From: Nitrosospira sp. Nsp11
Lineage (GTDB): Bacteria; Pseudomonadota; Gammaproteobacteria; Burkholderiales; Nitrosomonadaceae
NCBI RefSeq assembly: GCF_900142705.1
Contig: NZ_FRBV01000001.1
Coordinates: forward strand, 496,001 to 560,000
Length of the DNA: 64,000 nucleotides
Direction: 5' to 3'
Positions 1 through 64,000 of this stretch are shown here, in pieces. Made by a program: the position numbers and the translations under genes. The stretch's first letter is position 1; every line of letters begins with the position of its first letter. Under the pieces are notes generated by a model. It worked only from the letters and a program-made list of their open reading frames with translations, did not search any database and was not told where the DNA came from.

Positions 1-2
1 TG

Positions 3-593
3 ACCAGAATGTTGCGCACGGATTATCCAAAACAACTGGATTTTGATATCAAACGCCTGGGGATTAACGCGGGCGGTCTTTTGATCGGCGCCATCGAGAC
101 AACCTCGCAGGCCGTTGCGCAGGTGATGCAATATCTGCTGGACCGCCCGGAATGGCTCGCCAAGGCAACAACCGCTGCTCAGCAGGAAAACACCGCTGAA
201 TTCGATGGCTTCGTCTGGGAGGCCCTGCGCTTCGTGCCGATCACGCCTTATTTGTTCCGCACTTGCGAAAGCGACTATACCGCAGCCAAGGGCACGGAAC
301 ATGCAACGTTGCTTCGCGCGGGAACCTATGTGCTGCCGGTAACCTTGTCGGCAATGTTCGATGAGAGAGCGTTCGAATCACCAGACGAGTTTATCCCGAA
401 GCGTAACTGGTATAACTATTTTCATTTCGGCTTCGGCAGCCATGAGTGTCTGGGGCGCTACGTCGGCATGGTCATGATCCCGGAGATGGTACGCCAGGTC
501 CTGATCCGGCGGAACATTGCGGCTAAAGCCCCCATCGACTATAAGGATGGCCCTTTCCCCGAACAGTATCACCTTTCCTGGGCCGTGGAATGA
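3..593 (+). CDS. Cytochrome P450, C-terminal part (cut by window edge)
   Basis: The reading frame is open to the left edge, so the N-terminal half of the protein lies outside. Numbering from the first ATG in view (position 9), the P450 hallmarks appear in order: an I-helix with an AIETT core (about residues 28-32), the K-helix ExxR motif as EALR (71-74), and the heme-binding loop FGFGSHECLG (140-149), whose cysteine 147 would be the axial heme ligand. The protein would be a heme monooxygenase or peroxygenase, but the substrate cannot be told. The I-helix has Glu-Thr instead of the common Asp-Thr. The 3' end is complete, and the next gene is on the other strand. Confidence 0.85.
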   Translation, partial: TRMLRTDYPKQLDFDIKRLGINAGGLLIGAIETTSQAVAQVMQYLLDRPEWLAKATTAAQQENTAEFDGFVWEALRFVPITPYLFRTCESDYTAAKGTEHATLLRAGTYVLPVTLSAMFDERAFESPDEFIPKRNWYNYFHFGFGSHECLGRYVGMVMIPEMVRQVLIRRNIAAKAPIDYKDGPFPEQYHLSWAVE

Positions 594-684
594 AGGATGC
601 GTCATCCTGAGATAGCGGGGTCGATCTGGCGGTTAAGACTGCCGGTGAGGTTGAACAAGGTCTGCGCCGGGCGTAGACCTGTAG

Positions 685-1353
685 TTACCGGGCTCCTGCA
701 TCCTTGAGTAGTTTTACTACATCCTGGTGACGATACCTGGATGCCAGCATCAGTGCTGTTGCGCCGTTACCTGCTGTCGCATTCACATCGGCCTTGGCGG
801 AAAGCAGTGTTTGCACCACTCCAGTATGGCCGATCTGCGATGCAAGCATCAGTGCGGTAGCGCCATTGCCTAATCTACCATCCACATCGGCCCCGGCGGC
901 GAGTAGCATTTGCACGATCTGCCGTTGCCCCTCCTGTGCGGCCTGCATCAATACGGTAACGCCATCGGCTCTCCTGGCATTCGCGTCGGCCTTGGCGGAA
1001 AGCAGCTCCTGCACTACTTGCCGGTGACCTTTTTGTGAAGCCTGCATCAACGCGGTAGTGCCGTTGAGCGTCTTTGCGTTTACATCTGCCTTGGTTTCGA
1101 TCAGCAATTGCACCACCTCTTCATAGCCGTTCTGCGATGCCGCTATCAAGGCGGTGACACCGTCGGGCGCCCGGGCATTCACATTGACTTTTGCAGCGAG
1201 CAGTGTCTTGACCCGAGAGAGATCACCGTTGCCGGATGCAGCAATAAGCCTTTCCTCATCTATATTCGCCCACGTACTCGCCGCGGTGCACAATAAAAAC
1301 ATCGCGCCCAAAATGGAGAAACTTCTGCCGATTATTCCAATTTCGTTTTTCAT
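685..1353 (-). CDS. Exported ankyrin-repeat protein
   Basis: The protein has 222 residues from the ATG at 1353. That start begins a good signal peptide (MKNEIG, then a hydrophobic stretch ending STWA-N) and is preceded by GAGGG; the frame runs 28 codons further upstream but without export features. After the signal peptide come five consecutive ankyrin repeats of 33 residues with the usual G-TALM-AS--GH--VVQ-LL pattern and a final partial helix (DVVKLLKDAGAR). Ankyrin repeats bind other proteins; no enzyme domain is present, so the role is probably a periplasmic binding or inhibitory protein. It stands alone, between a P450 gene on the opposite strand and a divergent DUF3617 gene. The partner is unknown. 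Confidence 0.8.
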   Translation of the reverse strand: MKNEIGIIGRSFSILGAMFLLCTAASTWANIDEERLIAASGNGDLSRVKTLLAAKVNVNARAPDGVTALIAASQNGYEEVVQLLIETKADVNAKTLNGTTALMQASQKGHRQVVQELLSAKADANARRADGVTVLMQAAQEGQRQIVQMLLAAGADVDGRLGNGATALMLASQIGHTGVVQTLLSAKADVNATAGNGATALMLASRYRHQDVVKLLKDAGAR

Positions 1354-1730
1354 ACCAGCCCTCATATTCCTGATTCGAGTTGCGGCAGGAATAATAGTTG
1401 CGCTACCCTCGTTCCGGTTCACGCCTATTCCGTTCATTTTTCCGCTGGCTCGTGCGAACCGACAACGCTGGCTCCTGCTGTACCGACAAAGTAAATTGAT
1501 CCGAAAATACAGTCATCCTTTTAGTTTTGACGGCAATACTCTACACTTGTCCAGCTCAATAAATGTCGAAGTTATATTATCCCGAATCCGGGAGTTGACC
1601 GCTCATTTTTCGGATCATTCACCGATCAAGCGCTATAACCGAAGGTTTTTTACCCTTTTACCTCCTAAGCTTCACCTTCCTGGGTGAGCTCGCTACGGGG
1701 CAGATTCAGGATTATTTTTTTAAGGAATTG
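1354..1730. other. Divergent intergenic region
   Basis: This 377-base stretch separates the divergent ankyrin and DUF3617 genes and must hold both promoters. I see no convincing gene. The open frame running through it on the plus strand is the shadow of the ankyrin gene extended downstream. Confidence 0.4.
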
Positions 1731-2252
1731 ATGCGAAAACTCTTTTTATTACTATCATTGCTATCGATAGTTTCAGCTGTTAGTGCTGCCGAAAATCATA
1801 TCCGTCCCGGATTATGGGAAGTCACAACCACGTCAATGCTGTTGGCGCTGGTGCCCCAGATTCCGCCGGAGCAGATGCAGAAATTGACCAGCCTGGCCAA
1901 ACAATACGGATTGGATATGCCTCAGATCCAGAATGGGGCGGCGACATCCAGAGTCTGCATTACGCAGCAAATGGCGGATGAAGAAATTCCATCTTATTTT
2001 CACGTACAGGAATCGGGTTGTAGCATCAAAAATGCGATTCGAGCAGAAAACAGCTACAAAATGGATCTCGTCTGCACCCATTCTCAACTAAAAGGCAATG
2101 GACGAGCTGAAGGAACATTTATTACTCCCGAGCGCTTCTCTGGATGGACCATATTTAATGGTACGGTACAAGATAATCCCGTCAATGAGCACGCGGATAC
2201 CAGTGGCCGGTGGATCAGTGCAAGTTGTGGAACGGTTAGGTCAGCGCATTGA
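1731..2252 (+). CDS. DUF3617 family exported protein
   Basis: The 173-residue protein has a signal peptide (MRKLFLLLSLLSIV, cleavage near VSAA-EN) followed by the DUF3617 pattern: I-PGLWEVT near the mature N-terminus, paired cysteines (RVCIT, GCSI, LVCTH), and a C-terminal beta-rich part. Family members are small periplasmic proteins of unknown function, common in proteobacteria. The ATG at 1731 follows TAAGGA; a TTG at 1728 is also possible. The gene converges on mpl with only 19 bases between the stops. Confidence 0.75.
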   Translation: MRKLFLLLSLLSIVSAVSAAENHIRPGLWEVTTTSMLLALVPQIPPEQMQKLTSLAKQYGLDMPQIQNGAATSRVCITQQMADEEIPSYFHVQESGCSIKNAIRAENSYKMDLVCTHSQLKGNGRAEGTFITPERFSGWTIFNGTVQDNPVNEHADTSGRWISASCGTVRSAH

Positions 2253-2271
2253 TCTCGCACTTATCTGGCAC

Positions 2272-3633
2272 TCAGCTCGTCACTCCGTAACGGTCGCGCA
2301 TAGCTACCAGCAGTTTTTCATGGATTCCGCCGAAACCGCCGTTGCTCATGATGAGTATGTGATCGCCGGGCGTGGCGGTAGCTATAATGGCTCCGATCAG
2401 CGCGTCCAGGTCGTCATGGTATATGGCTTTCTCACCCAGGGAAACCAACGCCTCTTTCACATCCCAGCCCAAATTGGCCGTATAGCTAAATACCAGGTCC
2501 GCAGCCGCAAGGCTATCCGCCAGGCTGTCTTTCCATAAACCCATCTTCATCGTGTTGGAACGAGGTTCCAGCACTGCGATGATGCGAGCATCTCTCGTCT
2601 TATCGCGCAGGCCCTGGAGCGTTGTCCGGATGGCTGTGGGGTGATGGGCAAAATCGTCGTAGACGACGATGCCCTCGACCATACCTCGGACCTCCATCCG
2701 GCGCTTGACGTTCTTGAATTCCAGTAGCGCACCGATGGAAATATTTACGGGGATACCGGCGTGGCGGGCAGCGGCCAACGCAGCAAGTGCATTCATCCGG
2801 TTGTGTTCGCCCAGCAATTGCCAATGCAGCGTTCCCTGAGGTTCGCCCATCAAAGAAATAGCGACTTGGCCGTCGGCAAGAATATCAGCCTGCCAACCGC
2901 TTGCTACCCCTACCCTTTCCACAGGTGTCCAGCACCCCCGGTTCAACACACGCGTCAGGCTCTCTTCCCGGCCATTGGCGATGATAAGGCCGTTGCCGGG
3001 AACTATCCGTACTAGATGGTGAAACTGCTGCTCGATCGCGGCAAGATCGGCAAAGATGTCCGCATGATCAAACTCCAGATTATTGAGTATTACAGTTCTT
3101 GGGTGAAAGTGGACAAACTTGGAGCGCTTATCGAAAAAAGCGGTGTCATATTCGTCCGCCTCGATGACAAAAAAGCTTGAATTACCCAGTCTGGCGGATG
3201 ACCCGAAGTTTTCCGGTATGCCACCAATGAGGAACCCCGGCGCCAATCCCGCGTATTCAAGGATCCATGCCAGCATTGCGCTCGTGGTCGTCTTGCCGTG
3301 CGTGCCGGCAACAGCCAGAACCCATTTGTCGCGCAAGACATTATCCGAAAGCCACTGGGGACCCGAAACATAGGGAAGGCCACGGTTGAGAATTTCCTCC
3401 ATGAGCGGGTTGCCGCGCGTCACTACGTTACCAATTACGAACAGGTCGGGATTCAGTTGGATTTGTTCCGGCGAAAACCCTTCAATCAACTCAATTCCTT
3501 GAGAAATGAGTTGGCTACTCATGGGTGGATACACGCCCGCGTCGCAGCCGGTTACTCTATGGCCGGCTGCTCGCGCGATCGTCGCTATACCGCCCATGAA
3601 TGTGCCGCAAATGCCGAGAATATGAATATGCAA
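2272..3633 (-). CDS. mpl: UDP-N-acetylmuramate:L-Ala-D-Glu-meso-DAP ligase
   Basis: This cytoplasmic enzyme joins recovered murein tripeptide to UDP-MurNAc, so that cell-wall material is recycled. The 453 residues match the usual length. The N-terminus carries the Rossmann-like start MHIHILGICGTFMGG with the glycine pattern of Mur ligases, followed by the ATP-binding AGTHGKTTT at about residues 109-117, the EADEYDTAFF motif that marks Mpl, and LNNLEFDHADIF. The C-terminal domain has YDDFAHHPTAI, typical of Mpl and MurC. The ATG start is the first residue of the conserved N-terminus. The gene is monocistronic in this window. Confidence 0.95.
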   Translation of the reverse strand: MHIHILGICGTFMGGIATIARAAGHRVTGCDAGVYPPMSSQLISQGIELIEGFSPEQIQLNPDLFVIGNVVTRGNPLMEEILNRGLPYVSGPQWLSDNVLRDKWVLAVAGTHGKTTTSAMLAWILEYAGLAPGFLIGGIPENFGSSARLGNSSFFVIEADEYDTAFFDKRSKFVHFHPRTVILNNLEFDHADIFADLAAIEQQFHHLVRIVPGNGLIIANGREESLTRVLNRGCWTPVERVGVASGWQADILADGQVAISLMGEPQGTLHWQLLGEHNRMNALAALAAARHAGIPVNISIGALLEFKNVKRRMEVRGMVEGIVVYDDFAHHPTAIRTTLQGLRDKTRDARIIAVLEPRSNTMKMGLWKDSLADSLAAADLVFSYTANLGWDVKEALVSLGEKAIYHDDLDALIGAIIATATPGDHILIMSNGGFGGIHEKLLVAMRDRYGVTS

Positions 3634-4147
3634 AGCTTAGCCCCTGAATTTCGTGAATATGAAAATGAAAAGGAACACGCGCCAACCAGTGCTTTGCAGC
3701 GTAAAATTGAAGCGCAATCAACCGCTCCTCGTGAAAAAAAGTGAATGGGAATGTATCGTAGTAACCTGGCAAGCCAATCAATGCTGCAAATATTCTCATG
3801 CAGACATATGCATTAACAAGAGCTTGGGGCGTATACCCGAAGTGCGATGACGCTGCATTCGCGGTTCCGTTGCAAACCGATGACTCGGGGCTTGGATATT
3901 GTTACTCTTAGCCGGCATAGCTTATCTTCTGTTTTTTGTTACACTTACAGCTTTGCCCCCCGTTAACTCATCATCAAGGCCAGCTGAGTCGCAGGCTCAA
4001 TGCAAAACATCCCTCGATTTTTACAAGCCTGGTTCAAATACGCTACGTGCTCTCTCGCTTCGATATCTGTAATACGAGACTTATAAATCTGAAAACGGAA
4101 ATTCATCCGTATCAAGAAGATTTCCTCTTCAGGCTGAATATCCTCAA
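3634..4147. other. Divergent intergenic region between mpl and lptD
   Basis: This is 514 bases between the divergent mpl and lptD starts. No open frame here has family resemblance, a good ribosome binding site or a plausible protein composition. It should carry the promoters for both genes; the A/T-rich part around 3900-3955 is the likeliest place. Confidence 0.4.
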
Positions 4148-6928
4148 ATGAAATCGCGTTTTTCCCGCCCCATTTGCTGGTCAGTTCTTTTGTTTTGCCT
4201 TGCATACGATGCGCGCGCAGATACGCCGTCGCCTGCCTCCGAAAGCAAAGCGCCGCCCGCCCGCACAACCAGTGACAACAAGCCTTCGCTTATCGACACA
4301 GAACACATACAGGGCCGCCATGAATATGAGGCTGAAGCCAGGGGCGAGGCTGAGCTGCGGCGTGACCGTCTGCGCTCAGCCGAACAAATGAAAGGTCGTC
4401 AAAAAACCGATGATAAGGCACTCGGAACTAACGCATCCACTGAACAACCCGGTAGCACTGCGGAAGGCGCTCAAACCAAGCCGAAGCAGAACTATACACG
4501 ATCACCGGCAGAAGAAAATGAGTCTGCTTTGGGCGGCTCGTCCATAGAAACGGAAATGGGTGAAAACGGGACTGCTCGCGCCCGAACTGGGCGCCCATCA
4601 GGTCATATGGCGGAAGAAGATGAAGCCAGGCTGCGCGGCAGCACACGGCCGGATTCCGCCAGCGTAACGGCTGGCGCCAAGCCGGATAAAAGCGCTTCGA
4701 CTTTTACCGAGGCTCAACATATCCATGGACACCTGGCACAGGAGGGTGAAGCAAAACTGCGGCTCGGAGGACAAGCCGAGCCTGAGGCTGAGGTCGAAGT
4801 GGCGACGGCCGAAATGGACACAGCAGCAAAAAAAACCAAACCTGTATTCGTTGCAGCTGAGCGAGTACAAGGGCACTCAGGCAAGGAAATCGAGGCGATA
4901 GGCAAGGCTGAGCTGTCTAACGGTGATCAGCTCATCTCCGCCGAGCGATTGAAATACAATCAGGAGACGGACGATGCGGAGGCCGAAGGCGGCGTGCGTG
5001 TCGAACAACGCGGCGATATATTGGAGGGCTCGCAGCTCAAGTTCAACCTCTTGAGCAAAACGGGACAGTTGAGCCAGCCCAACTATCGCTTGAAAGATGC
5101 CAGCAGCCGGGGCTATGCCGAGACGCTGCTCTTTGAGGGCGAGAACCAATATCGGCTAAAAAAGGCAACCTATACCACATGCCCGGCCGGGGACGACGAC
5201 TGGTTTCTTCAGGTGGCCAATCTCGAGCTCGACGATAAGACAAAAAAAGGCACGGCCAGAGCGGTTAAACTCACATTTCTGGACGTTCCCATATTGTATA
5301 CGCCCTGGATGAATTTTTCATATAGCGGACAGCGCAAGTCCGGCTTGCTCGCTCCCTTGTACGGTGTCAATGCCAAAACCGGCCTTGAACTCACTGTGCC
5401 TTTCTACTGGAATATTGCCCCCAATTATGATGCGACAGTCTCGGCACGCCTGATGTCCAAGCGTGGCGTCGCATTTAACAACGAGTTACGCTATCTGGGC
5501 GAGAACTCAAGCGGCACTTTATTGGCTGACGTATTGCCACGCGACCTGAGCACCGGGCAAACCCGCTGGCGCACGTCCCTCTTCCATAACTATAACCTGG
5601 GCTACGGCTTCTCCACCCGAATCGACTATAACCAGGTTTCCGATGACACCTATTTCCGCGATCTGGGCAACAGCCTGAACCTCACTTCTCGGACCAATCT
5701 GTTGCAGCAGGGCGTAGTGTCCTACAACCGCGCCTTGGGAGACGATGGCACGCTGAATTTCAGCTCGTTGGTACAAAGCTTTCAGACTATCCAGGATCCT
5801 CGCGCGCCTATTGCCGTCCCGTACAAGCGCCTGCCCCAGTTCACAGTCGCCGCGAACAAACCGGATGTTTTCGGCATGGACCTGAATCTTATCGGCAGCT
5901 GGTCAAATTTTTCGCATCCCACGCAAATAAACGGCACTCGCCTGGTGCTCTTTCCCAGCGTTAGCTACCCTCTTCGCAACTCATTTGGCTACATCACCCC
6001 GAAGATCGGGGTACACCATACCCGATATAACCTCGACGCTACCGCCTCGCCGGATTCGAATCCTAATCGTACCATCCCGATGTTCAGCGTCGACAGCGGG
6101 ATTGCGTTTGACCGCGGGATATCGCTGGGGGGCGAGCGCTTCACTCAAACGCTCGAGCCACGCTTGTTCTACGTATATGTGCCGTTTCGCGACCAGAGCC
6201 ATCTGCCCAACTTCGACTCCGCCAGGACGGACTTCAGCTTCGCTCAGATGTTGACCGAAAACCGCTTTAGCGGCAGCGACCGCATTAATGATGCGAATCA
6301 GGTGACGTTGGCGCTCACATCGCGCCTGATCGCGCCCAGTTCGGGCAGGGAAGTGGTGCGTGTCACCGTTGGCCAGCAGCTGAGCTTCATTGATCGCAGG
6401 ATAGTATTGGAGGCGCCAGGAACGATAAACCGTCGCCCGGATTTTGTTGCTGCGGTGACGGGGTTTATAACGCCGACAATCAGTACCGATTCAAGCGTGC
6501 AATATGACCAGACCCAGTTCATGGTCGACGTCGTACGCTCGGGCTTGAGCTATCGCCCCGAGCCTGGCAGGGTAGTCAATGTCGGTTATCGGTTTACGCG
6601 TGACGTGCTGCATCAGGTTGATGCCTCAAGCCAGTGGCGTTGGTCGGAAAAATGGCAAACTGTCGCGCGTCTGAATTACTCGCTGCAGGATCAGAGAATT
6701 CTGGAAGGACTGGCGGGACTTGAGTATAATGCGTGCTGCTGGTCGTTGCGGTTCGTACTCCAGCATCTCATCACCGCCACCCAGAAAACCACGACGGCGG
6801 CTTTTTTGCAGCTCGAGTTGAACGGGCTGATGCAAATCGGATCGAACCCGCTAAATGTCCTGCAACGCAGCATTCCGGGGTATACCAGAACGGGTGTCCC
6901 GGGAAACAGTCTCATGGAAAGTCCATAA
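4148..6928 (+). CDS. lptD: LPS-assembly protein LptD with expanded N-terminal repeats
   Basis: LptD is the outer-membrane beta-barrel that, with LptE, inserts lipopolysaccharide into the outer leaflet. The 926-residue protein has a signal peptide (cleavage near DARA-DT, residue 24), a long hydrophilic region (25-236), the LptA-like jellyroll domain (about 237-345) and a barrel to the end. The hydrophilic region holds imperfect copies of the sequence that normally begins the jellyroll (EHIQGRHEYEAEARGEAEL at 52-70, then weaker copies near 151-164 and 190-208, and the canonical one at 238-260). E. coli LptD has 784 residues, so this one is about 140 longer, mainly here. The mature protein has cysteines at 345, 863 and 864 only; the N-terminal cysteine used in E. 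coli is absent. No strong ribosome binding site precedes the ATG. The gene is followed by surA after 86 bases. Confidence 0.95.
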   Translation: MKSRFSRPICWSVLLFCLAYDARADTPSPASESKAPPARTTSDNKPSLIDTEHIQGRHEYEAEARGEAELRRDRLRSAEQMKGRQKTDDKALGTNASTEQPGSTAEGAQTKPKQNYTRSPAEENESALGGSSIETEMGENGTARARTGRPSGHMAEEDEARLRGSTRPDSASVTAGAKPDKSASTFTEAQHIHGHLAQEGEAKLRLGGQAEPEAEVEVATAEMDTAAKKTKPVFVAAERVQGHSGKEIEAIGKAELSNGDQLISAERLKYNQETDDAEAEGGVRVEQRGDILEGSQLKFNLLSKTGQLSQPNYRLKDASSRGYAETLLFEGENQYRLKKATYTTCPAGDDDWFLQVANLELDDKTKKGTARAVKLTFLDVPILYTPWMNFSYSGQRKSGLLAPLYGVNAKTGLELTVPFYWNIAPNYDATVSARLMSKRGVAFNNELRYLGENSSGTLLADVLPRDLSTGQTRWRTSLFHNYNLGYGFSTRIDYNQVSDDTYFRDLGNSLNLTSRTNLLQQGVVSYNRALGDDGTLNFSSLVQSFQTIQDPRAPIAVPYKRLPQFTVAANKPDVFGMDLNLIGSWSNFSHPTQINGTRLVLFPSVSYPLRNSFGYITPKIGVHHTRYNLDATASPDSNPNRTIPMFSVDSGIAFDRGISLGGERFTQTLEPRLFYVYVPFRDQSHLPNFDSARTDFSFAQMLTENRFSGSDRINDANQVTLALTSRLIAPSSGREVVRVTVGQQLSFIDRRIVLEAPGTINRRPDFVAAVTGFITPTISTDSSVQYDQTQFMVDVVRSGLSYRPEPGRVVNVGYRFTRDVLHQVDASSQWRWSEKWQTVARLNYSLQDQRILEGLAGLEYNACCWSLRFVLQHLITATQKTTTAAFLQLELNGLMQIGSNPLNVLQRSIPGYTRTGVPGNSLMESP

Positions 6929-7014
6929 ACGGGGGTCCTGCACCGTTATTCTTCGCGTTAAGCGTCATTCATCCCTCTATATTCTCTCTATATTCTCTAA
7001 TAGCGCTTATTCAC

Positions 7015-8355
7015 ATGGGTACGAAATTTTTGTTGCGTTCCCCTGTCCTGATGGCATTGCTGGCCACTGGAATGATTGTTGCCCAGCAGCACGCCCATTC
7101 AGGCAGCGTCGAGACCATCGATCATATCGTCGCGGTTGTGAATGAGAATGTGATTACGCGCCACGAACTGGACGAGGTGCTCAGCGCCACGCTCAAACAG
7201 TTGCAGAAGCAGGGCGTGCAGCCTCCTCCACCCGCCATTCTCGAAAAGCAGATTCTGGACCGTATTATCGTCAATCGGGTGCAGTTACAACTCGCGAAAG
7301 AAACCGGCTTGACGGTAAGCGATACTGAGCTCGATCAAACGCTGCGCCGCATCGCGCAGGAAAACAAGATGTCATTAACGGAATTTATCAGCGCGCTCGA
7401 GCAGGATGGCGTCTCTTTCAATAGATTTCGGGATGAAATCCGGGATGAGATCATTTTGGTGCGACTGAAAGAACGTGAAGTAAGTAACAGGGTAAGCGTG
7501 TCAGAAGGGGAGGTAGATAATTATCTGGAAACCCAGGAAATTTCGTCCGGAAATAATGATGAATATCGCATTGCGCATATTCTGGTAACGATACCTGAGA
7601 ACGCAACCCCCTCACAAACCGAAGCTCGGCGGCTGCGAGCGGAAGCCGCCCTGGCGCTCTTGAAGAACGGCACTGAATTTGCCCAGGTCGCCGCAGAATA
7701 CTCCGACGCTCCCGATGCGATGACGGGCGGGTTACTTGACTGGCGGCCCGCTGCCCAATTGACGAAAAAATTTGCCGAGCTGCTGACCCCGATGAAACCC
7801 GGCGGAATCACACCGATCGTTTCAAGCCCGGGTGGGCTTCATATTCTCAAACTGGTCGACCGCCGTAGTCCGCAAGGGGCCGTAACAGTGGTGGATCAGA
7901 CCCATGTTCGCCACATTCTTGTAAAAATCAGCGAGCTTACATCTGAAGCCGATGCGAGACGGCGGGTATCCGAGTTGAAAGAACGCTTGGACCATGGCGG
8001 CAGTTTTGAGGAACTGGCGAAACTTCATTCTGAAGATTCCGCATCCTCCTCTGGAGGTGATCTGGGCTGGGTCTCGCCAGGCGACACCGTACCGGAATTC
8101 GAACAGGCCATGAACGCCCTTGAACCTAATCAGGTTAGTGAACCGGTACAGTCCCCGTTTGGCTGGCATTTGATCCAGGTTCTTGCGCGCCGCTCGCAGG
8201 ATGTCAGCCAGGAGCGACAGCGGCAAACGGCACGCCAGTCCATCCGGACGCGCAAAGCGGACGAAGCGTTTCAGGATTGGCTGCAGCGGTTGCGTGATCG
8301 CGCGTACGTCGAATATCGGCTGGAGGAAGGACAGGATCGGCACGCCGCTGAATAA
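7015..8355 (+). CDS. surA: Periplasmic chaperone and peptidyl-prolyl isomerase SurA
   Basis: SurA carries unfolded outer-membrane proteins, LptD among them, across the periplasm. The start at 7015 gives 446 residues with a signal peptide (MGTKFLLRSPVLMALLATG, cleavage around residue 27); the frame upstream of it overlaps lptD and is not coding. Next comes the SurA N-terminal chaperone domain (IVAVVNENVITRHELDEVL onward), then two parvulin domains, each beginning with the RxAHILV or RHILVK motif and containing the GGLLDW or GGDLGW signature. The C-terminal helix returns to the chaperone domain. It lies between lptD and pdxA, the conserved proteobacterial order, so chaperone and client are probably co-transcribed. 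Confidence 0.95.
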   Translation: MGTKFLLRSPVLMALLATGMIVAQQHAHSGSVETIDHIVAVVNENVITRHELDEVLSATLKQLQKQGVQPPPPAILEKQILDRIIVNRVQLQLAKETGLTVSDTELDQTLRRIAQENKMSLTEFISALEQDGVSFNRFRDEIRDEIILVRLKEREVSNRVSVSEGEVDNYLETQEISSGNNDEYRIAHILVTIPENATPSQTEARRLRAEAALALLKNGTEFAQVAAEYSDAPDAMTGGLLDWRPAAQLTKKFAELLTPMKPGGITPIVSSPGGLHILKLVDRRSPQGAVTVVDQTHVRHILVKISELTSEADARRRVSELKERLDHGGSFEELAKLHSEDSASSSGGDLGWVSPGDTVPEFEQAMNALEPNQVSEPVQSPFGWHLIQVLARRSQDVSQERQRQTARQSIRTRKADEAFQDWLQRLRDRAYVEYRLEEGQDRHAAE

Positions 8356-8374
8356 AACCACGCCCCTTGAGGGG

Positions 8375-9355
8375 ATGGAAGGGCTGAAGCTTGCTCTCAC
8401 CGCGGGAGAACCCGCGGGGATCGGTCCCGATCTGTGTGTGCAAATGGCTCAACTGGATTTGCCATACAATCTGGTTGTCATTGCTGATCGTCATTTGTTG
8501 CGGGAGCGCGCCCGGCTGCTACAGCTCCCGCTGAAGATGACGGACTACTCGCCCGACATTGAGGTTAAGCACAAGACTGGCCGGTTGCAGGTACTGCACG
8601 TACCGCTGGCCAAACGGCCGACCCCCGGAAAACTTGAATCAGCCAATGCGCGCTACGTGCTAAAAACGCTGGAACGCGCCGTTGAGGGATGCGGCAATGG
8701 TGAATTCAATGCAATGGTAACCGGCCCGGTACATAAAGGCATCATAAACGATGCTGGCATCGCCTTCACCGGCCACACGGAGTACCTGGCACAACTGACC
8801 AACAGCCGGGTAGTAATGATGCTCGTTGGCGGCGGCATGCGCGTAACGCTGGCAACCACCCATTTGCCCCTTAAGGATGTGGCTGCGGCGATCACGCGGG
8901 AGATGCTGGAGCAGAAACTGCGCATCATTTGGCATGATTTGATCGCACGCTTTGCGATTCCCATGCCGCGCATCGCCGTAGCCGGGTTGAATCCTCATGC
9001 GGGTGAATCAGGTCATCTTGGCAGAGAAGAGATAGAAACCATTATTCCGGCGCTGGATAAGCTGCGCGCCGAGGGCATGGATTTGATCGGTCCGCTGCCA
9101 GCCGATACCTTGTTTAATCCACCAAAGCTGAAGAATTACGACTGCATATTCGCGATGTATCACGACCAGGGCCTACCGGTGCTGAAGTACGCGAGCTTTG
9201 GCAGCGCTGTCAACGTGACATTGGGACTGCCCCTCATCCGCACTTCGGTTGACCATGGCACTGCCCTTGACCTGGCAGGAACCGGCCGCGCCGATCCGGG
9301 CAGTTTGATCGCGGCAATTGAAATGGCCGCGATGTTAGCCGGAAATCGGAAATAG
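8375..9355 (+). CDS. pdxA: 4-hydroxythreonine-4-phosphate dehydrogenase
   Basis: PdxA oxidises 4-phosphohydroxy-L-threonine with NAD in the pyridoxal phosphate pathway. The ATG at 8375 opens the conserved N-terminus (LALTAGEPAGIGPDL) and gives 326 residues, the usual length; a GAGGGG stretch touches the ATG, which is unusually close. The frame extends upstream inside surA but that part is not PdxA-like. The three metal-binding histidines are visible in GHTEYLA, TTHLPL and YHDQGLPVLKY. GVNVTLGLP-type and RTSVDHGTALD motifs close the active site. It is 19 bases after surA and 56 before rsmA. Confidence 0.95.
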   Translation: MEGLKLALTAGEPAGIGPDLCVQMAQLDLPYNLVVIADRHLLRERARLLQLPLKMTDYSPDIEVKHKTGRLQVLHVPLAKRPTPGKLESANARYVLKTLERAVEGCGNGEFNAMVTGPVHKGIINDAGIAFTGHTEYLAQLTNSRVVMMLVGGGMRVTLATTHLPLKDVAAAITREMLEQKLRIIWHDLIARFAIPMPRIAVAGLNPHAGESGHLGREEIETIIPALDKLRAEGMDLIGPLPADTLFNPPKLKNYDCIFAMYHDQGLPVLKYASFGSAVNVTLGLPLIRTSVDHGTALDLAGTGRADPGSLIAAIEMAAMLAGNRK

Positions 9356-9411
9356 AATCTTCGAAGGATAGCGTCGGCCTGCGCGCGCGCATCCGCGTTG
9401 TCGGATAAATC

Positions 9412-10179
9412 ATGCACATTCCCCGTAAGCGCTTCGGCCAGAATTTTCTGGTTGATTCCCAGATCGTAATGGATATAGTCCGCGCTATCCATCCTTCCAG
9501 GGCCGACCTGCTGGTAGAGATCGGACCGGGACTGGGCGCATTGACGCGGCCCTTGTTGCAATCGCTCGATCATTTACAAGTCGTGGAAATTGACCGCGAT
9601 ATCGTCGAGCGTTTGCGCAGGGAGTTTTCTGAAAAGAAGTTGACGGTTTATTCGGCCGATGCATTGGAATTCGATTTTGCCGCTCTGGGAGAAAATCTGC
9701 GGGTTGTTGGAAACCTTCCCTACAATATTTCCACGCCTATCCTTTTTCATTTAAGTAAATTTGCGGGCAATATACGGGACATGCATTTCATGCTGCAAAA
9801 GGAAGTGGTCGCACGCATGGTGGCTGCACCCTCCACTCCGGATTACGGACGACTTTCGGTGATGCTGCAATGTCGCTTCCAGATGGAACAACTCTTCATC
9901 GTCCCACCCGAATGTTTCCACCCCGCCCCAAAGGTGGAGTCGGCGGTTGTTCGCATAATCCCACGTGGGGAATCACTGATTGAAGCCAGCAAGGAAAGGT
10001 TATTTGCAGGTATTGTTTCCGCCGCCTTTTCGCAGCGGCGCAAAACCTTGCGCAATACGCTGCACGCCCATCTCAAGCCGGAGGATTATCTGGCGCTGGA
10101 TATCGATCCCATTTCACGGGCGGAGAATTTGTCGGTGGAGCAGTTTATAGCGATTGCAGGCCGCCTGGGGGAACGATAG
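9412..10179 (+). CDS. rsmA: 16S rRNA (adenine1518-N6/1519-N6)-dimethyltransferase
   Basis: RsmA (KsgA) dimethylates two adjacent adenines in the 3' hairpin of 16S rRNA late in small-subunit assembly. The 255 residues begin with the typical RKRFGQNFLVD. The S-adenosylmethionine motif VEIGPGLGALT is at about 36-46, and the catalytic NLPYNIS motif at about 103-109. The C-terminal domain has AFSQRRKTLRNTL. It is the last gene of the lptD-surA-pdxA-rsmA run and converges with the DUF393 gene, 55 bases away. Confidence 0.95.
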   Translation: MHIPRKRFGQNFLVDSQIVMDIVRAIHPSRADLLVEIGPGLGALTRPLLQSLDHLQVVEIDRDIVERLRREFSEKKLTVYSADALEFDFAALGENLRVVGNLPYNISTPILFHLSKFAGNIRDMHFMLQKEVVARMVAAPSTPDYGRLSVMLQCRFQMEQLFIVPPECFHPAPKVESAVVRIIPRGESLIEASKERLFAGIVSAAFSQRRKTLRNTLHAHLKPEDYLALDIDPISRAENLSVEQFIAIAGRLGER

Positions 10180-10234
10180 CTTCCATAATGCAAACCCCGG
10201 CCTCATGGATTTACTTGTCGTCACCGAAGATAGC

Positions 10235-10660
10235 TCAGTCATCTCGAATAAAGCCACGCCGAGTGACCGCAAGAATCATGGAACGGGCGCATCGCATGAT
10301 TGGATAGAGGCATTTCGCTACCCACTTGTACCTGAAGAGGTGGTAGTTGATCCAATTGAAGGCGTTCCCTGGGGTATCGATCAATGCAAGAAACCGGATT
10401 GCAGCAGCCCCCTGATAGCGGGCAGAACCGATTTCGACGATCATACCCGTGTTCAAGTTCATTCCCTCCGCTCCGAATTGTCGTGCCACAAGCGGGTATT
10501 CGCGAGCGTCGATCAGCTCCACGTTGAACGAGGCACGTATCCGAAGCAGCCTGACGTAACTGTTGCAAAACGGGCACGCCCCGTCGTAGTAGATATGAAT
10601 ATTCTTTGGCTCGGCCACCGAATCAATACCGATCAAGCCGTGAAAAATTTCCATTCCCAC
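10235..10660 (-). CDS. DUF393 (DCC family) thiol-disulfide protein
   Basis: This is a small protein of at most 141 residues with the DUF393/DCC signature: IYYDGACPFCNSYVRLL, in which the CPFC pair lies in a thioredoxin-like position, and a C-terminal part with aromatic residues (NWINYHLFRYKWVAKCLYP). The family is predicted to be a cytosolic thiol-disulfide oxidoreductase, without an established substrate. The start is uncertain: GTG at 10660 or ATG at 10654. It is on its own, 157 bases downstream of lpdA on the same strand. Confidence 0.8.
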   Translation of the reverse strand: MGMEIFHGLIGIDSVAEPKNIHIYYDGACPFCNSYVRLLRIRASFNVELIDAREYPLVARQFGAEGMNLNTGMIVEIGSARYQGAAAIRFLALIDTPGNAFNWINYHLFRYKWVAKCLYPIMRCARSMILAVTRRGFIRDD

Positions 10661-10817
10661 TGCTCAGCCCAGCATAGACAGAATTGATGGGAGTGTTGCG
10701 GCGAATGGCAACGCTCTGCAGACCAGAATGGATCAAGGAAATAAGATTCGATTGATTTGCGAGATTACGCTCCACCAGTACGTCACCCCTTGCATTCGCC
10801 GTCGGATGGTTGTCGTA

Positions 10818-12635
10818 TCACCTCTTCGGCATATAAAGATCAGTTATCGTCCCTTCTGCAATCTCAGCTGCAAAAAACACCGTTTCAGATAGGGTCGGAT
10901 GCGGATGAATGGTAAGGCCGATATCTTCCATATCTACGCCCATTTCCAGCGCCAGCACGGTTTCGGAGATCAGTTCGCCCGCGTTGACGCCTACTATGCC
11001 GGCACCGAGAATGCGTCGGGTTTTCTTGTCCAGCAATAGTTTGGTCAAGCCTTCATCACGCGCCATGGCCAGTGCACGGCCGCTTGCGGCCCACGGGAAC
11101 GCCGCCTTTTCATATTCCACGCCTTGCTTTCTGGCTTCCGTTTCGGTTAATCCCATCCAGGCAATTTCCGGATCCGTGTAAGCTACCGATGGAATGGCGC
11201 GTGCGTCGAACGCCGCATTTTTCATTTTTTCTCCACCGGCAATGATTTCCGCGGCAAGCTTGCCTTCGTGCGTGGCTTTGTGCGCCAGCATGGGTTCACC
11301 GACGATGTCGCCGATTGCGAAAATATGCGGCACATTGGTGCGCAACTGCTTATCCACCGAAATGAAGCCGCGCTCACTCACGTTGACGCCGGCACGCTCG
11401 GCACCGATATCGCGTCCGTTGGGACGGCGACCTACCGCCATGAGAATGCGGTCGTATGTTTGCGGCTCTGGCGTAGCGCTTGAGTTCTGTCCCTCAAATG
11501 TAACTTTCAGTCCATTTTCTTGGGACTCGATTCCGGTAACCCTGGTTTTCAGATAGATGGCTTCATAGCGCTTCTGTATGCGTTTGTGCAGCGGTTTGAT
11601 AAGGTCCGAATCCGCGCCAGGAATCAATTGATCCATCAATTCGACCACGCTCACTTTCGAACCCAGTGCGTCATAAACCGTCGCCATTTCCAGGCCGATT
11701 ATGCCACCGCCAATGATGAGCATGCGCTTTGGAATTTCCTCCAGCTTCAATGCGCCGGTTGAATCGACGATGCGGGGATCATCATATGGGAAACCGGGAA
11801 TGCGTGCCGCGCTTGAGCCCGCGGCAATAATGCAATGTTCAAACGACACATTTTTCTGACCGTCGGCTGTTTCCACCTGCATCATATTGGGCGAGATGAA
11901 CTTGCCGATGCCTCGCACAACCTCGACCTTGCGCTTCTGCGCGAGCCCCGACAATCCTTTTGTGAGCTTGCCGGTGATGGAATCCTTCCATTTTCGCAGC
12001 TTGTCTATTTCTATGCCGGGCTTGCCAAAAACAATGCCCTGCTGAGCCGTTTCCTCGGCATCGGTAATAACTTTTGCCACATGCAGCAGCGCCTTGGAAG
12101 GAATACAGCCGACATTGAGGCACACGCCGCCCAGCGTTGGGTAACGCTCGATCAATACCACTTTCTTGCCAAGATCGGCGGCGCGAAACGCAGCGGTGTA
12201 GCCGCCCGGGCCCGCGCCCAGCACCACGATATCGGCGTGGATGTCGCCGCGCGGCACAACGGTGGTGGAATTATCTACTGCAGGTTCCGGGTGGACGACA
12301 ACGGGTGAACCACGCTCTCCTTCGTCTTTTTTCAGAGCAAGCGTGGCATCCGGAGAAGCTTTTTTGTCGGGCTCAGCTGTTCCCATCGCTGATGCCGCCG
12401 CCTCCAGCATCAATATGACTGATCCTTCTGAAACCTTATCGCCGAGCTTGACGTTGATTTCCTTCACAATGCCGGCTTGAGGCGAAGGAATTTCCATCGC
12501 CGCCTTTTCGGTTTCGAGCGTGATAAGCGGCGTTTCCTTTTCCACCGCCTCGCCCGGTTTCACCAGGATTTCGATAACGGGAACATCCTTGAAGTCACCG
12601 ATATCGGGGATTTTGATTTCGCTAAGTTGAGCCAT
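10818..12635 (-). CDS. lpdA: Dihydrolipoyl dehydrogenase with N-terminal lipoyl domain
   Basis: This is the E3 flavoprotein that reoxidises dihydrolipoamide in 2-oxoacid dehydrogenase complexes. Residues 1-80 form a lipoyl domain with the attachment lysine 44 in ETEKAAMEI. A proline/alanine/charged linker (about 81-130) leads to the E3 body: FAD motif VLGAGPGGYTAA, redox cysteines in GGVCLNVGCIPSK, NAD motif IIGGGIIGLEMA, and the C-terminal His-Glu pair in HPHPTLSE. This lipoyl-E3 fusion of about 600 residues is known from Neisseria and other betaproteobacteria. No E1 or E2 gene is adjacent, so it probably serves complexes encoded elsewhere. Confidence 0.95.
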   Translation of the reverse strand: MAQLSEIKIPDIGDFKDVPVIEILVKPGEAVEKETPLITLETEKAAMEIPSPQAGIVKEINVKLGDKVSEGSVILMLEAAASAMGTAEPDKKASPDATLALKKDEGERGSPVVVHPEPAVDNSTTVVPRGDIHADIVVLGAGPGGYTAAFRAADLGKKVVLIERYPTLGGVCLNVGCIPSKALLHVAKVITDAEETAQQGIVFGKPGIEIDKLRKWKDSITGKLTKGLSGLAQKRKVEVVRGIGKFISPNMMQVETADGQKNVSFEHCIIAAGSSAARIPGFPYDDPRIVDSTGALKLEEIPKRMLIIGGGIIGLEMATVYDALGSKVSVVELMDQLIPGADSDLIKPLHKRIQKRYEAIYLKTRVTGIESQENGLKVTFEGQNSSATPEPQTYDRILMAVGRRPNGRDIGAERAGVNVSERGFISVDKQLRTNVPHIFAIGDIVGEPMLAHKATHEGKLAAEIIAGGEKMKNAAFDARAIPSVAYTDPEIAWMGLTETEARKQGVEYEKAAFPWAASGRALAMARDEGLTKLLLDKKTRRILGAGIVGVNAGELISETVLALEMGVDMEDIGLTIHPHPTLSETVFFAAEIAEGTITDLYMPKR

Positions 12636-12692
12636 GACAACCTTGATCTGAGGGAAAAAACTGAGCTCCCTGGTGGAAGTTTATTACCAGGT

Positions 12693-13958
12693 CTATTGCC
12701 TGACCTGCCCGTCACCCAGCACAATGAATTTCTGGCTGGTCAGCCCTTCCAGCCCCACCGGGCCACGGGCGTGTATTTTGTCGGTCGAGATGCCTATTTC
12801 CGCACCAAGGCCATACTCGAACCCATCGGCAAAGCGTGTGGAAGCATTCACCATCACCGAACTGGAATCCACCTCGCGCAGGAAACGGCGGGCGCGGCCA
12901 TAGTCTTCGGTAATGATCGAATCGGTATGCTGCGAGCCATAAACGGCAATGTGCTCGATAGCCTGATCCAATCCGCTTACCACACGTATGCTGAGAATCG
13001 GCGCGAGATACTCGGTGTGCCAGTCTTCTTCCGTCGCTTCGCTCATCTGGGGAATAATGGCGCGAGAAGCGGCATCGCCGCGAAGTTCCACACCCTTATC
13101 CAGATAGATTTGGCACAGGGGTGGTAATACTTCCCCGGCGATGGCCTCATGCACCAGCAATGTTTCCATGGTGTTGCAAGTGCCGTAGCGCTGTGTTTTC
13201 GCGTTGTCTGCAACACAAATAGCTTTCGCCAGATCGGCGCCATCATCGATATAAACGTGACAGACACCATGCAAATGCTTGATGACCGGAATACGCGCTT
13301 CGTTGGAGATACGTTCGATCAGCCCCTTGCCCCCGCGCGGCACGATTACGTCGACGAATTCTTTCATGGTAATGAGCTCGCCCACGGCCGCCCTATCCGT
13401 GGTTTCGATTATCTGTATCGCCGTTTCCGGCAGCCCGGCAGCTTTCAACCCTTCCTTCACGCAAGCTGCGATAGCCTGATTACTACGGATCGCTTCCGAT
13501 CCGCCGCGCAGTATCGCCGCATTGCCTGCCTTGAGGCATAATCCCGCCGCGTCCGCCGTAACATTGGGCCGCGCTTCATAAATGATGCCGATCACGCCAA
13601 GCGGCACGCGCATTTTTCCGACCTGGATGCCTGCGGGACGGTACTTCAGATCGCTGATCTCGCCAACCGGATCGGGCAGCGCCACAATTTGCAACAGACC
13701 TTCCGCCATGCTCGCAATGCTTTTGGAAGTGAGCGTCAAGCGATCGATCAAGGCTGGTTCCAACCCTCGGATTTTCGCGTTGTCCACGTCCCCGGCATTT
13801 GCGGCCAGCAGTTGCTGCTCGTCACGCTTGATGGCTAAAGCCATGAGCGTGAGCGCGCGGTTTTTGTCGGCGGGCTCCGCCTTGGCCATCAGACGTGATG
13901 CGGTGCGAGCCTCACGTCCTATTGATTGCATGTAAGTCTTGATGTCAATGATGTCCAT
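12693..13958 (-). CDS. proA: Gamma-glutamyl phosphate reductase
   Basis: ProA reduces gamma-glutamyl phosphate with NADPH to glutamate semialdehyde, the second step of proline synthesis. The ATG at 13958 (GGAA seven bases upstream) gives 421 residues, the family length; an upstream TTG would add seven residues without similarity. Visible family motifs are [28 protein letters not shown] and the catalytic cysteine in YGTCNTME; the C-terminus has the RGPVGLEGL block. It follows holA by 75 bases and may be the last gene of the leuS-lptE-holA transcript. Confidence 0.95.
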
Positions 13959-14033
13959 GCCACAGTTCCATTTAGACAATGAATTAATAGGTGCGCAATT
14001 CTAGCGATATAAGCCTAGAACGACCCAATGTTG

Positions 14034-15044
14034 CTAATGCTTGGTAACCGCGAAGCGCAACCCCAACTGCAGTAATTCATCCCACGCATCACCCTTCGCA
14101 ACGCCCTTGCTGATCCTGTCTATTTTCGCAGCATGCATCAAGGCCGACACCAACGGTTTGAGATCAAGGCGCCTGGCAGCGCTTTCCATTGCTTTTTGTT
14201 GATCCCCCCAGGCTCTTATCTGGCTCATCAGTTGCGTGAGAGGCCTGCCGGAATCCAATCCTTTACGAATCATTATCAACGAGCGTATTTGTCCCGCAAG
14301 GGTGTTCACAATCAGCGGCAACGCCGCGCCCTCGCCCTGCAAACCTTCCAGCATGCGGGCATAACGCACGGTTTCCCCCGCCATCAGTGCATCTGATAAC
14401 TTGAAAACGTCGTAACGTGCCACATCCAGTACCGCATCTTTCACCTGCTCGAAGGACAACACCCCAGGCGGATAAAGCAATGCAAGCTTCTTGAGTTCCT
14501 GATAAGCTGCGATCAGGTTACCCTCAACCTTGTCAGCCAAAAACCGCACGGTTTCCGGGTCCGCTTTCTGCGCTTGCATGTCCAGGCGCTGGCCGATCCA
14601 CATGGGTAGCCGGGTGCGTTCAACTGGATAGACCGGAACCATCACACCCGCGCCTTCAAGCGCTTTGAACCACTTGGTTGCCGCACCCTGCTTGTCGATT
14701 CTGGGCAAAGTGACGAGCGTGACGGTATGGGGGGGCAGCGAACGGCAATATCCCTCTATTACCGCACTGCCCGGATTCCCCGGTTTACCGGACGGAATGC
14801 GTATATCCATTATACGTCTTTCACCAAATAGCGACAGACTACTGCTGCGCTGCTGCAGATCCGTCCAGTTAAAATGATGGTCTACGGCAAAAATCTCACG
14901 CTCGATATAGCCTGCCTGATACGCCTTGGCACGAATCAGATCCGCAGCCTCGATAATCAGCAGCAGCTCGTCGCCAAATACCGTGTAGAGCGGCGCAACC
15001 TGCTTCCGAAGATGCTGGGAAAGGTTATCGGGGGTAATACGCAT
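14034..15044 (-). CDS. holA: DNA polymerase III delta subunit
   Basis: The delta subunit opens the beta sliding clamp within the clamp loader. The 336-residue protein has the HolA pattern: N-terminal LYTVFGDELLLIIEAADLIR, the middle domain with TVTLVTLPRIDKQGAATKWFKALE, and KVEGNLIAAYQELKKLALL. The C-terminal collar domain carries the LSDALMAG and LIMIRKGLDSGRPL helices. It has no Walker motif, as expected. It is 41 bases after lptE in the conserved leuS-lptE-holA order. Confidence 0.93.
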   Translation of the reverse strand: MRITPDNLSQHLRKQVAPLYTVFGDELLLIIEAADLIRAKAYQAGYIEREIFAVDHHFNWTDLQQRSSSLSLFGERRIMDIRIPSGKPGNPGSAVIEGYCRSLPPHTVTLVTLPRIDKQGAATKWFKALEGAGVMVPVYPVERTRLPMWIGQRLDMQAQKADPETVRFLADKVEGNLIAAYQELKKLALLYPPGVLSFEQVKDAVLDVARYDVFKLSDALMAGETVRYARMLEGLQGEGAALPLIVNTLAGQIRSLIMIRKGLDSGRPLTQLMSQIRAWGDQQKAMESAARRLDLKPLVSALMHAAKIDRISKGVAKGDAWDELLQLGLRFAVTKH

Positions 15045-15085
15045 GGCATTCCTTTATGGCACGCGAGTCTGCCATCCTTGCCCCA

Positions 15086-15574
15086 TTAACCTTCCGCTAC
15101 CTTAACCGCCTCCAGTCGCCGCACGATCTGCGCTGCGGAATCGCTTTGCATTTCTCTGACGAGCATCGCCTCCTCGCCCTCTTTACCCACTACTTGCGCA
15201 TCGGTATAAGGGAGAATGCGACGCAATGCAATCTCGCTCGTAGGGATGAGTTCTTCTCCCTTGGCATTGATGAGGCGAAATGAAATCCGATAGAAGAGTT
15301 CAAATTCCCGCACCCGTCCGCCTCCCGATACCGACATGATTTGCTTGTCATTCGTCACGCTGACAATTTCCAGTATGGCCTGGGCATTTTTCGGCTTGTC
15401 AATAATGCGGGTAGTGGTACTGGCCTTAATGAGGCGCCGCAGATCAGTACCGATAGGATGCCCTGCGGGGAATGATATATAGAGCGTTTCGAACGGCAGT
15501 TTAGCCTGGCCGCGCAACTGAAAACCACAGGCAGCCAGAAAGAAACAGAATACAACCAGCAGAACTTTTTTCAT
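15086..15574 (-). CDS. lptE: LPS-assembly lipoprotein LptE
   Basis: LptE plugs the LptD barrel and binds LPS. The 162-residue protein has a lipoprotein signal peptide with lipobox LAAC and acylated cysteine 16, followed at once by the family start GFQLRGQAKLPFETLYIS. The rest is a compact alpha/beta domain containing the FELFYRISFRL strand and the SEIALRRILPYTDAQVVGKE block typical of LptE. It lies between leuS and holA, as in E. coli. LptD is encoded about 8 kb away on the opposite strand. Confidence 0.92.
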   Translation of the reverse strand: MKKVLLVVFCFFLAACGFQLRGQAKLPFETLYISFPAGHPIGTDLRRLIKASTTTRIIDKPKNAQAILEIVSVTNDKQIMSVSGGGRVREFELFYRISFRLINAKGEELIPTSEIALRRILPYTDAQVVGKEGEEAMLVREMQSDSAAQIVRRLEAVKVAEG

Positions 15575-15661
15575 GCGGCATCCTCACATTCAGTTTCAGG
15601 AACCTCTGAACAGGCCCGCAAAGTGCCGTTGCGCCCGCGTCGGGCTTGTTCAGGAATTTCT

Positions 15662-18292
<2,631 letters not shown>

Positions 18293-18328
18293 TTATACCG
18301 CGAACCAAAATTCCCCACGTTACGCATG

Positions 18329-18342
18329 TTGATTTACATCAA
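18329..18342. promoter_or_regulatory. FNR/CRP-family binding palindrome
   Basis: The sequence TTGATTTACATCAA matches the FNR/ANR/DNR consensus TTGAT-N4-ATCAA exactly. It sits 70 bases upstream of the leuS ATG and downstream of the protease stop, in a 244-base gap where a leuS promoter must lie. A regulator of this family, responding to oxygen or nitric oxide, could bind here; binding is inferred only. Confidence 0.55.
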
Positions 18343-18503
18343 GATAAAAATTGCAGATTGCGTGCGATGCGCCCTGCGCTCTCCATCACGCTTCATCAAG
18401 TGCTGTCTGAAGAATTCATTCGGGCAAGGGATTAGACGCGAACGCTGCCGCCAGCCGGAATCGACTCCAACTGCTGCGGCAGCTCTTGTCCAGGACCATC
18501 GTT

Positions 18504-19874
18504 TTACTGGATTACGAGAGTGAGCCGGAAATCACCACGCAGCAGATTGAGAACAATGACATCTTCGCTCATTTGCAACACCGCCAGAAATTCCTGTACC
18601 GTGCGGATCTTTCTACGATTGACCCCGACAATGATATCGCCAGGCCTCAGACCATGCAGCCAGGCAGGACTATTTGCATCGGCCTTGGTCACCAGCACCC
18701 CTTCCACCTTACCACGTGGCGACCCGCTTTTGAGATTAGCCACCGTTGCGCCCGCGAGTTGAGGCACTGTTTCCGCCTCGGTGCCCGATTCATCAAGCGG
18801 CTTCGCGATCTTGAACTTCGCGTTAATAACTTTACCTTCCCTCAAGAGCTTTAGGCTTATCGTTTCGCCGATTGGCGTCATCCCTATCTTGTTGCGCAAA
18901 TCGACAGAATTTCTTACGGGTCGCCCGTTAACCGCCGTCACCACGTCACGGGGCCGCAGGCCTGCCTTTTCCGCTGTCGAGTTAGGCTCGACTGTACTGA
19001 TGATCGCACCTTCGGTGGAACGCAGCCCGAGGGATGCGGCCAAGTCGTAGGTAATGTCTTCGCCGCTCGCGCCCAGCCTGCCTCGACTCACTTCGCCAAA
19101 ACGCACAATCTGATCGAGCACGGCCTTTACCATGACGCTGGGTATGGCGAGGCCGATGCCCACGTTGGCGCCGGATGGCCCTACAATAGCTGTGTTGATA
19201 CCGATCAGCTCCCCCTTGAGATCGACCAGCGCGCCGCCGGAATTACCCGGATTGATGGAAGCATCGGTCTGTATGAAATCCTCATAACCCTCGATATCGA
19301 GCCCGCTTCTTCCCAGTGCGCTCACGATACCCGAGGTCACCGTCTGCCCCAGGCCAAACGGATTGCCGATCGCAACCACGAAGTCTCCTACGTTGAGCAA
19401 CTCGGAATCGCCAAGGCGTAAAGCCTGCAGATCCTTTGCATCGATCTGCAGCACGGCGATATCCGTGCCCGGGTCCGTTCCCACCAGCTTCGCCTGGAAC
19501 TGGCGTCGATCCTTGAGCGTGACCATCACCTGCCGGGCATTCTTTATCACATGATAATTTGTCACGACATACCCGTTTGCTGCGTCCACGATAACGCCGG
19601 ACCCGGCACTACGCTCGGGGCGCGCCGCCTGATCGGGGAGATCGAAAAAACGGCGGAAAAACGGGTCGCGAAACAAGGGATTGTCTTCGATGGCGGAAGG
19701 CGTCAGCACGGAAATATTCACGACCGCCGGGGTTACGTCATGAAGTAGCGGCGCCAACGTAGGCAAGCCGTTTTTGCTGTTGGTGAATGGCACAGCGGAG
19801 TAGCCGGGCAACGCCACCGCCAGCAAAGCAATCAAACTGGTATGGAGTAAAATAATCCTGAAGGACTTTTGCAT
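18504..19874 (-). CDS. DegQ/DegP-type periplasmic serine protease (Do family)
   Basis: This HtrA-family protease degrades or refolds damaged envelope proteins. The 456 residues comprise a signal peptide (cleavage near GYSA-VP, residue 27), a trypsin-like domain with the full triad His108 (TNYHV), Asp138 (GTDIAVL) and Ser212 (NPGNSGGA), and two PDZ domains (about 265-350 and 370-450). The length and shortened LA loop fit DegQ better than DegP, but the two cannot be separated with certainty; members of this clade in betaproteobacteria are also annotated as MucD. It is the last gene before leuS on the same strand, separated by 244 bases, and follows ttcA after 40 bases. Confidence 0.9.
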   Translation of the reverse strand: MQKSFRIILLHTSLIALLAVALPGYSAVPFTNSKNGLPTLAPLLHDVTPAVVNISVLTPSAIEDNPLFRDPFFRRFFDLPDQAARPERSAGSGVIVDAANGYVVTNYHVIKNARQVMVTLKDRRQFQAKLVGTDPGTDIAVLQIDAKDLQALRLGDSELLNVGDFVVAIGNPFGLGQTVTSGIVSALGRSGLDIEGYEDFIQTDASINPGNSGGALVDLKGELIGINTAIVGPSGANVGIGLAIPSVMVKAVLDQIVRFGEVSRGRLGASGEDITYDLAASLGLRSTEGAIISTVEPNSTAEKAGLRPRDVVTAVNGRPVRNSVDLRNKIGMTPIGETISLKLLREGKVINAKFKIAKPLDESGTEAETVPQLAGATVANLKSGSPRGKVEGVLVTKADANSPAWLHGLRPGDIIVGVNRRKIRTVQEFLAVLQMSEDVIVLNLLRGDFRLTLVIQ

Positions 19875-19914
19875 TGATAGACCGGGTATTTTTTTGGGGG
19901 GTCAAGCGAAATAG

Positions 19915-20808
19915 CTATTCATTCGACTCAGTGCTCAAACTCAACATTTCTTCTATGCCAGTCTCGAATATTTCCGGGTCGAAAGCCTTGTCGCCATCCA
20001 CAACAGGCCCGCTTCCAGCTTTAAGCCCGTGAAAATTATAGAGCGTGGGATCTGCCAGATGTGAAGGCTGGATATTCTGCAATGCCGTAAACATGGTTTC
20101 CAGCCTGCCGGGATATTTTTTATCCCATTGCTGCAGCATTTCCTTCACCGCTTGGCGCTGGAGATTTTTCTGCGATCCGCACAGATTGCAAGGAATGATG
20201 GGAAAATCTTCTATCTCGGCATAAGCCGCCAGATCTTTCTCCTTACAGTAGGCCAATGGACGGATCACGATATGCCGGCCATCATCGCTCACCAGCTTGG
20301 GCGGCATGGTCTTCAGCTTGCCGCCATAGAACAAGTTGAGGAACAGCGTCTCGAGGATGTCGTCCCTATGATGCCCCAGTGCGATTTTGGTCGCGCCCAG
20401 TTCGCCGGCAACACGGTAGAGTACACCGCGGCGCAAACGGGAACAGAGACTGCAGGTGGTTTTACCTTCCGCAATGACGCGTTTCACCACGCTGTAGGTA
20501 TCCTGCTCGACAATCTGAAAGGGCATTTCAATACTGGTGAGGTAACCCGGCAATACGTGCTCGGGGAATCCTGGCTGTTTCTGGTCCAGATTCACTGCAA
20601 TCAATTCGAATTCTATCGGCGCATGCGCCTGCAAATTACGCAGGATATCTAGTAAGGCATAGCTATCCTTACCGCCCGAAAGACATACCATCACGCGGTC
20701 CCCATTCTCGATCATGTTGAAATCCGCAATGGCCGTGCCGACAAGGCGCCTCAACCGCTTATGCAGTTTATTGACGTTGTGTTGTTCTTTTCTGGACATC
20801 ATTCCCAT
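19915..20808 (-). CDS. ttcA: tRNA 2-thiocytidine(32) synthetase
   Basis: TtcA thiolates cytidine 32 of some tRNAs, using ATP and an iron-sulfur cluster. The protein has the PP-loop [12 protein letters not shown] and the two cysteine pairs CSLC and CNLC, which together with the family fold hold the [4Fe-4S] cluster. [19 protein letters not shown] is typical. Several starts are possible between 20829 (GTG) and 20799; the ATG at 20808 has TGAGG six bases upstream and gives 297 residues. The upstream neighbour is the divergent sulfur locus, and both concern sulfur use, but there is no direct link beyond position. Confidence 0.92.
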
Positions 20809-20820
20809 CGACAACCTCAT

Positions 20821-21179
20821 CCCCACCACACTGATTGGAAAAACCCGCAGTAGCGCCGTAGCGCTCGAAGACCAAACATTATCAGCTAATTTTTAGGCAT
20901 TTTCCCAGATTAAATACGGTTTGGACAGTGCGATCCCCGCAGGCATCTGCAACTCTTCTGGATCACGAAAGTTTGTCAGACTGAGGTCCAATCCATCGCT
21001 GACAGGAAATTGAAGAAAGGATCACTCCCGGCGCTGGAACGTTTTCAATGCGGAAGATTTTCCATGCAGATTTACAATATGAAAAAAATAGATAAGCAAA
21101 TGAAATGTTATTAGTTTCAATTATAAGGAACGACTGGTAACTTTCGCTCGTGTCCGCACTGCTCACTTTGGGAAAACGA
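20821..21179. other. Divergent region between ttcA and the sulfate locus
   Basis: About 360 bases without a gene. The stretch 21040-21125 is A/T-rich and is the likely promoter of the sulfate locus, with a possible site for a CysB-type regulator, although I cannot point to an exact operator. No hairpin with a U-run was noticed. Confidence 0.35.
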
Positions 21180-21377
21180 ATGGTAGCGATAGCGAAAACC
21201 CCCGGTTTGGAAGAAAGACAGGCAAGATCTGAAAAGGTTGGCAAACAGATACCGATGGATATCAAACAGCGGGTTCTGTTCGCGATCGCCAATATCGAAT
21301 ATGGCTCGGTAGAGGTAATCATTCACGGCGGCAAGGTGGTGCAGATAGAGTGTCGCGAGAAAATTCGCATAAGTTAA
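21180..21377 (+). CDS. YezD-like (DUF2292) small protein
   Basis: The protein has 65 residues from the ATG at 21180, which has GGGA seven bases upstream; a GTG at 21150 and an internal ATG at 21255 are alternatives. The C-terminal 40 residues match the YezD/DUF2292 pattern, with ANIEYGSVEVIIHGGKVVQI followed by ECREKIR. The family has no known activity. In several bacteria such genes lie next to sulfur-assimilation genes, and here it heads the sulfate-uptake locus. It is soluble, with no signal peptide. Confidence 0.7.
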   Translation: MVAIAKTPGLEERQARSEKVGKQIPMDIKQRVLFAIANIEYGSVEVIIHGGKVVQIECREKIRIS

Positions 21378-21566
21378 GGCGCGGGTCAGGGAAGAGGGCC
21401 GGCTTGGCCACGGTAGCGTAATTCCATGACCCCAGCCGTTGAATCGACCGGTAAAAATCAAGGCTCTGCAAGCAAAAAAACGCCGACCAAATGACTGGAG
21501 GCGATACACGACAAAACTAAAGCGGCACCTGACCGGAATACCGGAAGGGCGACTCAGGAGAGAGGA

Positions 21567-23171
21567 ATGAAACTTTATTGGCGAATCATGCTCGCATCTG
21601 CAATTTCAATATTGCCGGTCGGTGTGATTCAAGCGGATGTGAATACCGGGAAATTTGAGGCGCCGGGAATGAGTAAAGAAGACGCCCGAATTGGCCGGAA
21701 AGATGAAGGCAAGGCTTTAGAGTCGCAACTTACTGAAACTATTAATAAAGCGGATGCGAAAAAACCATCCTCGCCGAAAGCGGAAAAGAAATCGACAAGC
21801 TACTTCAAGCCTTCCAGCAGCTATTCCACCCAACCGGAATCCGATCCGCCTCGATACGTGCAGACTCTCAGCAAAACCGGTATTGAAGCATTCAAGGATA
21901 TCTACTGGCTGGATATCGGCCTGGACCACCGGACGCGTTACGAATTTCGCAGCAACGATATTCGGCGTACCGACATGAGACTCGACCAGCCTTTTCTGCT
22001 GCGCTCGCGCGCATATGTCGGGATAAGGGAAATTCTAGATCCATTTCGGGGCGCTGTCGAGTTTCAGGATTCGCGCCGCTACAACGGCAATTTTCCGCAT
22101 GACGACCGTGATTTCAACGACTATGAACTGATTCAGGCATATGGCGAGCTCTACTTCAAAAGCGCATTGGGTGAAGACGACCGGAAACAACAGCGCCCCA
22201 TCAGGTTTCGCGTTGGCCGCATGGCATATGAGGCATTGGATCGACGTCTGATCGGCCGGAACGAATGGCGTAATACCACGAACACGTTCGAGGGTTTTCG
22301 ACTCAATCTGGGCCAGGAAGCAAACGACTGGGAAGTTGATTTATGGGCTTACCAACCTGTCAAGCGCCTGCTGACCGAGTTTGACGAGCGCATCGAGAAT
22401 CAGTGGTTCTATGGTGCAATCGGCCATTGGCGGAAGTGGTCTGACATTATCACACTCCAGCCGTATTACATGGGCCTTACGCAGGATGGAAGCAAGACAG
22501 GGCAGATCGACCGGCATATTCACGCGCCTGCCCTGAGAGGTTACGGCAAAATAGGGAATACCGGTCTGGACTTCGATTTCAACCTGATCTATCAGTTCGG
22601 ACGGAATGGCACAGAAGAACATGAGGCGCATGCTTATATCACTGAGGTGGGATATAACCTCGAGTACGGTTGGAAACCCCGTATCAGCGCGTTTTATGGG
22701 TATGCAAGCGGTGATCGGCATCCCAATGATGGTGTAAACAATCGCTTTGAGCGGTTCTTTGGTTTTGCGCGGCCCTGGTCGGCGGACGATTACATCGTTT
22801 TCGAAAACATCAAGGCGCCCAAAGTCAAGCTTGAGTTTCAGCCGACAGCGGACTTGCGTATAGATGGCGGTTACAGTTGGTTCTGGCTAGCCAGCAGTAC
22901 GGATCGCTTTAACAATCTCCTTGATGGCAATACGAGTGCGCGCCCCAACCCCGGTTTTAATCGGGATATTACCGGAAGAAGCGGTGATTTCATTGGCCAC
23001 TCCTTTGATATTCGTGCACGCTACAAGATTGCGAAACATATCAGCACAACTGTGGGTTACTCACATTTTACAAGTGGTGAGTTCACGCGTAACAGACAGG
23101 TAGCGGCACTTGGCAAAAGCCCCGGCAGTTCCGACTTTTTTTATGTTGAAGTGGTAGTCAGTGCTTTTTAA
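21567..23171 (+). CDS. Alginate-export-type outer-membrane beta-barrel protein
   Basis: The 534-residue protein has a signal peptide (cleavage near IQA-DV), a lysine/serine-rich periplasmic linker (about 25-95) and a barrel with the pattern of the alginate_exp family: [26 protein letters not shown] and [24 protein letters not shown]. It ends with alternating strands and a terminal aromatic (VVVSAF), as needed by the BAM machinery. The start follows CAGGAGAGAGGA. The next gene, sbp, begins 50 bases later, so the barrel probably lets an anionic sulfur compound through the outer membrane under sulfur limitation. Alginate itself is unlikely as a substrate because no alginate genes are near. Function is inferred. 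Confidence 0.75.
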
Positions 23172-23221
23172 GCTTCTCAACCAAATTTTGGCTTATCCCT
23201 ACTAACTCATTAGAGGAATTT

Positions 23222-24223
23222 ATGAAACTCAAACCATGGCTGACAACAGGTCTGCTGATTGGAGGTCTCCTCACTGGCGGAAGCGCGTCAGCGGACAGAA
23301 CGCTATTGAATGTTTCCTATGATCCAACGCGTGAACTTTATCAGGAGTTCAACGCGGCATTCGTGAAGCACTGGGAGACAAAGACCGGGGAAAAGGTCGC
23401 CATCAAGCAGTCCCACGGTGGCTCCGGCAAGCAGGCACGGTCCGTCATCGATGGCCTTGATGCTGATGTGGTGACACTGGCCCTGGCCAATGATATCAAC
23501 GAAATTGCAGAGAAGGCAAAGCTGATTCCAGGAGATTGGCAGAAGCGTTTGCCACATAACGGCACACCCTATACATCGACCATCGTACTGCTGGTACGTA
23601 AAGGCAATCCCAAGAATATCAAGGACTGGAACGACCTTGCCAGACCAGGCATATCCGTAATTACCCCCAACCCCAAAACTTCGGGAGGCGCGCGCTGGAA
23701 TTATCTGGCGGCCTGGGAGTATGGGAAGCGGAGCTATGGTAATGACGCCAAGGCAAAGGAGTTTGTGGCCAGGATTTACAGGAATGTTCCCGTGCTGGAT
23801 TCCGGGGCACGAGGTTCTACCACGACTTTCGTGGAGCGGGGCATTGGTGATGTCTTCATCTCCTGGGAAAACGAGGCCTTCCTGGCCATCAAGGAGCTCG
23901 GTGTCGGTAAATTCGAGATTGTCGCGCCGTCGATCAGCATCCTGGCTGAGCCGCCCGTCACCGTGATAGACAAGGTCATCGACAGGAAGGGCACGCGCGA
24001 TGTGGCGGAAGCTTATCTAACGTATCTCTACTCGGAACAGGGCCAGGAAATCGCCGCGAGAAACTTCTACCGGCCCACCGATTCGAAGGTTGCGGCGAAA
24101 TATGCAGATCGATTCCCCGCCATCAAGCTGTTCAAGATTGATGACACGTTTGGCGGCTGGAAGAACGCGCATAAGCTGCATTTTGCGGATGGGGGCACGT
24201 TCGACCAGATTTATCAGCAATGA
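23222..24223 (+). CDS. sbp: Sulfate-binding periplasmic protein
   Basis: This protein binds sulfate (perhaps also thiosulfate) in the periplasm and delivers it to CysTWA. The 333 residues start with a signal peptide (cleavage near ASA-DR, residue 24). Family motifs follow: [37 protein letters not shown] and [16 protein letters not shown], in which SGGARW contacts the anion. The start has AGAGGAA upstream. Its stop overlaps the next start by four bases (ATGA), which argues for co-translation. Confidence 0.95.
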
Positions 24224-24654
24224 AAACTTTGGCTGGCTGGAGTAAATCGTATATCGGGGGCCCTGACATGACAGCATTAATCATCGGCGGAGATTACATT
24301 GAAATGTTAAAGCGGGAACTTCTCGCGCACGGCTTGAGGCGCGTCGAACACTGGGATGGCCGACAACCAAGAGTTACCAAGCGCGCGATTCCTGTTAGCG
24401 CCAGGCTAGTGGTGATACTGCATGATTATGTCAGCCATGGTGTGTCGAACGCTTTAAAGCAGCAAGCGTATAGAAAAGACATACCGCTGGTGTTCTGCCG
24501 CAGCTCGACGCATGACCTGCGCGAAAAGCTGAGGAGTCTCGACTTGGCGGAGAATTCCTGTCGCAGCTGCGACGCACTCGGGTCCGGATTCATGAACGGA
24601 TTGACACGCTGGCATCCAGGCAACTTTACCGGGATGAACCGGATTCATGCCTGA
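24220..24654 (+). CDS. DUF2325 domain protein in the sulfate locus
   Basis: The 144-residue protein has the DUF2325 pattern: [20 protein letters not shown] at about 19-38, then [20 protein letters not shown], and [13 protein letters not shown]. The domain looks like a small Rossmann-type nucleotide or ligand sensor, but no activity is established. The C-terminal tail contains [10 protein letters not shown], a CxxC pair that could bind metal or form a disulfide. The first ATG overlaps the sbp stop by four bases; an ATG at 24268 is also possible. It is followed after 14 bases by the EAL-like gene. Confidence 0.7.
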
Positions 24655-24668
24655 AGAAGGAGAGGCAC

Positions 24669-25529
24669 GTGAATATGGAAGCGACAAATAAACATTATGA
24701 ATTTGAGCAAATCCAGGCAGTTACCGATCATCTTTTACAGCGCGCGGAAGATGGCGGGGTAGCTGGCTATTTTTTCAACAATGAGCTATCCAGCGTCTTT
24801 CAGCCAGTATTCGATGCAATTAGACGCCGTGTGGTGGGGCATTCTGCTTACATCCGTTCCAAGCCGGACCGCGATGCTGTGTTGTCGCCCTGGGGAGTTT
24901 TCGCACTGGCTTCCGAGGACACTTTACTGGTCAGCCTGGATCGCCTCTGCCGTACGCTACATGCGATCAATTATTTCAGGGTTGCCTCAGGGCAGGGCAG
25001 TCTTTTTGTCAGCGTACAGCCTCGCCTTCTGGAGAGCGTCAAGGACGATCACGGACTAGCGTTTGAGAACATACTGAATCTCATCGGAATCAGAACCTCG
25101 CGCGTGGTGATCGAGATTCCGAGCGAGGTGAATCGCGACTTGAGGTTGCTCAAGCACGTCATCGGAAACTATCGTTCGCGTGGGTATCGCGTCGCAGCGA
25201 ATCACAGCGGCGCAAATGACGAGAGCATGACGGAGCTGGGAAGCCTATATCCGGACATCGTAAGGCTGAATGCTTCCACGCTGCTGCAACATGATGGAAC
25301 AGATACGCTGCTGGACACAGCCCATCGCTTGGGGGCTGCCATCCTGGTAACTGGTATCGAAACCAGGCAGCAGGTGATTTCCGCGGTTCGCACGGGTGCT
25401 GATTTATTGCAAGGTCGCTTTCTTGGGGAACCAGCCCGGATGCTCGAAGTGGATGAGCCAGACGCTGCCGGGAATGTGCATCAACCTGCAGAAGGCCGAT
25501 CGACGGATGCGGGTATAAATTTCAGCTAA
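24669..25529 (+). CDS. Catalytically degenerate EAL domain protein
   Basis: The 286-residue soluble protein aligns along its length with the EAL (c-di-GMP phosphodiesterase) fold. The positions of the active motifs are changed: EALLR becomes SAYIR (59-63), the metal-binding Asn motif becomes VSVQP (114-118), DDFG becomes NHSG (178-181), the KID lysine becomes arginine in VRLN (198-201), and AEGVE becomes VTGIE (227-231). The glutamates of IEIPSE (148-153) and the QGRFLGEP end are kept. It should therefore not hydrolyse c-di-GMP but may bind it or a protein. The start is GTG at 24669 after AAGGAGA, or ATG at 24675. It lies between the DUF2325 gene and cysT, 27 bases before the latter. Confidence 0.8.
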   Translation: MNMEATNKHYEFEQIQAVTDHLLQRAEDGGVAGYFFNNELSSVFQPVFDAIRRRVVGHSAYIRSKPDRDAVLSPWGVFALASEDTLLVSLDRLCRTLHAINYFRVASGQGSLFVSVQPRLLESVKDDHGLAFENILNLIGIRTSRVVIEIPSEVNRDLRLLKHVIGNYRSRGYRVAANHSGANDESMTELGSLYPDIVRLNASTLLQHDGTDTLLDTAHRLGAAILVTGIETRQQVISAVRTGADLLQGRFLGEPARMLEVDEPDAAGNVHQPAEGRSTDAGINFS

Positions 25530-25556
25530 CCGGAAAACCGGAGTGCAAGGTTGAGT

Positions 25557-26384
25557 ATGTTCAAACGACATAGCGTTCTGCCGGGGTTCAACCTGGCACT
25601 TGGATTTACCCTGGTTTATCTGAGCCTGATCGTGCTTATCCCACTGTCGGCTGCATTCATCCGTACGTCTGCGCTCACATGGCCGGAATTTTGGGCCATG
25701 GTCACGACTCCACGGGTAATGGCATCGTACCGATTGACGTTCGGCGCTTCATTTGCAGCGGCGCTGGTCAATGCCGTATTCGGTTTTCTGGTGGCGTGGA
25801 TACTGGTACGTTATCGCTTTCGGGGCAAGAAACTGGTGGATGCATTGGTAGACCTTCCGTTTGCGTTGCCGACAGCGGTGGCGGGCATTGTACTGACTGC
25901 ACTCTATTCCGGAAATGGCTGGATCGGCCAATATTTCGAACCGCTTGGAATCAAGATTGCTTTTACGCCAATTGGTATTTTTATCGCACTGACCTTCATC
26001 GGTTTGCCTTTCGTCGTAAGAACGGTACAGCCGGTACTCGAAGACATCGAATGGGAATTGGAGGAAGCAGCCGCTACACTGGGTGCATCCCGGCTGCAAA
26101 CTTTCGTTAAAGTCATTTTTCCCACGATTTTTCCGGCCCTGACAACCGGCTTTGCGCTCGCCTTCGCCCGCGCCATCGGTGAATACGGTTCGGTAATTTT
26201 TATTGCCGGCAATATGCCGATGATATCGGAGATCACGCCTCTCCTGATCGTTACCAAGCTTGAGCAATACGATTATGCGGGCGCCACGGCATTGGCAGTG
26301 GTAATGCTCGTAATTTCGTTTGTGATGCTGCTGATCATCAATCTGCTGCAGTGGTGGAGCAGACGCCGGAGCGCCGCCATATGA
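25557..26384 (+). CDS. cysT: Sulfate/thiosulfate ABC transporter permease CysT
   Basis: CysT (CysU) is one of the two membrane subunits of the sulfate importer. The ATG at 25557 follows AAGG by six bases and gives 275 residues; a TTG at 25551 is also in frame. Six hydrophobic segments are visible. The ABC-permease EAA loop reads [20 protein letters not shown] at about 176-195. [19 protein letters not shown] is the typical CysT signature. cysW follows after 10 bases. Confidence 0.95.
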
Positions 26385-26394
26385 GGATGCGCCG

Positions 26395-27279
26395 ATGAGT
26401 GCAACCGCCCTTCCAATTCCCACCGGCAAGCGTCGGGTGGCCACGGACGAACCTGGCTGGGTACGGTGGGTTTTGATTGGGCTGGCGCTCGCCTTCCTGG
26501 CGCTGTTCCTCTTCATCCCCCTGATCCTGGTCTTCTACGAAGCCCTGAAAAAAGGCGTGGATGTCTACGTGGCCGCCATCACCGAACCTGATGCAGTAGC
26601 GGCGATCGAGCTTACCCTGACCGCGGCGGCGATCGCCGTACCACTCAACTTGATATTCGGCGTAGCGGCCGCTTGGGCTATTGCCAAGTTCGAGTTCCGC
26701 GGCAAGAGCCTGCTGATAACGCTTATCGATTTGCCTTTCTCGGTTTCGCCAGTGGTAGCGGGACTGATCTATGTGCTTATCTTCGGCCTGCAAGGCTGGT
26801 TGGGACCCTGGCTGGCGGAAAACGACATCAAGATAATTTTTGCGATACCCGGCATCGTCCTCGCCACTATCTTCGTAACTGTCCCCTTTATCGCCCGTGA
26901 GCTTATCCCATTGATGCAGGCACAGGGCACCGAAGAGGAGGAAGCGGCGGTGGTACTGGGCGCCAACGGCTGGCAGATATTCTTCCGTGTGACGCTCCCG
27001 AACATCAAATGGGGTTTGTTGTATGGCGTCATCCTCTGCAATGCCCGGGCAATGGGCGAATTCGGCGCGGTATCCGTGGTATCGGGCCACATTCGCGGCA
27101 GTACCAATACCCTGCCGCTTCATGTCGAGATCCTCTACAACGAATATAACTTTGCTGCTGCCTTTGCGGTCGCGTCGCTGCTGGCGTTGCTTGCATTGGT
27201 GACGCTTGCGCTGAAGGCGTTCGTTGAATCCAGAAACAAGCAGCAAACGGAGAATGCCAATGAGCATCGAAGTACGTAA
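26395..27279 (+). CDS. cysW: Sulfate/thiosulfate ABC transporter permease CysW
   Basis: CysW is the second membrane subunit. The 294 residues have a hydrophilic N-terminus of about 25 residues, six hydrophobic segments, and the EAA loop [20 protein letters not shown]. The CysW signature [20 protein letters not shown] is complete. Its last 20 bases overlap the start of cysA, so translation is probably coupled. Confidence 0.95.
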
Positions 27280-28339
27280 TCTTTCTAAGCAATTTGGAAA
27301 TTTCGCTGCATTACGAGACGTCAGCCTTGAGGTCCGCACGGGTGAATTGCTTGCATTGCTCGGGCCGTCGGGCTCCGGAAAGACAACATTACTGCGTGTA
27401 ATTGCGGGGCTGGAGGCTGCCGATGCCGGCCATGTTCTGTTCCAGGGCGAAGACGCAACCGGACAGCATGTGCGTGAGCGCCGGGTAGGTTTCGTATTTC
27501 AGCACTATGCGCTGTTCCGGAATATGACCATCTTCGAGAATGTCGCATTCGGCTTGCGCGTCCGTGCGAAAAACGTCCGCCCGACCAATACAGAGATCAG
27601 CGACCGCGTGCATAATTTGCTGAAGCTGGTACAACTCGACTGGCTGGCCGACCGCCACCCGCACCAGCTTTCTGGGGGCCAGCGCCAGCGCGTCGCCCTT
27701 GCGCGGGCTTTGGCCGTCGAACCTAAAGTATTGTTATTGGACGAGCCTTTTGGAGCGCTCGACGCCAAGGTACGTAAGGAACTCCGCGCCTGGTTGCGAA
27801 GGCTACACGACGAAATGCATATCACCAGCGTGTTCGTTACCCATGATCAGGAGGAAGCGCTGGAAGTGGCTGACCGGGTAGTGGTTATGAATGAGGGCCG
27901 CATCGAGCAGATCGGCACGCCGGATGAGGTGTATGAGCAGCCGGCAAGTCCGTTTGTGTACGAATTTCTAGGCAAGGTGAATCTGTTCCACGGCCGGTTA
28001 CATAAGGGGCGAGCCTGGATAGACGGGATCGAGGTTGACGCGCCCGAGCACATAGAAGCAGAGGAACTGGCGGCGATAGCTTACGTGCGTCCTCATGATA
28101 TCCACGTGGACCGGGTGGTTAACGGTAGCGGCGCGCTTGAGGCGCGCGTATCTCATATTCTCTCGGTCGGCCCCGTAGTGCGTCTTGAGCTGATCCGCGA
28201 CGGCGACGGCAACAATAGCAAGGAACTGATTCAGGTCGAAATCAGCAAGGAGCGCTTTCGCGAATTACAATTAATCCCGGGTGATCAGGTTTTCATCAAA
28301 CCTTCACGCTTCGATCTATTCCCGGCTCGGATACACTGA
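27260..28339 (+). CDS. cysA: Sulfate/thiosulfate ABC transporter ATPase CysA
   Basis: CysA is the ATPase that powers the CysTW channel. From the ATG at 27260 (GGAG seven bases upstream) it has 359 residues. Walker A is GPSGSGKTT, the Q-loop follows in VFQHYALF, the signature is LSGGQRQR, Walker B is [14 protein letters not shown], and the H-loop is VTHDQEEA. The C-terminal 120 residues form the TOBE-like regulatory domain (YVRPHDIHV). This is the last gene of the sulfate locus; no cysB gene follows. Confidence 0.96.
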
Positions 28340-28493
28340 GAGGTTTGCCAGCATCGATGTTTTAGTAGCAGAAAAGGAAAACGAGAGTTCGTTCGAAACA
28401 CTATCTGAGTTTTTGAGAAGGAATATCGCCACATTTAGACCCTTCCGGGCCAAAAAAAGCAAAACAAGAACGCCAAGTCGCGATCAGTGCCAG

Positions 28494-28928
28494 CTACTCA
28501 ACAACTTCTAGAATGCCCTCCATCCCGTGTTCCCTGTGGCTTTTGAGAAAGAGCAGCTTTTCGGGGCAATAGAAAGCATACGTGCCAGGCGCGCTTGGGG
28601 TGAAGGTGAATATTTTGGACTCCCGGCTCAGATTTTCATCGATCGAGATATTCGCTCTGGGCGCCCTGAGTACAAAGCCATGAGGAATGATCCCCGGTTC
28701 CACGCGAACCACGAACATTACAGGCATATTAACTTTGACGATGATGTGCTTGGGCCTGAAAAAATAGTCTCCCGCCAGGATATTCACGTGTTGCACCCCA
28801 TCGACGCCAACTACTGCCCGATAAGGTTCATTGCCCGGTTGCGCGACGGCACGTCCCGTTGCGAAGCAGAAGACCAACGCCAGCATCAGGGACAAAAAAC
28901 AGGGGGATAAAAACCGCTGTGGGTTCAT
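28494..28928 (-). CDS. Exported cupredoxin
   Basis: The protein has 144 residues from the ATG at 28928, which has AAGGAG seven bases upstream; the longer ATG at 28946 is less likely. A signal peptide (cleavage near AVA-QP) is followed by one cupredoxin domain. Candidate copper ligands are His83 (IIPHGF), Cys121 (AFYCPE), His131 or His134 (SHREHGM) and Met136. The long loop between cysteine and C-terminal histidine differs from plastocyanin and azurin. It may carry electrons or store copper in the periplasm. It converges with the cysA end, 154 bases away. Confidence 0.8.
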   Translation of the reverse strand: MNPQRFLSPCFLSLMLALVFCFATGRAVAQPGNEPYRAVVGVDGVQHVNILAGDYFFRPKHIIVKVNMPVMFVVRVEPGIIPHGFVLRAPRANISIDENLSRESKIFTFTPSAPGTYAFYCPEKLLFLKSHREHGMEGILEVVE

Positions 28929-28946
28929 AATGAATCTCCTTACCAT

Positions 28947-29291
28947 TCGCCTTGAAATCCAGCCTGGCGCAAGATTGGCTTAGTCCCCTCCAAATAGCGT
29001 TAAGGGAGCGAGCGCAGACGTCTAGCACGTAGCATTCAATAACGAGGTCCTTGAATATTTCCCGTGGTTCAGCCCTTCTCCCTTGTATCGGCAGCTACTA
29101 TAGCTTCTTTTAACTTCTCGCCCAGGCTCTGCTTGACAGCACCTTCTATCCGATTCTGTTCCTCGAGTCATTGCTTCCCTCCACGCTTCCGCCCCCGCAT
29201 TCGGCTAGCCTCATGCAGTTGCGCTTTGCTTCGCTCGCTGTGAACAACATACGGCGGGACTTGCACCACAGGAGTGCGCCCATGCTGGGCG
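28947..29291. other. Gene-free stretch between cupredoxin and rrn terminator
   Basis: About 340 bases with no supported gene. It must hold the cupredoxin promoter only if that lies close to 28950. A short open stretch on the minus strand (about 29085-29183) reads like protein but has no start codon and begins directly after a stop. Confidence 0.3.
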
Positions 29292-29327
29292 AAAAAAAAA
29301 AGCCCCGTTCCAAGAACGGGGCTTTTT
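29292..29327 (-). terminator. rrn operon intrinsic terminator
   Basis: A perfect hairpin AGCCCCGTTC / GAACGGGGCT (29301-29310 and 29314-29323) with a three-base loop, followed on the minus strand by a run of about nine U. It is a few bases beyond the 3' end of 5S rRNA. Confidence 0.9.
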
Positions 29328-29332
29328 ATAAG

Positions 29333-29449
29333 GTGCCTGGCAGTGACCTACTTTCGCATGTGAAAACACACTATCATCGGCGCGACTTCGTTTCACGACC
29401 CTGTTCGAGATGGGAAGGGGTGGGTCCAAAGCGCTATGACCGCCAAGCG
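29333..29449 (-). rRNA. rrf: 5S ribosomal RNA
   Basis: The reverse complement has the 5S layout: paired ends GCTTGGCGGTC and GACC..CACTGCCAGGC, the CCCATCTCGAACAGGG loop, and the GAAACG and GCCGATGATAGTGTG segments. Its length is about 117 bases. It lies downstream of 23S, as in a standard rrn operon. Ends are placed by comparison with E. coli 5S and may be off by a few bases. Confidence 0.92.
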
Positions 29450-29625
29450 TAACTTTTAATGACAAACAATGGAAGCCATGACTATAAGTCTTGGGCTTCT
29501 ATCGAAAGCCACTGATCTGGAAGAAGTAAATCTGGATTAGTTTGTATTGGCGAAACAACTTACACGACATGAAAATGTATGAATTGATTTTTTATTCTTC
29601 ATATTTCATGCCTTGCTTAAGGTTA

Positions 29626-32508
<2,883 letters not shown>

Positions 32509-32517
<9 letters not shown>

Positions 32518-32528
32518 TATAACCTTAA
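32509..32528. repeat. 23S processing stem, 5' arm
   Basis: Partner of the arm at 29617-29636; the 20 bases pair perfectly and enclose the 23S rRNA. Confidence 0.8.
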
Positions 32529-32911
32529 GGGCTTAGGAAGCAGTCGGAAGCCGGCCTGAAACCCGGAGTCTTCGTTTTATCTTCCAAACCATCTGGTTAT
32601 AGTTGTTTGCTCACATCGCGTCCGACTAAAAACGCGATGAGTCGATACAATCTAACCCATTATTTCGTATCCTCGGAATACAAGCTCCAATTAAGGGCGC
32701 ACGTATTCATCGGATATGAAATACTTTACTTCTTCCAAATTTTTAAAGAACGTCGAGAAACAGTTTGGTAAAGAATCAGGGAGTGATAATATAACTACCC
32801 GGATACTTTCCGCGCTATTCCCGAAATACAGCCGCTGGTAAAAACCAGAAGTAAACGTTGTCGTTTACTTCTACTTTCTAAGTAGATTCACGTGAGTTCC
32901 GATTTCTGAAC
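32529..32911 (-). other. Spacer between tRNA-Ala and 23S
   Basis: About 380 bases of transcribed spacer. It holds a boxA-like antitermination element at 32738-32751 and otherwise no gene. Confidence 0.6.
32738..32751 (-). promoter_or_regulatory. boxA-like element in the rrn spacer
   Basis: On the minus strand it reads GTTCTTTAAAAATT, close to the rrn boxA consensus TGCTCTTTAACA. It resembles the leader element at 34917-34930, so the Nus antitermination complex probably reloads before 23S. Confidence 0.6.
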
Positions 32912-32987
32912 TGGTGGAGGTGAACGGGATCGAACCGATGACCCCCTGCTTGCAAAGCAGGTGCTCTCCCATCTGAGCTACACCCCC
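32912..32987 (-). tRNA. tRNA-Ala (TGC)
   Basis: A 76-base cloverleaf begins GGGGGTGTAGCTCAG and ends with an encoded CCA. The anticodon loop is TTTGCAA with anticodon TGC, and the T-loop is GGTTCGATCCC. It lies in the 16S-23S spacer, next to tRNA-Ile, as in most betaproteobacteria. Confidence 0.97.
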
Positions 32988-32993
32988 TTTAGT

Positions 32994-33070
<77 letters not shown>

Positions 33071-33156
33071 TGAACAGAGCCTGGAAACAAAGAGATGGGC
33101 TTTTGTCGTCACTAGCCTATGGCTCCTTAGCCCCCTAGCTTTGCTTTTTTAGACAA

Positions 33157-33178
33157 CCGATAGGTTGTGAGCGCTTGA
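33157..33178. repeat. 16S processing stem, 3' arm
   Basis: The sequence (CCGATAGGTTGTGAGCGCTT and two more bases) is nearly the reverse complement of 34890-34910, with one mismatch and one bulge. The arms enclose the 16S gene and probably form the RNase III stem. Confidence 0.65.
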
Positions 33179-33192
33179 AACAGGAATTTCTC

Positions 33193-34731
<1,539 letters not shown>

Positions 34732-34889
34732 AATACTGGTAAAACTCTCGCTTGACGTATTTCATGATTCCAGTTTTTATTCCTGGTTAGAGGAATATTT
34801 GCCAGAATCTTATTACATTGTGCGAGCACTCTGAATCTTGAATTTCCGGCTATTTCGCCTTAAAGACGAAGATAACCGGATGTCCCGAT

Positions 34890-34910
34890 TCAAGCGCCCA
34901 CACCTATCGG
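34890..34910. repeat. 16S processing stem, 5' arm
   Basis: Partner of 33157-33178; pairing would close a stem around 16S in the precursor transcript. Confidence 0.65.
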
Positions 34911-34916
34911 CTGTAA

Positions 34917-34930
34917 ATTTTTAAAGAGCG
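34917..34930 (-). promoter_or_regulatory. boxA of the rrn leader
   Basis: On the minus strand it reads CGCTCTTTAAAAAT, close to the consensus TGCTCTTTAACA, and sits between promoter and 16S as expected for Nus-dependent antitermination. Confidence 0.7.
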
Positions 34931-34970
34931 GTCTGTTTAGCGAACTTAAAGCTTCACAGGGAAAGGCGGC

Positions 34971-34998
34971 ATTATACGGATACTAAAAACAGAGTCAA
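34971..34998 (-). promoter_or_regulatory. rrn promoter
   Basis: On the minus strand TTGACT (34998-34993), a 16-base spacer and a perfect TATAAT (34976-34971) are followed by a GC-rich discriminator (GCCGCC). This is the pattern of a strong stringently controlled sigma-70 rRNA promoter. An A/T-rich stretch upstream could act as an UP element. Confidence 0.85.
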
Positions 34999-35025
34999 GG
35001 GTTTTTTTCAAACTTCTTATTTTTA

Positions 35026-36231
35026 CTAAGAGGAGATCGTTACCCTGGCGAATTTTCGCTTGCCTACTTGCACTACTGCGGTTTCACCACGACCTAATTT
35101 GACGGTCTTGTCGCTGACTTTTTCGCCATTCAACCTTACGCCACCCTGTTCGATCAAGCGTAGCGCCTCTGTCGTACTGGCGGTTAGTCCGGCTTGCTTA
35201 AGTAACTGTGTAATTTGCAACCCTTCAGCGTCAGTATACAACATCTTTTGAGGCATGTCATCTGGTACGCCACCGCGCCTGAATCGCGCCTCAAAGTCGA
35301 CTAACGCAGATTCTGCGTCGTGTGTGCTGTGGAAGCGGGCAACGAGCTCTTGCGCGAACATCACTTTGACATCGCGCGGGTTGCGGCCGCCTCTCACTTC
35401 CTGCTGCCACTGACGAATGATGCTGACAGGCTCAAATGATAATAGCTCGATATATCGCCACATCAACTCATCGGAAATCGACATGAGCTTGCCAAACATA
35501 TCAGTGGGATTCTCGGTAATGCCAATATAGTTGCCAGCTGACTTGGACATTTTGTTGACGCCATCCAACCCCTCAAGAAGCGGCATGGTAATAATACACT
35601 GCGGTAATTGTCCGAAGTGCTTCTGCAATTCCCGCCCCATCAGCAAATTGAATTTCTGATCGGTGCCGCCCAGTTCGATATCTGCCTTAAGCGCAACTGA
35701 ATCGTAGCCCTGAATTAGCGGATACAAAAATTCGTGGATAGCGATGGCCTTATTACTTCGGTAGCGTTTGCCAAAGTCTTCACGCTCCAGCATGCGTGCA
35801 ACAGTATGCGTCGCCGCCAGTTTGATCAGATCGGCTGCATTGAGCTTATCCATCCAGCTGGAATTGAATACCACCTCGGTCTGCTCGGGCCTGAGTATGC
35901 GAAAGACCTGGTTCTGGTAGGATTTGGCATTCTCAGCCACTTGCTCGCGAGAAAGAACGGGGCGCGTCGTATTCTTTCCGCTGGGATCGCCGATCATGCC
36001 GGTAAAATCACCAATCAGGAATAGGGCGCGATGCCCTAAATCCTGTAAATGGCGAATCTTGTTGAGCAGAACGGTATGACCCAGGTGCAGGTCGGGTGCC
36101 GTGGGGTCAAACCCGGCCTTGACCCTGAGCGGGCGATTTAAAGCAAGCTTTTGCTCCAGTTCGTCTTCGGGCAGAGTCTCGCTGCAACCATGTTTGATGA
36201 TTTCCAGCTGTTCTGAAATTGGTATGGTCAC
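35026..36231 (-). CDS. tyrS: Tyrosyl-tRNA synthetase
   Basis: TyrS charges tRNA-Tyr. The 401 residues have the class I motifs: HLGH in [18 protein letters not shown] (about 47-50) and KMSKS in [14 protein letters not shown] (about 231-235). The tyrosine pocket has [11 protein letters not shown] and [16 protein letters not shown]. The C-terminal 65 residues form an S4-like RNA-binding domain ([14 protein letters not shown]). [14 protein letters not shown] places it in the second bacterial TyrRS subgroup rather than with E. coli TyrS. It lies directly upstream of the rrn promoter. Confidence 0.95.
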
Positions 36232-36249
36232 AGGAACGCCGGGAGTATA

Positions 36250-36867
36250 TTACCTACAATTATCCGCTGCAAAACCCCAATTGATCAGCTTGTCCAGCAC
36301 AGCATTGACATAATCCACACGACGATTCTGATAATCCAGATAGTAGGCGTGTTCCCACACGTCAATCGTCAATATTGGCTTTATCCCTTTGGTCAACGGC
36401 AGATCCGCATTGCCGGTCTTGCTGACCTGAAGCTTATCGCCATCTTGTACCAGCCATGCCCAACCGCTGCCAAACTGGGTTGTCGCCGCAGTCGCCAATT
36501 CCTTTTTGCAAGCTTCGACGCTACCAAAAGAGGCTTCTATTTTTTGCTTCAGCGCTGCCGGAGGCTCGCCGCCGCCTTTAGGCGTCAGGGAATTCCAGTA
36601 GAAAGTGTGATTCCAGACCTGGGCTGCGTTATTGAAAATTCCGGTTTTGTCCGCTTTGCCGGCTACCGAAGCAATGATCTCCTCCAGGGATAAATCCTCG
36701 AGCTCCGTCCCGGCTATCAGTTTGTTGAGGTTGTCGACATAAGTCTTGTGATGCTTGCCATAATGAAAACTCAGCGTATTTGCGGAAATGACGGGGTCCA
36801 GCGCATTATCCGAATAGGGTAAAGGCGGCAGAACATGCGGCGCACTTTCAGTCTTTTGGTTGCTCAT
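36250..36867 (-). CDS. sodB: Superoxide dismutase, iron type
   Basis: SodB removes superoxide in the cytoplasm. The 205-residue protein has no signal peptide. Metal ligands are His35 (FHYGKHH), the His of [10 protein letters not shown], and Asp and His of [15 protein letters not shown]. The [10 protein letters not shown] and FGSGWAWLV motifs favour iron over manganese. The first 13 residues ([13 protein letters not shown]) are slightly longer than in E. coli. It ends 18 bases before tyrS starts, so the two may share a transcript. Confidence 0.93.
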
Positions 36868-37583
36868 GATTTTTGCTCCTGTGTGGTGACATAAAATCCG
36901 ATCCCTTCCCGTTTGCGAAATACGAGTAGTAAGTTATTTCCGGGGAAATAAATAAAACCGATCGATACGCTGTTACCAAGATCACTCAAGAACAACGTAT
37001 TCCGATTCAGTTACGGGACCACTTGAACGACGACCGATCGAAAAGAGAAGTCGAGGTTGGCTCCGGTATAGCTGGATCAGGCGATAACACTTATAAGCAG
37101 TATATCCGAAATAAGCGGAAAATAGCGCACTGCTGTTGGGCGGCATACGGAGTTGGAGCGCAGACGGATCAGTCCGCCATCTCACTTTCCGGTCTGTTGA
37201 CCCGATGGTCAACACTTGCTGAGAGCAGGTAGCGATCTAATGCTTCGCGCAAACAATACTGCCCCAATCCGCTATCGCGCGCCAGAGGCGAAATCAAATA
37301 CACTGAGAGAAGCCCAAATCAGATCAGGAGCGCATCACGCATGGACGCATGGTCGATGGACGCAACAGAAGATATGTGTGGTGTGGAGATTTGGAAAGAT
37401 GAATCATTCGAAGGCTTGAGATCAAGCCGAGAATGGAAAAGTCTAAGCTTGAACCATGAGAACTTTAATCAATACGCTGTGGTGAAAGCCGTCCCGAAAT
37501 CACATCGTCACATCGCAATGAGAGGTCATTGCGATTACCTCACCCGTGCCGGATGTGCGTCAAAAATCCAACCCTATCAAGCG
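36868..37583. other. Long stretch without a recognisable gene
   Basis: About 715 bases between sodB and the hemoglobin gene, unusually long for this window. Open frames of 67-137 residues exist on both strands but none has a good ribosome binding site or family resemblance. A perfect 10-bp inverted repeat is at 37512-37535. The sodB promoter should be near 36870-36960. Confidence 0.4.
37512..37535. repeat. 10-bp perfect inverted repeat
   Basis: ATCGCAATGA and TCATTGCGAT are separated by GAGG. It is 49 bases beyond the hemoglobin stop codon on the minus strand. No U-run follows, so it is a poor intrinsic terminator and could be an operator or transcript-end stabiliser. Confidence 0.5.
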
Positions 37584-38015
37584 CTATGCGCCATCGAGTT
37601 CAACCAGTTGCTTGTCGGGGTAGCGCTCCATCTGATATCTCAACCACAGCCTGCTACCGATATGCAGTGCCAGCGTATCGGCATTGAACTGCAGATCCCG
37701 ATTTTCCATCTCACTTGTGGTTTCGCGAAAAAGTTGGATCCACCGCTCAAATAATTTGGAAGTGAGGCCGGGCAGGGCCACATGCTTGGGCATGGGGGCA
37801 CCGCGAAAATGGCTCGTTCCGCGCAGCTTCATCGACCAGAAATTGATCATCTGCACAAAATGTGCGTCCCAATTGGTAACATGCGCTTCAAAAATCGGGC
37901 CTAGCAACGGATCTTTTCTGGCTCTTGCATAAAAAGTATGAACCAGCCGAGAAATTTCCTCTTCAGTACACAAGTCAGGATAGGGTGCTATAAACTCTGG
38001 TTGTGGCGTAGTCAT
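37584..38015 (-). CDS. Group III truncated hemoglobin
   Basis: The 143-residue protein fits group III truncated hemoglobins: B-helix LVHTFYARARKDPLLGPIF, then NWDAHFVQMINFWSMKL, and proximal histidine 78 in PMPKHVALPGL. The C-terminal W-LF-ET and RLWLRYQ helices complete the fold. Such proteins bind oxygen or nitric oxide and may detoxify NO. That would suit an ammonia oxidiser, which makes NO, but this is an inference from the probable lineage. It lies between the empty region and rpoS and is probably transcribed alone. Confidence 0.85.
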   Translation of the reverse strand: MTTPQPEFIAPYPDLCTEEEISRLVHTFYARARKDPLLGPIFEAHVTNWDAHFVQMINFWSMKLRGTSHFRGAPMPKHVALPGLTSKLFERWIQLFRETTSEMENRDLQFNADTLALHIGSRLWLRYQMERYPDKQLVELDGA

Positions 38016-38248
38016 AGTTAGTCAGAAAATAATAAAGTTATTACCGCAGCGATATGGCAGGGGTTGCTGGCTTAGGGCGCCCGGAAAAACTAGCGCAATG
38101 GCTGAAATTGCAATTTTCGTACTTTAGGCAGTATTCTATGTGACAAGTTTGCCTGAGTAAAGAGTCAATGCAGGTTTACCACATCTTTAAAAAGATCCTG
38201 GTCCTTCAATCTAAAAAATACCAGAACTGGAAAAACTGAAATCTAGAA

Positions 38249-39205
38249 CTAGAACACCCCATCCCTGGATACCCCATCGCACCTTAGCATTACCCGTAAT
38301 GTCTGCAGTGCTTCCAACTGAATCTGGCGCACGCGTTCCCGCGTGAGATCGAGATTCGTCGCCAGTTGTTCCAGTGTCTGGATTTCGTATCCGTTAAGGC
38401 CGTAGCGCTTTTCAATGATGAGTCTTTGCTTGTCATTCAGCCGGTTCAGCCATTCCTGGATGCGACATTTGATCTCGGATTGTTCCATCATATGGTCGGG
38501 GCCGGGATTATTATCGTCGGCGATGGCATCACCAATGGACAATGATGGATCGACATCAAGAGGCGCATCCAATGACATCATGCTCATGTTCAAGGACAAC
38601 ATTCTTTGCACTTCCTTGATCGGCCGTCCTAGTAAATGCGCTATATCCTCCGGTTTGGGTTCCTTTCCCGTATGCGCTTCCAGATGACGAGCGGCGTGTA
38701 AAATGATATTCAAGTCTTTGATGACATGCACCGGCAAACGGATAGTTCGCGACTGATTCATAATGCACCGTTCGATGTTCTGCCGTATCCACCACGTCGC
38801 GTATGTCGAAAAACGAAATCCACGCTCCGGGTCGAACTTGTCCAGTGCATGCATCATGCCCATATTTCCTTCTTCGATCAGGTCCAGTAACGCGACGCCA
38901 TGCTTGGTATAGTGTTTTGCTATATTGACCACCAAGCGCAGGTTGCATTCGATCATTTTCTGACGCGCATCAAAATCATTCTGCCTGACCAGGCGTGTCA
39001 ATTTCGCCTCTTCCTTCGCACTCAACAGCGCGTTGTGGCCGATATCATTGAAGTAGATCTGGGTGACATCAGTCAGGAGGAAGTCGCTGGGAGGCTCGGC
39101 GGCAGCGCTGGAGGGCGCTTCGGAAATCTCAAGGGCATCATCGGGGTCCGCAACATCTGTCTTGTCATAGGACTCCTCGTCGGGATACTGTAGCTGATTC
39201 ATCAT
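38249..39205 (-). CDS. rpoS: RNA polymerase sigma factor RpoS
   Basis: RpoS directs stationary-phase and general stress transcription. The 318 residues carry region 1.2 ([16 protein letters not shown]), region 2 with [14 protein letters not shown] and [19 protein letters not shown], region 3, and region 4 with the helix-turn-helix [18 protein letters not shown]. The RpoS-type residues [18 protein letters not shown] separate it from RpoD. The ATG at 39205 has AGGA upstream. It is four bases after nlpD, in the order surE-pcm-nlpD-rpoS; additional rpoS promoters inside nlpD are known in E. coli. Confidence 0.95.
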
Positions 39206-39209
39206 GGGC

Positions 39210-40178
39210 TCATCCTGATATTCCGGGTAAATGCTTCAAGGGGTCAACCGGTTTTCCATTCTTGCGAATTTCAAAATGAAGTTTCACCAGACTCGCATCG
39301 CTATTTCCCATCTCGGCGATTTTCTCGCCTTTTACTACTGTTTGTCCTTCTTTCACCAGGATTTTGCTGTTGTGAGCATAGGCGCTGAGATAAGTATTGT
39401 TATGCTTGATAATGATAAGCTTGCCGTAACCGCGCAACCCGGCGCCGCTATAGACCACCTTGCCATTAGCAGATGCGGTTACCGCTTGTCCGGCAGTGCC
39501 TGAAATATCGATCCCTTTGGAACTTTCCGAGAAAACGCCCAATATCTTGCCCCTGGTTGGCCAGATCCAGTCGACGCGATCGCCGTCATTGAGTTCTTCT
39601 GAAGCTGGAGGTATCGGATTAATTTCGGTACCGGTATTCTTCTCGGTCATCGGATCGGCTTTTACCGGCGCCACCAAGGGAGGTGCGCCCGGTAAGCCTT
39701 TCAATTGCGCGACGGCCTGATCCGAATAAGGTAGTTTGAACGCCCTGGGTTCTGTTTTCAGCTTATCCGTGTTGGCCTGAGGTTTTGCTCCGATTGGGGA
39801 GACGATGAAAGGTGTGGTTACGGCCCGGGATGGCAGCGTGGTTTCCCGGATGGGAAATAACGATGGCTGTGCCAGCAGGGAAGGCGAGGATAAGTAAAGT
39901 TGCTGTCCAACATGAATGGCGCCCGGATCCGTAATGTCATTCCATTCCGCCAAACTCTTCTGGTCGATGCCATGGCTCAGCGCGATGCTGTATAGCGTGT
40001 CACCTTTTTTTATGATATATGCATCGGGTCGACGAACGGACACCTCGGGCTTGGCATTTTCCGCTTCTACCGTGGCGCTATCGACTACCGGCGCGCGATA
40101 AGGCGTGGATTCACAACCCGTCATTAAAAGGCATAAAACGAGAAGCGAGCAATAGGCTGAAGAAAAAAAACTGCTCAT
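39210..40178 (-). CDS. nlpD: Murein hydrolase activator NlpD (lipoprotein)
   Basis: NlpD activates an amidase during cell separation. From the ATG at 40178 it has 322 residues with a lipoprotein signal peptide (lipobox LMTGC). The frame continues upstream to an ATG at 40262, but that extension would hide the signal peptide. A LysM domain ([18 protein letters not shown]) binds peptidoglycan, followed by a proline-rich linker and a C-terminal M23/LytM domain ([20 protein letters not shown]). The zinc ligands are degenerate (KGIDIS instead of HxxxD), as in other NlpD proteins, so it should be an activator and not an enzyme. It is followed by rpoS. Confidence 0.92.
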
Positions 40179-40285
40179 ACAAAATGAACGACATCCCCTG
40201 AAAATTTCGCGGCATGATGAATCACTGTTCAAATGCTTCTGCCTGATCCTGGCATGCCTCATTCCCGTCTCTTATTTTGCATCGT

Positions 40286-40948
40286 TTAACGTTTCCAGAT
40301 TCCGGGTAATATCGGGACAAACCTGACCTCGTCAAGCATTGTCTCAGTATAACCCTGCAAATTACGTTCGATAACGCACAGATACTGATCCTGGCTTCCC
40401 TTGGGAAAAACTATTCTGCCGCGAATCGCTAATTGTTCAAGTAACGTTGCTGGAATATGCGTAGCCGCAGCGGTAAAAATAATGCCATCGAACGGTGCGG
40501 ACTCGGGCAACCCGAGCAAACCGTCAGCATGCTTCAGGCGGACATTGTTGAGGCGCAATTGCCGTAAACGTGTGCGGGTGCGGGTAAGCAAGGGCCCGAC
40601 TCTCTCGATCGAATAAACCTCGCGGGCAAACTGCGCCAGCACAGCCGTCTGGTAGCCGCAGCCCGAGCCAATCTCAAGCACCTTGTCTATGCCCGAACCC
40701 GCGCGCAGCAGCTCACTCATGCGCGCTACGGTAAATGGACTCGAAATGGTCTGACCAAAATTGATAGGCAATGCCACATCGTCATAAGCACGGTTTGCCA
40801 GGACCTCCTCGACAAAGATGTGGCGGGGGACGACGTTCATTGCCGCCAGCACCACTTCATCAACGATGCCTCGCGCTCTCAGACGCTCGATCATGCGCGC
40901 ACGAGTACGCGCCGACGTCATGCCGATACCGGAGTAGTGGATGTTCAA
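40286..40948 (-). CDS. pcm: Protein-L-isoaspartate O-methyltransferase
   Basis: Pcm starts repair of damaged aspartyl residues by methylating isoaspartate. The 220 residues show the SAM motif VLEIGSGCGYQTAVLAQ (about 90-106), the family motif ISSPFTVARMSELL before it, and FDGIIFTAAATHIP after it. An internal ATG at 40921 (MTSARTRARM) is a possible start. It sits between surE and nlpD in the standard stress cluster. Confidence 0.94.
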   Translation of the reverse strand: MNIHYSGIGMTSARTRARMIERLRARGIVDEVVLAAMNVVPRHIFVEEVLANRAYDDVALPINFGQTISSPFTVARMSELLRAGSGIDKVLEIGSGCGYQTAVLAQFAREVYSIERVGPLLTRTRTRLRQLRLNNVRLKHADGLLGLPESAPFDGIIFTAAATHIPATLLEQLAIRGRIVFPKGSQDQYLCVIERNLQGYTETMLDEVRFVPILPGIWKR

Positions 40949-41008
40949 ATTAGCTATACCTTGAACAGGCGGTGTTCAACCATGCACAATAACCAAAACG
41001 CTGCGCTG

Positions 41009-41749
41009 CTATTTCAACCACTCTTTTACTGCATCCAACTGCCCATATCGTGTCAAGTCGATTTGCAGCGGAGTCACCGATACACGGTTACGCTGAATGG
41101 CAAGAAAATCCGTGCCCTCTCCCGCATCCTGAGCAGGCCCGGCTGCGCCTACCCAGTAGACTGTATTCCCGCGCGGGCTCTGCGATTTGATTACGGGCTC
41201 CGCCTTATGCCGGCGGCCAAGCCGGGTAACCTCGATGCCTTGCAATTCATCGTACGGTATGTCGGGTACATTGATGTTAAGCAATACTGTCCCGTGAAGC
41301 TTGTCGTTTTGGAAACGTTGTACTACTTCAGTCGCTATACGTGCGGCGGTGGAGAAATTACCGGTGGAAAAGCTGGCAAGAGAAATGGCAATAGAAGGAA
41401 TGCCCAGCAAGAACCCCTCCGTGGCAGCAGCTACGGTACCGGAATAAATCGTATCGTCACCCATGTTGGCGCCATCATTTATCCCCGACACCACCATGTC
41501 CGGCAATGTGTCGAGCATGCCGGTGACCGCCAGATGCACGCAATCCGTTGGCGTACCGTTGACATAAAAAAACCCATTATGGGACTTGCGGAGACTCAGG
41601 GGCCGATCGAGCGTAAGAGAGTTGCTGGCGCCACTCCGGTCGCGTTCCGGCGCAACTACGATGATATCTGCAATAACGGAAAGCGCTTCGGCGAGACAGG
41701 CGAGGCCTGGCGCAAAATACCCATCGTCGTTACTGAGCAATATGCGCAT
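41009..41749 (-). CDS. surE: 5'-nucleotidase / stationary-phase survival protein SurE
   Basis: SurE is a metal-dependent nucleoside monophosphatase. The 246 residues start with the catalytic motif [15 protein letters not shown], whose paired aspartates bind the metal, followed by [14 protein letters not shown] and the conserved [20 protein letters not shown] with the metal-binding Asn. It heads the surE-pcm-nlpD-rpoS group, 60 bases before pcm. Confidence 0.95.
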
Positions 41750-41855
41750 TCGAACAGTTACCCAAGTGATTTTTTAGCTTATCGGGAGAAAAACATTCGC
41801 AAACGGTGCTGATAAGCCCGTAATATCCGACAGAATCAATCAATCCGTAACTTGA

Positions 41856-41933
<78 letters not shown>

Positions 41934-42034
41934 AACGTGGAATTATAACAACAAGCCACGAGGTAAGGAACCTTAGAAATTGCTATTGCTGTTTTGTGAA
42001 CCGTAGAGCGAGAGAGCGGGACTACGGAAATGGA

Positions 42035-42415
42035 TCAAGATCGAAGTAAAGACACAACACTTTTGATTTCGTCTCTCAATAGCGCCAGATCGACTGATGA
42101 GGAATGCGGAGCAACCGAATCGGGAACAGAAAGGGCTGCCTCGACCATATTTTGCCCCAAACGGCTGCGAGCCCCATGAATGGTGAAGCCGTGCTCGTAG
42201 AGCAACTCCCGGATGCGGCGAATCAGCAACACCTCATGGCGCTGATAATAGCGGCGGTTGCCGCGCCGCTTGACGGGCTTCAGCTGTGTAAATTCCTGTT
42301 CCCAATACCGCAATACATGTGGCTTGACGCCACATAACTCGCTAACCTCGCCAATGGTGAAATAACGCTTAGCCGGAATGGGCGGCAAAGCGTTACTCGG
42401 CGTTACGTTTTCCAT
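42035..42415 (-). CDS. MerR-family transcriptional regulator
   Basis: The 126-residue protein has an N-terminal MerR helix-turn-helix ([22 protein letters not shown]) followed by the second wing ([22 protein letters not shown]) and a short helical tail. It lacks a cysteine-rich ligand pocket, so no metal sensing is suggested. Genes of this type follow ihfA in many beta- and gammaproteobacteria, and their targets are mostly unknown. The start overlaps the ihfA end by 23 bases. Confidence 0.88.
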
Positions 42416-42701
42416 CCTGATTCTTTTCCACCATTGCCTTCAATTTCTGGCTGGCGTGAAAAGTGACGACTCTTCTGGCGGTAATAGGAATCTCTTCACC
42501 TGTCTTGGGGTTGCGACCAGGACGTTGCGGTTTGTCGCGCAGCTGGAAATTGCCAAAACCGGAAAGTTTGACGCCATCGCCGTTTTGCAGGGCGACGCGA
42601 ACCTCCTCGTAAAAGGATTCCACCATGTCTTTGGCTTCGCGCTTGTTGAATCCAACTTTTTCAAAAAGCAAATCCGCCAGCTCGGCCTTTGTTAAGGTCA
42701 T
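42393..42701 (-). CDS. ihfA: Integration host factor alpha subunit
   Basis: IhfA forms with IhfB a sequence-specific DNA-bending protein. The ATG at 42701, preceded by GAGGGAG, gives 102 residues with the standard N-terminus [20 protein letters not shown]. The DNA-binding beta arm reads [20 protein letters not shown], including the Arg-Asn-Pro turn. The frame stays open upstream, but that part is not conserved. It is 342 bases after pheT, in the common pheST-ihfA order. Confidence 0.96.
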
Positions 42702-43043
42702 AGTCTCCCTCACCTGTTTAGTTACTTTCAAACCTGGTAGCCTCTGAATAATTTCCGGGGAGCACTCAGTTGCCAGCTGAGTTGGCAAAAAGAAGATCAC
42801 AAGACGCCATGATGGCCTATGGCCTGCAAGCATAACAGCGAGTATTCGCTTCACTGACGCAGGCTCGGACGGCTCGGCCTTATATGGCTGTGGTGAAGCC
42901 GAATCATTCGCACACTCCGCCTTCGGCCATCGTCTCTCCACCTCGGGATCTCTACGAATTCGGCACCACTGCGGATCACTACCGTCTCGCTGGCGCCGCA
43001 GTCGCCGGCTGATACATAGCCCCTGATAATTCTCCTGCTTTTA
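42702..43043 (-). other. pheT-ihfA intergenic region
   Basis: A gap of 342 bases. E. coli pheT and ihfA are almost adjacent, so the longer gap suggests a separate ihfA promoter here. I could not identify a gene or a clear terminator. Confidence 0.4.
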
Positions 43044-45422
43044 TCAGCTGCGGAGCTTTGCCCCGAACTGATTCTGCAAAACATTTATCAACTGTGCGAC
43101 AACCCGATCTGCTTCCGCATCGGTTAACGTTTTTTGAGTATCTTGTAATAACATACGGAATGCAAGACTTTTTTTGCCGTTTTCCATACCTTTGCCATGA
43201 TACACATCAAACAGGGAAATTTCCGAAATAACGGCCAATTTCTCGGCGTACATGCAGTTCAGCATTGCCTGAACGCGAACATCCTCCGGTACCACCACGG
43301 CAATATCCCGCCGTATGGGTGGATATTTCGAAATCTCTGCCGCGTTCGGCAGGGTTCGTGCCATTATGCTTGCCGCCTCCAACTCGAACAGCACAACCGA
43401 TTTGGGCAAGCCAAATTTTTGCTGCCAGCGAGGGTGAAGCTCTCCCACATAGCCGGCGATTTTGCTATCCACGCGGATCAGAGCGGATTTCCCGGGATGC
43501 AGCGCCGGGTGGGGCGCCGCTTCGACTTCAACTGCTGCTGGGAAAAATAGCGCTTCGATATCTGCTTTTACATCATAAAAATCCACCGCGCGCGCGCGCT
43601 CGCCCCACTGCTCAGTCATTGCATCTCCGTAGCAAAGGCCGGCTAATTTTTCATGTTGCGCGTAGACCTCGCCGCTTTTTTCGAAGCAACCTCCAATTTC
43701 AAATAGACGTATTCTTGTCTGCTTACGGTTGAGGTTGAATTGCAGGTTCGATATAAGGCCGCCGATCAGGCTGCTGCGCATTACCGCTAACTGATTGGAA
43801 AGGGGGTTTTTCAATGCTACCGGCGCGGTGTTGCCTGCCAGCTCCAACTCCCAGGAGGCATCTACAAAAGCATAATTGATGACTTCCTGGTAATCCCGCC
43901 CTGTCATGCTTTCCCTCAACCGTGCGAGGGATTTTAACATTTCAGGCGCAGGCAGCATGCCCAGTTTCATCTGGGGCAAGGTAGCGGGTATAAAATTGTA
44001 ACCGTGTATGCGCGCCAGTTCTTCGATCAGGTCTTCCTCGATGGCAAGATCGAAGCGGTAAGTCGGGGGCGTAACCTGGAAGACATCGCCCACCACGGAA
44101 AAGCTGAATTGCAGGCGGCGAAATAATTCGGCGATTCTGGCTTCACCAAGATCTATGCCCAGAACTCTTCGGGTCCGTTCCACGCGAAGGCGGATGGGGT
44201 CGCGTTGCGGCAACTTGCCTCTGATCTCGGTAATCGGCCCCGTCTCACCGCCGCAAATATCCAGGATCAAACCCGTTGCGCGCTCCATCGCGTCGCGTGT
44301 CGCGCCAAAATCGACGCCCCGCTCAAAGCGATACGCTGAATCCGAACTAAACCCGAGGGAAAATGATTTGCCGGAGATCACCTCAGGGCTGAAAAAAGCG
44401 CTTTCCAGAAATATATCGGTTGCCCCTTGAACCACTCCACTTTCATCCCCACCCATGATACCGGCGAGCGCCAACGGCTTGACCTCATCCGCTATGACCA
44501 GCATGCCGGGTTGCAGCATAAGGTCTTCGCCGTTCAATAATTTGAGCCTTTCGCCGGGCTTGGCATAACGTACATGAATTGAGCCCCTGAGGGCACCCGC
44601 AATCTTTGCGAGATCGAAAGCATGGAGAGGCTGACCGATCTCCAGCATTACGTAATTGGTTATGTCCACCACAGCGTTGATCGAACGCAGGCCGCTACGT
44701 TCCAGGCGACGAAGTATCCACTGAGGAGTGGGAACATCGAGAGAAACGCCACGTACCACTCTGCCACAATAAAGCGGGCAAGCGTCCGGGGCGTCGACTT
44801 GTATCGTCAGGGCGTCATTCAACTGACCTTTAATCGGCTTGATCGTTAACGGCTTGAGATCTTCGGAAGTAATGGCGGCCACTTCCCGAGCAACACCACC
44901 TAACCCAAGGCAATCTCCGCGATTGGGTGTCAGCTTGAGTGTAAGGAGTTTGTCCTCGAGTTCGTAATGATGCCGAAAATCCATACCGGTTGGCGCACTA
45001 TCCGGAAGCAGCAATAAACCGGCAGAGACTTCTTCCAAGCCCAGTTCCTTCGCTGAACATAACATTCCGGCGGATTCAATTCCACGTATCCTCGTCCGTT
45101 TAATGGTAAGACCCGGCAGTTCCGCGCCCTCCAGCGCACATGGCACCTTTACTCCGGAATGGACATTCACTGCACCACAGACAATCTGTAGCGGCTCAGC
45201 CGATTCCATCGAATCCGTGTTGACCTTGCAAACATAAAGATGATCTGCATCCGGATGTCTATGCACGGATAGCACTTCAGCCACCACTACCTTGCTAAAG
45301 GCCGGCGCGACCGGTTCAATAGCCTCAACTTCCAGGCCGGCCATGGTTAGCGCCTGAGCAAGGTTGCCTGTCGATAACGGCGGGTTAACGAAAGTGCGAA
45401 GCCAATTTTCTGAAAATTTCAT
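43044..45422 (-). CDS. pheT: Phenylalanyl-tRNA synthetase beta subunit
   Basis: The beta subunit edits mischarged tRNA and supports the alpha catalytic subunit. Its 792 residues are of standard size. The order is: N-terminal part, tRNA-binding OB domain (VVAEVLSVHRHPDADHLYVC), B3/B4 editing domain (LTPNRGDCLGLGGVAREVAA and VVDITNYVMLE), B5 domain, the inactive catalytic-like core, and the C-terminal FDX-ACB domain (YPPIRRDIAVVVPEDV). The start agrees with the family (MKFSENWLRTFVNP). pheS lies 273 bases upstream rather than directly adjacent. Confidence 0.95.
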   Translation of the reverse strand: MKFSENWLRTFVNPPLSTGNLAQALTMAGLEVEAIEPVAPAFSKVVVAEVLSVHRHPDADHLYVCKVNTDSMESAEPLQIVCGAVNVHSGVKVPCALEGAELPGLTIKRTRIRGIESAGMLCSAKELGLEEVSAGLLLLPDSAPTGMDFRHHYELEDKLLTLKLTPNRGDCLGLGGVAREVAAITSEDLKPLTIKPIKGQLNDALTIQVDAPDACPLYCGRVVRGVSLDVPTPQWILRRLERSGLRSINAVVDITNYVMLEIGQPLHAFDLAKIAGALRGSIHVRYAKPGERLKLLNGEDLMLQPGMLVIADEVKPLALAGIMGGDESGVVQGATDIFLESAFFSPEVISGKSFSLGFSSDSAYRFERGVDFGATRDAMERATGLILDICGGETGPITEIRGKLPQRDPIRLRVERTRRVLGIDLGEARIAELFRRLQFSFSVVGDVFQVTPPTYRFDLAIEEDLIEELARIHGYNFIPATLPQMKLGMLPAPEMLKSLARLRESMTGRDYQEVINYAFVDASWELELAGNTAPVALKNPLSNQLAVMRSSLIGGLISNLQFNLNRKQTRIRLFEIGGCFEKSGEVYAQHEKLAGLCYGDAMTEQWGERARAVDFYDVKADIEALFFPAAVEVEAAPHPALHPGKSALIRVDSKIAGYVGELHPRWQQKFGLPKSVVLFELEAASIMARTLPNAAEISKYPPIRRDIAVVVPEDVRVQAMLNCMYAEKLAVISEISLFDVYHGKGMENGKKSLAFRMLLQDTQKTLTDAEADRVVAQLINVLQNQFGAKLRS

Positions 45423-45695
45423 TTGAATTTATTCTCTTTGCGGAAGAGGCAGATCCGATGTCCTTGAGGTTGTCTTTCCTGAATCAAGGACCACGAGATA
45501 TCCTGTTGGGCGATTATCGCTTATCCGCTTTCGCGCTGTTCATGCTTTGCGCCCAAGGGCTCGCGTAACTTTCCCGCTATTCAGTATATTCGCAGGGGTA
45601 TTCGCGCCGTAAAGCGGGGTTCGCTTTCGTGCCTCTCAGATTGGATTACTAATTTGAGGCGTGCAAAACGCTATTTCGGTATTCCCGTTGTTCTT

Positions 45696-46742
<1,047 letters not shown>

Positions 46743-46760
46743 TTACCGAATCCAAACAAG

Positions 46761-46796
46761 AAAAAAGGAGGCAAGGCGTCTCTGCCTTTAACCTCC
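46761..46796 (-). terminator. Terminator or attenuator between rplT and pheS
   Basis: On the minus strand a GC-rich stem (GGAGG / CCTCC and GCCTT / AAGGC, with a small internal loop) is followed by six U. It sits 24 bases beyond the rplT stop and 34 before pheS. It could end part of the ribosomal transcript or attenuate pheST. Confidence 0.7.
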
Positions 46797-46820
46797 TCGC
46801 AGCGGTTTTTGCTACTATTG

Positions 46821-47180
46821 TTATACGGTCAGGCTGGCTTTGGCCTGCTCAACTATTTTCGCAAAAGCCGGCTTATCAAATACAGCAATATCAGCCAGAA
46901 CCTTGCGGTCCACTTCAATCGCGGCTTTCCTCAAACCGTTCATGAAAACGCTGTAGGATAACCCGCATTCCCTGGCAGCAGCGTTGATACGAGCAATCCA
47001 CAAAGCCCGAAACTGGCGTTTCTTCTGGCGGCGGTCGCGGTATGCATATTGCCCCGCTTTCATCACCGCTTCCTTGGCAATACGATAAACGTTTTTTCGG
47101 CGGCCCCGATAGCCTTTCGCCAGATCGAGGACTTTTTTGTGACGAGCGTGAGCCGTTACACCACGTTTTACTCTTGGCAT
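46821..47180 (-). CDS. rplT: 50S ribosomal protein L20
   Basis: L20 binds 23S rRNA early in large-subunit assembly and in E. coli also represses its own operon. The 119 residues match the family through the whole length: [20 protein letters not shown], then [20 protein letters not shown] and [20 protein letters not shown]. It starts 11 bases after the rpmI stop. Confidence 0.98.
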
Positions 47181-47191
47181 CTCAGTCTCTC

Positions 47192-47389
47192 CTAGGCGTA
47201 AGGCAACATGGCACGCACGGATGGCGCATCACTGCAATGAACGCCCACGGTTCCCCGCAACTGACGTTTGCTTTTCGTGCTTTTCTTGGTAAGTATATGA
47301 CGTTTGAACGCTTGCGCACGCTTGACGCTGCCGCCCGCTCGCACCGTGAAGCGCTTTGCGGCCCCACTTTTTGTTTTCATCTTTGGCAT
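47192..47389 (-). CDS. rpmI: 50S ribosomal protein L35
   Basis: L35 is a small basic protein of the large subunit. The 65 residues have the family pattern: [20 protein letters not shown], then [20 protein letters not shown]. It precedes rplT in the conserved infC-rpmI-rplT order. Its ATG has GCAGGAG upstream. Confidence 0.98.
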
Positions 47390-47415
47390 TGCATTACTCC
47401 TGCTTTAACATGACG

Positions 47416-47450
47416 CCGGGTGTTTCCTGATCGGAACACTTTAAACCCGG
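47416..47450 (-). promoter_or_regulatory. Hairpin in the rpmI leader
   Basis: In the 200-base gap between infC and rpmI, CCGGG and CCCGG arms enclose a second paired segment (GTGTT / AACAC with CC / GG). It is about 27 bases before the rpmI start. In E. coli this gap contains the L20 translational operator; whether this hairpin has that role is inferred from position only. Confidence 0.4.
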
Positions 47451-47590
47451 AGATCACTTGTTTTTCGAATGGCGCAATATCACACCGGTGCCCACTTTTG
47501 CGTTATCTGATTCACGCTTGGATAAGCGGTCCTGCTATCCTCTCTCCAACTTCCTGCTGCTGCGCTATACAGTCAGGCGAGTTTCTGCCC

Positions 47591-48175
47591 TTAATCGGGG
47601 GCTACATCAGTTTCCGTAGCCACCTTTGGCTTTGCTTCCTTTGGCTTGACTGCTACTTCTTTCTTTCGGGGAGACAGCACCATCACCATTTGCCGTCCTT
47701 CCATCCGGGGAAACTGCTCAACCACCGCATGCGGCTCCAGATCATCTCTGACGCGCTCAAGCAGACGCACACCAAATTCCTGATGCGCCATTTCACGTCC
47801 GCGAAACCGTAACGTGATCTTGGCCTTATCGCCTTCTTCAAGAAAACTGATCAGGTTACGCAGCTTGATGTTGTAATCGCCCTCGTCCGTGTTGGGCCGG
47901 AACTTGACTTCCTTGATCTGGATTTGCTTCTGCTTGAGCTTGGCTTCGTGTTTTTTCTTGCTCTCCTGATAACGAAACTTGCCATAATCCATCAGCCGGC
48001 ACACGGGGGGACGAGCGGTGGGGGCGATTTCAACCAAATCGACCTCGGCTTCCTCCGCCAAAGTGTTAGCGGCCGCCAACGCGACTATACCTATTTGCTC
48101 TCCATCTACACCAATCAAGCGCACTTCGGGCGCGTTAATCTCCTGATTGATACGGGCTGCTTTTTCTTGAACTAT
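47591..48175 (-). CDS. infC: Translation initiation factor IF-3 with non-AUG start
   Basis: IF-3 prevents subunit joining and checks the initiation codon. No ATG is available: the conserved N-terminus ([20 protein letters not shown]) lies upstream of any canonical codon in frame except internal ones. The two candidates are ATA at 48175, six bases after GGGGA, and ATT at 48181, right next to it; these give 194 or 196 residues. E. coli infC uses AUU, through which IF-3 controls itself, and a rare codon here fits the same logic. The linker and C-terminal domain ([20 protein letters not shown]) are normal; a lysine/alanine tail follows. thrS ends 26 bases upstream. Confidence 0.92.
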
Positions 48176-48201
48176 AGTAATTCCCCAAATGTGTTAATAA
48201 A

Positions 48202-50118
48202 TTAAACCTCACCCGCTCTCAGGCATATCTCTGCTTTAAGCCGTTCTATCAGCATCGGCAAAGACATCTGACCGAGATCGGAGCCTACCCGTGTTCGTAC
48301 TGAAACCGTTTGTGCAGCCACTTCCTTCTCCCCCACGATGATTTGGTAGGGTAACTTTTGTAAACTATGTTCTCGTATTTTATAAGTTATTTTCTCATTT
48401 CTCAAGTCCGCACACGCCCGTATGCCATTATGCTTGAGCTCGTCGGCTACTTTCCGGGCATATTCTGCTTGTCCCTGAGAAATATTCAATACTACCGCCT
48501 GGTCCGGCGCAAGCCAAAGTGGCAAGGCGCCTGCATAATTTTCCAGAATAATGCCAATGAAACGCTCCAATGATCCGAGAATCGCCCGGTGAAGCATGAC
48601 TGGAACCCGACGGGAGTTATCCTCGGCCACAAATTCGGCATCTAATCGCCCCGGCATTGAAAAATCAAGCTGGAGAGTACCGCACTGCCACAAACGGCCG
48701 ATGCTATCCTTGAGCGAAAACTCGATTTTAGGTCCGTAGAAGGCGCCTTCGCCAGGTTGCAGCTCCCATATGAGCTTCTTGTGATCCAATGCAGCTTGCA
48801 ATGCGGCTTCCGCCTTATCCCACTGCGCCTCCGATCCCACGCGTTTTTGAGGACGGGTTGAAAGCTTGACCAGAATCTCATCAAAGCCGAAATCGGTATA
48901 AACCTTTTGCAACAGGTCAATAAATTGGATCACCTCATCCTGTACCTGGGCCTCGGTACAGAAAATGTGCGCGTCGTCCTGAGTAAACGCTCGCACTCGC
49001 ATAATGCCATGCAAAGCGCCGGATGGTTCATTCCGATGACACGAACCAAATTCCGCCAGACGCAACGGCAGGTCCCGATAGCTTTTCAGTCCCTGCTTGA
49101 ACACTTGGACATGCCCAGGGCAGTTCATGGGCTTGACCGAAAATTCACGCTCTTCCGATTGGGTGATAAACATATTTTCGCGGAAATTTTCCCAGTGCCC
49201 TGATCGCTCCCATAGACCTTTATCCAATACTGAGGGCGTGCGGATTTCCTGATAACCGTTATTGCGGAATATTTCCCGCATGTACTGCTCTATCTCCTGC
49301 CATATGATCCAGCCCTTGGGATGCCAGAATACCATACCCGGTGCTTCTTCCTGAATATGAAACAAATCCAGTTGCTTGCCGAGTTTACGGTGATCACGCT
49401 TTTCCGCTTCCTCAAGGCGACGCAGATAGGTGTCCTGATCTTCCTTTTTGGCCCAGGCGGTGCCATAAATTCGCTGTAACATCTCATTGTGCGAGTCGCC
49501 GCGCCAATAAGCTCCCGCAAGCTTCATCAGCTTGAAAACCTTGAGCCTTGATGTGGCAGGCACATGCGGGCCCCGGCATAGATCGGTAAAGTTTCCCTGG
49601 GAATAGAGCGAAACTTCCTCATTGCCGGGAATGCTCTCGATGATCTGCGCCTTGTAGTGCTCGCCCTGTTTCTTGAAAAAATTGATTGCCTGGGGACGCT
49701 CCCAAACTTTACGCTCAACTTTCAGGTTGCGTGCGCTGATTTCCCCCATACGTTTTTCAATTGCTGCCAGATCATCCGGCGTGAATGGACGGTGAAAGGA
49801 AAAATCATAATAAAAGCCGTCGTCAATCACGGGTCCAATGGTTACCTGCGCTTCCGGAAACAACTCTTTCACTGCATGCGCCAGCAGGTGGGCGCTGGAG
49901 TGACGGATAATTTCCAGCCCTTCCGCGTCCTTTTCAGTGATGATCGTCAAGTCGCTATCAGTTTCGATGGTGCTGGACATATCCACCAGCTTGCCATTCA
50001 CTTTGCCGGCCAGCGCGGCTCGAGCCAGTCCTGCACCAATCGATGCCGCGACGTCGCCAACCGTCACCGGGTGGTCATACCTGCGTTCCGATCCATCCGG
50101 TAAACGAATGACAGTCAC
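48202..50118 (-). CDS. thrS: Threonyl-tRNA synthetase
   Basis: ThrS charges tRNA-Thr. The 638 residues start with GTG (AAGGA nine bases upstream) and contain the TGS domain (about 1-62), the editing domain with [16 protein letters not shown], the class II core and the anticodon-binding domain. Zinc ligands are the Cys of MNCPGHV, the His of DDAHIFC and the His of [14 protein letters not shown]. Motif 2 reads [19 protein letters not shown]. It heads the thrS-infC-rpmI-rplT operon. Confidence 0.97.
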
Positions 50119-50502
50119 GACTTATTCCTTTTTAAAAGATATGAAATTACACAAACGATAAAAATTTTACAGGAATCAAAGTTCTTTCACTGCTTATGGC
50201 TCCAAGAGCCTATTTTCCCATATATTTGCGTCCGCGCCCAATTTGCCTCATGCAATAAGACAAAGTCGTAACGAGTGGAATAAGTGAGCTCCAGCCCTGG
50301 ACGCAGGGCAATTTCCGTAGAGGAACTGCTCCAGTTCCAGAGCTTGGGAAAACCGGGAAAGAGGGGAAAACGAAACGCTAGGACAGGTGCGGTTGGGCGG
50401 GTACCAGTGATGTTCAGCAAATCCGTTTGTTTCTACCGAATCTGCCGCGGGTCTTACATCACCTCAACCCATCCGCGATCTGATGCTCCACTATATGTGG
50501 AA
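50119..50502 (-). other. thrS upstream region
   Basis: 384 bases between the pstS stop and thrS. It contains the thrS promoter and leader and possibly a pstS terminator. I checked for a tRNA gene, which often precedes thrS, and found none. Confidence 0.4.
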
Positions 50503-51507
50503 TTATAGACTGGTCTCGCGATTGAGTACTTCTTCAATTCTGAGATTCACTTCGGGTTTGCCCCCAAACACAGTTCCTACCTTCTTTTCGGCAAAATGCT
50601 TCAGGTTGGTGGCATAGGCCTGAGCCGGCAGGGAAAAGAATTTAACTTCCTGCACCAGCGCAGGCGCATTTTTCATGTAAAACTCAATAAGCTGTCTGAC
50701 TTCAGGCCGCTCTGCCGACTTGATGTTCACATAGATGAAAACAGGGCGGGACAGCGGCTGATAAGTTCCGTCCTCCACGGTCTGGGCGGATGGAACGACA
50801 GCGCCCTTACCTGCGTCAATGGCGACTACCTTGAGTTTTTTCTTATTTTCGGCGTAGTAGGCAAAACCAAAAAATCCGAGGCCGTTCTTGTCGCTAGCTA
50901 CTCCTTGCACTAACACATTGTCATCCTCGGATGCGGTAAAATCCCCACGGCTCGACTTGGCTTTACCAACAATGGCTTCCGTAAAATAGTCGAAAGTACC
51001 CGAATCGGCGCCCGCACCGTAGAGCTTTATCGTTTCATCGGGCCATGTTGGATTCACCTGGCTCCACTTGGTGATTTTGCCCTGCGCCGCAGGCTCCCAA
51101 ATCTTCTTTAACTCTGCGACAGTAATCGTTTTACTCCAGTCGTTCTTGGGATTCACTACTACAGTCAGCGCATCAAATGCGATCGGCATTTCGACATATT
51201 GGATGCCCATTTTTTTGCAGTCGTCCATTTCCTTTTTCAGAATTGGGCGCGACGCGTTGACGATGTCCGTTTCACCACGGCAGAATTTCTTGAAGCCCCC
51301 ACCAGTCCCTGAAATGCCCACCGTCACTTTAACCGCACCTTTTCTTTCCTTCTGAAAATCTTCGGCCACTGCTTCAGTAATGGGATAGACAGTGCTGGAA
51401 CCATCGATTTTCACGATTGCATCGGCCCCCGCAATACCGTTGATACTGATCAATCCGGCAAATACGACAGACATTCCCAGTTTATTACTATTCGGTAAGT
51501 TCAACAT
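50503..51507 (-). CDS. pstS: Phosphate-binding protein PstS
   Basis: PstS binds phosphate in the periplasm for the Pst importer. The 334 residues have a signal peptide (cleavage near GADA-IV) and the PstS/SphX pattern: [39 protein letters not shown] and [16 protein letters not shown], where SGTFDYF lines the anion site. It is alone: pstC, pstA, pstB and phoU are not in the window. It lies 151 bases after glmM; a Pho-box-like sequence is found 67-84 bases upstream of the start. Confidence 0.92.
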
Positions 51508-51573
51508 TTCCCCCGTTCACTTGTCGGATGATCAGATATTAGTCTTGAAGTATCGTCATGCTAGATCATTAGT

Positions 51574-51591
51574 ATTACGGTCTTGTGACAT
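51574..51591 (-). promoter_or_regulatory. Possible Pho box upstream of pstS
   Basis: On the minus strand it reads ATGTCAC-AAGA-CCGTAAT: two 7-base half-sites similar to CTGTCAT, in the 11-base phase expected for PhoB. The match is imperfect. Confidence 0.4.
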
Positions 51592-51658
51592 TCCTTGTAA
51601 ACCTCTGGATAAGTCCGTGCATGTCCGCGGGAATGTCTTGCACTGATTTATCAGCTTT

Positions 51659-53020
51659 TCATTCCGCTGCAGCGTTTCGCACAATATCCGCTATTTTTTC
51701 TGCCCAATGCTTAACCTTCTGCTTAGACTCACCCTCCACCATCACTCGTACCAGGGGTTCTGTGCCTGATGGGCGCAACAGCACGCGGCCGCTATCGTCA
51801 AGATCGCGCTCGGCATCCGCCTGGGCCGCCCTGATCGCGAGGTTGGCGCGCGAATCGAAGCCCTTGGGGACCTTGACGTTAATCAACCGTTGAGGATAAA
51901 GCGTGACGCCATGCGCAAGCTCCGGCAGCGTTTTGGCGGAGTCTCTCATGGCATATAGCACTTGCAACGCGGAAATAATGCCATCACCGGTGGTATGCTT
52001 GTCGATGCAAAGAATATGGCCAGAGCCTTCGCCGCCCAGTTGCCAGCCTTCTTTCTGCAAGAGCTCCAATACATGGCGGTCGCCGACGTTAGCGCGAGCA
52101 AACGGAATATTTAGTTTCCTTAAACCGTTTTCTACCGCCAGATTAGTCATTAATGTTCCCGCTACCCCACCCTTGAGCAACCCCTTCTGCTGGCGATGCT
52201 TGGCGATGATATAGATCAGCCGGTCACCATCGTAAAGCACGCCTTTTTTGTCGGCCATGATTACGCGATCACCGTCTCCATCAAGCGCAATGCCAATATC
52301 AGCTCGATGCAGCCGGACCGCTTCCTGCAGGGCGGCACTATGCGTCGCGCCGCATTCAAGATTGATATTGAGACCGTCGGGCTGCGCACCGATGGCAACA
52401 ACATCCGCGCCCAGCTCATGCAGCACTGGGCCAGCAATTTGATATGTCGCACCATGAGCACAGTCAACTACGATGCGCAAACCACGCAAATCGAGATGAT
52501 TCGGAAAGGTGCTCTTGCAGAATTCGATGTAACGCCCTCTGGCGTCATTGACCCTGCGCGCTTTCCCAAGCTGCGCTGACGGCATCGATTTGATGGGCGC
52601 CTTCAGTCCTGCCTCTATCGCATGCTCGGTCACATCGGGCAACTTCGTGCCCGCTGCGGAAAAAAATTTGATGCCGTTGTCTTCGAACGGGTTATGTGAA
52701 GCGGAAATGACTATGCCCGCCTGCAGTCGCAGTGCGCGAGTGAGGTAGGCTACCGCCGGCGTCGGCATAGGCCCGGAAAGCAGCACATCCACTCCTGCGG
52801 CGGAAAGCCCCGCTTGTAAAGCTGATTCAAGCATATACCCTGATATGCGAGTATCCTTACCGATCAGTACCGCTGGACGTTCGCCCTTGGATAGATGCCA
52901 TTCCGACGACGCCAGGACGTTACCGGCAGAATAACCGAGGTGCATAACGAATTCGGGCGTAATAGGCATCTCTCCTACACGCCCGCGTATGCCGTCAGTG
53001 CCAAAATATTTTTTTGTCAA
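51659..53020 (-). CDS. glmM: Phosphoglucosamine mutase
   Basis: GlmM converts glucosamine-6-phosphate to glucosamine-1-phosphate for cell-wall and LPS precursors. The TTG at 53020 opens the conserved [15 protein letters not shown] start, has CGGAA seven bases upstream, and gives 453 residues; an extension to 53059 is not conserved. The catalytic phosphoserine lies in [15 protein letters not shown], the metal loop is DGDGDRV, and the sugar loop is GEGSGH. It follows folP by 54 bases in the order ftsH-folP-glmM. Confidence 0.95.
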
Positions 53021-53074
53021 TTGAATGTTCCGTGGATAGTTACTATAGTGGCAGCGCAAGCGCCACCCTGCAGT

Positions 53075-53902
53075 TTATTGTCGTTGTTCGATAATATTAT
53101 AAACCGCTAGCGCATCCCTGGTTGCTTTCACATCGTGCACCCGCACAATTGCCGCACCCCTCGCCACTGCCAGCAAAGCGGCGGAAATACTGGCGTGAAC
53201 GCGGTCATCCACCTGGTTGCCGGTTATTTTCCCCAACATTGCCTTGCGCGACAATCCTACCATTACCGGTACATCAAGATCGGTGAAGCGGTCGAGGTAG
53301 CGCAGCAACTGGATATTATGGTCGTGGGTTTTGCCAAAGCCAAAGCCAGGATCTATCACCAACCGCTCACGCGGGATACCTGCGGCTTGCGCCGCATTGA
53401 GGCGCTGCTGCAGAAAGACTTTCACTTCCGCCACCACATCATCGTATCGAGGGTTGATTTGCATGCTCTGCGGAGCGCCGCGCATGTGCATGAGGCATGC
53501 TGCCACGCCTCCGGCGGCAACCGCTTCAAGCGCGCCTGCTGCCTGTAGCGCATTGACATCGTTAATCATGGTGGCGCCCGCCTTTATCGACGCACGCATA
53601 ACCTCCGGCTTGGATGTATCGACCGAAACAGATACATTCATGCCAGCCAAAGCCTCCACTACCGGAATGACGCGGCGCAATTCTTCTTCCACACTGATGG
53701 AGGTGCTGCCGGGACGAGTAGACTCGCCGCCCACGTCCAGCCAGTCCGCCCCCTGTTCAATCAGGCGTGCCGCATGGCGGAGCGCATGCTCGGTCGAGCC
53801 GCACAAACCTCCGTCAGAAAAGGAATCTGGCGTTACATTGAGGATCCCCATCACGAGGGCGGCGCGAGGATGATGCGCGTTAAATTGCGGGAATGGGGGC
53901 AC
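53075..53902 (-). CDS. folP: Dihydropteroate synthase
   Basis: FolP condenses p-aminobenzoate with dihydropterin pyrophosphate in folate synthesis and is the sulfonamide target. The 275 residues show MGILNVTPDSFSDGG, DVGGESTRPGS and the pterin-site INDVNALQAAG; LVIDPGFGFGKTHDHN and the C-terminal RVHDVKATRDAL are also present. The start is a GTG at 53902 and has no clear ribosome binding site. A terminator separates it from ftsH. Confidence 0.95.
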   Translation of the reverse strand: MPPFPQFNAHHPRAALVMGILNVTPDSFSDGGLCGSTEHALRHAARLIEQGADWLDVGGESTRPGSTSISVEEELRRVIPVVEALAGMNVSVSVDTSKPEVMRASIKAGATMINDVNALQAAGALEAVAAGGVAACLMHMRGAPQSMQINPRYDDVVAEVKVFLQQRLNAAQAAGIPRERLVIDPGFGFGKTHDHNIQLLRYLDRFTDLDVPVMVGLSRKAMLGKITGNQVDDRVHASISAALLAVARGAAIVRVHDVKATRDALAVYNIIEQRQ

Positions 53903-53934
53903 GGAAATTTGGCGGTGTAGCCGTCAATTGGAAA

Positions 53935-53960
53935 AAGAAAAAGGCGGGACGAGCCCGCCT
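53935..53960 (-). terminator. Intrinsic terminator after ftsH
   Basis: On the minus strand AGGCGGG and CCCGCCT form a 7-bp stem with a five-base loop, followed by a U-rich run. It lies 37 bases beyond the ftsH stop, so most ftsH transcripts should end before folP. Confidence 0.8.
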
Positions 53961-53996
53961 AATTCATTTTGTTCAGCTCGGAAATACCTTCAACGC

Positions 53997-55892
53997 TTAA
54001 ACTTCCTGAGCTGGCGTCGCTGTTGGTGCTGGCGCCGTCGGCGGCGTATTGTCCCTGGGCGGCGTCGGCGTGGATTTGCTAGGCTTCGGGGCCCGGGGTG
54101 GACGGCCTTCCATTATATCGCCGATCTGATCAGAGTCTATGGTTTCCCATTCCAGCAGGGCTTTGGCCATCACCTCGATTTTGTCGCGATTTTCCTCGAT
54201 GAGCCCTCGCGCCAGTGTGTACTGCATATCAATGATACGGCGAATTTCTACGTCCACCTTCTGCATGGTGGCTTCGCTGACGTTCTTGTGGGTGGTAACG
54301 GAGCGGCCGAGAAAAACTTCTCCCTCATTCTCCCCATACACCATCGGACCGAGGGAATCCGACATGCCCCATTGCGTGACCATGCGCCTTGCCATTTCCG
54401 TAGCACGCTCAAAGTCGTTGGATGCGCCCGTGGTCATCTGCCCCATGAATACTTCCTCGGCAATACGTCCACCAAACAAGACTGCAATGTTCTGCAGAAT
54501 TTCCTCGCGATCCATGCTGAAACGGTCTTCCGTCGGTAACTGCATCGTCACGCCTAGCGCACGTCCTCGCGGAATGATGGAAACCTTGTGCACCGGATCG
54601 GTTTTGGGCAGCAACTGCGCCACTACCGCATGTCCGGATTCGTGATAGGCAGTATTGCGCCGTTCGCGCTCCGGCATCACAACGGAGCGTCGTTCCGCAC
54701 CCATGAAGATCTTGTCCTTCGCACGCTCGAAGTCGTCCATATCCACAAGTCGCTTATTGCTACGTGCCGCAAACAGTGCTGCCTCGTTCACCAGATTGGC
54801 CAGGTCGGCACCGGACATCCCCGGCGTACCTCGCGCAATGATTTCCGCATGCACATCGGGCGCGATCGGTACCTTGCGCATATGTACGTGCAGTATTTGC
54901 TCGCGGCCACGAATGTCGGGGAGCGGTACCGTCACCTGCCGGTCGAAACGGCCAGGACGTAATAGCGCCGGGTCAAGCACATCAGGCCGGTTGGTAGCTG
55001 CAATCACAATAACGCCGGCGGTTCCCTCGAAGCCATCCATCTCGACCAGCAGCTGATTCAATGTTTGTTCCCGCTCGTCGTTCCCGCCGCCGAGGCCCGC
55101 GCCGCGTTGACGGCCGACCGCGTCGATTTCATCGATGAAAATAATGCAGGGTGCGTGCTTCTTGGCTTGCTCGAACATGTCACGCACTCTTGCCGCACCG
55201 ACACCGACGAACATTTCCACAAAATCAGAGCCGGAAATACTGAAAAACGGAACTTTGGCCTCGCCCGCAATTGCACGAGCCAGAAGAGTTTTACCCGTAC
55301 CCGGACTTCCCACCATTAATACACCGCGGGGAATCCGCCCGCCCAACTTCTGGAACTTGCTGGGATCACGCAAGAATTCGACCAGCTCGAAAACCTCCTC
55401 TTTGGCCTCCTCGCAACCCGCCACGTCAGCAAACGTTACCTGATTGGTGGACTCGTCAAGCATGCGTGCCTTGCTCTTTCCGAAAGAGAATGCACCACCA
55501 CCCCGGCCGCCACCCTGCATTTGGCGCATAAAGAAAATCCATACGCCTATCAGTAGAAGCATCGGAAACCATGAAACGAAAATGTTCATCAGCAGCGAAG
55601 GCTCTTCTTCCGGCTTGGCATCAATGATGACGCCGGCCTTCAGCAGGTCGCTTACCATCCAGGGATCCGAAGGCGTGTAAGTGGTAAAACGCCGACCATC
55701 GGATTTGGTGCCTTTCAGCGTTCGTCCTTCAATGGTCACCTTGGCAATCCTGCCCTGCTTCACTTCGTCGATGAACTGCGAGTATTCCATCGGCGCCTGT
55801 GCCGCCTGTCGGGTGCTGAACTGATTGAACACCGTCATCAGCACCAAAGCAATCACAAGCCAGATGGCCATGTTTTTAATGAGATTGTTCAA
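53997..55892 (-). CDS. ftsH: ATP-dependent zinc metalloprotease FtsH
   Basis: FtsH is a membrane-bound AAA+ protease; in gammaproteobacteria it controls LpxC and thus LPS synthesis. The 631 residues have two membrane segments (about 8-24 and 105-122) around a periplasmic domain, then the AAA+ module with Walker A GSPGTGKT, Walker [12 protein letters not shown], the pore loop FVGVGAARV and arginine finger region, and the peptidase with HESGH zinc site. The C-terminal 30 residues are rich in proline, threonine and alanine. It precedes folP and lies 161 bases after rlmE. Confidence 0.97.
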
Positions 55893-56053
55893 GATAGCTC
55901 CTTGGCTTGCGCCGTCAAAATCCTTGAATGCTTCATTCTAAACCCATTTCGAGATTTATAATAGCCAGCATGCCCGCCATGGCTCTTATAGTGTTTCGTA
56001 AACTTGGTGTTTCGTAAACTCGCCTGCATATCACTTGCTTTCGGTTCAAGTAC

Positions 56054-56674
56054 TCATTTCCGCTTCCCCATCCCCAGCAAATAGATTTCACTGCTGCGAC
56101 CCCGGGATGCCTCAGGTTTACGTGTTATCACCCGACTGAATGCAGCACGCATTGCGCGTAAAAATTCCTCAAAACCGGAACCTTGAAATACTTTGACGAG
56201 AAAGTTACCATCAGAGTTCAATCGCTCCACGGAAAACTCCAAAGCAAGCTCCGCCAGATACATGCCGCGCGCTTGATCCGTTACTCCTATGCCCGTTATA
56301 TTAGGTGACATATCCGAGATTACAAGGTCAAGAGGACATTTCCCGAGATGTATTTTCAATTCCGCCAAAATGGACGCTTCGGTGAAATCGCCTTGAATGA
56401 ATGTGACGCCGGGCAAAGCCGCCATTTCCAGCAGATCCAGCGCAATCACCCTGCCTTTTCCAGCCAGTTTTTCTGCTGCCACCTGCGACCACCCACCCGG
56501 TGCCGCACCAAGGTCTACCACTGTCATGCCTGGCCGAAGCAGATGATCACGCTCGGCAATCTCGATCAGCTTATAGGCAGCACGTGAACGGTAACCTTCT
56601 TTTTTTGCCTGCTTTACAAAAAAATCATTCACATGCTCTTTCATCCAGGCTTTGCTGGTTTTGGAGGATTTCAT
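56054..56674 (-). CDS. rlmE: 23S rRNA 2'-O-ribose methyltransferase RlmE
   Basis: RlmE (FtsJ/RrmJ) methylates U2552 of 23S rRNA in the 50S particle. The 206 residues contain the N-terminal [18 protein letters not shown] with the catalytic lysine, the SAM motif [15 protein letters not shown], the aspartate in [11 protein letters not shown] and the closing [13 protein letters not shown]. It is divergent from yhbY, only 30 bases between the two starts, and upstream of ftsH, as in E. coli. Confidence 0.96.
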
Positions 56675-56704
56675 CGCGTAAAATGGATGCTTTTCGGAAA
56701 ACTT

Positions 56705-57076
56705 ATGCTAGAACTCGCACTCGCGCGACGGCGAGCACTCAAGGCGCTTGCACATGCCATCAAGCCAATTGTCTGGATAGGCGGAGCAGGTTTGTCGGAA
56801 AGCGTTATCCATGAGCTGGATCAGGGGCTCAAAAGTCACGAGCTGATCAAAGTCAAAGTGTCCGGGGATGAGCGCGAAACAAGAAACGCCTTGCTGGTTG
56901 AAATCTGCGAGCGCCTCGGAGCCGCCCCTATACAGCATATCGGCAAGATATTGGTAATCTATCGTCCCAGGCCGGAAAAGATAAGTTCGCCCGGCATTAC
57001 CCCTGGTCGCAATGACAAGAAGTCACGCCGGACCAGACCTGCCAGACATGGTTTACCGGGCGGCGCCCCGAGCTGA
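56705..57076 (+). CDS. yhbY: YhbY-family RNA-binding protein (CRM domain)
   Basis: YhbY binds pre-50S particles. The ATG at 56705 gives 123 residues; GGAA precedes it by eight bases. The CRM domain covers about residues 1-95, with [20 protein letters not shown] holding the GxxG-type RNA loop (here GGAG) and [19 protein letters not shown]. The C-terminal 28 residues form a basic tail ([14 protein letters not shown]) longer than in E. coli YhbY and may add RNA affinity. It shares a very short divergent promoter region with rlmE. Confidence 0.92.
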
Positions 57077-57123
57077 TACGTTACTGCACATAGCTTATCG
57101 GAAAGATATAGATATAGCGATGC

Positions 57124-57600
57124 TCAAACATATCTCACGTCAAGAATCTCATACTCCCGCAATCCACCCGGCGCCATGACTTCGGCCACATCCCCGGGAT
57201 ACTTGCCGATCAGCGCGCGAGAAATGGGGGAGCTGATGGAGATTTTTCCCTCCTTGATGTCGGCTTCGTCGTCCCCGACAATCTGATAAGTTACCGTCGT
57301 CGCGTTGGCCATGTCCTCCAAATCGATAGTTGCGCCGAATACACAGGCGCCATCCGCATCGAGCAAAGCGGGATCGATGATCTGAGCATTGGAAAGCTTA
57401 CTCTCTAATTCGGCGATGCGTCCCTCGATAAAACCCTGTCGTTCCTTGGCGGCTTCGTATTCCGCATTTTCGGAAAGATCACCGTGAGCGCGGGCTTCCG
57501 CAATCGCCGCGATAACGGCGGGACGCTGCACGGTTTTCATTTCTTGCAATTCGGCGCGCAGTTTTCCGGCGCCGACTACTGTTAAGGGAATTGTGCTCAT
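57124..57600 (-). CDS. greA: Transcription elongation factor GreA
   Basis: GreA rescues backtracked RNA polymerase by stimulating transcript cleavage. The 158 residues form a coiled coil (about 1-75) with the tip [20 protein letters not shown], which holds the acidic residues that act in the polymerase channel, and a C-terminal FKBP-like domain ending with [15 protein letters not shown]. It is 53 bases after carB on the same strand, the order carA-carB-greA being common. Confidence 0.97.
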
Positions 57601-57653
57601 AAGACTTTTATCACCACCTGTTTTGTTTTCGATTCGTTGACCGATCTATTTCG

Positions 57654-60600
57654 CTAAATTTGCGGCAAGTCCGTTCCCTGCGCCTCAAACCGGACATCCC
57701 CATCTCCATCTGCATGAAAGGATGCCGGCATCGCTCCTCGCAATCCGTGGAGTGTTTGCAAACTGTAGGCCTGCAACTCCTGCATACTTGCCATGCCGAT
57801 GCAGGCAGCGCGTGCGCCTGCCAGCGTAGTGTAATATGTTACCCTTGCCTGCAACACTGCATGACGGATCGAGTAAGAGTCGTGAATCGCGCTCCGCTTG
57901 TCTTCCACGGTATTGATAATCAAAGACATCTCACCGTTTTTGATCATGTCCACTATGTGCGGACGCCCTTCCGCCATCTTGTTTACCGGCGTTACGGCCA
58001 GTCCGGCCAAGCTCAGGACCGCTGCAGTACCACGGGTAGCATAAAGCGTGAATCCCAGTTGTGCAAGATTGCGCGCGATTTCCACCACACGGGGCTTGTC
58101 CGCCTGGCGGACGCTGATGAAGACTTTACCCGAGAGCGGAAGTTTTACTCCCGCGGCCAGTTGCGACTTCACAAACGCTTCGGCAAACGTTTGCCCCACT
58201 CCCATCACTTCGCCGGTCGACTTCATTTCGGGTCCGAGTATGGTGTCTACGCCAGGAAATTTTATAAAAGGAAAGACAGCTTCCTTTACGGAATAATAGT
58301 AGGGAATGAATTCCTTGACTACACCCTGGCGTGCAAGCGTTATTCCCGTCATACAGCGCGCAGCAATTTTTGCCAACTGCAATCCGGTGGCTTTGGATAC
58401 GAAAGGGACGGTACGAGAGGCTCTCGGATTTACTTCGAGTACGTAAACGGTACTACCCTGAATGGCAAATTGCACATTCATCAATCCTACAACCTTGAGC
58501 GCGCGCGCCATTGCCGAAGTCTGACGACGCAGCTCATCCTGGATTGGCGCTGGCAGGTTGAACGGCGGCAATGAACATGCCGAATCCCCTGAATGCACAC
58601 CGGCCTGCTCGATGTGTTCCATGATTCCCCCAATCAGCACGGCTTCGCCATCGCAGATCGCATCCACATCCACTTCCACGGCGTCGTTCAGAAAATGGTC
58701 CAGCAGCACGGGGGAGTCGTGCGAAACCTTTACCGCCTGGTGCATATACCGTTCGAGATGCGCTTGCTCATGGATGATTTCCATGGCTCGCCCTCCCAAT
58801 ACGTAACTGGGACGAACCACCAGGGGATAACCGATTTCGCTGGCAGCGGCAATCGCTGCTTCCGCATTTCTCGCGATGCGGTTTGGCGGTTGTTTCAGCC
58901 CAAGCTGATGCAGCATTTTCTGAAAACGCTCACGATCTTCGGCACAGTCGATCATGTCCGGGCTGGTACCGATAATCGGGACGCCATTAGCCTCGAGATC
59001 GCGTGCAAGCTTCAGCGGCGTCTGCCCGCCATATTGCACGATTACACCCAGCGGCCTCTCCACCGCGACGATTTCGAGTACGTCCTCCAAAGTCACGGGC
59101 TCGAAATAAAGCCGATCCGAAGTATCGTAATCGGTCGAAACCGTCTCCGGATTGCAGTTGACCATGATAGTCTCGAAACCATCCTCACTTAAGGCCAGCG
59201 CTGCGTGAACACAGCAGTAATCGAACTCGATACCCTGGCCGATACGGTTGGGCCCACCTCCCAGTACCATTATCTTTTTCCTGTCGCTCGGCAGCGCTTC
59301 ACATTCCTCTTCGTAAGTGGAATACATATACGCAGTACGCGTAGCGAACTCGGCGGCGCAAGTATCAACCCGTTTGTACACCGGGCGCAGGCCGAGATGA
59401 TGCCGCCGTGCGCGGACCGCCTCCTGTGTAGCATTCATCAGCTTCGCCAGGCGCCGATCTGAAAAACCGCTGCGTTTCAATTTACGCAATGCATGCAAAT
59501 CAAATGTATCCAGAGATTTTCCGACAACGGACTGCTCCTGCCTTACCAGATCTTCGATCTGAACCAGGAACCAGGGATCGATATGCGTATGCTCTTGAAT
59601 TTCATCAAAAGCCATGCCGCAACGAAACGCATCGGCAACGTACCAGATCCGATCCGGACCCGGATCAGCCAGTTCGGCCGCGATCGTTTCGATATCTGCT
59701 GTTTTCTCATCCAATCCGTCTACGCCGATCTCCAGCCCGCGCAACGCCTTTTGAAGAGATTCCTGAAAAGTTCGTCCAATCGCCATCACCTCGCCCACCG
59801 ACTTCATCTGTGTGGTGAGGCGATCATCGGCCTGTGGAAATTTCTCGAAAGCGAAGCGCGGTATTTTGGTGACGATATAATCTATGGATGGCTCGAATGA
59901 CGCCGGCATTGCCCCGCCAGAAATATCGTTCCTGAGTTCATCCAATGTATAACCTACCGCGAGCTTGGCCGCCACCTTGGCGATGGGAAATCCAGTCGCT
60001 TTCGAAGCCAGCGCGGAGGAGCGCGATACCCGAGGGTTCATCTCGATTACGAGCATGCGCCCGTCCTGCGGGTTGATAGCAAACTGTACATTGGAACCGC
60101 CTGTTTCCACCCCTATTTCGCGCAACACCGCTATTGATGCGTTACGCATGATCTGGTATTCCCTGTCTGTCAGGGTCTGTGCCGGGGCTACGGTGATGGA
60201 GTCCCCAGTGTGCACTCCCATGGGATCGAGGTTTTCAATGGCGCAGATGATGATGCAATTGTCTTTCTTGTCGCGTATCACCTCCATCTCGAATTCTTTC
60301 CAACCGATGACCGATTCCTCGATCAGCAATTCCCGCGTAGGCGAAGCTTCCAGGCCGCGTTCGCAGATATCCAGAAATTCCACGCGGTTGTATGCAATAC
60401 CGCCGCCGCTGCCACCCATGGTAAATGACGGCCGAATAATAGCTGGATAACCCACCATTGCCTGTACTTGCAGCGCTTCCTCCAGACTATGGGCAATGGC
60501 GGAACGTGCCGAACTCAACCCGATACGGGTCATTGCCTGTTTGAATTTCTCGCGATCCTCAGCCTTGTCGATAGCCTCGCGCGACGCGCCAATTAGCTCG

Positions 60601-60938
60601 ACGCCGTATTTTTGAAGCACGCCATTCTTGGCGAGGTCGAGCGCACAATTCAACGCCGTCTGTCCGCCCATCGTCGGCAATAGCGCATCCGGGCGCTCAA
60701 TGGCAATAATTTTTTCCACCATAGACCAGATAATGGGCTCTATATAGGTGGCGTCCGCCATTTCCGGATCGGTCATGATGGTTGCGGGATTGGAATTTAC
60801 CAGGATGATACGATAGCCTTCCTCCCGCAACGCCTTGCACGCCTGGGTACCGGAATAATCGAACTCGCATGCCTGCCCGATAATAATGGGCCCCGCACCG
60901 ATAATGAGGATGGATTTTATGTCGTTACGTTTAGGCAT
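57654..60938 (-). CDS. carB: Carbamoyl-phosphate synthase large subunit
   Basis: CarB makes carbamoyl phosphate from ammonia, bicarbonate and two ATP for arginine and pyrimidine synthesis. Its 1094 residues are slightly above the E. coli size (1073). It has the two homologous ATP-grasp halves: the first from [23 protein letters not shown], the second from [19 protein letters not shown]. The allosteric domain lies at the C-terminus ([20 protein letters not shown]). It is 209 bases after carA. Confidence 0.97.
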
Positions 60939-61147
60939 GGATGCAGTGAAATTTTTGGCGTGATATCGGTACGCTGCTTCAGGAAATTCTGGCTAAATTC
61001 CGTAAGAAGCACGTTCAGAAAAATCGGGATAATCACACGGGCATTGCAGGCCGCAGCCGCATCATTCTTCCTTTGGCGATGCCAGGGAATTCTATGCAGT
61101 GAGCGCCCGTGCCGGACCTATTCCGGAGTCCCTTTCATATTTGTATT

Positions 61148-62287
61148 TCAACCGTTTCTTTCCATCAATCCGATAAATTTATCGAATAAATAATCCAGAT
61201 CGTGAGGTCCCGGACTCGCCTCAGGGTGTCCCTGAAAGCAGAATGCGCGCTGACCGGTCAGTTCGAATCCCTGCAAGCTACCATCAAATAACGACAGATG
61301 CGTAATGCGTGCATTCTTTGGCAGGGTATCGATATCCACCGCGAAGCCGTGGTTCTGGCTGGTAATCGCTACCGTTCCGCTGTCCAGATCCTTCACAGGG
61401 TGATTGGCGCCGTGGTGGCCGAATTTCATCTTTATGGTTTTGGCCCCACTTGCCAACCCCAGCAGTTGATGCCCCATGCAAACACCAAAAATGGGTACTT
61501 TTTCTTCAAGTAATCTTCTGATTGTGGCAATTGCATAATCGCAAGGCTCCGGATCGCCAGGTCCATTGGAAAGAAATACGCCGTCGGGCCGTAATGCCAG
61601 AATCTCGTCAGCGGTAGTTTGAGCAGGAAATACCGTAACCTTGCAGCGGCGGTGCGCCAGTTTGCGCAGCATGTTGCGCTTAATACCAAAATCCACCGCG
61701 ACAACATGAAAGCGAGGGTTCTTATCGACCTGGTAATCGCACCCCAACCTCCATTCGCCTTCGTTCCATTCGTAAGGCTGAGTGCAACTCACCACTTTAG
61801 CCAGATCCATTCCCATCAGTCCGGGAAATTCCCGAGCGCATTTCAGCGCTTCAGCCTCATCGGGAAAACCTGCCATGATACAGCCTGACTGCGCACCTTT
61901 TTCGCGCAAGATACGCGTAAGCTTGCGCGTGTCAATATCTGCAATCGCCACTACCCCATGTTGCCTGAGGTATTCCGGTAAGGTCTGGGTCTGCCTCCAA
62001 TTACTTGAGACGAGGGAAAGGTCCCGGATCACAAGGCCGGCGGCATATACGCGATCGATACAGCCGGATTCTGCGTCCTCCGGATTAGTACCTGTATTGC
62101 CGATGTGTGGATAAGTCAACGTAATGATTTGCCGGCAATAGGAAGGATCAGTAAGTATTTCCTGATAGCCGGTCATGGAAGTGTTGAATACGACTTCGCC
62201 CGTACTGACGCCTTCGAGGCCGATAGATGTGCCGCGGAAAACTGTGCCGTCGGCGAGTGCGAGAACGGCATACGGGCGTTGTGACAC
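61148..62287 (-). CDS. carA: Carbamoyl-phosphate synthase small subunit
   Basis: CarA is the glutaminase that feeds ammonia to CarB. The GTG at 62287, six bases after AGGAG, gives 379 residues; E. coli has 382. The N-terminal domain begins [13 protein letters not shown]. The class I amidotransferase triad is Cys in [13 protein letters not shown], and His and Glu in [12 protein letters not shown]. An upstream ATG in frame (62338) overlaps the leader inverted repeat and is less likely. Its leader carries a strong hairpin, so regulation by pyrimidines or arginine at that point is possible. Confidence 0.96.
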
Positions 62288-62317
62288 GGGAGACTCCTGC
62301 GAACGAGACAAGACATG

Positions 62318-62349
62318 AAAATGGGACAAGCTTCCCATTGTCCCATTTT
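62318..62349. promoter_or_regulatory. 12-bp perfect inverted repeat in the carA leader
   Basis: AAAATGGGACAA (62318-62329) and TTGTCCCATTTT (62338-62349) with an 8-base loop, 30 bases upstream of the carA GTG. It could be an operator, an RNA switch or a weak dapB terminator (four U at the end). Confidence 0.6.
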
Positions 62350-62447
62350 ATAAGTGCGAGATTATACTTCGAAAAGCTGCCTGCTTCAATGAAACCCCGG
62401 CAGTAACCCCCGATCGCGGAGGTGTGAACGGCATACCTGATACATGA

Positions 62448-63263
62448 TTACTCGCGCAATCCCAGCACGTCCTGCATATCGAACAATCCGCTTTGCCTAT
62501 CGGCAAGAAATCGCGCAGCACGCAGCGCTCCCTCGGCGAAAGTTGCGCGACTGCCAGCCTTGTGTGAAATCTCGATGCGCTCGCCTGTCCCTGCAAACAT
62601 CACGATGTGATCACCGACGATGTCTCCGCCGCGCACAGTGGCAAAACCAATGGTGCCGGGCGCGCGTTCTCCGGTATTGCCTTCGCGTGCGTAAATTGCG
62701 ATTTCGGAGAGCTCTTTGCCGAGCGCTCCCGCGATCACCTCGCCCATCTGCAACGCAGTGCCGGACGGTGCATCAACCTTGTGCCGGTGGTGCGCCTCAA
62801 TAATTTCTATGTCGTAACCCGTGTTCACGTTTAATGCCTTGGCCGCCATTTCCAGCAATTTGAAGGTAACGTTCACACCCACGCTCATATTGGGAGCAAA
62901 TACCATTGATATGTCTTTTGATGCAGCCTTGAGCTCTTCTTTTTGTTGGGTCGAAAAACCGGTTGTGCCGATTACCATTTTCACCCCTGCCGCACGGCAC
63001 GCCGCCAGATGCGCGAGCGTTCCTTCAGGCCGGGTGAAATCAATCAGTACATCGGTTGCCCGCAACCCGGAAGCAACATCATCGGTAATATTAACGCCGC
63101 ACGGCGCACCCGCCAATTCCCCCGCATCCCTTCCGAGAAATGGGCTACCGGTACGCTCCAGTGCAGCGCTCAATTGCATGTCCGGGGCTTGGGCGATAGC
63201 CTCGAGCAAAGCGCGCCCCATCCGGCCCGAGCTTCCAGCGATGGCAATATTCAATGTCGTCAT
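62448..63263 (-). CDS. dapB: 4-hydroxy-tetrahydrodipicolinate reductase
   Basis: DapB reduces the product of DapA in lysine and diaminopimelate synthesis. The 271 residues have the NAD(P) motif [15 protein letters not shown] (about 6-20), the substrate motif [15 protein letters not shown] with the catalytic His and Lys, and GATTFSTQ-type residues ([10 protein letters not shown]). [14 protein letters not shown] precedes the C-terminus. It lies between the bamE homologue and carA; a fur gene is often near bamE and dapB in relatives but is not in view. Confidence 0.96.
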
Positions 63264-63434
63264 TTATCCTAAATCCGCCCTTGTAGCGAGCGCGCCCCGG
63301 AAGGTGAAGCTCATGGAGCATGAGAAATCTTTTTTAGTTATAGCGCTTAATTGAAAAGAGCTGAAAAATGAGTGGTCAGCTGCCGGATTCAGGTTTATCC
63401 AAGCAATATCTTTTTCGGATCGCCCAAGGTGATC

Positions 63435-64000
63435 CTATTCTTTCTGCAGGTCTGCTTCCTTATTGCCCAAATCCGCCGATGGAGATGGCACCAGCTTGGG
63501 GCCGCGTTTTTCCGGCTCCGGCAAACCTGAAGCCTCACTCACATATGGAATTCCACTTGAGGCAGCCATACTGGCGGCAGCCGGCGTTTCGCGCTGGGCG
63601 GCGATATCGCTGGAAGCTGGAACACCGGATACTTCTTTATTGGAAGCGGGAATATCGGTCACGGCATGAGTCTCGGGGTAAGAAAGGCCTTCCTCTCTAC
63701 TCGACGCAGGGATATCGGCGGGTATTTGATCAGCGCCCTCTTTCTTGGTAATTTGAGTGCTGCTTTCGTCCTTTACCATGGGCCTGGTTGACTCACCCGG
63801 CATGGAAGGCTCGACTGACGGCGGCTGAACAAAAGCAAGCGAAGGCGTAAAAGTGCCATTCGTGCGCACCAGTTTATCGCCTTCAAAAAAAACTGCCAGA
63901 TGTCTTTGCTCGACCAGCTTGCCCTTCTGCTCAAGGCGATATACATAATCCCAGCGGTTTTCATGGAAAGCGTCACTAATCATGGGGGAACCCAGCGCGA
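63435..64000 (-). CDS. bamE: BamE homologue with long low-complexity tail (cut by window edge)
   Basis: BamE is a lipoprotein of the BAM complex for outer-membrane assembly. The frame is open to the right edge, so the signal peptide and the first part are outside. The visible N-terminal part (GSPMISDAFHENRWDYVYRL, then VFFEGDKLVR) is the last strand region of the SmpA/OmlA domain. After it, about 140 residues are rich in Pro, Ala, Ser and Glu, with repeated IPAS-like units (ADIPASSREE, TDIPASNKEV, GVPASSDIAA). E. coli BamE has 113 residues in all and no such tail. Confidence 0.88.
   Translation of the reverse strand, partial: ALGSPMISDAFHENRWDYVYRLEQKGKLVEQRHLAVFFEGDKLVRTNGTFTPSLAFVQPPSVEPSMPGESTRPMVKDESSTQITKKEGADQIPADIPASSREEGLSYPETHAVTDIPASNKEVSGVPASSDIAAQRETPAAASMAASSGIPYVSEASGLPEPEKRGPKLVPSPSADLGNKEADLQKE

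Follow-up and report, generated by a model that had tools for sequence, protein, structure and literature searches.

Inactive EAL proteins have been associated chiefly with motility, pili, adhesion and RNA decay; a role in iron uptake, by way of YdiV and Fur, was added recently. Scored here were eight positions that are common to canonical EAL domains and have catalytic roles: the Glu of EAL, an Asn, the Glu of ExTE, two Asp, a Lys, the Glu of EGVE and a Gln. FimX and LapD are multi-domain proteins. YdiV, according to PMC10333796 and PMC7515728, consists of an EAL domain alone, lacks activity and exerts its effects on FlhD4C2 and Fur; a table in the review PMC10333796 also lists the ExLxR motif for FimX and LapD. 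We describe here a stand-alone EAL protein encoded within the sulfate operon of Nitrosospira sp. Nsp11. The account that we favor, tentatively and at somewhat less than an even chance, is drawn by analogy with YdiV: the protein would be a non-hydrolytic pseudo-phosphodiesterase of the sulfur-acquisition regulon that regulates by protein contact, with CysB as a first guess for the partner.

The EAL gene and its sulfate operon

Positions are those of the window, the whole stretch of 64,000 nucleotides that was analyzed. The EAL gene lies at 24669..25529 on the + strand, with a GTG start and AAGGAG upstream, and encodes a degenerate protein of 286 amino acids, identified on the basis of Pfam, an AlphaFold2 model and 42 relatives. 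Three genes precede it on the same strand: an Alginate_exp-type outer-membrane porin, the first gene of the conserved block (21567..23171; Pfam 415.6 bits), the sulfate-binding periplasmic protein Sbp (23222..24223; NCBIfam PRK10752, 526.2 bits for a cut-off of 288), and a DUF2325 protein (24220..24654; Pfam, 41.6 bits for a cut-off of 33.6). It is followed, again on the + strand, by the sulfate ABC permeases CysT (25551..26384; TIGR02139, 428.8 bits, cut-off 246.1) and CysW (26395..27279; TIGR02140, 426.1 bits, cut-off 329.1) and by the sulfate ABC ATPase CysA (27224..28339; TIGR00968, 396.2 bits, cut-off 342.75), the true start of which is probably near 27260. The gene order is porin-Sbp-DUF2325-EAL-CysT-CysW-CysA, with gaps of 14 bases between the EAL and DUF2325 genes and 21 bases between the EAL gene and CysT. 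Further downstream, a complete rRNA operon (16S, tRNA-Ile, tRNA-Ala, 23S, 5S) occupies 29335-34731 on the - strand, approximately 390 bases past a cupredoxin-like gene (28494-28946, - strand); the + strand open reading frames at 29.6-32.5 kb are antisense to the 23S gene.

Relatives of the EAL protein with 50-71% identity were found at 42 loci, the named genera being Nitrosospira, Nitrosovibrio and Nitrosomonas. Neighbors at these loci are Sbp (40), the porin (39; the same number for CysT) and DUF2325 (28), two of the loci (L023 and L055) being cut by contig ends. The 14 EAL loci without a DUF2325 match of 60 bits include these two; outside the family, DUF2325 was found at one of 20 wide loci (L089) and weakly at L063 (42 bits). 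An earlier note on this DNA had proposed the DUF2325 protein as a partner, a suggestion that these counts disfavor, and as an obligate partner it was rejected. Over 120 Nitrosomonadaceae genomes, the EAL gene was present in 65 (E up to 1e-40) and CysT in 84 (E up to 1e-80), both occurring together in 63 (Fisher p 3e-13, a value that ignores shared descent and the linkage itself). Because 21 of the 84 genomes bearing CysT are without the EAL gene, sulfate uptake does not depend upon it.

Some family loci carry additional genes within the block. At L024 (6929-9650) a family 2A encapsulin (SrpI-like, PF19307, 354.8 bits) and a cysteine desulfurase of 605 amino acids lie between the EAL gene and CysT. 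Matches and gap size indicate the same arrangement also at L022, L023, L025, L031, L033-L036, L055 and L056, and at L032 and L048 the encapsulin stands with Sbp and a CysB-family gene at loci without CysTWA; over the 42 loci there were encapsulin matches in 14 and desulfurase matches in 13. The family 2A encapsulin is a known sulfur-starvation compartment according to PMC8049743, so its position between the EAL gene and CysT means that this compartment shares the EAL gene block.

Fold and catalytic residues

The only domain found in the Nsp11 protein was EAL (PF00563), which scored 102.5 bits by Pfam (cut-off 31.3) over residues 37-255. AlphaFold2 with 43 aligned rows predicted an EAL barrel (pLDDT 79.8, pTM 0.81), and Foldseek matched this predicted model to the solved EAL domains 3n3t and YkuI at E ~6e-15 (5.8e-15 for 3n3t). 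Comparison of the model with 6ij2 gave a VIA Z of 23.7 and an rmsd of 2.6 over 216 aligned residues. The structures matched include FimX and LapD; YdiV is absent from the 50 listed, which is no test of kinship. The Pfam score and the predicted barrel place the protein in the EAL superfamily, and the model contains the barrel that the earlier note expected, not the barrel-less structure that it named as refutation.

Alignment with the genome's own EAL domains was used as the yardstick for the catalytic motifs. Of ten other EAL domains aligned, nine keep 8/8 positions and one keeps 4/8, two further EAL proteins (L011/L012 and L014) having been left out. The Nsp11 protein keeps 2/8. Its motifs, all on the + strand, read SAYIR for ExLxR (residues 59-63, 24843..24857), with the catalytic Glu replaced by Ser and the Arg kept; Ser115 for the first-strand Asn (25011..25013); NHSG for DDFG (residues 178-181, 25200..25211); VRLN for the xKxD strand (residues 198-201, 25260..25271), in which Lys is replaced by Arg; and VTGIE for xEGxE (residues 227-231, 25347..25361), in which the first Glu is lost and the last kept. 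The earlier note had read the same four motif swaps and the loss of the Asn from the sequence, and the alignment bears it out; the fold motifs FQPV, IEIP and LQG are likewise still present. Its wording that nearly all catalytic residues are lost is slightly strong, as Q45, R63, E149, E231 and Q248 remain. Judged by these residues, the protein lacks the full catalytic set of an active c-di-GMP phosphodiesterase and is probably non-hydrolytic. The same genome contains a second degenerate EAL domain at L010 (G000:C15:191618-192289), inside a frame of 733 amino acids, with the motifs QEAFVR, EHFG and ADGVQ and 4/8 catalytic positions, a pattern that we take to be LapD-like.

The losses extend across the family. 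Across the 41 related loci compared (all but the cut L055), the Glu of EAL survives at 1, the Asn at 2 and the first Asp of DDFG at 6; the second Asp of DDFG, the Lys (Arg at 41/41) and the first Glu of EGVE are kept at none. Retained are the Gln of QPx at 41, the Arg of ExLxR at 39, the Glu of ExTE at 38 and the Gln of QG at 40. The recurrence of the same losses at 41 loci places the degeneration beyond chance or assembly error, and the counts indicate that most losses predate the radiation of the family and that the remainder of the residues has been maintained.

The retained residues bear on the possibility that the protein is a c-di-GMP receptor, a degenerate EAL domain that binds the nucleotide without cutting it, like FimX or LapD, and couples the sessile state to sulfur uptake. 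Counterparts of Q45, R63 and Q248 contact c-di-GMP in other EAL proteins, and their retention makes binding possible; the near-complete conservation of the four residues above, the presence of FimX and LapD among the structural matches, and the mostly intact (8/8) state of relatives without sulfur neighbors all fit such a role. Against it, the Glu of ExLxR, a motif listed for FimX and LapD in PMC10333796, is lost at 40 of 41 loci, the second Asp and the Lys are lost at all 41, and among sulfur-linked relatives at greater distance the number of positions kept falls to as low as 0/8. On balance we consider a receptor role conceivable but unlikely.

Sulfur genes and EAL proteins outside the family

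When 250 genomes of the order were searched with a profile, 61 had matches (E up to 1e-25), and a search of 370 genomes of the class gave 29 loci. Sulfate genes (Sbp, CysT or CysW) were present within 1.5-kb flanks at 18 of 25 loci from the order search (L064-L088) and at 3 of the 29 class-search loci, all three being degenerate and from genomes outside the order; the same 1.5-kb test found them at none of the 13 other EAL loci of the Nsp11 genome. L063, which is outside the family and linked, was left out of this matched-flank count. Wider stretches, some of which are broader views of loci already named, revealed the order Sbp-EAL-CysTWA at L093, L095, L097, L098, L139, L140, L154, L157 and L158, the order EAL-Sbp-CysTWA at L096 and L100, and, at ten more loci, Sbp adjoining the EAL gene or close to it (L092, L094, L101, L104-L106, L141, L152, L153 and L156). 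At L089 (8141-9931), a single open reading frame combines S-adenosylmethionine synthetase domains with a sulfonate-type substrate-binding protein, either an assembly artefact or a real fusion.

The linkage is not confined to sulfate genes. The sulfonate genes SsuA, SsuD and SsuC lie 5' of the EAL gene at L099 and L103, each above its cut-off, as does a member of the SsuA family at L091 (237.6 bits for a cut-off of 163.5); at L102 and L107 sulfonate genes 5' of the EAL gene were recognized by similarity only. The taurine protein TauA adjoins the EAL gene at L149 (397.6 bits for a cut-off of 304.25) and lies 3.3 kb from it at L148 (416 bits). No sulfur linkage was found within the fetched stretches of L108, L142, L144-L147, L150, L151 and L155; a PatB-type C-S lyase approximately 1 kb from the EAL gene at L151 was not counted as linkage.

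These arrangements argue against a direct regulator of the sulfate permease, which would bind CysT, CysW or CysA and gate uptake. The 21-base gap to CysT, and the presence of CysT in 63 of the 65 genomes bearing the EAL gene, are what such a regulator would lead one to expect. However, the EAL genes at L090, L091, L148 and L149 stand beside sulfonate or taurine transporters or CysB with no CysTW in the fetched stretch, and those at L032 and L048 have their Sbp, encapsulin and CysB-family neighbors with no CysTW at the locus. We regard gating of the permease as rather improbable, and the proposal of CysT and CysW as partners in the earlier note is weakened by the same six loci.

A regulator of the CysB type, the third candidate of the earlier note, is a possible partner. 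CysB-family genes occur at most 5 kb from the EAL gene at 6 of the 42 family loci and within approximately 7 kb at nine outside loci (L090-L092, L097-L099, L103, L107 and L143), that of L091 passing the CysB cut-off (476.5 versus 436). The CysB gene of the Nsp11 genome (469.2 bits, cut-off 436) is on another contig, and a second CysB-family gene is likewise unlinked to the operon. This separation, and the closeness of CysB-family genes at no more than 6 of 42 family loci, weigh against CysB.

To relate linkage to degeneration, a 99-row tree was assembled from 14 of the 42 family loci (chosen by us) with further copies, the order- and class-search loci, two plasmid loci, 13 loci picked from match lists (L143-L155) and 10 EAL domains of the Nsp11 genome; short or cut rows (including L055 and L065), L084 and one L087 fragment were dropped. 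Dropping 28 further rows (near copies, long branches and repeats) and removing the catalytic motif columns gave a 71-row tree with full bootstraps. This tree contains a sulfur clade of 44 rows, 38 of them linked (support 97/87), and a subclade of 22 rows, all linked, that holds the Nsp11 protein (support 97/91); intact relatives without sulfur neighbors form the base. By its placement, and by the position of its gene beside sulfur-acquisition genes, the Nsp11 protein belongs to a sulfur-linked EAL clade.

With the EAL set of the Nsp11 genome excluded and 'degenerate' defined as fewer than 8/8 positions, the 89 remaining rows comprised 52 sulfur-linked rows (47 degenerate, 5 intact) and 37 rows without a sulfur link (7 degenerate, from six genes, and 30 intact), a table that is no independent test because kinship groups much of the pattern. 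Two genes stand twice among the unlinked rows (L135 = L144, L088 = L145), and the label 'linked' derives from flanks of differing width, ±1.5 kb for most loci of the class search and wider elsewhere; L066 is linked only through a CysB gene 2 kb off, and L148 and L149 through taurine transporters. An independent-pairs test of linkage against degeneration yielded 6 pairs and a p of 1, and was uninformative. The five intact rows with a sulfur link may represent active enzymes, so linkage alone is no proof of a non-catalytic role.

The sulfur clade includes intact members (L074, L079, L082, L083 and L085, which are linked, and L087, which is unlinked), partly worn members (L069, L071, L072, L153 and L154) and strongly worn forms. 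The last fall into three forks, the order of which is unsettled with the catalytic columns dropped, and we accordingly count between one and three losses of catalysis and claim no single loss. A separate partial loss has occurred in the clade besides these.

Intact and degenerate sulfur-linked proteins have conserved residues in common outside the catalytic motifs. The helix D91-R92-x2-R95-x2-H98-x2-N101 (24939..24971, + strand) is invariant in 24/24 rows of one alignment (A2) and in all sulfur-linked rows, both the 11 with at least 5/8 catalytic positions and the 41 with fewer; G129 is fixed in the same rows, and H128 and F132 nearly so. H128-G129-x2-F132 (25050..25064, + strand) behaves as a clade motif, H128 having frequencies of 0.98 and 1.00 in the sulfur-linked sets versus 0.20 in the 30 unlinked intact rows, where G129 stands at 0.43 and F132 at 0.47. 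N167 is present at 0.90 and 0.82 in the sulfur-linked sets versus 0.00 in the unlinked intact rows. In the predicted model these residues lie in a helix at 84-105, at the start of a helix at 128-138 and at the end of a helix at 158-169. These non-catalytic residues may have a structural role; they are nevertheless what selection has retained since the loss of catalysis.

R92, R95, H98 and N101, which by their spacing lie on one side of the helix and are fixed in 52/52 sulfur-linked rows, might instead belong to a sensor of a sulfur metabolite, in which the ligand of the EAL pocket or of this Arg/His/Asn helix would be an anion, for example sulfate, adenylylsulfate or O-acetylserine, instead of c-di-GMP. 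We find this doubtful, since intact relatives without a sulfur link often have the helix residues too (D91 0.97, R92 0.60, R95 0.83, H98 0.70, N101 0.67) and may be structural.

Selection, proposed role and known systems

Among 203 of 240 pairs with more than 70% identity and a computable dS, dN/dS had a median of 0.09 and a maximum of 0.31, and 49 columns are invariant in an alignment of 16 rows. The EAL gene is under purifying selection and is not decaying. It is very improbable that the gene is a non-functional relic retained through linkage to the sulfate operon: the 21 CysT genomes without it, single in-frame stops in the best match from each of G649, G652 and G662 and a frameshift at L017 would suit a relic, but the median dN/dS, the invariant columns and the tandem second copies in several Nitrosomonas loci oppose it. 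The dN/dS values likewise oppose pseudogene status.

Copies of the gene vary in their state. At L034, L045, L050, L051 and L052 the degenerate EAL gene is followed in tandem by a second copy with an open frame, and the second of two EAL matches in G688 crosses two stop codons. In L017 (5974-6867), from a metagenome-assembled genome, the frame departs from the domain near the C-terminus and the rest is found in an overlapping frame (6441-6821), a frameshift that is either real or assembly-derived. An extra EAL-like protein follows CysA in Nitrosomonas at L029, L037, L038, L039, L041 and L042 (approximately 9.7-10.7 kb in each locus), the version at L054 being broken in two frames; it is too worn for Pfam in L039 and keeps the DRxxRxxHxxN helix and the HGxxF motif. 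The model of this copy (A4) is poor (pLDDT 53.5).

The account that we tentatively favor, that of a pseudo-phosphodiesterase regulating sulfur acquisition by protein contact, would run as follows. The ancestor would have been a c-di-GMP phosphodiesterase whose gene was already linked to sulfur genes, with hydrolysis lost later, and the function that remains may be binding, through the D91-N101 helix, the HGxxF motif and N167-R169. The target would be shared across the regulon, the first candidate being the LysR regulator CysB or its relative Cbl; since the linked transporters serve different sulfur sources, a regulon-wide target is likelier than one permease. The EAL protein would be expressed alongside the uptake genes when sulfur is limiting and could tune the regulator by binding it directly, in the way that YdiV acts on FlhD4C2 and Fur, a mode of action proposed by analogy because YdiV shows no close kinship. 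A broader version, which we put forward as a speculation with the odds clearly against it, is that a widespread EAL family turned from phosphodiesterase into a dedicated sulfur-acquisition regulator contacting CysB or Cbl, the step from intact to inactive having been taken within one clade and the linkage and a non-catalytic binding surface having been kept.

Inactive EAL proteins were known already, and the tie of one clade to sulfur acquisition is the new part. Literature on EAL proteins together with sulfate or sulfonate genes, CysB, encapsulin or Nitrosomonas contained no such sulfur-linked family in the titles and opening lines of abstracts among the matches listed. With a clade linked to the uptake of sulfate, sulfonate and taurine, the roles of the EAL fold would extend to sulfur nutrition, in ammonia oxidizers and other bacteria. 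Since this one clade holds members with like neighbors that range from intact through partly worn to fully worn, the role of a phosphodiesterase that does not cut can be tested by comparison of orthologues.

Of the known systems, YdiV/RflP of E. coli and Salmonella resembles the Nsp11 protein in being a stand-alone EAL fold without catalysis. It binds transcription factors, including Fur, which governs nutrient uptake (PMC10333796 and PMC7515728), a mode that in our case is suggested by analogy. Close kinship with YdiV was not supported: its best identity to the EAL rows compared is 21%, the profile probability is 24 over 82 columns, it has motif residues of its own (VELITH, LGNLG), and ydiV is not among sulfur genes in E. 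coli K-12. Its nearest tree rows are outside the sulfur clade, but the branch of YdiV itself (4.46) is too long for safe placement. YkuI of Bacillus subtilis (2bas, 2w27) is the best sequence match among solved structures (E 2.8e-11, or 2.2e-23 with the family profile) and has a DHGxxF-like stretch, but its chain of 431 amino acids continues past the EAL domain and it keeps several residues that the Nsp11 protein has lost. FimX and LapD share the EAL barrel without hydrolysis, yet ExLxR is listed for them in PMC10333796, whereas the Nsp11 protein is, like 40 of the 41 related loci, without its Glu. The Nsp11 protein can also be set beside the sulfur-linked intact EAL proteins (L074, L079, L082, L083 and L085), which share the clade, the Sbp neighbor, CysTWA at some loci and the same fixed helix residues, and differ in having 8/8 catalytic positions, by which they are presumably active phosphodiesterases.
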